Positions 1 to 43,012 of a stretch of DNA of 43,012 nt are shown piece after piece. The stretch lies in the IMG/VR virus record IMGVR_UViG_3300025671_000136, positions 1-43,012 of that record; one strand, given 5' to 3'. The notes beneath the pieces were generated by a model, which did no database searches, was not told the origin of the DNA, and saw only the letters and a program-made list of their open reading frames with translations. The DNA comes from a virus. Both the position numbers and the translations under genes were made by a program. Positions within the stretch are counted from its first letter, which is position 1; the number at the start of each line of letters is the position of its first letter.

Positions 1-1524
1 CGCAATCGTGCAAGTGGGGAGCAACGTAGAAGCAGGATCTACGAATCTACAGCAGTTCGTGCCGTAGTACGTGCAGCTAGTGGACTGCACAATACATTAA
101 CCAGCAATACAGTCCCGTGGTTTGGTTTGGAAACAGAAGATCCACAAATCATGAGAGATCGAGAAACCAAACTTTGGTTAGAGGAAGCCACACGCATTAC
201 TTCCAATGTCTTTAATTCTCCACGATCTAATTTTCATAGTGCTATACACGAATACTACATTGACTTGGTTACTTTTGGGACAGGAGTCCTGTTCGTGTAT
301 TACGATGAAGATGAAGGCGCACAATTCAGATCGTACTTTTTAGGAGATTGCTGTTTAGCAGAAGACAAGCACGGCAAGATCAATTCGGTATATCGCACTT
401 ATTTTGATACGGCACGATCCATTGTTTCCACCTTTGATAGCGTATCCGATGGAATCAAGAAAGCTGCAGAGAAAGAACCATTTCGGGTATTTGAAATCAT
501 GCATGTGGTCAAGCCACGTGACAGTAAGGGACGTACCAAGAATTCTAAGCCGTATGCATCGTATTATATAGAAAAAGAAAGCAATCATTTATTGAAGAAA
601 GGCGGCTTTGATGAATTCCCATTTGTTTGCAGCAGATGGCATAAGAATTCACAAGAAGTATACGGCAGAGGTTGTGGCACAGAAAGTTTGCCAGATGTGC
701 GAATGATTAACGAAATGGAAAGAGTGGGATTAATTGCACTACAAAAGATGGTTGATCCACCGTTGCTTGTGCCAGACGATGGATTTTTGTCTCCTGTGCG
801 TACTACGCCCGGAGGTTTAAATTATTTTAGATCTGGATTAGGGCCACAAGATCGTATCACGCCATTGCAGACAAATGGCAGAATTGATTTGTCTGAACAA
901 AAAATAGGAATGGTACGTCAATCCATTGAACGTGCTTTTTATTTAGATCTTTTGGAACTGCCAGCAAATATAGCACCGGATGGAGACATCCTGCGTTTTA
1001 GTGCAACAGAGATTGCGGCAAGACAGAGAGATCGCTTGCAAATCTTAGGGCCAATTGTGGCTAGACAGGAATCCGAACTGTTGGGGCCATTGGTCATTCG
1101 CACATTGTCAATGCTAATTCGTAACGGACAATTGCCTCCTGCACCATCTGAGCTAATTAATTCAGATGTCAAAGTAGTGTACAGCAATCCGGTTGCAGTA
1201 TCTCAACGTAGTGGTGAGCTAGCTTCTATTAATCAGCTAGTCCAGTTTATGGTTCCGTTTGCTCAAATTGATCCACAAATTCTGCAGGGATTTGAATTTA
1301 ATCGAATCGGAGAACTAGCTGCAGAAATACTTAAAGTTTCCCCATCTGTCTTTAAAACACCTATGGAAAGAGAACAAGAAGCGCAACAGCAGGAAGCTGA
1401 ACAACAACGTGCTATGGAAATGCAACAGGCAATGGCAATTGCTCAACAGCAGAATTTAATTGCCGAAAGCAGACGTAATGATTCACAGGCATTTTTGAAT
1501 GAGGCCAAAGCATCGAAGGTATAG
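1..1524 (+). CDS. Portal (head-tail connector) protein, 5' end cut by window, allele A
   Basis: The reading frame is open from base 1 to the stop at 1524 (507 residues). It aligns end to end with residues 42-548 of the complete portal at 38214, so 41 N-terminal residues lie outside the window. The TTG at 127 is an internal leucine, not a start. The family is the podovirus head-tail connecting protein, which forms the dodecameric portal through which DNA is packaged and ejected. The C-terminus is Gln/Glu-rich (about residues 460-490 of the full protein). About a dozen residues differ from the 38214 copy (for example DRETKL/DRDTKL, RAFYLDL/RSFFLDL), while nucleotide changes are much more frequent, so divergence is mainly synonymous. 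The next gene follows after 2 bases. Confidence 0.93.
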   Translation, partial: RNRASGEQRRSRIYESTAVRAVVRAASGLHNTLTSNTVPWFGLETEDPQIMRDRETKLWLEEATRITSNVFNSPRSNFHSAIHEYYIDLVTFGTGVLFVYYDEDEGAQFRSYFLGDCCLAEDKHGKINSVYRTYFDTARSIVSTFDSVSDGIKKAAEKEPFRVFEIMHVVKPRDSKGRTKNSKPYASYYIEKESNHLLKKGGFDEFPFVCSRWHKNSQEVYGRGCGTESLPDVRMINEMERVGLIALQKMVDPPLLVPDDGFLSPVRTTPGGLNYFRSGLGPQDRITPLQTNGRIDLSEQKIGMVRQSIERAFYLDLLELPANIAPDGDILRFSATEIAARQRDRLQILGPIVARQESELLGPLVIRTLSMLIRNGQLPPAPSELINSDVKVVYSNPVAVSQRSGELASINQLVQFMVPFAQIDPQILQGFEFNRIGELAAEILKVSPSVFKTPMEREQEAQQQEAEQQRAMEMQQAMAIAQQQNLIAESRRNDSQAFLNEAKASKV

Positions 1525-1526
1525 AA

Positions 1527-1949
1527 ATGATTGAATATGAGACGGAGGCAGACCGGAAAATAGAAGAACAAGTCCGGTTATTTTTGCAGGGTAAAAAGTT
1601 TTTTGTAATGTCCAATAAATCGAAGTATCCGCTAGATTGGATTGTAACTGATCCAATTACGGGTGCAAAAGCATTTGCTGAATTTAAATGTAGAAAAGAT
1701 GATTTTGATTTTATGAATCGACTTGGTGGCCCGTGTATTTCGGTAGAGAAATATGTAACTGCTACTCAATACGCAAAAGCCACCAATCTTCCTTTAATGT
1801 TTTTTTGGTTACTGTCTGATGCATTGTTGGTCTACATCACCAATACGTTTCCACCACACGAATTATTACCAATGCAGGATCGCAGAGAACGTGATCGCAT
1901 ATCACCGTGTGTGCGGATTCCAATAGATGATTGTAGAGTCTATCGATGA
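1527..1949 (+). CDS. Putative small PD-(D/E)XK nuclease-like protein, allele A
   Basis: A 140-residue protein between portal and Bbp19-like genes. Visible features are a predicted core helix with EEQVRLFLQ, then YPLDWIV followed about 14 residues later by AFAEFKCRKDD. This D...ExK arrangement resembles the PD-(D/E)XK active site of small nucleases and VRR-NUC-like proteins. I do not recognise the exact family, so the nuclease assignment is an inference from motif spacing. The allele at 39863 keeps D, E and K (AFAEFKRRNDD) although 22 of 140 residues differ, making this one of the fastest-diverging proteins of the duplicated segment. The stop overlaps the next start by 4 bases (ATGA). Confidence 0.6.
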   Translation: MIEYETEADRKIEEQVRLFLQGKKFFVMSNKSKYPLDWIVTDPITGAKAFAEFKCRKDDFDFMNRLGGPCISVEKYVTATQYAKATNLPLMFFWLLSDALLVYITNTFPPHELLPMQDRRERDRISPCVRIPIDDCRVYR

Positions 1950-2197
1950 AAGAAAATCAGCGGCAACAATTTTACAAAGAACTATTTGAGTCCGATATTG
2001 GACAAATCGTGTTGAAGGATTTAGTGGACAGACATCGTGTACTCTATTCTTCTTTTCAGCCAGATCCACTCGCTGGAGCATTTTTAGAGGGCAGGAAAGC
2101 CGTAGTGCTGGACATTCTTAGGTTTTTGAATGTCGATTTACAATACCTACAAGATTCGATGAAGGAACGATATGACAGAAGCAGCATTAGCGATTGA
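1946..2197 (+). CDS. Bbp19-like small virion-region protein, allele A
   Basis: 83 residues. The pattern FYKELFESDIGQIVLKDL, then DPLAGAFLEGRKAVVLDIL, matches my recollection of the Bbp19-like family of Bordetella phage BPP-1 and relatives (phe-x-gly start, then an EGRRxVVLxIL helix). The family sits in the head-morphogenesis cluster and its precise role is not established. The start overlaps the upstream stop, and the last 26 bases overlap the scaffold start at 2172, which suggests translational coupling. The copy at 40282 is nearly the same protein. Confidence 0.75.
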   Translation: MKENQRQQFYKELFESDIGQIVLKDLVDRHRVLYSSFQPDPLAGAFLEGRKAVVLDILRFLNVDLQYLQDSMKERYDRSSISD

Positions 2198-2966
2198 GCC
2201 AGAAGTACAAGAATCTGCAGCACCAGTAGCAGAATCCAATACTTCCTTTAATCCATCAATGCTTTCGGATGATTTACGACATGAGCCATCTCTTAGAAAC
2301 TTTGATGATGTCAATAAGTTAGCAAAGTCGTATGTACACTTAGTCAAGAAGTTGGGAGCAACTCCAGATTCGTTAATTCGCTTACCATCCGGTCAAGAAA
2401 ATTGGGATGAGGTTTATGACAGGTTAGGTAGACCAGCCAATCCGGATGAGTATGAGATTCCCTATGACACCAATATGGAAAAGGAATTTGCCTCCGAAAT
2501 ACATAAATTGGGGTTATCGAAAACTCAGGGACAACAAGTATACAATTTCATTAAGAACAATGGAGAACTATCCAGCCAAATGGCAAAACAGCAATTTGAA
2601 GAATTGCAGCAAGAAAATGTAAATAGATTAAAATCAGATTGGGGTTCAGATTTTCAGCGAAATGCAACCAAAGCCAGACAAGCTTTTTTGCAGTTAGCTG
2701 ATGCAGAAACATTGCAGATGTTTGAACAAACTGGATTAGGAAATCATCCAGAAGTAGTTAAGATTTTCCATAAGGTTGGTGAAATCTTAGAAGAAGATGG
2801 ACTACTAAATACTGATATAGGTGGCACAGGAGCAGGAGGTAGAGCGCAAGTAGAAAGCAGATTGTCAGAAATCATGAAACCAGATAGTGGGTTCTGGGAT
2901 GGAATGCATCCAGATCATGATCGCTTAGTAGCAGAAGCGTTAAAGTTACGAGAGATGTTAGTATGA
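2172..2966 (+). CDS. Scaffolding protein, allele A
   Basis: 264 residues, acidic and helix-rich, with an acidic disordered N-terminus (EPEVQESAAPVAES) and a charged C-terminus ending in LKLREMLV. Position directly between portal and major capsid, composition, and length all fit a podovirus scaffolding protein, which guides procapsid assembly and leaves before maturation. The middle part (KEFASEIHKLGLSKTQGQQV and following) resembles the conserved part of marine podovirus scaffolds. The 40508 allele differs mainly in the N-terminal tail and the last 30 residues, the parts expected to vary. It overlaps the next small gene by 4 bases. Confidence 0.85.
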   Translation: MTEAALAIEPEVQESAAPVAESNTSFNPSMLSDDLRHEPSLRNFDDVNKLAKSYVHLVKKLGATPDSLIRLPSGQENWDEVYDRLGRPANPDEYEIPYDTNMEKEFASEIHKLGLSKTQGQQVYNFIKNNGELSSQMAKQQFEELQQENVNRLKSDWGSDFQRNATKARQAFLQLADAETLQMFEQTGLGNHPEVVKIFHKVGEILEEDGLLNTDIGGTGAGGRAQVESRLSEIMKPDSGFWDGMHPDHDRLVAEALKLREMLV

Positions 2967-3136
2967 CTTATGAAGATCATGTAAAACTAAGAACAGAATG
3001 TTTGCGTTTGGCAAAACAAAACGCTAGTATTGCAGATATGACAAACTCACTAACGTTAGCACAAGAGTACTACGAGTGGGTTTGTGATGTAGACAAAAGA
3101 CGTTTAAAACGTCAATCAGAATCTCATGCAGTTTGA
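2963..3136 (+). CDS. 57-aa conserved protein between scaffold and capsid, allele A
   Basis: A short gene starting at the ATGA overlap with the scaffold stop. It encodes MTYEDHVKLRTECLRLAKQN and continues through LAQEYYEWVCDVDKRRLKR to SESHAV. It is helical, with one cysteine in each half. The copy at 41299 has the same length and differs at only three residues (A to L, M to I, S to A), so it is a real gene under selection. The function is unknown; small proteins here are common in this phage group. Its 3' end runs into the folded leader of the capsid gene: the last 10 bases before the stop form the 5' arm of the first stem. Confidence 0.8.
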   Translation: MTYEDHVKLRTECLRLAKQNASIADMTNSLTLAQEYYEWVCDVDKRRLKRQSESHAV

Positions 3137-3252
3137 CAGGATTGGATAATCTTTTCTGACCCATTTAACTGCAAACCTCTTGGAACCCTACCGTTAGGAC
3201 AACTCCAGACTTTAGCATGAGAATTAACCTTCTTAGCTATTTATGGAGTTGT
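3127..3252 (+). promoter_or_regulatory. Structured leader of the capsid gene, RBS-sequestering hairpin (allele A)
   Basis: Three nested or consecutive stems are visible. Stem 1 pairs TGCAGTT (3127-3133) with AACTGCA (3167-3173) and encloses GATT/AATC. Stem 2 is CCTA/TAGG around 3188-3198. Stem 3 pairs ACAACTCCA (3199-3207) with TGGAGTTGT (3244-3252), a perfect 9-bp stem ending one base before the ATG and containing the GGAG ribosome binding site, with TAGC/GCTA and AGAA/TTCT stacked inside. In the other allele the only changes after base 3053 are two substitutions in an unpaired bulge and one inserted T in the stem 2 loop. A role in controlling capsid translation is an inference. Confidence 0.65.
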
Positions 3253-3253
3253 A

Positions 3254-4105
3254 ATGTCTTTTCAAGTTACAACCGCATTTGTTGATCAGTATAGTGCAGT
3301 TCTGCAGCACCTTTCACAACAGAAAGGTTCAAGATTGCGTGGACTGTGTCGTACTGAAGTCATGCGGGGCAAACAAGCTTTTTTTGATCAAATCGGTCAA
3401 CAAGTAGCATCTGTACGAACCACACGTGGTGCAGATACAATCCTCAATGATACTCCTCACTCAAGACGTTCTGTAACATTGCAGGACTATGAAGTAGCAG
3501 ATCTGATTGATGATCAAGATCGACTACGAATGATTACTGATCCAACTTCTTCTTATGCTCAAGCACAAGCATTTGCATTGGGCAGAGCAATGGATGACGT
3601 AATCATTAGTGCTGCCACAGGAGTAGCGTATACGGGTGCTAGTGGTACAACACAAACCTCATTGACCAACACAATTGCGGCTGGTGGTACTGGACTAACC
3701 ATTGATAAATTGCGTGAAGCCAAGTTCACACTAGACAATGCCGATGTTGATCCTTCCCTACCACGAATCATTGTAGTTTCTCCAAAGCAAATTCAAGATT
3801 TGTTGGAGACTGTCGAGATTCGTAGTGCTGATTTCAACACGGTTCGTGCGTTGGTAGCTGGTCAGGTAGACACCTTCTTAGGCTTCCAATTTGTAACCAG
3901 TACACGATTGGCAAAGTCTGGATCTGACCGTACTTGTTTCTGTTATGCCATCGATGGGATCTTGCTAGCAATGGCAAAAGATCTAACTGTTCGTGTAGAT
4001 GAAAGACCTGACAAATCATACGCCCATCAAGTGTATGCTTGCATGAGTCTGGGTGCTACAAGAATGGAAGAAGAAAAGGTTGTTTCAATCATCTGTCAAG
4101 AATAA
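3254..4105 (+). CDS. Major capsid protein, allele A
   Basis: 283 residues, beginning MSFQVTTAFVDQYSAVLQHL. The first third (EVMRGKQAFFDQIG, TPHSRRSVTLQDYEVADLID, LGRAMDDVIISAATG) and the end (VRVDERPDKSYAHQVYACMS) are typical of the short HK97-fold capsid proteins of BPP-1-like podoviruses. It is preceded by a folded leader and followed 9 bases later by a cement-like protein. Compared with the 41591 allele, 22 of 23 amino-acid differences fall in residues 138-230, while the rest is practically identical. The start is the ATG directly after the GGAGTTGTA leader end. Confidence 0.93.
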   Translation: MSFQVTTAFVDQYSAVLQHLSQQKGSRLRGLCRTEVMRGKQAFFDQIGQQVASVRTTRGADTILNDTPHSRRSVTLQDYEVADLIDDQDRLRMITDPTSSYAQAQAFALGRAMDDVIISAATGVAYTGASGTTQTSLTNTIAAGGTGLTIDKLREAKFTLDNADVDPSLPRIIVVSPKQIQDLLETVEIRSADFNTVRALVAGQVDTFLGFQFVTSTRLAKSGSDRTCFCYAIDGILLAMAKDLTVRVDERPDKSYAHQVYACMSLGATRMEEEKVVSIICQE

Positions 4106-4114
4106 TGAGGTACA

Positions 4115-4540
4115 ATGGCTAGTGTTAATACTCAAAAGATGACAGATATTACTTCTGTCCCTAAAGTAATGGTCAAAGCCTCAGAAGCGCACGGCAGAAA
4201 ACGTGTTTGGTATGACACGTATGAAGCTGCAGCATTAGCTTCTGGTTCTGACATTACCTTTGCTCGACTACCTAAAGGCGCAACTATCTATAACGTTAAG
4301 CTGATGTGTGATGCATTGGGTGCTGGCGTTACTCTAGATGTAGGTGATTCTGCTGACGCAGATCGCTTTATTGCCAAAGGTTCAACCACTTGGAATACTG
4401 CAAATCAAGTAGTGGATTCTAACGCCATTGCTGGTGTTGGGTACACACTGACTGCAGAAACCGATTTGGTGATCACTACGGGTGGTGCTTCTGCAACAGG
4501 CACTATTAAAGTAATGGTTGAATATAGCTTAGGTGACTAA
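4115..4540 (+). CDS. Putative capsid cement/decoration protein, allele A
   Basis: 141 residues, rich in Thr, Val, Gly and Ala, predicted mostly beta strand (for example GATIYNVKLMCDALGAGVTLDVGDS and a final TGTIKVMVEYSLGD). Lying directly after the capsid gene, at this size and composition, it fits the jelly-roll cement protein of BPP-1-like phages; this is inferred by position and fold type. The start has GAGG five bases upstream. The stop TAA overlaps the next ATG (TAATG). The allele at 42452 differs at only a few positions. Confidence 0.65.
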   Translation: MASVNTQKMTDITSVPKVMVKASEAHGRKRVWYDTYEAAALASGSDITFARLPKGATIYNVKLMCDALGAGVTLDVGDSADADRFIAKGSTTWNTANQVVDSNAIAGVGYTLTAETDLVITTGGASATGTIKVMVEYSLGD

Positions 4541-5139
4541 TGTCTAGCGTTGTTCAGATTTGCAATATTGCTCTGTCCAATATTGGGGAACAAAGAATTA
4601 CTGCTCTGACGGACAACAACGAAAGAGCAAGACTGTGTAACCTGCGTTATGATGACGTAAGGGATGCAGTCTTGCGTTCTTATCCTTTTAAGTGTGCGGT
4701 TCAACGTGTTGAGTTGGCACTCAGTGCAGATGCACCAGCTTGGGGATACACTAAGAAATATGCACTACCTGCAGATTGCTTACGTGTCTTGGACATAGAA
4801 AATTACTTTGAAGATTATGAGATTGAAGGAAGGTTTATTGTTACGGATGCTACACAGATTAAGCTGAAATATATCTATCGTGTAGAAGATCCAAACCAGT
4901 TTGATTCTTTGACCATTCAAGCGATTGCGCTCAAGTTGGCTTCTGAATTGGCAGAAGCACTAACCGGACGGGCAGACTTGCGTGACCGTATGTTGGCTAA
5001 GTATCTACAAGTGATTAGTGAAGCGAGAGGTGTAGATTCTCAGGAACGTTCCATGCCGCAGATTATTGTGGCAGAAGATTATTTAAATTCACGATTGGTA
5101 GGATCTACGTTCCGTAGAGCAAAATTTTCGGATGAATAA
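4540..5139 (+). CDS. Tail tubular protein A / adaptor (T7 gp11-like)
   Basis: 199 residues, close to T7 gp11 (196). The N-terminal pattern VVQICNIALSNIGEQRITAL followed by ARLCNLRYDDVRDAVLRSYPF is characteristic of the gp11-like adaptor family, which forms a ring joining portal to tail nozzle. Its first 127 bases (from 4549) are an exact duplicate of the end of the window. It begins inside the stop of the cement gene and is followed by the nozzle gene after 2 bases. Confidence 0.9.
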   Translation: MSSVVQICNIALSNIGEQRITALTDNNERARLCNLRYDDVRDAVLRSYPFKCAVQRVELALSADAPAWGYTKKYALPADCLRVLDIENYFEDYEIEGRFIVTDATQIKLKYIYRVEDPNQFDSLTIQAIALKLASELAEALTGRADLRDRMLAKYLQVISEARGVDSQERSMPQIIVAEDYLNSRLVGSTFRRAKFSDE

Positions 5140-5141
5140 AC

Positions 5142-7595
5142 ATGAGACTCCAGACATTACAATCTTCCTTTGCAGATGGTCAAATTTCGCCAAGACTGCA
5201 GGGAATGGTGGAACTAGAGTCTTATCGGTCTTCTCTGGCAAAAATCGAAAACATGATCTGTTTGCCACAGGGATCGGTTACGAGAAGAGCAGGTACTTAT
5301 TTTGTAACCAGTACTAAAAATAATGGCTATGTTCGCTTAATCCCATTTAGTAGAGGACAGGGAACTAGTGCCATTTTGGAATTTGGTGCAGGATATATTC
5401 GATTTTATTCTAATGATGGACAAGTAAAGGTTGGTGGATCACCGTATGAATTGTTGACAATTTATATAGATGCCAGCACCACAGAACCCATTCCGTTTAC
5501 AGTCGATGATCTAGATGATATCAGCTATACCCAATCGGCTGATGTTTTGTTTTTGGCTCATCCTTCTTATCCTCCCCTACGTTTATCTCGCAATGCTGTT
5601 GATGATTGGTTGTTGGAATACCTGCCACTGACCAATGGGCCATTTCAATCTACCAACACAACAGACACCACACTGACACTTGCGCTTTCCGGTGGTTCTA
5701 CATTGTCGTATGAAGAGATTGGCAAAGTCAGTCCTTCTGCGTGTGATCAAACAACCAACACCATTACTTTAAATAACCATCCGTTTGTAAATGGGCAGAC
5801 GATTCGAGTAACCATCACACAATCCGGATCTTGGGGATCATTGTCTTTAAGTGGTGGTGGTAGTGCAAACTTTACAATTTCTACGGCTACTCAAAATACA
5901 TTTAAATTAGAAACAGGTGGCAACACTGTTTCTTTTACAGATGATCCCACACAAGACGTATTGTTGGAAAAGCCGTATATCCCAAAAGGATCTACAGTTA
6001 CGGTAACAGCAAGTGCGACTACGGGAATCAATGAAGATTTAGGATTTATCAATGCAGGTGGAGTGTCTGATGTAGATCGCTACATTCGGATCAACTCTGA
6101 AATTTCTCCGCAGATCAAATGGGGATACGTCAAGATCACTGCTGTCACTTCCTCCACTGTTGTAACTGCTACGGTAGAAGAAGATCTGGCAAGTACAGAT
6201 TCAACAGAAGAATGGGCGTTAGGAGCATTTAGCCAATACACCGGATATCCCAGAACTATCCAGATTTACCAGCAACGTTTGGTTTTGGCAGGAACGCTTG
6301 CTGAACCTCAGACTATTTTCCTTTCCAAGACTGCAGACTTTTTTAATTTTTCTACTTCAGAACCATTAGGACAATCTACCGGAAGCATTGACTCTGCTGG
6401 ACGTAGTATTATTGGTGAGCAGATCTTTGAAGATAATGCGTTATCACTGACAATTTCATCCGATACCGTAGATCAGATTGAGTGGATGTCCGAAGACAGA
6501 AGACTGACGGTAGGAACTTCCGGAGGTATTTTCCAAGTCTATGGATCTGATGATGATGTAACAGTCACTCCATTCAATTTTAGTATTATTAAGGCATCAG
6601 CTTGGGCTACAGACAGTACTTCTTTGCCAGTTAAGATTGGTAACAACTTATTGTATGTACAGCAAAACGGCAGAAAAATCAGAGAGTTGGCATTTGATAA
6701 AGTTCAAGATCAGTATGCTGCTGCAGATCTATCGCTAAGAGCAGAAGATGCCACCCAATCGGGTATCATTGAAATGGCCTATCAAGACCAGCCCTATTCT
6801 GTAGTTTGGTGTGTACGAGCAGACGGGAAAATTGCAGCAATGACTTATGTGGATTTGTTGCAGATGCATAGCTGGTCATTGCACACGATTGCAGGAACGC
6901 ACGCAGATTCAACCTATGGCAATCATGCCAAAGTAGAATCAATTTCTGTGATTCCACGTGGAACCTACGATCAGATCTATATGGTTGTCAAGCGAGACAT
7001 CAATGGATCAACAGTACGCTATGTAGAATTTCTAGAACGATTCTATGACAGTTTTTATATTCCGGCAGAGAACGCACACTTTGTAGATTGTGGATTAGAA
7101 GAACCAGCCAGCAGAACTTCTGCTTCTACAAGCATCACGGGCCTATCGCATTTGGAAGGAGAAACGGTAGCTATTTTGGGAGATGCTGCTGTTCAGCCAA
7201 ACCGGACAGTAAGTAGTGGAGAGATCACACTTCAGCTAGCTGCACACAAATTTAGAGTAGGCTTACCCTTCATTAGTAAAATCAAAACACTTCCTGTTGT
7301 ATCCGTAACAGACACCACCCACTCTATTGGCAATCGCAAACGAATTCACAGTGCAACCCTAAAGCTTTTTGAAAGTATGGGCTTTCGGTATGGATCATCT
7401 GAAACAAATTTAGATGAAGCTATTTTCCGATTGGCATCTGATGAAATGGGACAAGCTTTGGAATTCTTCACAGGTGAAAAAACATTTCAAATTGCAGATG
7501 AGTTTAGTACGGAAGCGCAGATTGTAATCCAGCAAGATGCACCGTATCCGATTACTGTTTTGTTAATCGGAATTGATTACGAAACCAACGAGTAA
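5142..7595 (+). CDS. Tail tubular protein B / tail nozzle (T7 gp12-like)
   Basis: 817 residues, comparable with T7 gp12 (794). The N-terminus LQTLQSSFADGQISPRLQG then KIENMICLPQGSVTRRAGT is the hallmark opening of podovirus nozzle proteins (filled to resist gravity of DNA pressure at the tail tip), and WMSEDRRLTVGTSGGIFQV plus YNGVWCVR-type motifs (here PYSVVWCVRADG) recur in the family. It follows the adaptor gene, as in T7. It is beta-rich with no membrane segment. Confidence 0.9.
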   Translation: MRLQTLQSSFADGQISPRLQGMVELESYRSSLAKIENMICLPQGSVTRRAGTYFVTSTKNNGYVRLIPFSRGQGTSAILEFGAGYIRFYSNDGQVKVGGSPYELLTIYIDASTTEPIPFTVDDLDDISYTQSADVLFLAHPSYPPLRLSRNAVDDWLLEYLPLTNGPFQSTNTTDTTLTLALSGGSTLSYEEIGKVSPSACDQTTNTITLNNHPFVNGQTIRVTITQSGSWGSLSLSGGGSANFTISTATQNTFKLETGGNTVSFTDDPTQDVLLEKPYIPKGSTVTVTASATTGINEDLGFINAGGVSDVDRYIRINSEISPQIKWGYVKITAVTSSTVVTATVEEDLASTDSTEEWALGAFSQYTGYPRTIQIYQQRLVLAGTLAEPQTIFLSKTADFFNFSTSEPLGQSTGSIDSAGRSIIGEQIFEDNALSLTISSDTVDQIEWMSEDRRLTVGTSGGIFQVYGSDDDVTVTPFNFSIIKASAWATDSTSLPVKIGNNLLYVQQNGRKIRELAFDKVQDQYAAADLSLRAEDATQSGIIEMAYQDQPYSVVWCVRADGKIAAMTYVDLLQMHSWSLHTIAGTHADSTYGNHAKVESISVIPRGTYDQIYMVVKRDINGSTVRYVEFLERFYDSFYIPAENAHFVDCGLEEPASRTSASTSITGLSHLEGETVAILGDAAVQPNRTVSSGEITLQLAAHKFRVGLPFISKIKTLPVVSVTDTTHSIGNRKRIHSATLKLFESMGFRYGSSETNLDEAIFRLASDEMGQALEFFTGEKTFQIADEFSTEAQIVIQQDAPYPITVLLIGIDYETNE

Positions 7596-7604
7596 AGCAA
7601 TACT

Positions 7605-7742
7605 ATGTTATTAGTACCAGAAGATTTTAAAACAGATCCAATAGAAGATTTGTTAGATGAGCTAGATGATAACAATACGTTTGATGATCTAAGAGAAGAA
7701 TTAAATCAGCAATACAACGAAATGAGAGAAAATGGCAGTTAG
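7605..7742 (+). CDS. 45-aa acidic protein of unknown function
   Basis: A very short frame, MLLVPEDFKTDPIEDLLDEL then DDNNTFDDLREELNQQYNEM and RENGS, strongly acidic and predicted helical. It fills the gap between the nozzle gene and the next virion gene and overlaps that gene by 11 bases, consistent with coupling. No strong ribosome binding site is visible, and no second allele is available here for comparison, so confidence is moderate. Confidence 0.5.
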   Translation: MLLVPEDFKTDPIEDLLDELDDNNTFDDLREELNQQYNEMRENGS

Positions 7743-8433
7743 TGCAGCACTGGCATTATTGTTAGGTGGCAGAGCCTTAGTCAATTCAGCAGCAACTGCA
7801 CAACAGATTGCTTCACAAGCCAAACTGCTAAAAATGCAAGCAGGATTGGTAATGAAGAGTGCAGAGGAATCCAAAGCACTAGCCTATGAGCAAGCAGTTC
7901 TGTACGGCAGAACAGCAGAAGAAAATGCTCGTGCCGCTGAATATGCTGGTGATCAGAATTTGATGTATGAAGAAATTGCAGGAATGCAAAGGATTGGTGG
8001 AATACGTGCCAAGTCTGGATCATCCGGAGCATCTGTCAATGTGGGAACACCAGCTAATCTGCAGATTGCACAAGCACAAGCAAATGCGTTTAACCAACGG
8101 ATGATTAAATACAATACAAAATATGAAGCAGCACGTACCCGTTTGGATGGAGAACAAAAAGCAAACATGACCATACGGCAAGCAGAGATCCAGTATGATC
8201 GTGCAGTAAGAGAGGCAAAGTTTTATGAAACGCAAGCAGCAGAAGTCAGAGCAACCAAAGCACTTGCTACATTGTCTTCTTTATTAGGTGGAGCATCCAG
8301 TGTGCTAAGTGCAATGCCAGCACCACAATCACAACCTTTTGAACCTGCTGTTGCAAGCAATACTTCCAATAACGAATTCATGAGCTGGTACAACAGCAGG
8401 ATGTTTGACTATAACGCTTTAATGGCAAGCTGA
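7732..8433 (+). CDS. Internal virion protein (T7 gp14-like position)
   Basis: 233 residues with a hydrophobic N-terminus (AALALLLGGRALV) followed by long Ala/Glu/Gln-rich helices (EESKALAYEQAVLYGRTAEE and on) and a second hydrophobic stretch (ALATLSSLLGGASSVLSAM). Size, composition and position right after the tail nozzle match gp14-like internal core proteins, which are ejected to help form a channel across the outer membrane. Exact homology cannot be confirmed from sequence alone. The stop overlaps the next start (TGATGG). Confidence 0.7.
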   Translation: MAVSAALALLLGGRALVNSAATAQQIASQAKLLKMQAGLVMKSAEESKALAYEQAVLYGRTAEENARAAEYAGDQNLMYEEIAGMQRIGGIRAKSGSSGASVNVGTPANLQIAQAQANAFNQRMIKYNTKYEAARTRLDGEQKANMTIRQAEIQYDRAVREAKFYETQAAEVRATKALATLSSLLGGASSVLSAMPAPQSQPFEPAVASNTSNNEFMSWYNSRMFDYNALMAS

Positions 8434-11400
8434 TGGCTAAATTACCGTTTGAACGAGCATCACAGATTGTACAGACCAATCGGTTAGGTGCGCCACAAGT
8501 ACCGAAAGCGGCAGCACCTCTGAATGTAATGAATTCGGCAGGAGTACAAGCACGATATCAAGCACTCAGATCCTTTGGAGATGCATTGGGATCATTGGGT
8601 GAAGTGATGGCTGTTCAGATCAATAATGAAAATCGGGAAGCCAAACGTCTACAGTTGATGGACATTCAGAATATGTTTGATCAGTCCGGTCAGCAATTGA
8701 TCAGCGATCTGAATGAAAAGCCACCTCAAGATATTGAGTCTGCACAAGCTATGGTGAATCTAAGCTTGTATGGAGATGTGGCAGGAAAACCAGCTAAGAA
8801 CATTGGTGGTTTGTATGGGGCCATTACCAACAAGTATGGAAATTCTAGAGAGATACAAGAGTTATTTGAAAAAGTAGCGATTGATCAAAGGTTTCGTGCA
8901 AAAGCAGTAGGCATTCAACAGCAACAATATCGACAAACCAATGAATTAAAAGATCGGTATTTTACGCAAACACAGGAGTTGCTAGCCCAAGAAATCACAC
9001 CAGACGTATTGAATCAATTCCCATCCAAAGAAGCTTGGGCAGATCACACAGCAACCCAATTAGAAAATCTAGAAACCGAATTATTCAAAGGTGTAGAAAA
9101 TCAAGCCATTGTCAATAATGTTCGTTCAGACATTATGCGGCATATGTTCGCAACACAAGAAGCTTTAGTCACCAAATGGCAAAGCATTTACAATGAAGAC
9201 CAAGCTGGTCAATTGATTAGAGCAGGTAGAAATCTAAAGGCAGATGCCACACTAACCAATAAAGAAAAGCTAGCAAAGTGGACACACACGGTTAATCAAG
9301 AAGTACAAGCCAACCGAAAAACACCAGCACAAGCAGAAAAATTATTTTTTGATTTTCATCGTGATTTAGATTTGGCATTAGCCAATCAGATGTTGGATCA
9401 GAATCCACAGGAATTGTTGCGTGTGCTTACGTATGAAGGCAATGGCAAAAAACGGACAGAAGAAGGATTTGAATTTGAAACCTTTGACAACACAACAGTT
9501 TCTCAATATCGGGTAAGCGCATCAAAAAAAGTAAATGCTTTGATCAATGCAGAAATCAATTCGGCATTTAGCAGAGCAGACCAGATCATTCAGCAAGCTA
9601 CAATTACGGATGATCATGCAGTTTTGGAAAATGAACTAGTAGAATCAATGGAGGTTTTAGGAAAAGCTTATCCAAATCTTGCTACAGAAATCAATGGAAA
9701 AATTGCTGCATTCGACAAAGCAGTTTTAGTGCGACAAGAACTGAAGAACATTGGAACGTACAGCAAAAAAGATCTTGATCAAAAGATAGAAGAACTAAAG
9801 CCAGATCCGTATGCTGATGACATTGGAACTCCTAATGAATTTTATATGGAGGAAATGCGTCAGTGGAATGTATTTAAGAATGCAGTGGCAGATGTTTATA
9901 AAGTACGGAAAGAAGATCCACGATTTGTCTATGAACAAAGCAGACCGGAATATCAGCAAGAAGAGTTGTATGGAGGAGCATTTTCACAAAACGAAATTGC
10001 AGCAGGACTACGTGAGCAAATGGAATGGGGTGGCATTCATTTTCAGTTTATTAATGAATCGACAAAGCCCAAACAATTCAATCCGGAACGTTTAAATTAT
10101 TTACTCGACAGTGGAAATTATCAGCTATGGTCAAAAGCGACACATCAGAAATTAATTTCCAGAATGAGTCAAATTCAATCCGGAAAAGAACTGGCAGCAT
10201 TTTATGAGCAGATCGCAAGAGACAGTGGAGTCTATGCGCCTTTTGTTTTTAAGATGTTGAAGAATGAAGAAAAGCAACTAGGAATTGGATTTACTCACGG
10301 GGATTATCTGATTACAGAAGTCAGTCAAGATCCGGTAAAAGAAATTCTGTTTAGTGCACAAAGCAATTCCAAAACAAATCGCAACAGTCTCAATAGTATT
10401 TTTATTACACAAGATGGAGATTCTGTTTCGCTCAATGAAATTGAATCTTTAATTTTAAATGACCAATCTTTTATTAGTTTTTATTCTTCATTAGGAGTCA
10501 ACGAAAGAGATCGTGCAGCAAAACAAAAAGAAGTGCTGGACACTACCGTTGATTATTTTCTAGAGAAAGCACGTATTTTTGGAGTAACGATTCCAGAAGG
10601 TGGAAGCCGAAACGAACTTGAGCCAATCCTCAATCAAACAATGGAAGACTTGTTTGATGACAACTATGTATTTATCAACGCTTCTCGATCTGCTTACTTT
10701 TCAGATCATCAGCACACACTAGCCATCAATAAAAAACATTTAGAAGACAAACACACAGAAGAATTTGTAAATGATGCAGTCAACAATTTTGTAGACAATT
10801 GGCTGGAATATACCAAAACCGAACTAGCAGACGATCCAGTTAATCAAAAGTACATTGAATTGTTGCAAGAAGGCAATTGGAGACTAGCACCAGCACCGAA
10901 CAATGATGGGATCATGATGTATGTGCTGGATGAAAAAACCGGAATCTACAATGTGGTTCGCAGGATTGGCCCATACATGACTGCAGAAGATGCGGACAAT
11001 GCTCCACCTGTGATTATTGGATATGACCGAATACGCAACCTGACCGATCAAGAAATCATTGCAGATCGTTCCATGATGGACAGTGTAGTCTATCCATTAG
11101 TCAGAGAACTAAAATCTTATGTAGAACACATCAATCGCAATAAATCTGTATATCCAAGAAAACAAAATCCATCAAACAACACTCTTCCACAAGTTATTGA
11201 AGAACAACCTGCAGAAACTGATCAACCCATCGTGTTGCCACGTGACATGCCAATGGGGAATTTTGTGCGTCCAGAAAGCAAACAGGTAGATCAGTTGATT
11301 GAAAAATCGGTTGCAGAACGTGTAGGCATTTCACCAATTGAAGATCTTGATAAGCAGGTAATGAGTGGTTATGTGGAATCATCTGCTCAAGACAATCCTA

Positions 11401-12005
11401 CAGACTATCCATCTAATCCTATTTATAAAGAAGAAGCAGTAATTCAGCCAATAGAAGCTAAAGCAGAAGCAAAAGCTACTTCACAAGTAATCGATAACAT
11501 TTCACGGGGAGTAGTTGCAGAACCAAAAATTGCTACTTTACCTGCTCCAAAAGAACCTAAACAAAATCTAACTGCAGGAAATGCAGTTATACAAAAGCCA
11601 AAAGTAAATACCCAAAAACGTTTTAAAGAACTTAGGGGTAACTACGAAGCAATGACGGATATTCTCAAGCAAGTTCAGTCACAAATTGAAACGCAGATGC
11701 TGGATGCATCCGGAGCAGATATGGAGTATTTAAAAGATCAGTATGATTTACTTCATCAACATATGGATAGCCTCAACCAATACAACATGTTCTTGGATAA
11801 TATGGTTGGGCCATTGGGCTATACATATACTTATGATATGCAAGTTGACTCACTTGATAGAGCAGATCGTGGATTTAAAAACTTTGCACAAACAATCGTA
11901 TTGTTCCGAAAGAATTTATCTGAATACAAAACAAAGCAAAGACAATCTGCTGTAGATCGACAACCAAATCTTGATCGAATTCAGAATTTACCGTTGATGG
12001 ACTAA
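8433..12005 (+). CDS. Large internal virion (ejection) protein, 1190 aa
   Basis: A very long soluble protein, helical and charged, rich in Gln, Asn and Glu, with no signal peptide or clear transmembrane segment. It occupies the place of T7 gp15. The C-terminal part (about residues 900-1060) is low-complexity Pro/Glu/Ala/Lys-rich, probably a flexible linker, followed by a helical end (EAMTDILKQVQSQIETQMLD). I see no lysozyme or transglycosylase motif. The function as an ejected core protein is inferred from position and size. It overlaps the following gene at TAATGA. Confidence 0.65.
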   Translation: MAKLPFERASQIVQTNRLGAPQVPKAAAPLNVMNSAGVQARYQALRSFGDALGSLGEVMAVQINNENREAKRLQLMDIQNMFDQSGQQLISDLNEKPPQDIESAQAMVNLSLYGDVAGKPAKNIGGLYGAITNKYGNSREIQELFEKVAIDQRFRAKAVGIQQQQYRQTNELKDRYFTQTQELLAQEITPDVLNQFPSKEAWADHTATQLENLETELFKGVENQAIVNNVRSDIMRHMFATQEALVTKWQSIYNEDQAGQLIRAGRNLKADATLTNKEKLAKWTHTVNQEVQANRKTPAQAEKLFFDFHRDLDLALANQMLDQNPQELLRVLTYEGNGKKRTEEGFEFETFDNTTVSQYRVSASKKVNALINAEINSAFSRADQIIQQATITDDHAVLENELVESMEVLGKAYPNLATEINGKIAAFDKAVLVRQELKNIGTYSKKDLDQKIEELKPDPYADDIGTPNEFYMEEMRQWNVFKNAVADVYKVRKEDPRFVYEQSRPEYQQEELYGGAFSQNEIAAGLREQMEWGGIHFQFINESTKPKQFNPERLNYLLDSGNYQLWSKATHQKLISRMSQIQSGKELAAFYEQIARDSGVYAPFVFKMLKNEEKQLGIGFTHGDYLITEVSQDPVKEILFSAQSNSKTNRNSLNSIFITQDGDSVSLNEIESLILNDQSFISFYSSLGVNERDRAAKQKEVLDTTVDYFLEKARIFGVTIPEGGSRNELEPILNQTMEDLFDDNYVFINASRSAYFSDHQHTLAINKKHLEDKHTEEFVNDAVNNFVDNWLEYTKTELADDPVNQKYIELLQEGNWRLAPAPNNDGIMMYVLDEKTGIYNVVRRIGPYMTAEDADNAPPVIIGYDRIRNLTDQEIIADRSMMDSVVYPLVRELKSYVEHINRNKSVYPRKQNPSNNTLPQVIEEQPAETDQPIVLPRDMPMGNFVRPESKQVDQLIEKSVAERVGISPIEDLDKQVMSGYVESSAQDNPTDYPSNPIYKEEAVIQPIEAKAEAKATSQVIDNISRGVVAEPKIATLPAPKEPKQNLTAGNAVIQKPKVNTQKRFKELRGNYEAMTDILKQVQSQIETQMLDASGADMEYLKDQYDLLHQHMDSLNQYNMFLDNMVGPLGYTYTYDMQVDSLDRADRGFKNFAQTIVLFRKNLSEYKTKQRQSAVDRQPNLDRIQNLPLMD

Positions 12006-13885
12006 TGATTTACGATACCTTTCCGGTTAATTATTCCGGTAGACGTACAGAATTTATGACCAATCCAGATCCATCGTGGGGAGATCTGTATATTAATTTT
12101 ATGAAGTCTGGGTTTTCCTCAACAGAAATTGGACTGTATCAATCGTTTCGTGAAAAAGGGAAATACGATAAGAATTCTGTATTTTTTGATGAAGAAGCTT
12201 ATGGGCAAACAGACATTTTAAATAAAGAAAGTTTTCAAGCATCTCCGTTTTTTGATAAGGAAATTGATTTCTATGACGGGATGACCAAAGCAGAACTTCA
12301 GTTGATTCGGGAACGTTTAGATCGTGAACGAGATCTAGCATTGATGATGAACAATGCAGATTCATTACGTGAATGGTCTGCAATTGGATTAGGATTGCTT
12401 ACTGGAAGTTTGCCATCTGTCATGAACTTTATGCCAATCGTCAGAGGATTTAAAGGCTTAGATGCCGCACTAACCTTTGCTAGATTAGGCAAGTATGGCA
12501 ATCGGGCAATCAAAGGTGCAGTAGATGCTGGAATTGCCACCAGCATTATTAATGTACCGTATGCTATGGATCGAAATAACTATCAACTAGATTACGATCT
12601 AAGCGATTACATGATGGACGTAGGCATCGGTTCTATGTTGGGTGGTGGAATTGGAACCGTGTTAGGTGGAATGTATGATGGCAAGATAGCTAGAAGAGCA
12701 GATCTGGATGTATTTGATGAAACTCAACCATTGTTCACATTTAAAAATACAGCAGACCAACCATCTCTAATGGAAACAAGAGCAGGAACTGCAATTCAAC
12801 AAGTAGATCCTGCATCTCGCTATGTAGCTACCAGAACTGCGGCAGCACAGATTGCCAATGAACAACCTGTGGATGTTTCCGGAAACATGCCTGTTTCTGC
12901 TACAGCAAAAGAAATTAATGAGATGGTCAATGATGTAATTCCAAATCAAGCATCTACAACAGAACCACCTGTGGGTACAGCAGAACGTGGCAGAAGAACA
13001 AAGGATGCTAATAACATTTCGGATCCAAATGGAGAGATTGAAATTTTTGATGGATCAGAAACCAATCTAGTTTTGTTGGCAACAGAAGATGGAGTCAAAG
13101 GCGCACAGATTAAACTGATTCCTCTAACAGAAGAAAGTTTTCAGAAGTATTTTGGGAAGGATCGAATCCTATTTCAAAAACAATTGGCCTATGCCCAACG
13201 AGTAGGAAATGAATCCAATAAGAAAATAGATGATTTGGATGGGATTGGTGAAGATGTGTTTACCTACAATGATGGCAGTACGCTTTCCATCAGTTCTATT
13301 AAAAATTCAGATTTACTGGATAGCGATGGATCGATGGCAAAGTACTTAGAATTTGAAGAACAGTACTACGGGACAAATCCGTATCAGCCTACGCACATTC
13401 AGTTGATCAAAAAAGATGGTGAAAAGAATTTTAAATTTTCTGGAATTGCCAGCAAGAAAGTTTTACGAGACTACTACAATAGCAATGGTGTGCGTGATAA
13501 GCGACTGCAGGTAAATAATTTTCAAAACAAGTTTGGTCAGCAGTGGCGCAACACCAAAGCCAATGATAGCAATGCGATTAGTGAATTTGCAGACACCCTA
13601 AAAACTTATCGTTCTCCAATGCAGGTAGATGATCCTGTGATTGATCATCGTGTAGTTCCAGACGCAGATCCAGATCCATTGCCCAATACAAATGTCAATA
13701 ATACTCAGTATCAAAAAACATTGGCAGAACGTGAACTGGAAGCAGACACTGATTTTTATGCATCCAATCCTACGGATGAAGAAATAAAATTTTATGAAAG
13801 TGAAAAGATGATGTTTGAAAATGCAGAAAAGGAAATAGAAGGATTGATTCCGGAAGTAGCAGCATGTGTGAGGAAGAATGGCTAA
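12005..13885 (+). CDS. Internal virion protein with glycine-rich hydrophobic segment, 626 aa
   Basis: The N-terminal part is soluble and helical. Residues about 120-220 hold hydrophobic Gly-rich stretches (SAIGLGLLTGSLPSVMNFMP and VGIGSMLGGGIGTVLGGMYD) that look membrane-active, as in ejection proteins that line a trans-envelope channel. The C-terminal half is soluble with an acidic end. No catalytic domain is recognised. It starts within the TAATG overlap of the previous gene and overlaps the next start by 8 bases, placing it in one translationally coupled late operon. Confidence 0.6.
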   Translation: MIYDTFPVNYSGRRTEFMTNPDPSWGDLYINFMKSGFSSTEIGLYQSFREKGKYDKNSVFFDEEAYGQTDILNKESFQASPFFDKEIDFYDGMTKAELQLIRERLDRERDLALMMNNADSLREWSAIGLGLLTGSLPSVMNFMPIVRGFKGLDAALTFARLGKYGNRAIKGAVDAGIATSIINVPYAMDRNNYQLDYDLSDYMMDVGIGSMLGGGIGTVLGGMYDGKIARRADLDVFDETQPLFTFKNTADQPSLMETRAGTAIQQVDPASRYVATRTAAAQIANEQPVDVSGNMPVSATAKEINEMVNDVIPNQASTTEPPVGTAERGRRTKDANNISDPNGEIEIFDGSETNLVLLATEDGVKGAQIKLIPLTEESFQKYFGKDRILFQKQLAYAQRVGNESNKKIDDLDGIGEDVFTYNDGSTLSISSIKNSDLLDSDGSMAKYLEFEEQYYGTNPYQPTHIQLIKKDGEKNFKFSGIASKKVLRDYYNSNGVRDKRLQVNNFQNKFGQQWRNTKANDSNAISEFADTLKTYRSPMQVDDPVIDHRVVPDADPDPLPNTNVNNTQYQKTLAERELEADTDFYASNPTDEEIKFYESEKMMFENAEKEIEGLIPEVAACVRKNG

Positions 13886-16397
13886 ATTTGATCCCTGTCT
13901 GCAAATCGCAACCAATCACAAGTTTGGGCTATCTGAACAAGAAGCCAAAGACTTGGTAGATGATTTACGAAAGAAAAATGCAGTACTTAAATTAGATTCA
14001 GACTATGAATTAAAATTTAAACGTACTGTGCAGTCAATGACAGATGAGGAGAAACGTGCCATTCAATTTGCAAAAATTGCCCGATTGAACCAGATCAATA
14101 TCAATCGCAACATTGATCAGATGATGAGCAATTCGCCCAATGCCTATGGACGATTCTCTGCGTTTATGGTTCGTCAATCTGGTAGTGCAGAAGAGGGAAT
14201 GCTGGACAGTATTGCCAATCGGCAGTTTGCCAGACGTAGTCAATATGTAGGGGAGATCCTAAAAAGCGTATGGAAATTTAGGGGATTTCTTTCAAAGCCT
14301 ACAATGTTTGGCAGATACGTTTTTGGTAGAGGTTTGTTTGATGAAATAGATTTTCAGAGAGGATTAGTCAAAGAGATGTTTGATGGGATTGGCTCATCTG
14401 GAATTCCTGCCGCAAGAAGAATGGCAGAGAAGGTAATTGAGATCAAACGTCTGTTGGTCAATGAAGCACAGAAGATGGGAGTCAATATTGGCTGGTTAGA
14501 AGATCATGTAACCACACAGTTTCATGATTCTGTAGCAATTCGTGGTGTAGAAAAAAATATTGATGATGCTTTTATTCGTTGGTCAGAAGCAATCTACCCA
14601 TTACTAAATAAAGAAAGAACGTTTAAGAACCCATCGATTTCTGCACCAGACATTATTGATCCAGAACACATTCAATTTTTGCGTAAGGTTTTTGACAATA
14701 TTATTAGTCAGAACCGAACAGTGGAAGAGATCATTCCTACAGATTTTAATGTAGGCAGGAGATCTCTAGCATCTAAAGTGTCACAGCACAGACAACTGCA
14801 TTTTAAAGATGGGGATAGCTGGTTACTCTACAACCGTGACTATGGCCACAGTAATCCGGTAACTGCAATTCTAGCAGGGATTGAACGGTTTAGTGATGAT
14901 GTGGAGTTAATGAAAGCGATGGGGCCGAATCCTCAAGCAACCTTTGACCGAATCATGAAAAAGCTCAATGTCAAAGGAAGAGAATACACAAAATTGGTTT
15001 CTGAGTTTAATCACATCTCTGCTGCTAGTTTTGAAATCCATGATCCAACTTTGCACAAATGGACAACCGGAATTCAAAACGTACAACAAATGGCAAGATT
15101 GGGTGGTGCAGTCATTTCTGCGATGACTGATCCGTTCATCATATCGTTTACCAGATCCTATCATGGTGTGAATTTTTTTAGTTCTTATGCTGGATCACTT
15201 AAACATTTCTACCGGATGGCTACCCGAATGGGTGGAATGGATGCAGTTAAAGAATTTGGGTTATCACTAGGATTAGGACTAGATGGTGTGATTGGCAGTG
15301 CAGCTAGTCGCTATGCTCCTGCTAGATCATTATCACAGGGAATCTCTGCGTGGTCTGATAACTTTTTTAAATGGAATGGACTGAACTGGTGGACAAATGA
15401 ATGGAGACAGGGAGCAGTCTACATGATGGCTCATGATCTCAAGAAAGCAACAGCACTAAATTGGGATCAGCTTGCTCCACGTTATAAGGACATTCTGAAT
15501 AATTATAACATCACAGAAAAAGATTTTGATTTACTGAGAAACGTAACTCCACACAAGTATGGTGATGCAGACCTAATTAGTCCGGAAGCTATTAAAGATT
15601 TTGTTATTCAAAACAATCTTACCGGAAAGTCAGCAAAAGAACTAAATGAGCTATCAGACAAAGTGCGCTTTATGCTGTTAGGTGAGAACACATCTGCCGT
15701 GTTAGCACCTACTGCAAAAGAGTATGCATTTATGGCTAGATTCTTTGGTAGTAAGGATGGCTCAGTCAATGGGACTCCTGCAGCTATGGCCTCAAAACTT
15801 TTTTGGATGTTCCGTTCTTTTGCTCTGACAATGGTCATGCATCAGTTTCCCAGAATTCAGCAAATGGGATTGCCATCCGTATTGCACTTACTGCCAATGG
15901 TTGGCATTGGATACGGAGTCTACAACATAAAAAGCATGATGGCTGGTAGAGAACCGTTCATACCAGAAACCAAAGAAGAATTAGCAGAAGCTGCACTGAT
16001 TGGAATACTACAAAGTGGAATTGGTGGTATCGCTGGAGATGTTATCGGTAAAGATTGGCGTAAATACGGAAACAGTGTAGGTGAATTTGTACTAGGGCCA
16101 GTAGGTTCATCTGCACAAGATATTGGAGAGATCTTACCAGCTATTGGTGAATTTTTATTTAAAGATGGAGATTTTAAAGAAATCCCAGAACAGATGTGGA
16201 ATGCAGTCAGTAATCACGTTCCTTACGGAAATCATTTTGCACTACGTTGGGGAATGGATTATATTGTCGATGGATATATGAGAGAGTTATTAAATCCCGG
16301 TGCTAATCGTAGAATGGAAAAGCGTTTAAAGAAAACAAATAAACAAGATTTTTGGTTACGACCATCAGAGGTTGTACCGTATGGAGCAGGACTATGA
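13878..16397 (+). CDS. Internal virion protein, 839 aa
   Basis: The N-terminus (CLQIATNHKFGLSEQEAKDL and on) and the middle segment (TGIQNVQQMARLGGAVISAM, TDPFIISFTRSYHGVNFFSS, and SAWSDNFFKWNGLNWWTNEW) resemble large internal or ejection proteins of marine BPP-1-like podoviruses. The middle and C-terminal parts have several amphipathic or hydrophobic stretches (FGLSLGLGLDGVIGSAAS, PSVLHLLPMVGIGYGVYNI). No peptidase or lysozyme motif is seen. It ends at an ATGA overlap with the tail fibre gene. Assignment as a virion component rests mainly on context. Confidence 0.65.
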   Translation: MAKFDPCLQIATNHKFGLSEQEAKDLVDDLRKKNAVLKLDSDYELKFKRTVQSMTDEEKRAIQFAKIARLNQININRNIDQMMSNSPNAYGRFSAFMVRQSGSAEEGMLDSIANRQFARRSQYVGEILKSVWKFRGFLSKPTMFGRYVFGRGLFDEIDFQRGLVKEMFDGIGSSGIPAARRMAEKVIEIKRLLVNEAQKMGVNIGWLEDHVTTQFHDSVAIRGVEKNIDDAFIRWSEAIYPLLNKERTFKNPSISAPDIIDPEHIQFLRKVFDNIISQNRTVEEIIPTDFNVGRRSLASKVSQHRQLHFKDGDSWLLYNRDYGHSNPVTAILAGIERFSDDVELMKAMGPNPQATFDRIMKKLNVKGREYTKLVSEFNHISAASFEIHDPTLHKWTTGIQNVQQMARLGGAVISAMTDPFIISFTRSYHGVNFFSSYAGSLKHFYRMATRMGGMDAVKEFGLSLGLGLDGVIGSAASRYAPARSLSQGISAWSDNFFKWNGLNWWTNEWRQGAVYMMAHDLKKATALNWDQLAPRYKDILNNYNITEKDFDLLRNVTPHKYGDADLISPEAIKDFVIQNNLTGKSAKELNELSDKVRFMLLGENTSAVLAPTAKEYAFMARFFGSKDGSVNGTPAAMASKLFWMFRSFALTMVMHQFPRIQQMGLPSVLHLLPMVGIGYGVYNIKSMMAGREPFIPETKEELAEAALIGILQSGIGGIAGDVIGKDWRKYGNSVGEFVLGPVGSSAQDIGEILPAIGEFLFKDGDFKEIPEQMWNAVSNHVPYGNHFALRWGMDYIVDGYMRELLNPGANRRMEKRLKKTNKQDFWLRPSEVVPYGAGL

Positions 16398-18004
16398 CTG
16401 TATCAACTGCTATTAACCAAAACCAATCTATTGGGAATGGTAGTGTTGTCGATTTTACGTTTCAGTTTCCTTATCAGACAACCGGACAAGTAAAAGTATT
16501 TATTGATGGTGCAGAGCAATCAACCAGCAATTACACTATTGCTCCAGCATCCGGACAGAATGGAACAGTTACCTTTAATAGTGCACCTGCAAATGCGGCA
16601 TCTATAACAATCCTACGTCAGACCGATTATCTGCAAGAAACTGATTATCAAAACAATGATGCTTTAGATGCAGAAACTCTAGAGGGGAACTTTGACAAAC
16701 TAACGTATTCTGTATTGCAGTTAAAGGAAAGAGTAGAACGTTCTGTTCGATTTGATGAAACACTGACAGGAAGCAACAACCCAATCATCAATTTGGATAC
16801 AGCAACACGTGCTGGCAAGTTGTTATCTTTTGATGCTAACGGAGCATTTACTGTATCACAAGAGATCGGAGTCTTTCGTGGAGATTATCAAGCAGGAATT
16901 GCCTACAACGCCCGTGATATTGTAAAGGCAAATAACACTAATGCAGCAATTGAAGATAATGTTTATTTCTGCATAGGTGCGGTGACCACCAGTGAAAATA
17001 CAGATTATACCATCCTGCAAAACACAGCAAAATTCAGTTTATTGATTGATGCGGTAGGAGCAAGCTCAGCACAAATTGCTGCAGAAGCTGCCAAAACAGC
17101 AGCAGAATCGGCAAGAGATGATGCACAAACTGCAGAAACCAATGCAGTCGCTGCATATGATAGTTTTGATGATAGGTACTTAGGAGCAAAGTCTTCTGAT
17201 CCTACATTGGATAATGATAATAATAATTTACTAGACGGTGCTTTGTATTTTAATAGCACCAGTAATGTGATGAAGGTTTATGATCTAGGAGGAACTACTT
17301 GGATTTCATTTCCAGATTCTGGTGAAGTTTCTACTGTTGCAGGTATTTCTGCAAATGTGACGACAGTAGCTGGTATTTCTGGAAACGTCACAACCGTTGC
17401 AGGAATTTCAGCCAATGTCAGTACAGTTGCAGGAGTATCATCAGAAATCGCAACGGTTGCAGGAATTAGTTCAGCAGTAAGTTTAGTATCTTCTATTAGT
17501 GCAGACGTAAGTTCTGTTGGAGCAATCACTGCTGATGTGACCTCCGTTGCTGGCATTGGTGCTAACGTCACTTCTGTAGCCACCAACAGTACCAATATTA
17601 ATACAGTAGCTGGTATTAGCAGTAATGTGACTACAGTTGCTGGCATCAGTTCAAATGTATCTACGGTCGCAGGAATCAGTGCAGACATTACTACCGTAGC
17701 AGGTGATACTGTAAATATCGGCACAGTGGCAACCAACATTACTGATGTCAATACGTTTGCAGTCCGTTATCGAATTGGATCTGCAGATCCTACTACTTCA
17801 TTAGATGTGGGTGATTTGTTTTATAATAGCAGTAGTAATCAGTTAAAGGTTTATAACGGAACAGGTTGGGAAGTGGGCGTAGCTGCAGGATCTGGTACAT
17901 TATTGTCTGTTAATAATCTGTCAGATGTTTCCAATGCCGCTACCGCAAGACAGAATTTAGGAGTAACGGATGAAGCTATTTCATTTGCAATTGCTTTAGG
18001 ATAA
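16394..18004 (+). CDS. Tail fibre protein with T7 gp17-like N-terminus and decapeptide repeats
   Basis: 536 residues from the ATG at 16394, chosen because GGAG lies seven bases upstream and MTVSTAINQNQSIGNGSVVD is the usual beginning; an upstream in-frame ATG at 16352 lies inside the previous gene. Residues 1-130 are the T7 gp17-like virion attachment domain (VDFTFQFPYQTTGQVKVFID, ITILRQTDYLQETDY). A short Ala-rich coiled coil follows (AAEAAKTAAESARDDAQTAE), then FDDRYLGAKSSDPTLDN, the decapeptide repeat region (about 312-451), and a C-terminal module repeating the GDLFYNSSSNQLKVYNGTGW motif. Role: receptor-binding fibre or the base on which other appendages sit. Confidence 0.88.
   Translation: MTVSTAINQNQSIGNGSVVDFTFQFPYQTTGQVKVFIDGAEQSTSNYTIAPASGQNGTVTFNSAPANAASITILRQTDYLQETDYQNNDALDAETLEGNFDKLTYSVLQLKERVERSVRFDETLTGSNNPIINLDTATRAGKLLSFDANGAFTVSQEIGVFRGDYQAGIAYNARDIVKANNTNAAIEDNVYFCIGAVTTSENTDYTILQNTAKFSLLIDAVGASSAQIAAEAAKTAAESARDDAQTAETNAVAAYDSFDDRYLGAKSSDPTLDNDNNNLLDGALYFNSTSNVMKVYDLGGTTWISFPDSGEVSTVAGISANVTTVAGISGNVTTVAGISANVSTVAGVSSEIATVAGISSAVSLVSSISADVSSVGAITADVTSVAGIGANVTSVATNSTNINTVAGISSNVTTVAGISSNVSTVAGISADITTVAGDTVNIGTVATNITDVNTFAVRYRIGSADPTTSLDVGDLFYNSSSNQLKVYNGTGWEVGVAAGSGTLLSVNNLSDVSNAATARQNLGVTDEAISFAIALG
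17327..17746 (+). repeat. 14 tandem 30-bp (10-aa) repeats in the tail fibre
   Basis: Fourteen consecutive in-frame decapeptides with consensus V-T-T-V-A-G-I-S-A-N. Variants include VSLVSSISAD and VTSVATNSTN. Periodic Val/Ile and Asn/Asp ends suggest an extended beta or trimeric fibre shaft. The DNA copies have diverged at third positions, so the array is not recently expanded and is not a CRISPR. Confidence 0.9.
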
Positions 18005-18007
18005 CTT

Positions 18008-18340
18008 ATGGCTAATGTCTTTAAAAATGCAGTCAGTGCTTCTATTGGAACATCTTCTTTTGATGTTTACACTGCACCTAGTTCAACCACCAGTACTGTG
18101 ATTGGATGTACAGTATCTAACCGAACAGGTTCAACGATTACTATTGATGCTCAAATCACTGATACTAGTGCTTCTGCAACCGTTTATTTGGTAAAAGCAG
18201 CACCAATTGCTACCGGATCATCGCTTGTGTTGATTGGTGGAGATCAAAAAGTAGTGCTGGAAACAACAGACAAATTAACAATCACCAGTGACACTGCAAC
18301 ATCAGCAGATGTTATTGTATCCGTATTGGAGTCCTCATGA
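18008..18340 (+). CDS. Small beta-rich tail appendage protein, 110 aa
   Basis: Thr/Ser/Val-rich protein (MANVFKNAVSASIGTSSFDV, then TVIGCTVSNRTGSTITIDAQ and SLVLIGGDQKVVLETTDKLT) predicted as a beta sandwich. Similar proteins occur next to tail fibre genes in marine phages. It begins three bases after the fibre stop and its stop overlaps the next start (ATGA). A role as a fibre-associated or capsid-surface protein is inferred from context. Confidence 0.6.
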   Translation: MANVFKNAVSASIGTSSFDVYTAPSSTTSTVIGCTVSNRTGSTITIDAQITDTSASATVYLVKAAPIATGSSLVLIGGDQKVVLETTDKLTITSDTATSADVIVSVLESS

Positions 18341-18852
18341 GTTATATAGGTAGACCACCTGCTAATGCTGCATTAACTTCAAATGACATTACAGACAGTA
18401 CAATTACATCTGCCAAGATTGTTAATGATTCAATTGTGGATGCAGATATTAATAGCAGTGCAGCGATTGCTGCAACAAAGATCGCAAATACGGCTGTTAC
18501 CTTATCAGATGATCAAACGATTACGGGCAATATTCGTGGATCACTAACCACATTAAGCAATGACACCAATACTTTTAATTTAACCAATGCTGGAATCGGC
18601 ACAAACAACTTCAAAGTTACGTTTACCACAGGTTCACCTGTGTTGACATTTACATTAGATGCCAATGCGGTAGGACAAAGTGGAAATATTGTTTTTATTA
18701 ACACAGGTGCAACTGCTTTTTCTGCACACAGCACTTGTAAAATTGCTACTGCTGATTTGACTACACTCGCTACTGCAGGAACGTATTGGATGAGTTATTA
18801 CTGCATTAGTAGCACAGAAGTACTGGTAACAATATCTACTAAATTGATATGA
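18337..18852 (+). CDS. Tail fibre-like appendage protein, 171 aa
   Basis: It opens MSYIGRPPANAALTSNDITD and continues with short repeats of the form TITSAKIVNDSIVDADINSS, a common start of phage fibre proteins (YIGRxP...AKIxDxSI). The C-terminus is beta-rich (NIVFINTGATAFSAHSTCKI). It overlaps both neighbours by four bases, so it belongs to the appendage operon. Confidence 0.7.
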   Translation: MSYIGRPPANAALTSNDITDSTITSAKIVNDSIVDADINSSAAIAATKIANTAVTLSDDQTITGNIRGSLTTLSNDTNTFNLTNAGIGTNNFKVTFTTGSPVLTFTLDANAVGQSGNIVFINTGATAFSAHSTCKIATADLTTLATAGTYWMSYYCISSTEVLVTISTKLI

Positions 18853-19652
18853 GTTTAGTATCTTCAACTGCAAAAATAACAAGTAATACTGGATTCTACG
18901 ACTTCCCAATTGAGCAGTCGCTTAGATTTGATGGGGTAAGTAGTTATTTGAGTAGAACTCCTACAACTACAGGAGATAGAAAAGTATTTACTTTAAGTTT
19001 ATGGATAAAAAGGGGAAATTTGGCAGCGTATGGTTCCGCTTATGAAATATTTTTTTCTGTTGGAACGGGTACATATGATTTTAGATATCAATTTACATCA
19101 AATGATACACTTGTAATTTATTCACCAAATTCAAGCGCAACTGCTTTTGGAGGAATTGATAATACGAATCGTGTTTTTCGTGATACATCAGCATGGTATC
19201 ATATAGTAATATCTTTAGACAAAAATTCTGGAAACATATTTTGTTATGTGAATGGAGAATCAGACTTATCACTAAGCCCAAGTTATAATAATTGGACAGG
19301 AGATTCTAATGTTAATGTTCAAAATATTGTGCATAACATCGGAAGGCAAACTAGTGGATATTATTATTTCAACGGCTACCTAGCCAACATCCAATTCATT
19401 GACGGGCAAGCACTAGATCCGTACTTCTTTGGTGAGTCTAAAAACGGAGTCTGGATACCTTATAATGCTTTTAGCACTGCAGGATCTGGAACTGCTACCG
19501 CATCAGATGGAGATACTGCAACAGACAGTTACGGCACGAATGGGTTCCACTTAACATTTGAGGATGGCATAGAAACACTAAGTGTTAATAGCAGTAACGT
19601 AAGTGCTTTTAGGGATAAGTCGCATAATACAAACCACTGGAAGATAAACTGA
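18849..19652 (+). CDS. LamG/concanavalin-like appendage protein (N-terminal half of a split gene?)
   Basis: 267 residues. The segment QSLRFDGVSSYLSRTPTTTG, then FTLSLWIKRG and WYHIVISLDKNSGNIFCYVN, is a laminin-G/concanavalin-like lectin fold, followed by FNGYLANIQFIDGQALDP, typical of marine phage tail proteins. In the proteins I recall, this domain continues without a stop into an ISSHDxVPDSPTNNFATLNPL segment; here it ends at ...NHWKIN and that segment begins the next gene in another frame. It probably binds host surface glycans. Base composition is visibly more AT-rich than the upstream fibre gene. Confidence 0.75.
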   Translation: MSLVSSTAKITSNTGFYDFPIEQSLRFDGVSSYLSRTPTTTGDRKVFTLSLWIKRGNLAAYGSAYEIFFSVGTGTYDFRYQFTSNDTLVIYSPNSSATAFGGIDNTNRVFRDTSAWYHIVISLDKNSGNIFCYVNGESDLSLSPSYNNWTGDSNVNVQNIVHNIGRQTSGYYYFNGYLANIQFIDGQALDPYFFGESKNGVWIPYNAFSTAGSGTATASDGDTATDSYGTNGFHLTFEDGIETLSVNSSNVSAFRDKSHNTNHWKIN

Positions 19653-19653
19653 T

Positions 19654-21483
19654 ATGGCTATTAGTTCACACGACATTGTCCCCGATTCGCCAACGAATAC
19701 TTTTGCTACGTTGAATCCGCTAAGAGCAGGAACGCAAAATTTAGCTGATGGTAATCTAAAAATAAGTGCAAAGTCTGAAAATCATTGGGGAACGTTAGCA
19801 GTAGACCCTGCAGATACTAATAAGTATTATTTTGAAATGCTTGTTATTGCACAAAAAGCGGGTGCACAAGTTGTTGGGGTATCGAACCAGTCTGGGACAG
19901 CAACAAATTATTTAGGATCAGATGCGAATGGCTGGGGTATATTTTTTCAGTCTAATTCAAATAATGGTGATTTAGTTAATAGTACGCTCAGTTCAAGTGG
20001 TGTTACTTTTTCAAACGGAGATATTGTTCAAGTATGTTTTACAGCATCAAAAATTTGGTTTGGCAAAAACGGAACTTTTATTGGTAATCCAGATACAGAA
20101 ACAAGTCCTTCGTTTAGTAATTTATCTGGTACGTTAAGTCCAGTTATCTCTAATCGCAGTGATCTTGGTGGTAGTGCTTGCATTAACTTCGGCCAAGATC
20201 ATTTATTTGGAGGTTCAACTTTTTCAACTGCTGCAACAAATGCAGGTGCAGGCTCTAACACACCAGATAACGGTATCGGCACGTTCGCATTTTCACCACC
20301 AACTGGCGCATTAGCATTATGCACAGCAAACCTGCCAGATCCAGCAATAGATCCAGCAGTGGATGATCTGCTGGAGGATTACTTTAAGGCTGTGACTTGG
20401 ACGGGTAATACTAATGGTGGTTCTTACAATAATGGTTATGTAACTGTTGGATTCCAAGCTGATTTAATTTGGATTAAAAATAGAGATGGAGCTTATTCTC
20501 ATGTAGTACATGATTCGGTTAGAGGTTGGGATAAAAGAATTATTCCCGATAGAACTGATCCTGAAGGATCGAATACGCATTTATCTACTACCCCACCAAA
20601 TAGCTCATCATTTTACTTAGATGGTACTGGAGCAAGTTATAATTCTACTAATCAGAAAATGGTCGCTTGGTGCTTTCGTGCTGGAGGAAGTCCAAGTGGA
20701 TCAACATCAACAACTGGATCTGCTAAACGTATCAATACTAGCGGCACACAAGATGACACCAGTTGTAGTGCATTAGCTAGTGCAGCAAGTGCTACAATTA
20801 CTCCAACACTAATGAGCATCAATCAAAAAGCAGGTTTTAGTATTATCAAATACGTTGGGGAAGCCGAAGACAGTACAGATTGGAACACTATTCCACATGG
20901 GCTAAATGCTGCTCCAGAATTTGTTATCTGTAAAAATCTTGATGATACTGGTGGTAGGGATTGGGCCGTTTATCATCAGACATTAGGCGGAACAAAATAT
21001 TTAACTTTAAATGATAATACTTCTGGTACTACCGCAATTCACAGGTGGAATAACACTAATCCTACATCTTCTGTTATTACAATAGGACATGGAGGTGTAG
21101 TTAATAGATTGAATGATAATCATATTTGTTATGCTTGGCACTCCGTTGCTGGCTACTCCGCATTTGGTTCGTATGAAGGTAACGGATCTGCTGATGGGCC
21201 TTTTATTTATACCGGATTTAAACCTGCGTGGGTGATGGTTAAGTCAGCTGATCTAACTGCAAATTGGGCCGTTTTTGATTCAGCTAGAAGCCCTTACAAC
21301 TTAGTAGATAGGAAAATATATGCTAATGATTCTAGAGATGAAAGAGTAGATAGCACTGACACTTTAGATATTTTAAGTAACGGCTTTAAACTTAAAAGAT
21401 CGGACTCATCTACTAATAGTTCTGGAACCTACATCTACGCAGCATTTGCCGAACAACCTTTTAAATACGCTAACGCCAGATAA
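19654..21483 (+). CDS. SPRY-like/DUF7483-type tail appendage protein, 609 aa
   Basis: It starts MAISSHDIVPDSPTNTFATL, a marine phage tail signature. Residues about 45-190 resemble a SPRY/concanavalin domain (HWGTLAVDPADTNKYYFEML, GWGIFFQSNSNNGDL, VCFTASKIWFGKNGTFIG). The C-terminal part (KYVGEAEDSTDWNTIPHGLN, APEFVICKN, GPFIYTGFKPAWVMVKSADL, ending GTYIYAAFAEQPFKYANAR) is the repeat-like module I know as DUF7483. It probably forms the receptor-contacting tip. It starts one base after the LamG gene stop, in a different frame; together they look like one ancestral protein split in two. Confidence 0.78.
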   Translation: MAISSHDIVPDSPTNTFATLNPLRAGTQNLADGNLKISAKSENHWGTLAVDPADTNKYYFEMLVIAQKAGAQVVGVSNQSGTATNYLGSDANGWGIFFQSNSNNGDLVNSTLSSSGVTFSNGDIVQVCFTASKIWFGKNGTFIGNPDTETSPSFSNLSGTLSPVISNRSDLGGSACINFGQDHLFGGSTFSTAATNAGAGSNTPDNGIGTFAFSPPTGALALCTANLPDPAIDPAVDDLLEDYFKAVTWTGNTNGGSYNNGYVTVGFQADLIWIKNRDGAYSHVVHDSVRGWDKRIIPDRTDPEGSNTHLSTTPPNSSSFYLDGTGASYNSTNQKMVAWCFRAGGSPSGSTSTTGSAKRINTSGTQDDTSCSALASAASATITPTLMSINQKAGFSIIKYVGEAEDSTDWNTIPHGLNAAPEFVICKNLDDTGGRDWAVYHQTLGGTKYLTLNDNTSGTTAIHRWNNTNPTSSVITIGHGGVVNRLNDNHICYAWHSVAGYSAFGSYEGNGSADGPFIYTGFKPAWVMVKSADLTANWAVFDSARSPYNLVDRKIYANDSRDERVDSTDTLDILSNGFKLKRSDSSTNSSGTYIYAAFAEQPFKYANAR

Positions 21484-21497
21484 CTAAGGAACTAACT

Positions 21498-22043
21498 ATG
21501 TGGCAATATAACAGTAAAACTATAAGCGTTGGACGTTCTTGGACTGACGATTCTGGCGTAACACATCCTTCTGTCTGGAATCGTTGGACACCTGAATTTA
21601 AAGCATCAATTGGATTGGTTTGGATAGATGATCCAGTAGTAGAGCAGTACGATGAGCGTTTTTATTGGAGTGCAAATAACCCAAAAAGTTTAGACGATGT
21701 AAACGTAGTAGATGTGGACGGTAATCCGGTATTGGATGAAGATGGCAATCAAATGATTCAAACTGGACTAAAAAACCTGTGGATTGCTAAAACCAAAGAA
21801 CAAGCAAATAGTTTACTGAAGCCAACAGATTGGTATGCAGTTCGGCAAGTAGAGACTTCTCAAGCAATACCACAATCAGTAATTGATTATCGGGCTTCTG
21901 TCAGAGCAGCATGCAATTCAATTGAATCAGCAATTACTGGATGTACAACCTTAGATGAATTTATTGCTTTGTTTACTACACCTACAGATGAAGCAGGAAA
22001 TGTAACAGGAAACGCAATTATTAATCAGTGGCCTTCTAACTAA
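21498..22043 (+). CDS. Tail fibre assembly-like protein, 181 aa
   Basis: The C-terminal part (WIAKTKEQANSLLKPTDWYA, VRQVETSQAIPQSVIDYRAS, VRAACNSIESAI) matches small proteins found after tail fibre genes and related to fibre-assembly chaperones (DUF4376-like). The N-terminal part WQYNSKTISVGRSWTDDSGV is common to marine phage members. A good AAGGAAC ribosome binding site precedes the ATG. It closes the appendage operon. Whether it is a chaperone or a structural subunit is not shown by the sequence. Confidence 0.68.
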   Translation: MWQYNSKTISVGRSWTDDSGVTHPSVWNRWTPEFKASIGLVWIDDPVVEQYDERFYWSANNPKSLDDVNVVDVDGNPVLDEDGNQMIQTGLKNLWIAKTKEQANSLLKPTDWYAVRQVETSQAIPQSVIDYRASVRAACNSIESAITGCTTLDEFIALFTTPTDEAGNVTGNAIINQWPSN

Positions 22044-22053
22044 GAGTATGATT

Positions 22054-22350
22054 ATGGGTGACGCAACTTCATTAATAGAATTAGCTAATAATTTAGGTAG
22101 CGTCACAATGACGTTGTGTGCATGTTTTTGGTACATCAAGTACCTGACAGACACCCACAAAGCTAGAGAAGAGATGTGGATTGCTAAAGATACAGAAAGC
22201 GATGTCAGATTAGCAGAAAGTCACGCTAAGTTGACAGAATTACAAAGAGATTCTCATACTCAATTGCTAAACGTTTTGAGTAATGTAAATAGCACACTCC
22301 AAGAAATGACTGCAGCAATATCAAAGCTGGAGTCGAAGATAGAAAAATGA
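22054..22350 (+). CDS. Membrane-anchored coiled-coil protein, holin candidate, 98 aa
   Basis: Start set at the second ATG because AAGAG is seven bases upstream (the ATG at 22048 is only one base from it). One N-terminal transmembrane segment (LGSVTMTLCACFWYIKYL), then a long coiled coil (VRLAESHAKLTELQRDSHTQ, LLNVLSNVNSTLQEMTAAIS). This architecture is typical of BhlA/UviB-like or other small holin-region proteins, and it heads the lysis cassette. A spanin-like role is an alternative. Confidence 0.55.
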   Translation: MGDATSLIELANNLGSVTMTLCACFWYIKYLTDTHKAREEMWIAKDTESDVRLAESHAKLTELQRDSHTQLLNVLSNVNSTLQEMTAAISKLESKIEK

Positions 22351-22655
22351 AAAAACTTTTATTTGGTTTGCTGTTTGTTAGTTCAACCGTATGGGCAAAT
22401 CCTCCAGACTACAAAACATTATTTCTTTTGCAGTGGGTTTATAACTGCAGTGAGAATCTAAAGCCTTCTTATATGATGCGTGGTTTTGATCAAGCCACTT
22501 CACTGCAAATGTCCATTCATTCCTGCTCATGTGTGATCGATCAATTTCGTGAGTATCATCCCTATGGTGAGCTAATTCTTATGACCGATAAGGATCGGCT
22601 AGCTTTTAGTGAGCGATACGCAAAAATCTGTTCCGGTGTAGTAGAGAGTACCTAA
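22347..22655 (+). CDS. Secreted cysteine-containing protein of the lysis cassette, 102 aa
   Basis: A clear signal peptide (MKKLLFGLLFVSSTVWA, cleavage expected after Ala17) leads a mature domain of about 85 residues with four cysteines (YNCSEN, HSCSCVID, AKICSG), likely disulphide-bonded in the periplasm. No lipobox is present, so it is not a classical outer-membrane spanin. I do not recognise the family. It overlaps the preceding stop (ATGA) and is overlapped by the next start. Possible roles are lysis, superinfection exclusion or envelope modification. Confidence 0.65.
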   Translation: MKKLLFGLLFVSSTVWANPPDYKTLFLLQWVYNCSENLKPSYMMRGFDQATSLQMSIHSCSCVIDQFREYHPYGELILMTDKDRLAFSERYAKICSGVVEST

Positions 22656-22795
22656 TGGATTTATTTACAGAGATCACAGATATTCTTTTAAATACCGGAG
22701 CATTGGAAGCAATTCTACTGGCAACTGGTGCGCCAGCTAGTGCAGTGGTAGGCATTAAAATCTATAAGAAATTTAAGAATGCAAGAAACAGTTAA
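22655..22795 (+). CDS. 46-aa small membrane protein, second holin candidate
   Basis: The frame MDLFTEITDILLNTGALEAI then LLATGAPASAVVGIKIYKKF and KNARNS has one hydrophobic helix and a basic tail. It lies exactly between the secreted protein and the endolysin, overlapping both (TAATG at the start, 17 bases at the end). Size and topology suit a minimal pinholin-like or accessory holin. Only context and hydrophobicity support this. Confidence 0.55.
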   Translation: MDLFTEITDILLNTGALEAILLATGAPASAVVGIKIYKKFKNARNS

Positions 22796-23162
22796 TTTTA
22801 AAGAGCATGAATTTCGTTGTTCCTGTTGTGGAAACAATGAAATGAAAGATGTATTCATTGAGAAACTACAATTGATTCGTGATGAATTTGGGAAATCAAT
22901 GAGAATCACATCCGGTTATCGTTGCAAAGGATATAATGACATTGTCAGTTCTACTGGCCCCAATGGGCCACATACTACGGGTAGAGCAGCAGACATACTA
23001 GTGAGTGGTTCAGACATGCATGAATTGATTCGGCTAGCGTTTAAACACAACATGACCGGAATAGGAATCAAAGGTACTGGCCCACATGCCACTCGCTACA
23101 TCCACATCGATGATTTATTATCAGATGATAAGCGATTACGTCCTACGGTTTGGAGTTACTAA
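22779..23162 (+). CDS. Endolysin, peptidase M15 family (D-Ala-D-Ala carboxypeptidase-like)
   Basis: 127 residues. SGYRC (45-49), HTTGRAADI with zinc ligands H65 and D72, and YIHID with H109 form the M15A zinc site seen in peptidoglycan-cleaving phage enzymes. The N-terminal EFRCSCCGNNEM is the usual opening of this family. No signal peptide is present, so it needs a holin, in line with the two small membrane proteins upstream. It runs convergently into the integrase gene with a 20-base overlap (23143-23162) and no visible terminator between them. Confidence 0.9.
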   Translation: MQETVNFKEHEFRCSCCGNNEMKDVFIEKLQLIRDEFGKSMRITSGYRCKGYNDIVSSTGPNGPHTTGRAADILVSGSDMHELIRLAFKHNMTGIGIKGTGPHATRYIHIDDLLSDDKRLRPTVWSY

Positions 23163-24102
23163 TTTGTACAAGTTCTAGTAGCTGATCCATTTTTGATTGT
23201 AAGGACTGAAAATCCGTGTGTCGCAGGTTCGATTCCCGCTCTGGCCACCTTTCGTTACAATTACCAATTTCATCTACTAAATCTTGCAGTGGCAGATAAC
23301 TGCTATTGAGATAGAGTTGCGTGGTGGTCAGTCTCTCATGTCGTAGCAAATGCTGCACATGAACCGGATTGTGATTGCTGGACAGCAGTTCCGTAGCAAT
23401 CGATGCACGATAACCGTGTAATGGTTTTGGCCCATTGACTCCAATTTCTTTTTGAAATTTCCGCATTGAATAGGTTAGGTGACTAATCTCTTTGAAATGA
23501 GAATTGAGATAGTTTACTTCTCCTTCATGATCCTCACTGTCTAAGAATTCACGTAGTGGTTTGGCAATTGGAAGTACAGCATCCTGTCTGTTTTTTGTAT
23601 GCCATTCTTGTGAGTTCTCTAATCGAATGCCATCCCCTATTTGATCCCATCTAAGCTGGAATAACTCTCCTGCTCTCATAGCTGTATAGCGCAGCATATA
23701 ATGCGCTCTACGCAAACATCGAAAGCGTTTAGATCTGGCATTCCGTTGATTCAATTCATGCTGCATATGATTGAGTTGATCAATTGTCCAAACCGTAGGC
23801 AGTTTTTTAACTTCACGTAACATTGGCACATGATACTTAGGCCAATCTAAATACTTATGGCAATAGTGCAGGTAAGCTTTCAGTGTGCGGATGTGTGAAT
23901 TGATTGAAGAATCGGATAATGATTCTGATCGGAGATGGTCAATGAATTGATCAAAGTGATCACGTGTCAGTGATTTCGGTTGATCCGGAAAAAGATGTGT
24001 CCAACGTCTAAGATGATTACGATAAGTCGAATATGTTCGATCAGATCTATATATAATAATAGATTTCAAGAATTGGGCCACAGTGTCTTGATTAGATTGC
24101 AT
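23143..24102 (-). CDS. int: Tyrosine-family integrase with attP-encoded C-terminal tail
   Basis: 319 residues. The N-terminal SAM-like core-binding domain (DTVAQFLKSIIIYRSDRTYS to about residue 95) is followed by the catalytic domain with R143 (TAMRAGELFQLRW), K170 (WHTKN), H229/R232 (LHGYR), H255 (LLRHE) and nucleophile Y264 (TTTQLYLN). Residues about 285-302 (RWPERESNLRHTDFQS) are the antisense translation of the tRNA-Phe 3' half, and residues 303-319 are encoded beyond it. All catalytic residues precede the att core. The gene overlaps the repressor gene upstream by 11 bases, so int is probably co-transcribed from the repressor promoter. Confidence 0.93.
   Translation of the reverse strand: MQSNQDTVAQFLKSIIIYRSDRTYSTYRNHLRRWTHLFPDQPKSLTRDHFDQFIDHLRSESLSDSSINSHIRTLKAYLHYCHKYLDWPKYHVPMLREVKKLPTVWTIDQLNHMQHELNQRNARSKRFRCLRRAHYMLRYTAMRAGELFQLRWDQIGDGIRLENSQEWHTKNRQDAVLPIAKPLREFLDSEDHEGEVNYLNSHFKEISHLTYSMRKFQKEIGVNGPKPLHGYRASIATELLSSNHNPVHVQHLLRHERLTTTQLYLNSSYLPLQDLVDEIGNCNERWPERESNLRHTDFQSLQSKMDQLLELVQISNSKP
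23201..23249 (+). other. attP site: 3' half of a tRNA-Phe(GAA) gene
   Basis: The sequence contains a tRNA-Phe anticodon arm GGACTGAAAATCC with anticodon GAA, a five-base variable loop, a T arm with loop TTCGATT, and an acceptor end TCTGGCC followed by ACC. The 5' half of the tRNA is absent, so this is not a functional gene but the usual identity block of a phage attachment site. One A-C mismatch is present in the T stem (positions 51/63). The A-G mismatch at 28/42 lies outside the likely core (from about 23203) and would be corrected by the host 5' half. It lies within the integrase coding region. Confidence 0.88.
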
Positions 24103-24421
24103 CAGCTATCATCCTCCCCTTAATGGTTAGTGAGATAATTCCTTCAATGTCAATAGTGATGTGGGTTTTCACTCCTTCCCCTGCTCCTACCTTAAATTTC
24201 ATTTCCTGCAATTCATCTGCATTGCCTTTTAATACCCACTCATAATCAAAATCGATCACTGATTGAGCGAGTTCCAATAGCTCATGTACGGAGTCTGGTT
24301 GCCTACCATTCAGTATTCTTTGAACTTTTGATCGATCCCATCCAATTGAATCGGCTAAATTGTGTTGCGTAACCTTCTGATTTTTCAGCACATATTTAAA
24401 TCGATCAAGTAATTTCACCAT
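24092..24421 (-). CDS. CI-like repressor with XRE helix-turn-helix, 109 aa
   Basis: The N-terminal HTH (VTQHNLADSIGWDRSKVQRI, LNGRQPDSVHELLELAQ) is of the Cro/CI XRE type. The C-terminal 40 residues (KVGAGEGVKTHITIDIEGII, SLTIKGRMI) form a small beta domain, probably for dimerisation; there is no LexA-like autoprotease motif. Divergent placement opposite the early operon with a palindromic operator between them, and coupling to int, point to the lysogeny repressor. Confidence 0.78.
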   Translation of the reverse strand: MVKLLDRFKYVLKNQKVTQHNLADSIGWDRSKVQRILNGRQPDSVHELLELAQSVIDFDYEWVLKGNADELQEMKFKVGAGEGVKTHITIDIEGIISLTIKGRMIADAI

Positions 24422-24436
24422 AATAGAAAAAACCTC

Positions 24437-24464
24437 TTGAATTTGAACAATGATTGAGGATAAT
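24437..24464 (+). promoter_or_regulatory. Candidate early promoter
   Basis: TTGAAT (24437-24442), a 16-base spacer, then GATAAT (24459-24464), five of six matches to the -10 consensus. Transcription would start near 24471, just before the 19-bp operator palindrome, and would read the early recombination operon. Confidence 0.55.
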
Positions 24465-24473
24465 CGATCACAT

Positions 24474-24492
24474 ACAGTTAACGGTTAACTGT
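24474..24492. promoter_or_regulatory. Operator: 19-bp perfect inverted repeat
   Basis: ACAGTTAACGGTTAACTGT is a perfect 9-1-9 palindrome lying at the predicted early transcription start, between the divergent repressor gene and early operon. It is the natural binding site for the XRE repressor at 24092-24421. Binding is inferred from position and symmetry. Confidence 0.75.
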
Positions 24493-24518
24493 TAATTATG
24501 ATCAATAAGGACACCAGT

Positions 24519-25457
24519 ATGCAAAATGCGAACCTGCTTAGTAGTTCACAGGCAGCAGAAATGCTGAACCTAAGTGTGGATCAGTTACGGAAGATGATTC
24601 AGAAAGGAGAGATTCAAAGTATACAAGTAACTGATCGATCACCACACGTAATTCCGTTAGGTGAAGTGATCAAACATACTCCGCATCAAGTAAGAAAAGC
24701 TTCCATGTCTTTTGATGAGTATGCAGATCTTGATGCTATGAACGCTAGTAGCCTAAAGAAGCTAAGTAAGAGTCTCAACCATTATTTGTGTCAAGACACA
24801 GAACAAACTGCGCCAATGATGAAAGGTGTAGCACTGCATGATTTTGTAGAACACAAGTTTGCTGGAAGAGATTTTGAGAACTTCTACACCTACACTCCCA
24901 CGGTTGATAAGCGCACGAAAGCTGGAAAGGAAATACTTGATCAGTTCATGCGTGAGAATTCACATCTGAAGATTCTCTCAGAAGCAGACTACAAAGATGT
25001 AGTCGAAATGGGGAATGCCATTTTATCCAATCCGGATTTCTGGAAATTTCTGAAGAATGCAGACGTAGAAGAAGTGATTCTTTGGAATCATGAGGGGATT
25101 AAATCCAAAGCACGATTGGATTACTCTAAGAAGAAAGAGCATGTCATTACAGATCTGAAAACTTGCCAAGATGCATCTATCAGAGGATTCAGATCATCCG
25201 CACTCCGTTATTTATATCATCTGCAAGCTCAGTGGTATCGTATCGGCTATCGTGCTGTTCACGGCACACTACCTACCTTTATTTTTGCTGCAGTCGAAAA
25301 CCATCCTCCGTACAACACCGCACTTTATTCTCTATCAGATGAATTATTGGATCAAGCACAAGACATGATCAATCGTTCCATTGATCTATATAAGCGTTTC
25401 ATCGATGGAGAACTGGTCTGTAAGGGATACCACGAAGGAATCATGGAGATTCTGTGA
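24519..25457 (+). CDS. HTH domain fused to RecE-like PD-(D/E)XK exonuclease
   Basis: 312 residues from the ATG at 24519, which has AAGGA seven bases upstream (the ATG at 24498 has no such site). Residues about 4-60 are an excisionase/HTH_17-type DNA-binding domain (LLSSSQAAEMLNLSVDQLRK, MIQKGEIQSIQV). The rest is a RecE/DUF3799-like nuclease: MNASSLKKLSKSLNHYL, KGVALHDFVEHKF, the active-site strand KARLDYSKKKEHVITDLKTC with D and D-x-K, and the Q-x-Q-W-Y-R-I-G-Y helix. It would act as a 5'-3' exonuclease preparing ends for single-strand annealing. It is the first gene of the early operon and its stop overlaps the next start (GTGA). Confidence 0.8.
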   Translation: MQNANLLSSSQAAEMLNLSVDQLRKMIQKGEIQSIQVTDRSPHVIPLGEVIKHTPHQVRKASMSFDEYADLDAMNASSLKKLSKSLNHYLCQDTEQTAPMMKGVALHDFVEHKFAGRDFENFYTYTPTVDKRTKAGKEILDQFMRENSHLKILSEADYKDVVEMGNAILSNPDFWKFLKNADVEEVILWNHEGIKSKARLDYSKKKEHVITDLKTCQDASIRGFRSSALRYLYHLQAQWYRIGYRAVHGTLPTFIFAAVENHPPYNTALYSLSDELLDQAQDMINRSIDLYKRFIDGELVCKGYHEGIMEIL

Positions 25458-25774
25458 GCGATCATAACAATAAGGCTGATCGGCAGATTGCCAAACGTTG
25501 TGAGAAGCTGATGGCATCTGTCAATAAATCGATCCCATTAAAGAAGCTACGATCAATTGAGGGAGAAACTAATTTCAGTGAGGAAATCAATGAGTATCTC
25601 AAAAATGGTGGAAGAGTCACTAAGTTCGCTAGCCGATTCGCAGAAGGCTACAACACAAAGTTTGCCAACCTACATACCTCCTCTGTTACCGGAGAGGATG
25701 ATCAAGAACAATCCTCTTATTACGCAGGAGTTGGCTTATACTTTCGATCTGGCTCAGATAGCTATCAAGAATGA
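25454..25774 (+). CDS. Early-operon protein of unknown function, 106 aa
   Basis: GTG start overlapping the exonuclease stop, with GGAG six bases upstream. The N-terminal half (NNKADRQIAKRCEKLMASVN, KSIPLKKLRSIEGETNFSEE) is basic and helical; the C-terminal half is Ser/Gly/Tyr-rich and looks less protein-like. It overlaps the next gene in another frame by 185 bases, which is unusual. I do not recognise the family. A frameshift joining this N-terminus to the following frame is an alternative. Confidence 0.5.
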   Translation: MSDHNNKADRQIAKRCEKLMASVNKSIPLKKLRSIEGETNFSEEINEYLKNGGRVTKFASRFAEGYNTKFANLHTSSVTGEDDQEQSSYYAGVGLYFRSGSDSYQE

Positions 25775-25856
25775 GTTTTACGAGTTAGCGAACTGTCTAA
25801 TGTATTTTGCACTAGACAAATGTGATGAGATGCAAAAGGAGAAAAGAAATGGCTAA
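25590..25856 (+). CDS. Early-operon protein of unknown function, 88 aa, overlapping its neighbour out of frame
   Basis: The start at 25590 is chosen because GAGGA lies five bases upstream; the frame is open from 25557. The C-terminal half (KNNPLITQELAYTFDLAQIA, IKNEFYELANCLMYFALDKC) is a convincing helical protein sequence. Its last bases contain the AAGGAG of the ATPase gene and overlap that start by 8 bases, as expected of a coupled early gene. The function is unknown. Confidence 0.5.
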   Translation: MSISKMVEESLSSLADSQKATTQSLPTYIPPLLPERMIKNNPLITQELAYTFDLAQIAIKNEFYELANCLMYFALDKCDEMQKEKRNG

Positions 25857-26688
25857 AGCAAAGATTGATATAGAAAGTGGAATCAGATCAGACAATGAAA
25901 CTATTTTGATCTATGGTGCATCCGGTACTGGTAAAAGCACCATTGCATGTCGTATTGGCTTTGATCCGAAAGTTGGTCTGATCAAGACACCGGAAACAGT
26001 ACGCACACTAGTTTTAGACTTTGAAAACAGTACGCACTTACTGCCGATTGATCGTATTAATTTATATGAAGCTTCCTTCATTGACTGTAGTGAGACATTG
26101 GAAGCTGTAATTAATGATGAATCCATTGCAGCAAAGTATGATCGAATTGTCATCGACTCACTGGATTGGTACATTTCCAAAATCGAAAGGTATCTCTGTG
26201 AAAAGCATAACAAGAAGAGCATTACAGACTTTCAATGGGGATCGGGACAACAACAAGTGGCGGATATCATTCGTAAGCAGATTGCGTTATTCGATAAAGC
26301 CAAAAATAAAGGTTTTGGGATTACGTTTGTCTCACACAGTAAGAAGAATCCGGTTGATGATCCGGAAACTGGATATACTACTGAAATATATGATATTGCC
26401 GTGCATCAAAAACCTGCCAACATTATTAAAGAGTATGTGGATATTGTTATGTTTGCACATATCCAATCCGGTGGTGTGGTGCAGGAAGACAAAGGATTTG
26501 GTCAAACGAGAAATCGGCAGGTAGGTAAAGAAAAACGAATACTGTATTTTCAGCCTACAGATCGACACGTGGCGAAGTCACGTTATCCGTTGCCACGTAG
26601 TTGTGAATTGAATTACTTAACGTATCGGGATGAGTTGAGTAAAGCCAAAGCATTGGTAGGCGTATTAGATAATCCGGATGTCGTATGA
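25849..26688 (+). CDS. Sak4-like RecA-fold ATPase (AAA_24), single-strand annealing/recombination
   Basis: 279 residues from the ATG at 25849 (AAGGAG seven bases upstream; the earlier ATG at 25822 is inside the previous gene). Walker A GASGTGKST at residues 23-31, Walker B YDRIVIDSLDW, a polar strand GITFVSHSKKN and a C-terminal region typical of the phage AAA_24/Sak4 family. These small RecA-like proteins assist homologous recombination and replication restart, usually with an SSB and a nuclease, both of which are present here. Its stop overlaps the next start (ATGA). Confidence 0.85.
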   Translation: MAKAKIDIESGIRSDNETILIYGASGTGKSTIACRIGFDPKVGLIKTPETVRTLVLDFENSTHLLPIDRINLYEASFIDCSETLEAVINDESIAAKYDRIVIDSLDWYISKIERYLCEKHNKKSITDFQWGSGQQQVADIIRKQIALFDKAKNKGFGITFVSHSKKNPVDDPETGYTTEIYDIAVHQKPANIIKEYVDIVMFAHIQSGGVVQEDKGFGQTRNRQVGKEKRILYFQPTDRHVAKSRYPLPRSCELNYLTYRDELSKAKALVGVLDNPDVV

Positions 26689-26924
26689 AAGCAAAACGGA
26701 GATGGGAGAATCTTTCCGGAAAGAAGTTCGGAAGATGGACAGTCATAGAAAGAAGTGACTCCATTAATGAATGGGGACACATCTATTACTGGTGTAAATG
26801 TGAGTGTGGTTTTCGGGGCAGAATCATAGCCTACACACTCCGTAATGGTACATCACAGTCATGCGGTTGCAGACAGAGAGAGATTGCAACAGAGCAGATG
26901 AAAGAGAATCGCAAATATAGGTGA
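26685..26924 (+). CDS. Small zinc-ribbon-like DNA-binding protein, 79 aa
   Basis: The pattern NLSGKKFGRWTVIERSDS, WCKCECGFRGRIIAYTLRNG, TSQSCGCRQRE is the N-terminal module found in many phage HNH/AP2-type homing proteins and in stand-alone small phage proteins. The C-x-C and C-x-C pairs suggest a zinc knuckle. No HNH or AP2 nuclease domain follows, so it is probably a DNA-binding accessory protein of the early operon. Confidence 0.7.
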   Translation: MKAKRRWENLSGKKFGRWTVIERSDSINEWGHIYYWCKCECGFRGRIIAYTLRNGTSQSCGCRQREIATEQMKENRKYR

Positions 26925-27141
26925 ACACATAACGATTACGAGTAAGGTCAAGCCAGAGGGACATCACCTCCCTTAAAAAAGTCCCATTTCATGTGCTGGT
27001 AAATCAATACGATTCATTACCTATCGGCATTGCCTTCTTTATGCCAAATGAATCTAAGATGCCTTACTCCCCTCTTTTCGGAAATTTTCAGAAATTTCTG
27101 AGTTTTTCTGAAATTTATTTTATACGCATTGGAGAATTGAA
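26925..27141. promoter_or_regulatory. Intergenic region before SSB-like gene with palindrome
   Basis: 217 bases without a convincing gene. It holds a perfect 14-bp palindrome TCAGAAATTTCTGA (27088-27101) followed by a third partial copy TTTCTGAAATTT (27105-27116), giving alternating inverted and direct repeats just before the start of the SSB-like gene. AGGGA/TCCCT can form a small hairpin near 26957-26976. Possible operator, origin element or mRNA leader; nothing decides between them. GGAG at 27131 serves the next gene. Confidence 0.4.
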
Positions 27142-27546
27142 ATGGAATTAGGTTACACGATAGATATGGAGAAAGTAGCAGAAAGCGATGTGTTTCCTGC
27201 TGGTGAATCAGTGGTTGCGATACAAAGAGTAGAGCAAAAGTCTACGAAGAGTGGTGGATGGATGTGGGTTATCACCATGACAAACGATGAAGGTCAAATG
27301 ATTGTAGATCGTTTAATTTGTGGTCACGCTAATCCAGAAATAGTACAGATGAACGAGCAAAAGCTAGTAAGAATAGCAAAATCTTGTAAAGTAGAAGGAG
27401 AGTTCACCGATACAGATCAGCTTCTTAGTCGAGCATGTGTAGTGCAGGTAGTGCATGAGTATTCATCAGAATATGGAACACAACCAAAGATAAAGAAGTA
27501 CAAATCAGAATTATCTTCTGCAGGAGATGACGATCAGCCTTACTAA
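27142..27546 (+). CDS. Putative single-stranded DNA-binding protein, 134 aa
   Basis: A compact beta-rich domain (ESVVAIQRVEQKSTKSGGWM, WVITMTNDEGQMIVDRLICG, ACVVQVVHEYSSEYGTQPKI) like DUF669/OB-fold phage SSBs, ending in an acidic tail GDDDQPY that recalls the protein-docking tip of bacterial SSB. Placement between Sak4-like ATPase and RusA fits a recombination operon. Ribosome binding site GGAG eight bases upstream. No exact family was recognised, so the assignment rests on fold type, tail and context. Confidence 0.65.
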   Translation: MELGYTIDMEKVAESDVFPAGESVVAIQRVEQKSTKSGGWMWVITMTNDEGQMIVDRLICGHANPEIVQMNEQKLVRIAKSCKVEGEFTDTDQLLSRACVVQVVHEYSSEYGTQPKIKKYKSELSSAGDDDQPY

Positions 27547-27937
27547 GCTTGTACTGACACTTCCTTTTCCTCCAAGTGTGAACAACTACTATCGGACTAA
27601 TTTTAAGTCTAAGGTTGTTCACTTATCTACAAAGGGGAGACAATTTAAGGACTCAATGATAAGTGAGATGAAAGCGGACTTACTTAAATTCAGTTCTTTT
27701 CAGTCTTCCCTTCCCTTAACTGAAAGACTATCGGTTACGATTGATTTGTATGCGGATTCGTACCGTAAATATGACATAGATAACAGAATCAAAGCTTGTT
27801 TGGATTCCCTAGAAGGAACCGTTTACTTAAATGATAATCAAATTGATGAGTTGATTGTACGCAGACAAGAAGTCGATAAGGAGAACTCTAGATGCTTAGT
27901 AACCATTTGCGTGATGAACGAGCAATCGCCTTCCTAA
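27527..27937 (+). CDS. rusA: Holliday junction resolvase, RusA family
   Basis: 136 residues. FPPSVNNYYR near the N-terminus and KYDIDNRIKACLDSLEG (D83, D85, D93) with the following NDNQIDELIVRRQE are the RusA signature; the aspartates bind the catalytic metal. It acts on four-way junctions arising during replication and recombination and may help debranch DNA before packaging. The start lies 20 bases inside the SSB-like gene with AGGAG almost touching the ATG, so translation is likely coupled. Confidence 0.9.
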   Translation: MTISLTKLVLTLPFPPSVNNYYRTNFKSKVVHLSTKGRQFKDSMISEMKADLLKFSSFQSSLPLTERLSVTIDLYADSYRKYDIDNRIKACLDSLEGTVYLNDNQIDELIVRRQEVDKENSRCLVTICVMNEQSPS

Positions 27938-29241
27938 AGAGAGCAGGAGTACAACCTCCTCCACTACCTACCTCAGAAGATCCTCCCTTACTAAACAAAA
28001 TTACTAAGAAAACGAAACAACCCATTACCTATCCTTCTGGTTTTGTAGGTGAGTTGGCGCAGTTTATTTGTGAAACAGGATATAAGCGGCAACCATTGTA
28101 TTCACTTGCTGCGTCATTGGTTACGTGTGGAACGGTATTGGGCCAGAGAGTCAAAACAGAATCGGGAATGCGTCCCAATATCTATTGTTTAGTAATTGGC
28201 CCAACAGCCACTGGAAAAGAACATCCACGTAGAATGATCGACAGATGTCTATCGGTAGCTGGTTGTGATCGATTGATCGCAGGAGATGATATCAGTAGTG
28301 ACGTAGGTGTAGTGGATCAGCTAGCCCATCAGCCGCAACTATTGTACTTGCTGGATGAATTCGGAAAGTTCATCAAACGTACACAGTCTGCCAATTCATC
28401 ACCGTATGTCAGTGGGATATTGGAAATACTGATGAAGTTGTATGGATTAGCAGATGGAACCTATCGTGGTGGCTGGACAAAAACCAATAAGGAAACGCAG
28501 AGACAAATCATTATTCAGCCACATGTGTGCTTGTATGCCACAACAACACCAGAACAGTTCTGGCCTATGATGAATAGTGATTTGGTAAGCAATGGTTTTC
28601 TGAATCGATTCTTTGTGTTTCAGAATGATGAAGAGCAACCGTTAGAGCAAGAAGTATCGGAAGTAGAGATTCCTAAATTCATTAAGCAGAGAATAGCAGA
28701 TCTTTATGCATTGCCACGCATTCCCGTAGGTGCAGATGCCTCTGTGCCGCAACCGATTACGATTCCAATAGAAAAGTCAGCACGTGAATGTTTATTGGAG
28801 GCAATGAAGAAATGGAAAGAAAAAAGTACGGATCAAAGCAACAAAGCACGTGACTTATGGAAACGTGCAAATGACATGTGTCGCAAAGTGTGCTTAATTC
28901 TTTCGTCAGCAGGACTTTCTAGTGGGGGGATATCATCTATAGGGTTAGACCATTTAGAATGGACAGTGAGGCTTGTAGACGCCTTATGCGAAGAGTCTAG
29001 CAAAAATGCTCAGTTGTATTTGGGTTCAACCAATCATGAACGGCATATGCTGAGACTGTTGACAAAGATTAAGGATTCAGATGGTGGAATCAGTAATCGT
29101 GATCTCTCTCGATGCACTACGGATCTGCCTGTGAAGTATAGAAATGATCTGTTGGCACAACTGGCAGAAACGGGTCAAATCACTGAAACGATTGTACAAA
29201 ATAACAAAAGGAGCAGTAAGGGTTGGGTATCTGTCAGCTAA
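27892..29241 (+). CDS. DUF3987-type helicase/primase-like ATPase, 449 aa
   Basis: Contains a Walker A-like loop (CLVIGPTATGKEHPRR), Walker B (LLYLLDEFGKFIKR) and a sensor-like region (LYATTTPEQFWPMMNSDLVS, NGFLNRFFVFQ), followed by a helical C-terminus that may form a winged helix (DGGISNRDLSRCTTDLPVKY). This is the DUF3987 type often found as the replication ATPase of temperate phages without their own polymerase. AAGGAG lies eight bases before the ATG at 27892, which sits 46 bases inside rusA. It closes the early operon; a 15-bp motif covers its stop codon. Confidence 0.78.
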   Translation: MLSNHLRDERAIAFLKRAGVQPPPLPTSEDPPLLNKITKKTKQPITYPSGFVGELAQFICETGYKRQPLYSLAASLVTCGTVLGQRVKTESGMRPNIYCLVIGPTATGKEHPRRMIDRCLSVAGCDRLIAGDDISSDVGVVDQLAHQPQLLYLLDEFGKFIKRTQSANSSPYVSGILEILMKLYGLADGTYRGGWTKTNKETQRQIIIQPHVCLYATTTPEQFWPMMNSDLVSNGFLNRFFVFQNDEEQPLEQEVSEVEIPKFIKQRIADLYALPRIPVGADASVPQPITIPIEKSARECLLEAMKKWKEKSTDQSNKARDLWKRANDMCRKVCLILSSAGLSSGGISSIGLDHLEWTVRLVDALCEESSKNAQLYLGSTNHERHMLRLLTKIKDSDGGISNRDLSRCTTDLPVKYRNDLLAQLAETGQITETIVQNNKRSSKGWVSVS

Positions 29242-29342
29242 ATGTCAGAGTAAATAGTGGCTTGTAAACTACTAAAATGATTAAGGAAAATCCTTATTGT
29301 CAGAGTGACTCTGACACTTACTGACACTTAGCTGACAATAAG
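29232..29342. repeat. Regulatory motif cluster: TGTCAGCTAANTGTC copies and inverted repeats
   Basis: One copy of TGTCAGCTAANTGTC lies on the plus strand at 29232-29246 (over the DUF3987 stop) and one on the minus strand at 29323-29337. Between them is a perfect 19-bp palindrome TGTCAGAGTGACTCTGACA (29298-29316) and a larger perfect inverted repeat CTTATTGTCAG (29293-29303) / CTGACAATAAG (29332-29342). A third copy of the 15-mer lies at 33476-33490. These look like binding sites of a shared regulator or replication protein. Confidence 0.65.
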
Positions 29343-29346
29343 CGCA

Positions 29347-29371
29347 AAAATGGGCTTTTTTGGGCCATTTT
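29347..29371 (+). terminator. Weak candidate terminator after early operon
   Basis: AAAATGG (29347-29353) pairs with CCATTTT (29365-29371), with a T-rich loop. The stem is AT-rich and is followed by only a short T run, so its strength is doubtful. It stands between the end of the plus-strand early operon and the convergent minus-strand XRE gene. Confidence 0.4.
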
Positions 29372-29415
29372 GAGAGCATTTTCGGAAAGTTATACCGTAT
29401 TATATAATATATATA

Positions 29416-29757
29416 TTAATTATTACTATTCCCTACTCTCAGTTTTGCTGTGACTACTTGCTGCAAAGCTTTGTGGATACGTGGTGAACTGACCAGCTTC
29501 TGCATGACTAAATCTCCTTTCTGAAAACAGATGAACATCATCATCACGCAAACACGTGTACATTTGGGAATCTTGCGTACATCGTTTTCAAATCGTGAGA
29601 TTTCAAAAACGGTGTAGCCCAATATCTCTGAAAATTCCTTTTGCGTATAACCTAATTGGGTTCGGATATCCAAAAACCATTTACCCATCGTTTTGTCACC
29701 AAACCACAAAGCATCATCCATATTCAAAAGACAGTTATTTTCTTTCTGTGAGTACAT
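29416..29757 (-). CDS. XRE-family regulator, 113 aa
   Basis: The central HTH (RTQLGYTQKEFSEILGYTVF, EISRFENDVRKIPKC) is XRE type. The N-terminus has an unusual leader (MYSQKENNCLLNMDDALWFG) before the domain; AGGGA upstream of the ATG supports this start. It is the last gene of the minus-strand accessory block, read from its own upstream region with a pair of 15-bp direct repeats. It may control the accessory block or act as a second regulator beside the CI-like protein. Confidence 0.75.
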   Translation of the reverse strand: MYSQKENNCLLNMDDALWFGDKTMGKWFLDIRTQLGYTQKEFSEILGYTVFEISRFENDVRKIPKCTRVCVMMMFICFQKGDLVMQKLVSSPRIHKALQQVVTAKLRVGNSNN

Positions 29758-29779
29758 TGTATTCCCTAATAGTAAAATT

Positions 29780-29820
29780 GGCAGTCATCAGCGGCATTTT
29801 GTAACGGCAGTCATCAGCGG
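29780..29820. repeat. Two 15-bp direct repeats upstream of the XRE gene
   Basis: GGCAGTCATCAGCGG occurs at 29780-29794 and 29806-29820, 26 bases start to start, in the leader of the XRE gene. Position suggests an autoregulatory operator. The region to 30011 (254 bases without a gene) is otherwise AT-rich and includes GATATTCAAAT at 29870-29880, the inverse of a motif upstream of 32796. Confidence 0.6.
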
Positions 29821-29978
29821 ATCTGCAAAAAACATAACAATCGGGCATTCCGGAACATTTTGTTTTTGCGATATTCAAATCAGTAAACATTTAAATATTT
29901 GATATTTGATTATCACGATATACATTCGATAAATTTGAATAATCTGAATTAATTGTTTTACTGTTTCAAAAGTAACAG

Positions 29979-30003
29979 AAAAAGAGTGCGTTTTCACGCA
30001 CTC
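29979..30003 (-). terminator. Rho-independent terminator of the GP88 unit
   Basis: Read on the minus strand: perfect 8-bp stem GAGTGCGT / ACGCACTC with a GAAA tetraloop, followed by TTTTT. It begins 8 bases after the stop of the minus-strand gene ending at 30012. Confidence 0.9.
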
Positions 30004-30011
30004 CGAATGAA

Positions 30012-30224
30012 TTATTTATTATTTAGATATTGATTGAACGCATTCACATCATCACCAAATTCTAAATAGAATTGACCATAAAGTAGCTTCAATGATCTTT
30101 TCATTGATGGTATCTGCAATGGATCAATCAATAATGTTTGTTTGTTGGGTAACGTCACCAACAAATTATTTTTGACTGTTTCAATCTTGATCAGTCTTTT
30201 TTGGAGTGCTTGATCAAATAGCAT
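30012..30224 (-). CDS. Small protein of unknown function, 70 aa, coupled to GP88
   Basis: The start is placed at the ATG at 30224, which overlaps the stop of the GP88-family gene; an ATG at 30254 is also in frame but deeper inside that gene. The sequence LFDQALQKRLIKIETVKNNL, LVTLPNKQTLLIDPLQIPSM and a helical end FGDDVNAFNQYL is not recognised. The tight overlap suggests it works with the GP88 protein. It ends just before a strong terminator. Confidence 0.6.
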   Translation of the reverse strand: MLFDQALQKRLIKIETVKNNLLVTLPNKQTLLIDPLQIPSMKRSLKLLYGQFYLEFGDDVNAFNQYLNNK

Positions 30225-30969
30225 AGGACAACATCTCGAAAGATAATTGGGCATTTATTTGATCAAATGAATCTAAGACAAAAGGTGAATCCGCATTGAT
30301 TAGCTTCCCTTTTGCTTTCAAGACTCCGATAGTGCCAATATTATCAATGATCCAACTGTCTGAATAATCTGCATCCGTTACTTGAAAGCCTTCAATCTTC
30401 AATGGGATCTGTTTTGGTCTACGAACAACAAAAGAAACATTCACTCCGTTTTGAAGTGCATACATAGAAAAATCTTCTGATTTCTCATTGTGTGAATATG
30501 CTAAGAAATAATTTTTTGGAAATAATCCCCTGATATATCTAAGGATCCGATCTTTTCGTTTTGTGTAATCGATAAAAAGCACATCGTGAAAAGATTTGAA
30601 AAGCTCAGGTTTGATCAACTCGAAAGCAAGATCTGAAAATGTATTCAGTCTTATTACAAGTTGTTTACGGTTCTGATGGGCATATTCAGCAAGTTGACAA
30701 ATATCATTTTCTAGTAGCTCAAAGAAAGTCGCTCTATCATTCATAAACAATAGAGTTTTTCTTATTCTTGCTTTCTGTACTGTTGGAATTCCACCTTTTC
30801 CGGTAAATGAAACGCAAAACTTTTCACAATCTCCACTTGCACTGCAAACATTAAAGCCACTAGTACTGGCTGGTGCTAACATTAACGAATAATAAATACG
30901 GTCTTTTGTGTCATTGATAATTGACTTCATGACCTTATGATTATTATTGCTTATTAGATGTAATTTCAT
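30214..30969 (-). CDS. GP88-family protein, 251 aa
   Basis: SLMLAPASTSGFNVCSASGD followed by CEKFCVSFTGKGG, then RIRKTLLFMNDRATFFELLE and VIRLNTFSDLAFE, matches the 'gene product 88' family first named in mycobacteriophages and also seen in other phages and small plasmids; its biochemical role is not established. Three cysteines (C42, C48 and C52 region) and the R-x-N/D motifs are the conserved parts. Ribosome binding site AAGGT upstream. It is transcribed opposite to the late and early operons, with its own terminator. Confidence 0.75.
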   Translation of the reverse strand: MKLHLISNNNHKVMKSIINDTKDRIYYSLMLAPASTSGFNVCSASGDCEKFCVSFTGKGGIPTVQKARIRKTLLFMNDRATFFELLENDICQLAEYAHQNRKQLVIRLNTFSDLAFELIKPELFKSFHDVLFIDYTKRKDRILRYIRGLFPKNYFLAYSHNEKSEDFSMYALQNGVNVSFVVRRPKQIPLKIEGFQVTDADYSDSWIIDNIGTIGVLKAKGKLINADSPFVLDSFDQINAQLSFEMLSYAI

Positions 30970-31002
30970 GATAGATACCTTTTTCTGACAAAATTAGATA
31001 AT

Positions 31003-31033
31003 AAAAAAACCCAACAAGCAAAAACCTGTTGGG
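31003..31033 (-). terminator. Rho-independent terminator after the 99-aa gene
   Basis: Read on the minus strand: CCCAACA, loop, TGTTGGG, then a run of seven T. It lies 28 bases after the stop of the minus-strand gene at 31062 and before the GP88 gene start, so the GP88 unit probably depends on read-through or a promoter within 30970-31000. Confidence 0.88.
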
Positions 31034-31061
31034 CTCCATTGGATCTGATTATTTTAAATAA

Positions 31062-31361
31062 TCATGCTGCTTTCCCTTTATCGGATGGTTTACGCAAATC
31101 AATTTTTCTTACTGGCACAATCTCTTCTGTTGTTTCCTCCTCTGTTTCTTCTGTTTCAGTTTGATCAACAGCAAAAAACGAAACCTTAGAAAATACTTCT
31201 GAAGTAGTTTCTTTTATTAGTTCGTTTCCTGCTTTTTCTAGATACTCTCTGAAAGCACTTGCGGTGTCTCGCCAGCCGGTTTGCTTGAATCTAATCTGTA
31301 GACCGATTTGATCTTGTGCTGATAGATGGAAGGTTGCTGCGATTCTGATTGGCTTGCTCAT
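31062..31361 (-). CDS. Acidic-linker protein of unknown function, 99 aa
   Basis: The N-terminal 60 residues (SKPIRIAATFHLSAQDQIGL, QIRFKQTGWRDTASAFREYL) look like a small folded domain, possibly ribbon-helix-helix-like; then a Glu/Thr run (TETEETEEETTEE) and a basic C-terminus (KIDLRKPSDKGKAA). Not recognised. Ribosome binding site AGGTGA is present. The 113 bases upstream hold short hairpins (GTAGGC/GCCTAC, ATAGCA/TGCTAT) but no clear promoter. Confidence 0.6.
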   Translation of the reverse strand: MSKPIRIAATFHLSAQDQIGLQIRFKQTGWRDTASAFREYLEKAGNELIKETTSEVFSKVSFFAVDQTETEETEEETTEEIVPVRKIDLRKPSDKGKAA

Positions 31362-31474
31362 ATTATCACCTAATTAAGTGATTATTTAATTTGTAGGCTG
31401 ATTGCCTACTGTGAAAGCTTCATTGCTTCCACATGCAATAGCACCCCTAAGAATGCTATTTGATGTGTTAACAA

Positions 31475-31798
31475 TTAATCGAAATATTTAATGGTATTCA
31501 GTATCTCAAAGCCTACTGCAGACAATGGTAGCAAAAGACCAAAAGGCATATCGATTGTGTAAGCATAGCAAGTGAAATACTTGCTTAGATTCACATTAAA
31601 TAGGCTGTAATCCCTGCCATATTCTCTTAAATCACTGATCACTGATTCCATCAATTCTGCTGGCAGTGCATAATCATGATTTGTTAGAATTTTGCTATGG
31701 TCTAATGCGTAGTAAAATTGCACAGACGCTTGCTTGCTGATTGCTTCTGTTTGGATGCACCTGCAATAGGTATCGATTAGTTGATATTCTGCTTTCAC
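31475..31798 (-). CDS. Unknown protein, 107 aa, accessory operon
   Basis: GTG start overlapping the stop of the upstream gene (GTGA). The sequence includes RCIQTEAISKQASVQFYYAL, DYALPAELMESVISDLREYG and a hydrophobic FGLLLPLSAVGFEIL. No family is recognised. It is the third gene of a tight minus-strand unit of three. Confidence 0.55.
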   Translation of the reverse strand: MKAEYQLIDTYCRCIQTEAISKQASVQFYYALDHSKILTNHDYALPAELMESVISDLREYGRDYSLFNVNLSKYFTCYAYTIDMPFGLLLPLSAVGFEILNTIKYFD

Positions 31799-32058
31799 AA
31801 TACCTCCTCAAAATGAACTTTGTTTCCGCTTCGTATACTGTTTGAAGATTGTAATCTGATCTTAGCATTCAACAGTTTTACAACCTTTTGCTGTACTGTT
31901 TGGTCTTTCAAACAGTTTTTGCAAAACTTGTAATCTCCAATATTGTTTTTGATTGGAACAAAGAATTTTTGAATGTTATCGCATGACCCATATCTGTGAT
32001 CTGCACCTGTTCGGTGGATCAATCCGCTTTTGCTGAAAAATACTTTGAACTTTTTCAT
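31795..32058 (-). CDS. Unknown small protein with Cys pair, 87 aa, accessory operon
   Basis: A basic protein (MKKFKVFFSKSGLIHRTGAD, HRYGSCDNIQKFFVP, DYKFCKNCLKDQTVQQ). The HRYGSC and CKNC elements could form a zinc site; the layout (strand, His/Cys, CxxC, helix) is like small phage zinc proteins. It overlaps both neighbours by four bases. The function is unknown. Confidence 0.6.
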   Translation of the reverse strand: MKKFKVFFSKSGLIHRTGADHRYGSCDNIQKFFVPIKNNIGDYKFCKNCLKDQTVQQKVVKLLNAKIRLQSSNSIRSGNKVHFEEVL

Positions 32059-32303
32059 GCTTCCCCTTTGATTCCATACGTTAGTGATCTTGATAGTTTT
32101 CCACCTTCATTTTCATAGATTGCTTTTTCTACGAAATCACTGAATTGATCGTAAACTTTTTGCCTGTTGCCTTTCATTCCATATTTCTTTTTTATGAATG
32201 CATAAGCACTAAATCTGAATTTTAATCCTCTGATCTCTGATTTGAGTTGCTGACGCAGTACAACCAAACCGTAGATCTTGATATCATTACCTTCTAGTAT
32301 CAT
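32055..32303 (-). CDS. Unknown small protein, 82 aa, first gene of accessory operon
   Basis: The sequence MILEGNDIKIYGLVVLRQQL, SEIRGLKFRFSAYAFIKKKY, GMKGNRQKVYDQFSDFVEKA is helical and basic. A good ribosome binding site AAGGTG precedes the ATG. It is the head of a three-gene minus-strand operon likely driven from the promoter near 32361-32389. The family is not recognised. Confidence 0.6.
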   Translation of the reverse strand: MILEGNDIKIYGLVVLRQQLKSEIRGLKFRFSAYAFIKKKYGMKGNRQKVYDQFSDFVEKAIYENEGGKLSRSLTYGIKGEA

Positions 32304-32795
32304 TTCATCACCTTATATATATAGTTATTCTCATCATGATCTGAATTGATCATACCCAAAAACATATTGACAATATCTCAACCTGTCAATTTATTTTTTG
32401 ATCATTGATCGATTATTTTTGTTTTTGTGTTTTGTTGTTTTGGTGATGTTCTGAATCTCGCTCAGTTGTTCAGTCATTGAACAACACCAGCACATTATTG
32501 TCTGACGTTAATACCATTCATTTGGTTATATGTTCGATAATGTTATCATAACGAACACATCTCTGAAAAATATCCTTTTATGATTTAATTCATGATGCGT
32601 TTAGACTGTAATCGGTGCTGTAGTATTTATTTGAATATCCAATATTCTGATTTTTAAATATTTGAATATCACCGACCGGCCTTAAAAATTGGCTATCGAA
32701 TCGAGTGAGGTCATCCCCTTCCCCCATCCGGAGAGATTTTTTATGATTGATTTTATGTACGGTTGATCAATAATGAGTGATCATTACGGAGAGTT
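32304..32795. other. 492-bp AT-rich divergent intergenic region
   Basis: No convincing gene in either strand. It contains many palindromic elements: GTTGTTCA / TGAACAAC with a 5-base gap (near 32464-32484), TGTTCG / CGAACA (near 32531-32557), several TGATCA sites, and two direct copies of ATTTGAATATC (32629-32639 and 32660-32670). It separates the minus-strand accessory operon from the plus-strand terminase region, so it should hold both promoters; an origin of replication is possible from the AT-richness and repeats but not shown. Confidence 0.6.
32361..32389 (-). promoter_or_regulatory. Candidate promoter of the accessory operon
   Basis: On the minus strand, TTGACA (32389-32384), a 17-base spacer and TATGTT (32366-32361). 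The TTGACA is mirrored by a second TTGACA on the plus strand (32367-32372), making a 6-bp inverted repeat that could bind a regulator. Distance to the first gene is about 50 bases. Confidence 0.5.
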
Positions 32796-33278
32796 ATGCC
32801 GAAAGTAGTGCAAAGGGATATTAAGATTCAGCCAAAGAAAAAGAGTTTAGAGAATGATGCAGTAGCTTCTGTGTTATTGCAGGGAATGGCAGGAAAGGTA
32901 TCGAAAAAGGAAGTAGCACAAGTTGCAGGAGTATCAGTAACGGCAGTTAGGGAATTCAATAGGCAGCATCAAGAGGATATTGAAAAGCAAGTACGAGCAA
33001 ATTTAGGGGAGGTTGCCGTACAAGCATTACAGAATATGGTGGACTTAGCATTTGCTGCAGAGAATGAACATGTGCGGTTTGTAGCGACAAAGGATTTATT
33101 GGATCGGGCAGGATTCAAACCGAAATCAGAAGTAGATATCAAGCAGGAAGTGATTAGGAGAGATCCGAAAGAGATTGAAGCAGAAGCAAGAAAGAAGTTA
33201 GGGGATGACTTAGCGGAGAAGTTATTAGGATTAGGCAGCAAACCGGAGATAGAAGATGGTCAATGGTCAAAAGCCTAA
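32796..33278 (+). CDS. Terminase small subunit (putative), 160 aa
   Basis: An N-terminal HTH (KVSKKEVAQVAGVSVTAVRE), a helical core (FAAENEHVRFVATKDLLDRA) and a charged C-terminus. Helix-turn-helix, size, and the position at the head of the packaging region fit a small terminase that recognises the packaging site. The phrase RFVATKDLLDRAGFKP is common in phage small terminases. GGAG ribosome binding site upstream. It is separated from the large subunit by an RNA-like region, two microproteins and a dCTP deaminase. Confidence 0.78.
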   Translation: MPKVVQRDIKIQPKKKSLENDAVASVLLQGMAGKVSKKEVAQVAGVSVTAVREFNRQHQEDIEKQVRANLGEVAVQALQNMVDLAFAAENEHVRFVATKDLLDRAGFKPKSEVDIKQEVIRRDPKEIEAEARKKLGDDLAEKLLGLGSKPEIEDGQWSKA

Positions 33279-33308
33279 AGAGAATAAGCGTGAAAGATTG
33301 AACTATTT

Positions 33309-33435
33309 GCTGCTAAGAAACGCAGGTAGGCAGCACATCGTAAAGATGCCCAATCCTTAAATCCACGTGAATTGGGTTAAAGGGCAAGTCTGTTTCGGAG
33401 TAGTGAGATCAAACCGATAATGTTTCGTTGAACAG
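33309..33435 (+). ncRNA. Candidate structured RNA downstream of small terminase
   Basis: No reading frame, but several compatible stems: GCTGC (33309-33313)/GCAGC (33330-33334); CATC/GATG (33336-33348); CCCAAT (33349-33354)/ATTGGG (33371-33376), which competes with TGCCC (33347-33351)/GGGCA (33382-33386); and CTGTT-TCGG (33390-33398) with CCGA (33414-33417) and AACAG (33431-33435). A run of stems in a non-coding stretch next to the packaging genes suggests an RNA element. No second allele is available to test covariation. Confidence 0.4.
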
Positions 33436-33453
33436 AAGGTGCGCTTAGATTAG

Positions 33454-33490
33454 CTTATTGTCACAGTGACAGTAAGACAGTTAGCTGACA
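33454..33490. promoter_or_regulatory. Regulatory motif cluster, third copy of 15-bp motif
   Basis: Contains CTTATTGTCA-C-AGTGAC (33454-33470), which matches 29293-29309 except one base, a palindrome TGTCACAGTGACA (33459-33471), and GACAGTTAGCTGACA (33476-33490), the same 15-bp motif as at 29323 and, inverted, at 29232. It lies just upstream of the microprotein/dCTP deaminase/terminase genes. Confidence 0.65.
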
Positions 33491-33508
33491 TTTAATGGAG
33501 TTAGGAAA

Positions 33509-33598
33509 ATGGCAGAAAAGAAGTTTCAAGTATGTGGTTCGTGTCCTACGCCTACCAAATGTAGAATGATGGGCAAATGCCTAAAAACAAAAAAGTAA
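33509..33598 (+). CDS. 29-aa cysteine microprotein
   Basis: MAEKKFQVCGSCPTPTKCRM followed by MGKCLKTKK. Cysteines 9, 12, 18 and 24 have the spacing CX2CX5CX5C, suitable for a zinc or Fe-S site. GGAG stands 9 bases before the ATG. The gene overlaps the following 55-aa microprotein, which has the same cysteine spacing. It is too short for most gene finders. Confidence 0.6.
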   Translation: MAEKKFQVCGSCPTPTKCRMMGKCLKTKK

Positions 33599-33744
33599 TA
33601 GATGGAGTAGTGGCACGTTTTCGTAAGGACTTTGTTTCTTGTGATACGTGTCCCTACGGATGGGTATGTAAGCAGTATGATCGATGTTGGCAGAGGTATT
33701 GGGAAACGGTAGAACCAAGTAAGGAGAAGGATGATACTGAATGA
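33577..33744 (+). CDS. 55-aa cysteine microprotein
   Basis: The sequence opens MPKNKKVIDGVVARFRKDFV and continues SCDTCPYGWVCKQYDRCWQR. Cysteines 22, 25, 31 and 37 repeat the CX2CX5CX5C pattern of the preceding microprotein. The C-terminus is acidic and contains the AAGGAG upstream of the dCTP deaminase start, which it overlaps by 14 bases. The function is unknown; a zinc-binding regulator or virion-packaging accessory is possible. Confidence 0.65.
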   Translation: MPKNKKVIDGVVARFRKDFVSCDTCPYGWVCKQYDRCWQRYWETVEPSKEKDDTE

Positions 33745-34273
33745 TGAGGATTTGTGGGAATTGGTAAAGTTAGGGTACTTACCGGAAAATGTAAGGATTG
33801 GCCCATCTAGTGTGGATCTGACGTTGGATAGTGTGTTCTTGAGGCCGAAACCACAGAAGTATGGGCCTTCTTCATTGTACTATACGTTGAAGATGACAGA
33901 TTCACTGCACTATCAGAGGATTGAGAAGGAGCAGTATTTATTAAAGCCATCAGAGTTTGTATTGGCGACTACGAAGGAGAAGGTCAGGATCCCGAAATAC
34001 TTGGCAGCATCCGTTGCAGGACGCAGTAGTGTAGGCAGGTTAGGCATTCAAGTACAGAATGCTGGCTATATTGATGCTGGTTTTGAAGGCCAGATCACGT
34101 TGGAGTTGCACAACCAAACGTACTATTCGATTGAATTGCTGGCAGGAGTACGGATCTGTCAGTTGGTATTTTACAAGATGACCAATGAATGCAGGAATCC
34201 GTATAACGGAAAGTATTTGAATCAGAGTGGCCCAACCGGATCAAGATTGTATTTGGAAACCAATGCAGATTGA
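33731..34273 (+). CDS. dcd: dCTP deaminase-like protein (Dcd/dUTPase fold)
   Basis: 180 residues. GPSSVDLTLDSVF near the N-terminus, AGRSSVGRLGIQVQ (R98, S99, S100, R103) and AGYIDAGFEGQITLEL with catalytic-type E125 are the dCTP deaminase signature. It converts dCTP to dUTP (the bifunctional kind goes on to dUMP), enlarging the thymidylate pool for an AT-rich genome. It is placed in the packaging operon rather than with the replication genes. The large terminase start lies inside its last 11 bases. Confidence 0.88.
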   Translation: MILNDEDLWELVKLGYLPENVRIGPSSVDLTLDSVFLRPKPQKYGPSSLYYTLKMTDSLHYQRIEKEQYLLKPSEFVLATTKEKVRIPKYLAASVAGRSSVGRLGIQVQNAGYIDAGFEGQITLELHNQTYYSIELLAGVRICQLVFYKMTNECRNPYNGKYLNQSGPTGSRLYLETNAD

Positions 34274-35762
34274 AGAAGTACTCAAACTACAGAAGGAATA
34301 CGAGCAAGCAGCAAAGTACAATCAGTTGAGCTTGTATGTTCCGTATGAGTTTCAAAGTACGTTTCATTCTAGTCGAGATGATTATGGAGACTTAGCCAGA
34401 CAACGTTGCTTGATGGCTGGAAACAAGACAGGCAAGACATTCTGTGGTGCAGCAGAACTTTCGTATCATTTAACAGGATTGTATCCAGAGTGGTGGAATG
34501 GTTGGAGGTTTGACAGAGCCATTCAAGCGTGGGCAGCAGGACAGTCGCATTATGCAACCAGAGATATTGTACAGACAGAACTATTAGGATTAGCAGGAGA
34601 TCCGGAAAAATTAGGAACCGGAGCCATTCCAAAGCATTTGATTATCAATACAGAGCGAAACCCCGGAGTACCTAACGGAATTGGAATGGCATTGGTCAAA
34701 CATGTCAGTGGTGAAAACTCACGCTTAATGTTTAAGAGTTATGATTCAGGTGCAGCTGCGTGGATGGGAGTTGCGGTTGATGTAATTTGGTTAGATGAAG
34801 AACCACCACAAGATATTTATTCACAGTCCTTACGGGCATCACTCAAAACGGGTGGCCCTGTTTACTTAACATTTACACCGGAACGTGGAGTTACTGGAGT
34901 TGTTCAGAACTTCTTGAATGAAAGGAAGAAGGGACAAGCATTAGTTACAGCTAGTTGGGATGATGCGCCACATCTATCGGAAGAAGTAAAAGAAGAAATC
35001 TTGGCAGCATTGCCAATGCACGAAAGACAGATGAGATCCAAAGGAATTCCCGTATTGGGAAGTGGTCAAGTGTTTCCAATTGCAGAAGATTCTTTTGCAG
35101 TGGATGCGTTTGCTCTACCAGATCATTGGCCCAAACTAGCTGGAATTGATTTTGGATTTGACCATCCAACTGCTGTGGTGTGGCTCAGTTGGGATCGGGA
35201 TACCGATACGGTGTATGTTTATGATATCTATTGTCAATCGGGTTCGGGAATGCTGCAACATGCAGAAGCAATACGGTTGAGAGGCAATTGGATTCCCGTA
35301 GTGTGGCCCCATGATGGATCACAACATGACAAAGGAAGCGGAATATCGTTAGCGGAGCAGTATCGCAAAGCTGGTGTAAACTTTGTGGGATCACACTTTC
35401 AGAATCCGGAAGGGGGCATCAGTGTGGAAGCAGGATTGATGGCAATGATGACACGATTTGAAACAGGACGATTAAGGGTGTTTTCTCATTTGCAGGAATG
35501 GTTCAAAGAGTTTCGTGTCTATCATCGAAAAGAAGGAAAGGTAGTTAGGAAGAATGATGATTTGATGAGTGCAACCAGATATGCAGTACAGTCATTGAGA
35601 TATGCAACGATCAACAATTGGCGGCCACGAGCAGAACATGCCATAGGTTCTTTAGTGGATTCGCAACACAATCCATTTGAGTATTGGAAGTATGGCAAGC
35701 CTTCTAACACAATTGCGGAATCAGAAAGCACGTTACCGGACGGAGTCCACTACTGGCAATAG
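34263..35762 (+). CDS. terL: Terminase large subunit
   Basis: 499 residues from the ATG at 34263; the frame is open from 34227 but that stretch is inside dcd. Walker A GNKTGKT at residues 53-59, Walker B VIWLDEEP with catalytic Glu, coupling motif GPVYLTFTPERG, and the RNase H-like nuclease with IDFGFDHPTAVVWL, a second acid in VVWPHDGSQHDKGSG, and NDDLMSATRYAVQSL. It packages DNA into the procapsid and cuts it. The end overlaps the next gene. Confidence 0.93.
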   Translation: MQIEEVLKLQKEYEQAAKYNQLSLYVPYEFQSTFHSSRDDYGDLARQRCLMAGNKTGKTFCGAAELSYHLTGLYPEWWNGWRFDRAIQAWAAGQSHYATRDIVQTELLGLAGDPEKLGTGAIPKHLIINTERNPGVPNGIGMALVKHVSGENSRLMFKSYDSGAAAWMGVAVDVIWLDEEPPQDIYSQSLRASLKTGGPVYLTFTPERGVTGVVQNFLNERKKGQALVTASWDDAPHLSEEVKEEILAALPMHERQMRSKGIPVLGSGQVFPIAEDSFAVDAFALPDHWPKLAGIDFGFDHPTAVVWLSWDRDTDTVYVYDIYCQSGSGMLQHAEAIRLRGNWIPVVWPHDGSQHDKGSGISLAEQYRKAGVNFVGSHFQNPEGGISVEAGLMAMMTRFETGRLRVFSHLQEWFKEFRVYHRKEGKVVRKNDDLMSATRYAVQSLRYATINNWRPRAEHAIGSLVDSQHNPFEYWKYGKPSNTIAESESTLPDGVHYWQ

Positions 35763-37284
35763 ATACCTGCAATCGTACAACAAGTATCTGAAAGAAAATT
35801 ATCAGCCAGCATATGACAGAGCAAAAGCCTATCAGCCCGTAGTAGATGATGCGTACAACACGTACAAGACTGCATTTAACAAAGCAAAGTCAGAATATGA
35901 TCAACGGGTAGCTACAGAAAAATCTGCTTTTGATGCAGCAGTAACAAAAGGAGAAGGATTAGCCAAGAACGTCACTACTGCAAATGAAGGCTATGTCAAT
36001 TACAAGAAAACCAATCTGGATCCGTATGAAGCAGAATATGCTACCAGAGAAGCAGCACTGACTTCAGCCAAAAGCACAGCATACACTGCAGCAACCAAAG
36101 AATACGACACACAAGCTAGTGGACTAGCTACTGCTTACAATACAGCATTTGATACAGCAGCAGAAAGTTATGATACTCAGGCAACTGCTTTGTCTAAAGA
36201 CTACGAAACCAAATTTGAAACAGCAACAAAGATGCAGTCGGACGTAGTCAGCAAATACAAAGACAATATGTGGGTTCAAAAAAACACAGTGTTTAATCCC
36301 TACACTGGTATAATTCAAATAGCAGATGAAGCAAAGTATTTAGGGGGAGAACAGTTTGAATACAAGATTGATGGAAAAACGTACAACATCAATCAAGCAC
36401 CAGATTACTTTGATGTCTCACACAAGTTTGCAGTAGAAAAAAGAATAAAAGATTATAATTTTTACAGTGAAACTTTTGCTAGTGGAGATGCTCAACAATT
36501 TGGATTGCCTTCTTATGTAAATAAATATTGGCTGGATCAAGAATACAAATCTATTCAGAAGATTTTAGATCCTACAGAAGGATCACTGAGTATGTATCAA
36601 ACTACTGGCGAAACCCAAAGAGCAGAATATGCAAAAGCTTTTGATCCGGTAAATACTTATATTAGCAATACACTTGATCCAGCAAAAACAGCATACGAAG
36701 ATTTTCTGTCTACATCTAAACAATCCTATGCAGATACAGCATCAGCCTCACAACTCAAAGCCTATCAAGACTTTGTAGCAACTTCTAAATCAGACTATGC
36801 TACGTCACAAGCAGATCTGGCTACTACCGCAGAAGCAAAGGCTGTACAAGATTATGTATCTGTTTTAAATACACAAAGAGAATTGACTACCGATTACTAC
36901 AACACTAATGTCAAATCTCAGCAGGAAGCCTACGATACGTTTATCAGCAATGAATACAATCCTGCCAAAAGTGCGTATGAAAAAATAGCAACTGATACGG
37001 GATACGTTACGAGTCGCACTGATTCACAGAAAACAAAATACATTGCTGCTAGAGATAAGTTTGACGAGCTAAAAGCACAGTACGAAGCGTATGGGCCAAC
37101 ACTGGAAGATTTGAAATCGAAGTACACTGCATCTATAGCAGGATTGAGTGGAATGCAGGAAGAGATTGATCGATTGCAGAGAAGTGTGAATATTGATCTA
37201 GATCCTAGAAAATCATCAGTGCGTGTTAATAGCAGACAGACAATACTAACTAGCGGTTCCAAACGTGCTGGAGCAGCAAGATAA
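35692..37284 (+). CDS. Long coiled-coil virion-like protein, 530 aa
   Basis: Start at the ATG at 35692, 71 bases inside terL (a TTG at 35677 is the alternative). The protein is very rich in Ala, Tyr, Lys, Asp, Thr and Ser, with repeated units such as EYDTQASGLATAYNTAFDTA and SYDTQATALSKDYETKFETA, giving a long coiled coil on both sides of a central globular segment (IIQIADEAKYLGGEQFEYKI, KTYNINQAPDYFDVSHKFAV). The C-terminus has SRQTILTSGSKRAGAAR. Being between terminase and portal, it may be a head-interior or tail-associated protein. The family is not recognised. Confidence 0.65.
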   Translation: MASLLTQLRNQKARYRTESTTGNRYLQSYNKYLKENYQPAYDRAKAYQPVVDDAYNTYKTAFNKAKSEYDQRVATEKSAFDAAVTKGEGLAKNVTTANEGYVNYKKTNLDPYEAEYATREAALTSAKSTAYTAATKEYDTQASGLATAYNTAFDTAAESYDTQATALSKDYETKFETATKMQSDVVSKYKDNMWVQKNTVFNPYTGIIQIADEAKYLGGEQFEYKIDGKTYNINQAPDYFDVSHKFAVEKRIKDYNFYSETFASGDAQQFGLPSYVNKYWLDQEYKSIQKILDPTEGSLSMYQTTGETQRAEYAKAFDPVNTYISNTLDPAKTAYEDFLSTSKQSYADTASASQLKAYQDFVATSKSDYATSQADLATTAEAKAVQDYVSVLNTQRELTTDYYNTNVKSQQEAYDTFISNEYNPAKSAYEKIATDTGYVTSRTDSQKTKYIAARDKFDELKAQYEAYGPTLEDLKSKYTASIAGLSGMQEEIDRLQRSVNIDLDPRKSSVRVNSRQTILTSGSKRAGAAR

Positions 37285-37299
37285 TTTATAAGGAATTTT

Positions 37300-38217
37300 A
37301 TGAGTTGGTTTTCTGAAGAATACAAACGATTTGAAAACAAAGTTAAAACAAACGTTTCTGGCATTAGTGCAGAAATTGAAAATTTTAAAAAAATCGATTT
37401 AGGTTCTCCGAACTACAATCAAATCAAATTAAATACTGATCAAGACTTTAGTCCTTTTGTCAAAGGTGCAGTAGTGTGGAGTACAGCAGCAGTTGGATCT
37501 GCAGCAGGATTGGCACTTGCTGGCCCATATGGTGGAATTGGAGGTGCAGCAGTAGGCGCAGAATTGGGTCAGAACATTAATCAAAATCTATTTGGTTCCC
37601 GATACGATCCATCTGTAGACGGTGGTAAAATCCAAAAAGCAGTTACTCAAACAGCAACAGACATTCAAAGAGAATCCGTAAATACTGGCAAAGGGATTCA
37701 GAATGCAGTTATTGTCAATACGGGAGATTTGCAGGAAAGAGCAGTAGATATTGCAGATAGAAATAACTTAGGCAGCAATCCTACGTTGGAAAAATGGGCT
37801 AATGAAGTAACCACTTCAGTTGAAGGTGCTGCAGCGGATACAACAAGTTGGTATGAAGCAAACGCTTCTGGAATTACAAAGGAAACAGAAAAAGGAGCAG
37901 CACTAGCTACTACACTAGCAAATAATACTTCTGATGCATTAGGAGATGTCTACGATTTGCTGACAGGTAAAGTTCCGGAAGAACCATCAATGGATGATCT
38001 TGCTGCAGATGTTGATTCCGGATTGACTCCAGAAGATGAATCTACAATGAAAGATCCGTTCACTACAGTAGAAGATGGAACAGCAAAAGACGATCAGATG
38101 ACAGAAGAAGAAAAAATGAGAAGAATCCGCAGGTTGTTATTAAACAGATATGGAAGAGAAGACACCATACTAACGGGTACAGCAGATACTGCCAATCGTA
38201 GGACATATGCCTTATGA
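37300..38217 (+). CDS. Virion-associated protein with glycine-rich membrane-like segment, 305 aa
   Basis: A hydrophobic Gly/Ala segment (FVKGAVVWSTAAVGSAAGLA, LAGPYGGIGGAAVGAELG) at residues 53-90, an amphipathic middle, an acidic part (EEPSMDDLAADVDSGLTPED) and a basic end (KMRRIRRLLLNRYGREDTIL, TGTADTANRRTYAL). The TILTG end is shared with many phage structural proteins encoded near the portal and with the preceding gene. Likely ejected with the DNA. AAGGAA ribosome binding site; it overlaps the portal start by 4 bases. Confidence 0.65.
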   Translation: MSWFSEEYKRFENKVKTNVSGISAEIENFKKIDLGSPNYNQIKLNTDQDFSPFVKGAVVWSTAAVGSAAGLALAGPYGGIGGAAVGAELGQNINQNLFGSRYDPSVDGGKIQKAVTQTATDIQRESVNTGKGIQNAVIVNTGDLQERAVDIADRNNLGSNPTLEKWANEVTTSVEGAAADTTSWYEANASGITKETEKGAALATTLANNTSDALGDVYDLLTGKVPEEPSMDDLAADVDSGLTPEDESTMKDPFTTVEDGTAKDDQMTEEEKMRRIRRLLLNRYGREDTILTGTADTANRRTYAL

Positions 38218-39860
38218 ATATTGCACATGAACTAACTGCTGAATACGAAGCACTCAAAGGAGATCGTGGCAATTGGGAAACGATGTGGCAGGACATTGCC
38301 GAATTAATGATTCCACGTAGAGCAGATTTCACAAATCGGAATCGTGCAAGTGGAGAGCAAAGAAGAAGTCGAATCTATGAGTCTACTGCTGTTCGTGCCG
38401 TAGTACGTGCTGCTAGTGGATTGCACAACACATTGACCAGCAATACGGTTCCGTGGTTTGGATTGGAAACAGAAGATCCACAAATCATGAGAGATCGGGA
38501 CACAAAACTATGGCTGGAAGAAGCAACACGCATTACTTCCAATGTGTTCAATTCTCCACGATCTAATTTTCATAGTGCCATACACGAATACTACATTGAT
38601 TTGGTTACGTTTGGGACAGGAGTCCTGTTCGTGTACTACGATGAAAATGAAGGCGCACAATTCAGATCGTACTTCTTAGGAGATTGCTGTTTAGCAGAAG
38701 ACAAACACGGTAAGATTGATGCGGTGTATCGAACATATTTTGATACGGCAAGATCGATTGTTTCCACGTTTGACAGTGTATCCGATGGCATTCGCAAAGC
38801 GGCAGAGAAGGAACCGTTTCGTGTGTTTGAGATCATGCATGTGGTGAAACCACGCAACAGTAAAGGACGCACCAAGAATTCCAAACCCTATGCATCGTAT
38901 TATATAGAGAAAGAAAGCAATCACCTATTGAAGAAAGGTGGTTTTGATGAGTTCCCATTTGTATGCAGTCGATGGCATAAGAACTCACAGGAAGTATACG
39001 GCAGAGGTTGTGGCACAGAAAGTTTGCCAGATGTTCGAATGATTAACGAAATGGAAAGAGTAGGACTGATTGCACTACAAAAAATGGTCGATCCACCATT
39101 GCTTGTGCCAGACGATGGGTTCCTTTCTCCCGTTCGTACTACGCCCGGAGGGTTAAATTACTTCAGAGCAGGATTAGGGCCGCAAGATCGTATCACGCCA
39201 TTGCAGACAAATGGCAGAATTGATTTATCAGAACAGAAAATAGGAATGGTTCGTCAATCGATTGAACGTTCTTTCTTTTTAGACTTATTGGAATTGCCAG
39301 CAAACATAGCACCGGATGGGGATATTTTGCGATTCAGTGCAACGGAAATTGCGGCAAGACAGAGAGATAGGTTGCAAATCTTGGGGCCAATTGTAGCTAG
39401 ACAGGAAAGCGAACTGTTGGGGCCATTGGTCATCCGAACACTTTCGATGTTGATTCGTAACGGGCAATTGCCACCAGCACCATCTGAGCTAATCAATTCA
39501 GATGTAAAAGTAGTGTACAGCAATCCGGTTGCGGTTTCACAACGTAGCGGAGAACTGGCTTCCATCAATCAGCTAGTTCAGTTTATGGTTCCGTTTGCTC
39601 AGATTGATCCACAAATTCTGCAGGGATTTGCATTTAATCGAATCGGAGAACTTGCTGCAGAAATTCTTAAAGTTTCCCCATCTGTCTTTAAAACACCTAT
39701 GGAAAGAGAACAGGAAGCACAACAGCAAGAAGCTGAACAGCAACGTGCTATGGAGATGCAACAGGCAATGGCAATTGCTCAACAGCAGAATCTCATTGCA
39801 GAAAGCAGACGCAATGATTCACAAGCATTTTTGAATGAGGCCAAAGCATCACAGGTATAA
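38214..39860 (+). CDS. Portal (head-tail connector) protein, complete, allele B
   Basis: 548 residues. It opens MNIAHELTAEYEALKGDRGN WETM and then IAELMIPRRADFTNRN, the usual beginning of the Head-tail_con family, and ends in Gln-rich repeats (REQEAQQQEAEQQRAMEMQQ). It starts at an ATGA overlap with the previous gene. The protein matches the partial copy at 1-1524 with only about a dozen differences over 507 residues, while the DNA differs at many third codon positions. Confidence 0.95.
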   Translation: MNIAHELTAEYEALKGDRGNWETMWQDIAELMIPRRADFTNRNRASGEQRRSRIYESTAVRAVVRAASGLHNTLTSNTVPWFGLETEDPQIMRDRDTKLWLEEATRITSNVFNSPRSNFHSAIHEYYIDLVTFGTGVLFVYYDENEGAQFRSYFLGDCCLAEDKHGKIDAVYRTYFDTARSIVSTFDSVSDGIRKAAEKEPFRVFEIMHVVKPRNSKGRTKNSKPYASYYIEKESNHLLKKGGFDEFPFVCSRWHKNSQEVYGRGCGTESLPDVRMINEMERVGLIALQKMVDPPLLVPDDGFLSPVRTTPGGLNYFRAGLGPQDRITPLQTNGRIDLSEQKIGMVRQSIERSFFLDLLELPANIAPDGDILRFSATEIAARQRDRLQILGPIVARQESELLGPLVIRTLSMLIRNGQLPPAPSELINSDVKVVYSNPVAVSQRSGELASINQLVQFMVPFAQIDPQILQGFAFNRIGELAAEILKVSPSVFKTPMEREQEAQQQEAEQQRAMEMQQAMAIAQQQNLIAESRRNDSQAFLNEAKASQV

Positions 39861-39862
39861 TA

Positions 39863-40285
39863 ATGATTGAGTATGAAACGGAAGCGGATCGGAAAGCGGA
39901 AGAGCAAGTCCGCTTGTTTTTGCAGAGTAAGAAATTTTTTGTAATGTCGAATAAGTCGAAGTATCCGTTGGATTGGATTGTTAGAGATCCATTGACTAAT
40001 GCAACTGCTTTTGCAGAGTTCAAACGCAGAAATGATGATTTTGAATTTATGATGAAATTGGGTGGCCCGTGTGTATCTGTAGAGAAATATGTAACTGCTA
40101 CTAACTATGCCAAAGCCACCAACCTTCCTTTGATGTTCTTTTGGTTATTGACCGATGCTTTGCTGGTGTACATCACCAATAGGTTTCCTCCACAAGAAAT
40201 ACTGTTGATGCCAGATCGTAGGGAACGTGGACGAATCTCACCGTGTGTACGCATATCATTGGATGATTGCAGAGTGTATCGATGA
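39863..40285 (+). CDS. Putative PD-(D/E)XK nuclease-like protein, allele B
   Basis: 140 residues, same length as the 1527 copy; 22 differences, but YPLDWIV and AFAEFK are kept, which supports an active-site role for D, E and K. Start and overlap arrangement are identical to allele A. The C-terminal part (RFPPQEILLMPDRRERGRIS) is the most changed stretch. Confidence 0.6.
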   Translation: MIEYETEADRKAEEQVRLFLQSKKFFVMSNKSKYPLDWIVRDPLTNATAFAEFKRRNDDFEFMMKLGGPCVSVEKYVTATNYAKATNLPLMFFWLLTDALLVYITNRFPPQEILLMPDRRERGRISPCVRISLDDCRVYR

Positions 40286-40533
40286 AAGAAAATCAACGAC
40301 AACTGCTCTACAAAGAATTGTTTGAATCTGATTCTGGAAAGGTAGTGCTGAAAGATTTGGTAGAAAGACACCGTGTACTGTATTCGTCTTTTCAGCCAGA
40401 TCCATTAGCTTCTGCATTTTTGGAAGGCAGAAAAGCTGTAGTGTTGGACATTCTTAGATTTCTGAATGTCGATTTACAATATTTACAAGATTCGATGAAG
40501 GAACGAAATGACAGAAGCAGCATTAGCTATTGA
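40282..40533 (+). CDS. Bbp19-like small virion-region protein, allele B
   Basis: 83 residues beginning MKENQRQLLYKELFESDSGK. The start was set at 40282 by comparison with allele A; an upstream in-frame ATG at 40267 lies inside the previous gene and is absent from allele A. The family motif DPLASAFLEGRKAVVLDIL is conserved. It overlaps the scaffold gene by 26 bases. Confidence 0.75.
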   Translation: MKENQRQLLYKELFESDSGKVVLKDLVERHRVLYSSFQPDPLASAFLEGRKAVVLDILRFLNVDLQYLQDSMKERNDRSSISY

Positions 40534-41302
40534 ACCGGAAGTACAAGAATCTGCACCGGAAGTGGCAGAATCCAATACTACCTTTAGCCCATCAATGCTT
40601 TCATCAGATTTGCAACATGAGCCATCTCTGAGAAACTTTGATGATGTCAATAAGTTAGCAAAATCCTATGTGCATCTAGTAAAAAAGCTAGGAGCCACTC
40701 CCGATTCGTTGATTCGTCTGCCATCTGGTGGAGAAGATTGGAATGAAGTTTATGACAAGTTAGGCAGACCAGCCAATCCGGATGAGTATGAGATTCCTTA
40801 TGACACCAATATGGAAAAAGAATTTGCGTCCGAAATACATAAATTGGGCTTATCGAAAACTCAGGGACAACAAGTATACAACTTCATCAAAAATCATGGA
40901 GAACTTACTACTCAAATGGCAAAACAGCAATTTGAGGAATTGCAACAAGAAAACGTTAATAAGTTAAAATCAGATTGGGGATCAGATTTCCAACGGAATG
41001 CCACCAAAGCAAGACAAGCTTTTCTGCAATTGGCTGATGCAGAAACACTGCAGATGTTTGAGCAAACCGGATTAGGCAATCATCCGGAAGTAGTAAAGAT
41101 ATTTCATAAAGTAGGAGAGATCTTAGAAGAGGATGGCTTACTCAATACAGATATAGGCGGAACAGGTGCAGGAGGTCGAGCGCAAGTAGAAAGTAGGCTA
41201 GCAGAGATTATGAAACCGGATAGTGGATTCTGGGATGGAATGCATCCGGAACATAGTAAGTTAGTAGAAGAAGCACTGAAGTTGCGAGAGATGTTAGTAT
41301 GA
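40508..41302 (+). CDS. Scaffolding protein, allele B
   Basis: 264 residues, same length as the copy at 2172. Differences cluster in the acidic N-terminus (ESAPEVAESNTTFSPSMLSS versus ESAAPVAESNTSFNPSMLSD) and near the C-terminus (HPEHSKLVEEALK versus HPDHDRLVAEALK), with a nearly identical centre. The C-terminal helix is normally the part that touches the capsid protein. Confidence 0.85.
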   Translation: MTEAALAIEPEVQESAPEVAESNTTFSPSMLSSDLQHEPSLRNFDDVNKLAKSYVHLVKKLGATPDSLIRLPSGGEDWNEVYDKLGRPANPDEYEIPYDTNMEKEFASEIHKLGLSKTQGQQVYNFIKNHGELTTQMAKQQFEELQQENVNKLKSDWGSDFQRNATKARQAFLQLADAETLQMFEQTGLGNHPEVVKIFHKVGEILEEDGLLNTDIGGTGAGGRAQVESRLAEIMKPDSGFWDGMHPEHSKLVEEALKLREMLV

Positions 41303-41472
41303 CCTATGAAGATCATGTTAAATTACGAACAGAATGTTTGCGTTTAGCAAAACAAAACGCTAGTATTCTTGATATTACAAATGCACTTACGTTAGCACAA
41401 GAGTACTACGAGTGGGTTTGTGATGTAGACAAAAGACGTTTAAAACGTCAATCAGAATCTCATGCAGTTTGA
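41299..41472 (+). CDS. 57-aa conserved protein between scaffold and capsid, allele B
   Basis: Same length and start arrangement as the gene at 2963 (ATGA overlap). The 3' half is identical to allele A at DNA level over a 143-base block that continues through the stop codon into the leader, far above the identity of the neighbouring genes. This suggests that the DNA or RNA itself is constrained here, not just the protein. Confidence 0.8.
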   Translation: MTYEDHVKLRTECLRLAKQNASILDITNALTLAQEYYEWVCDVDKRRLKRQSESHAV

Positions 41473-41589
41473 CAGGATTGGATAATCTTTTCTGACCCAT
41501 TTAACTGCAAACCTCTTGGAACCCTACCGTTTAGGACAACTCCATACGTTAGCATGAGAATTAACCTTCTTAGCTATTTATGGAGTTGT
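41463..41589 (+). promoter_or_regulatory. Structured leader of the capsid gene (allele B)
   Basis: The same stems as in allele A: TGCAGTT (41463-41469)/AACTGCA (41503-41509), CCTA/TAGG with one extra T in its loop, and ACAACTCCA (41536-41544)/TGGAGTTGT (41581-41589) covering the GGAG of the capsid gene. All three differences from allele A fall in unpaired positions. Confidence 0.65.
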
Positions 41590-41590
41590 A

Positions 41591-42442
41591 ATGTCTTTTC
41601 AAGTTACAACCGCATTTGTAGATCAGTATAGTGCCGTTCTCCAACACCTTTCACAACAGAAAGGTTCAAGATTGCGTGGACTGTGTCGTACTGAAGTCAT
41701 GCGGGGCAAACAAGCTTTCTTTGATCAAATCGGTCAACAAGTTGCTGCAGTACGAACAACACGTGGTGCAGATACCATTCTAAATGATACACCACACTCA
41801 AGACGTTCTGTAACGTTGCAGGACTATGAAGTAGCAGATCTGATTGATGATCAAGATCGACTACGAATGATTACTGATCCAACTTCTTCTTATGCTCAAG
41901 CACAAGCATTTGCATTGGGTAGAGCAATGGATGACGTAATCATTAGTGCGGCTACCGGAGTTGCTTATACGGGTGCTAGTGGAACTACACAAACCTCACT
42001 AAGCAATACAATTGCTGCTGGTGGTACGGGTATGACGCTAGCCAAACTAAGAGAAGCAAAATACATTCTGGATAATGCAGATGTAGATCCTTCTCTACCA
42101 CGAATTATTGTCATTTCGCCTAAACAATTGCAGGACATGCTGGCTATTACAGAAGTCCAATCGGCAGATTACAACACCATTCGTGCGTTAGTTTCCGGTG
42201 ACGTAAACACGTACATGGGCTTTCAATTTGTGACTAGTACACGATTGGCAAAGTCTGGTAGTGATCGCACTTGTTTTGTTTATGCTATTGATGGAATCTT
42301 GCTAGCAATGGCAAAAGACCTAACGGTTCGTGTAGATGAAAGACCAGACAAATCATACGCCCATCAAGTGTATGCTTGCATGAGTCTTGGTGCTACAAGA
42401 ATGGAAGAGGAAAAAGTTGTTTCAATCATCTGTCAAGAATAA
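41591..42442 (+). CDS. Major capsid protein, allele B
   Basis: 283 residues, same length as the copy at 3254. Residues 1-137 differ at one position (QVAA versus QVAS) and 231-283 at none, but residues 138-230 carry 22 replacements, such as LAKLREAKYILDNADVD and MLAITEVQSADYNTIRALVS versus IDKLREAKFTLDNADVD and LLETVEIRSADFNTVRALVA. Most are conservative exchanges of hydrophobic residues, with a few charge changes. Confidence 0.93.
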   Translation: MSFQVTTAFVDQYSAVLQHLSQQKGSRLRGLCRTEVMRGKQAFFDQIGQQVAAVRTTRGADTILNDTPHSRRSVTLQDYEVADLIDDQDRLRMITDPTSSYAQAQAFALGRAMDDVIISAATGVAYTGASGTTQTSLSNTIAAGGTGMTLAKLREAKYILDNADVDPSLPRIIVISPKQLQDMLAITEVQSADYNTIRALVSGDVNTYMGFQFVTSTRLAKSGSDRTCFVYAIDGILLAMAKDLTVRVDERPDKSYAHQVYACMSLGATRMEEEKVVSIICQE

Positions 42443-42451
42443 TGAGGTACA

Positions 42452-42877
42452 ATGGCTAGTGTTAATACTCAAAAGATGACAGATATTACATCTGTCCCTA
42501 AAGTGATGGTCAAAGCCTCAGAAGCTCACGGCAGAAAACGTGTTTGGTATGACACGTATGAAGCTGCAGCATTAGCTTCTGGTTCTGACATTACCTTTGC
42601 TCGATTGCCAAAAGGCGCAACTGTCTACAACGTTAAGCTAATGTGTGATGCACTAGGTGCTGGCGTTACGCTTGATGTGGGTGATAGTGGTGATGCAGAT
42701 CGCTATATTGCGAAAGGTGCAACTACTTGGAATACTGCCAATCAAGTTGTGGATTCCAACGCTATTGATGGTGTGGGATATACACTGACTGCAGAAACTG
42801 ATTTGGTAATTACCACAGGTGGTGCTAGTGCAACTGGAACCATCAAAGTAATGGTCGAATATAGCTTAGGCGACTAA
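42452..42877 (+). CDS. Putative capsid cement/decoration protein, allele B
   Basis: 141 residues, identical to the copy at 4115 except for a handful of positions (GATVYNV, DSGDADRYIAKGATTW, AIDGVGY). Same spacing from the capsid gene and the same TAATG overlap with the adaptor gene. Confidence 0.65.
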   Translation: MASVNTQKMTDITSVPKVMVKASEAHGRKRVWYDTYEAAALASGSDITFARLPKGATVYNVKLMCDALGAGVTLDVGDSGDADRYIAKGATTWNTANQVVDSNAIDGVGYTLTAETDLVITTGGASATGTIKVMVEYSLGD

Positions 42878-43012
42878 TGGCTAGTGTTGTTCAGATTTGC
42901 AATATTGCTCTGTCCAATATTGGGGAACAAAGAATTACTGCTCTGACGGACAACAACGAAAGAGCAAGACTGTGTAACCTGCGTTATGATGACGTAAGGG
43001 ATGCAGTCTTGC
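42877..43012 (+). CDS. Tail adaptor (T7 gp11-like), 3' end cut by window
   Basis: Only the first 45 codons are present (MASVVQICNIALSNIGEQRI and on); the full gene is at 4540-5139, where the second residue is Ser instead of Ala. From 42886 on the DNA is identical to the copy beginning at 4549, up to the last base of the window. Confidence 0.9.
   Translation, partial: MASVVQICNIALSNIGEQRITALTDNNERARLCNLRYDDVRDAVL
42886..43012 (+). repeat. Exact 127-bp terminal repeat of 4549-4675
   Basis: Base-by-base comparison shows no difference over 127 positions; the base before it differs (T at 42885, C at 4548). A perfect repeat of exactly this length at a sequence end, after 4.5 kb of diverged duplicate, is what a de Bruijn assembly with k = 127 leaves when a path re-enters a used node. 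Confidence 0.9.

Follow-up and report, generated by a model that had tools for sequence, protein, structure and literature searches.

The integrase gene (int) of this phage contains a putative attP core in frame, and our best explanation, to which we assign a probability of about 60%, is that the C-terminal tail of the enzyme is swapped on integration, that a docking helix of the free form would be lost in this way and that the phage and prophage enzymes would differ. The window, as we call the whole stretch of 43,012 nucleotides that was analyzed, has the following features around the core.

The int gene and its tRNA-derived core

22779..23162, plus strand: M15-family endolysin, convergent with int (Pfam PF08291, E = 2e-13)
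23143..24102, minus strand: int, tyrosine recombinase (integrase), free-phage form of 319 aa (ORF, Pfam PF00589, catalytic residues)
23146..23202, minus strand: phage-encoded int tail L301-P319, 19 residues, helical by prediction and expected to be exchanged upon integration (pattern shared with 20 other contigs)
23203..23249, plus strand: putative attP core, 47-bp tRNA-Phe(GAA) 3' half, anticodon arm through ACC (exact match to L003 7659-7705)
24092..24421, minus strand: HTH protein whose gene lies directly upstream of int and shares 11 bp with it; candidate directionality factor or regulator (weak HTH_31 Pfam match, just under the cut-off)

The int product is a member of the tyrosine recombinase/phage integrase class. 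It matches PF00589 (Phage_integrase) with an E value of 7e-12, has a SAM-like N-terminal domain in addition (Pfam), and carries the complete catalytic R-K-H-R-H-Y set, in which R143, K170, R232, H255 and Y264 are invariant and H229 nearly invariant across 20 aligned integrase sequences. Its predicted fold resembles those of XerA, integron IntI and lambda Int (Foldseek). The HTH protein is a candidate regulator by its position, which is like that of uoi in phage Mx8.

The core is read antisense by int as part of R285 and W286 to S300, after the catalytic Tyr264, as the sequence-only reading had proposed; the tRNA half it described starts at 23203 rather than 23201, and 19 rather than 17 residues follow it. 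All 47 nucleotides of the core are identical to positions 7659-7705 of the MAG contig CAJXNF010000111.1 (L003), within an intact tRNA-Phe(GAA) at 7631-7706 (ARAGORN), and even the T-stem A-C mismatch of this tRNA (GCAGG/CCCGC) is copied exactly in the phage. No complete tRNA was found anywhere in the window with ARAGORN or Rfam; the core is thus only half a tRNA, in keeping with attP. By the identity of the core to a tRNA 3' half, the phage carries a tRNA-targeting integration module, in which the core is the likely crossover site. In a scan of 84,980 species genomes, the tRNA-Phe of L003 was the sole exact match to the core, which makes it plausible that the host belongs to the lineage of this MAG. 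When phage records were scanned with the core, mostly ordinary tRNA genes were matched, and the antisense-tRNA peptide as the query likewise found mostly tRNA genes.

The endolysin ORF shares the last 20 bp of int, but the core, which the sequence-only reading had placed over the end of the endolysin region, starts 40 bp past the endolysin stop. On a larger scale, positions 1-4675 and 38337-43012 of the window (portal to capsid region) are 87.8% identical over 4676 bp. The contig thus wraps a ~38.3-kb genome, probably with two strains joined in it; alternatively, the repeat is a diverged duplication. Downstream of the replication genes, the minus strand encodes a GP88-family protein (PF17338, E = 1e-30) at 30214-30969.

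The tail in related integrases

Besides the window, 20 viral contigs, which stem from 19 metagenomes, have an int that reads the core in this frame and continues into a phage-type tail with the common pattern FQSL..K(I/M/L)D.LL.(L/I)V; with the window counted as well, the frame is open in 21/21 contigs. The tail occurs in nine distinct DNA haplotypes, all of which encode L..K(I/M/L)D.LL.(L/I)V. The 20 integrases are either 84% or ~62% identical to that of the window, the latter having been recovered by core scans and an alignment-based scan. The nearest relative (IMGVR_UViG_3300034375_008123; L020/L038), a near-complete contig of 38,254 bp, has an int that is 84% identical and likewise sits between an endolysin and an HTH gene. 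In the second int clade, nine additional in-frame codons (27 nt) lengthen the stretch from the catalytic domain to the core, and the core frame and the tail are nevertheless kept. These two clades are the only ones bearing the tail. An initial scan of viral contigs with the int protein gave only L002, a spurious short match. That the tail is a small gene of its own with Met305 as its start was considered and rejected, as most relatives have Ile or Leu at this position.

A different picture emerged from integrases with the tRNA half outside the gene. The alignment includes nine genome integrases of greater distance. Eight of these terminate shortly past the catalytic domain, and in several of the eight, most clearly L022, L023, L030 and L031, displaced tRNA 3' halves lie 3' of the int stop; the remaining one (L027) has a short tail of unrelated sequence. 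Four viral relatives with ~32% identity (L090, L091, L093 and L094) have their stop ahead of a sense-oriented tRNA-Arg-like 3' half. Thus, in all examples examined, the tail was absent wherever the core lay outside int and present wherever it lay within, and a relative carrying the tail without any tRNA similarity, which would have spoken against the sequence-only reading, was not found. Separately, a different phage (L033/L036; a 56.5-kb record) has an identical copy of the tRNA-Phe core that no integrase ORF covers (L036 2136-2179; L033 5041-5085), and its integrase frame of 363 aa lies several kilobases from the core and has no tail.

Predicted prophage form and competing explanations

In-silico joining with the L003 tRNA yielded an open prophage int of 310 aa ending in ...FQSVALPTELSGR, versus the phage form of 319 aa ending in ...FQSLQSKMDQLLELVQISNSKP. 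The int at the modelled junction, composed of the tRNA 5' half of L003, the core and the int side, ends in ...NERWPERESNLRHTDFQSVALPTELSGR. The tail of the modelled 310-aa form is VALPTELSGR and differs strongly from the free tail in the helix-forming region, and all catalytic residues are retained, the core lying beyond Y264. A changed tail on an intact catalytic part is what had been predicted, and a tail swap on integration is expected if the core is the crossover site. Integration would indeed sever int from the lysis genes as well, but this claim was overstated: the separation is ordinary, the core having the endolysin on one side and the catalytic part of int on the other, and nothing but the int tail is altered in these two convergent genes. 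The endolysin ORF is unaltered at the modelled attR.

The exact-core scan of the 84,980 species genomes gave no lysogen or prophage junction, its single match being an empty tRNA-Phe gene, and all 21 contigs had the free form of int and none the prophage form. A close int relative was not found in the MAG of L003 or its phylum; the best match was 39% identical and interrupted by stops. This locus, G025:C36 ~51006-51846 (L004/L055), has several stops followed by a tRNA-Arg-like 3' half and is apparently a decayed element. In a related genome (G021), a displaced tRNA-Phe 3' half lies 3' of another integrase C-terminus (L017 ~1501-1548, L019 1476-1550), and other elements may use the same tRNA-Phe target there.

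In AlphaFold2 models, the window int has a terminal helix at 296-316 and the second-clade int one at 299-316, both of low confidence (pLDDT ~45-69), and the core-encoded linker is of low confidence in both as well (pLDDT ~40); the two jobs share sequences and are not independent. By shuffling, the amphipathic character of the tail helix is clear in the second clade (P = 0.001 to 0.003) but not significant in the window (0.11). In the explanation that we prefer, the phage is of the temperate type, and its short integration module has the attP core in the 3' part of int. Int probably recombines the core with the host tRNA-Phe gene; this would rebuild the tRNA and fuse int to the tRNA 5' half in antisense, giving the 310-aa prophage enzyme with its catalytic domain intact. 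The free-form tail may well be a C-terminal helix that is borne by a flexible, core-encoded linker and docks on the neighboring subunit, and its loss may alter assembly or activity and thereby set the prophage enzyme apart from that of the phage, as is reported for Mx8. Upon excision, the free form would return.

By analogy, a regulatory switch in int is plausible. A reversible protein switch, in which a selected docking helix favors integration, integration removes it and the prophage enzyme stabilizes lysogeny until excision, is a tentative proposal that we would put somewhat below even odds. If true, the Mx8 principle would have a second lineage, made up of small phages that have a Head-tail_con portal and in which one short helix is the swapped module.

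Alternatively, the free-phage integrase may need the tail for integration, and its loss in the prophage may be a tolerated by-product without a regulatory role; stable lysogens may then seldom be formed, or the Int needed for excision may be produced in another way. The lack of a lysogen in any collection searched fits this explanation, as does the fact that selection on the tail requires the free form only, and T7-like cyanophages, which have int and a tRNA attP, integrate yet do not enter stable lysogeny (PMC8776855). Since the Mx8 prophage form can behave differently (PMC6070905) and the two tails predicted here are so unlike where the helix forms, we regard a mere by-product as unlikely.

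Could the tail have no function at all, int simply having had no stop ahead of the core? The core is open in three of three antisense frames, and antisense-tRNA peptides occur wherever tRNA genes do. An open int frame through the core is therefore neither evidence by itself nor remarkable; the evidence is the conserved tail, open in every contig and retained over ~38% protein divergence with substitutions of the protein type. Its pN/pS is 0.16 to 0.6 where defined and close to the rest-of-gene values in between-clade pairs. When the same base changes were placed at random, the observed stop-free similarity was reached in 1e-4 to 5e-3 of the trials for the between-clade and window-L020 pairs, with a P of about 1e-3 to 1e-4 for the main pairs, and with a P of 0.05 to 0.11 within the second clade, where the pairs are too similar for a good test; the pairs compared share branches and are not fully independent. 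Accidental read-through is thus very improbable. The endolysin overlap is no explanation for the conserved part either, because in the window clade it covers just the last six int codons and the stop.

Attachment site arms of tyrosine recombinases contain binding sites next to the core, and one attP arm does include the tail, but conservation as DNA (arm or accessory binding sites) is the least likely explanation, since up to 18/39 bases of the tail differ while the amino acid pattern is unchanged and the window-L034 changes fall on codon positions 1, 2 and 3 as 8, 2 and 8, avoiding position 2 (2/18; Fisher P = 0.007; window-L020: 6, 1 and 3; P = 0.07). Together, these data point to protein-level constraint on the tail. 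The arrangement of an in-gene core plus tail, as read from the sequences, is real and conserved and probably functional in the free form, and a tail swap that makes the phage and prophage enzymes differ is the explanation we prefer.

Comparison with known systems

C-terminal segments past the catalytic Tyr are found in Tn1549 Int, Cre, XerH and lambda Int as in the phage int. The C-terminal helix of Tn1549 Int swaps between subunits, with similar swaps in Cre, XerH and lambda Int; in these enzymes the helix docks on the partner and tunes activity (PMC5871717), whereas docking is proposed for the phage int. Shortening or removing the Tn1549 Int helix alters activity either way, depending on the extent (PMC5871717), and the direction of any effect here is therefore unpredictable. 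Unlike the phage int, none of the four has an att core between the helix and the catalytic domain.

Genes rewritten by integration are known from other viruses. In the integration-dependent immunity of mycobacteriophages such as BPs, integration alters an attP-containing phage gene (PMC4557955), as it would here. The gene altered there is reportedly the repressor and not int. Archaeal SSV-type suicidal integrases have the att site within the integrase gene (PMC8371274). There, integration splits the gene and parts off the catalytic part, whereas the phage int would change only in its tail past Y264; with the core after this residue and all catalytic residues staying, we rejected an SSV-type suicidal integrase.

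The closest parallel is Mx8, to which the sequence-only reading had pointed. Its prophage-form Int is reportedly less active. Mx8 has attP within int, and integration alters the int 3' end and changes its behavior (PMC6070905); the Islander authors allowed Mx8 and SSV integrases to extend across attP (PMC4383910). The Mx8 record indeed has an antisense tRNA 3' half inside int, with the catalytic part upstream and a phage-encoded tail beyond, and a small gene, uoi, overlaps the int start, as the HTH gene does in our phage. The two differ in the tRNA and in the length of the tail (~100 residues in Mx8 versus 19), their Int proteins have no similarity above chance (blastp), and Mx8 was tested experimentally, whereas the phage arrangement is known from sequence. 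With the core, as the presumed crossover site, in frame within the int coding sequence of all 21 contigs, the arrangement is of the Mx8 kind and no new principle: Mx8 had already provided a bacterial example of a self-rewriting integrase, and archaeal viruses have a version in which the gene is split. What is added is a swapped part consisting of one short tail, in at least 21 environmental contigs, whose free form is apparently kept by selection. Why a phage couples the tail of an enzyme to its integration state thus becomes directly testable with a small module, which comprises a single gene, a 47-bp site and the two tails.
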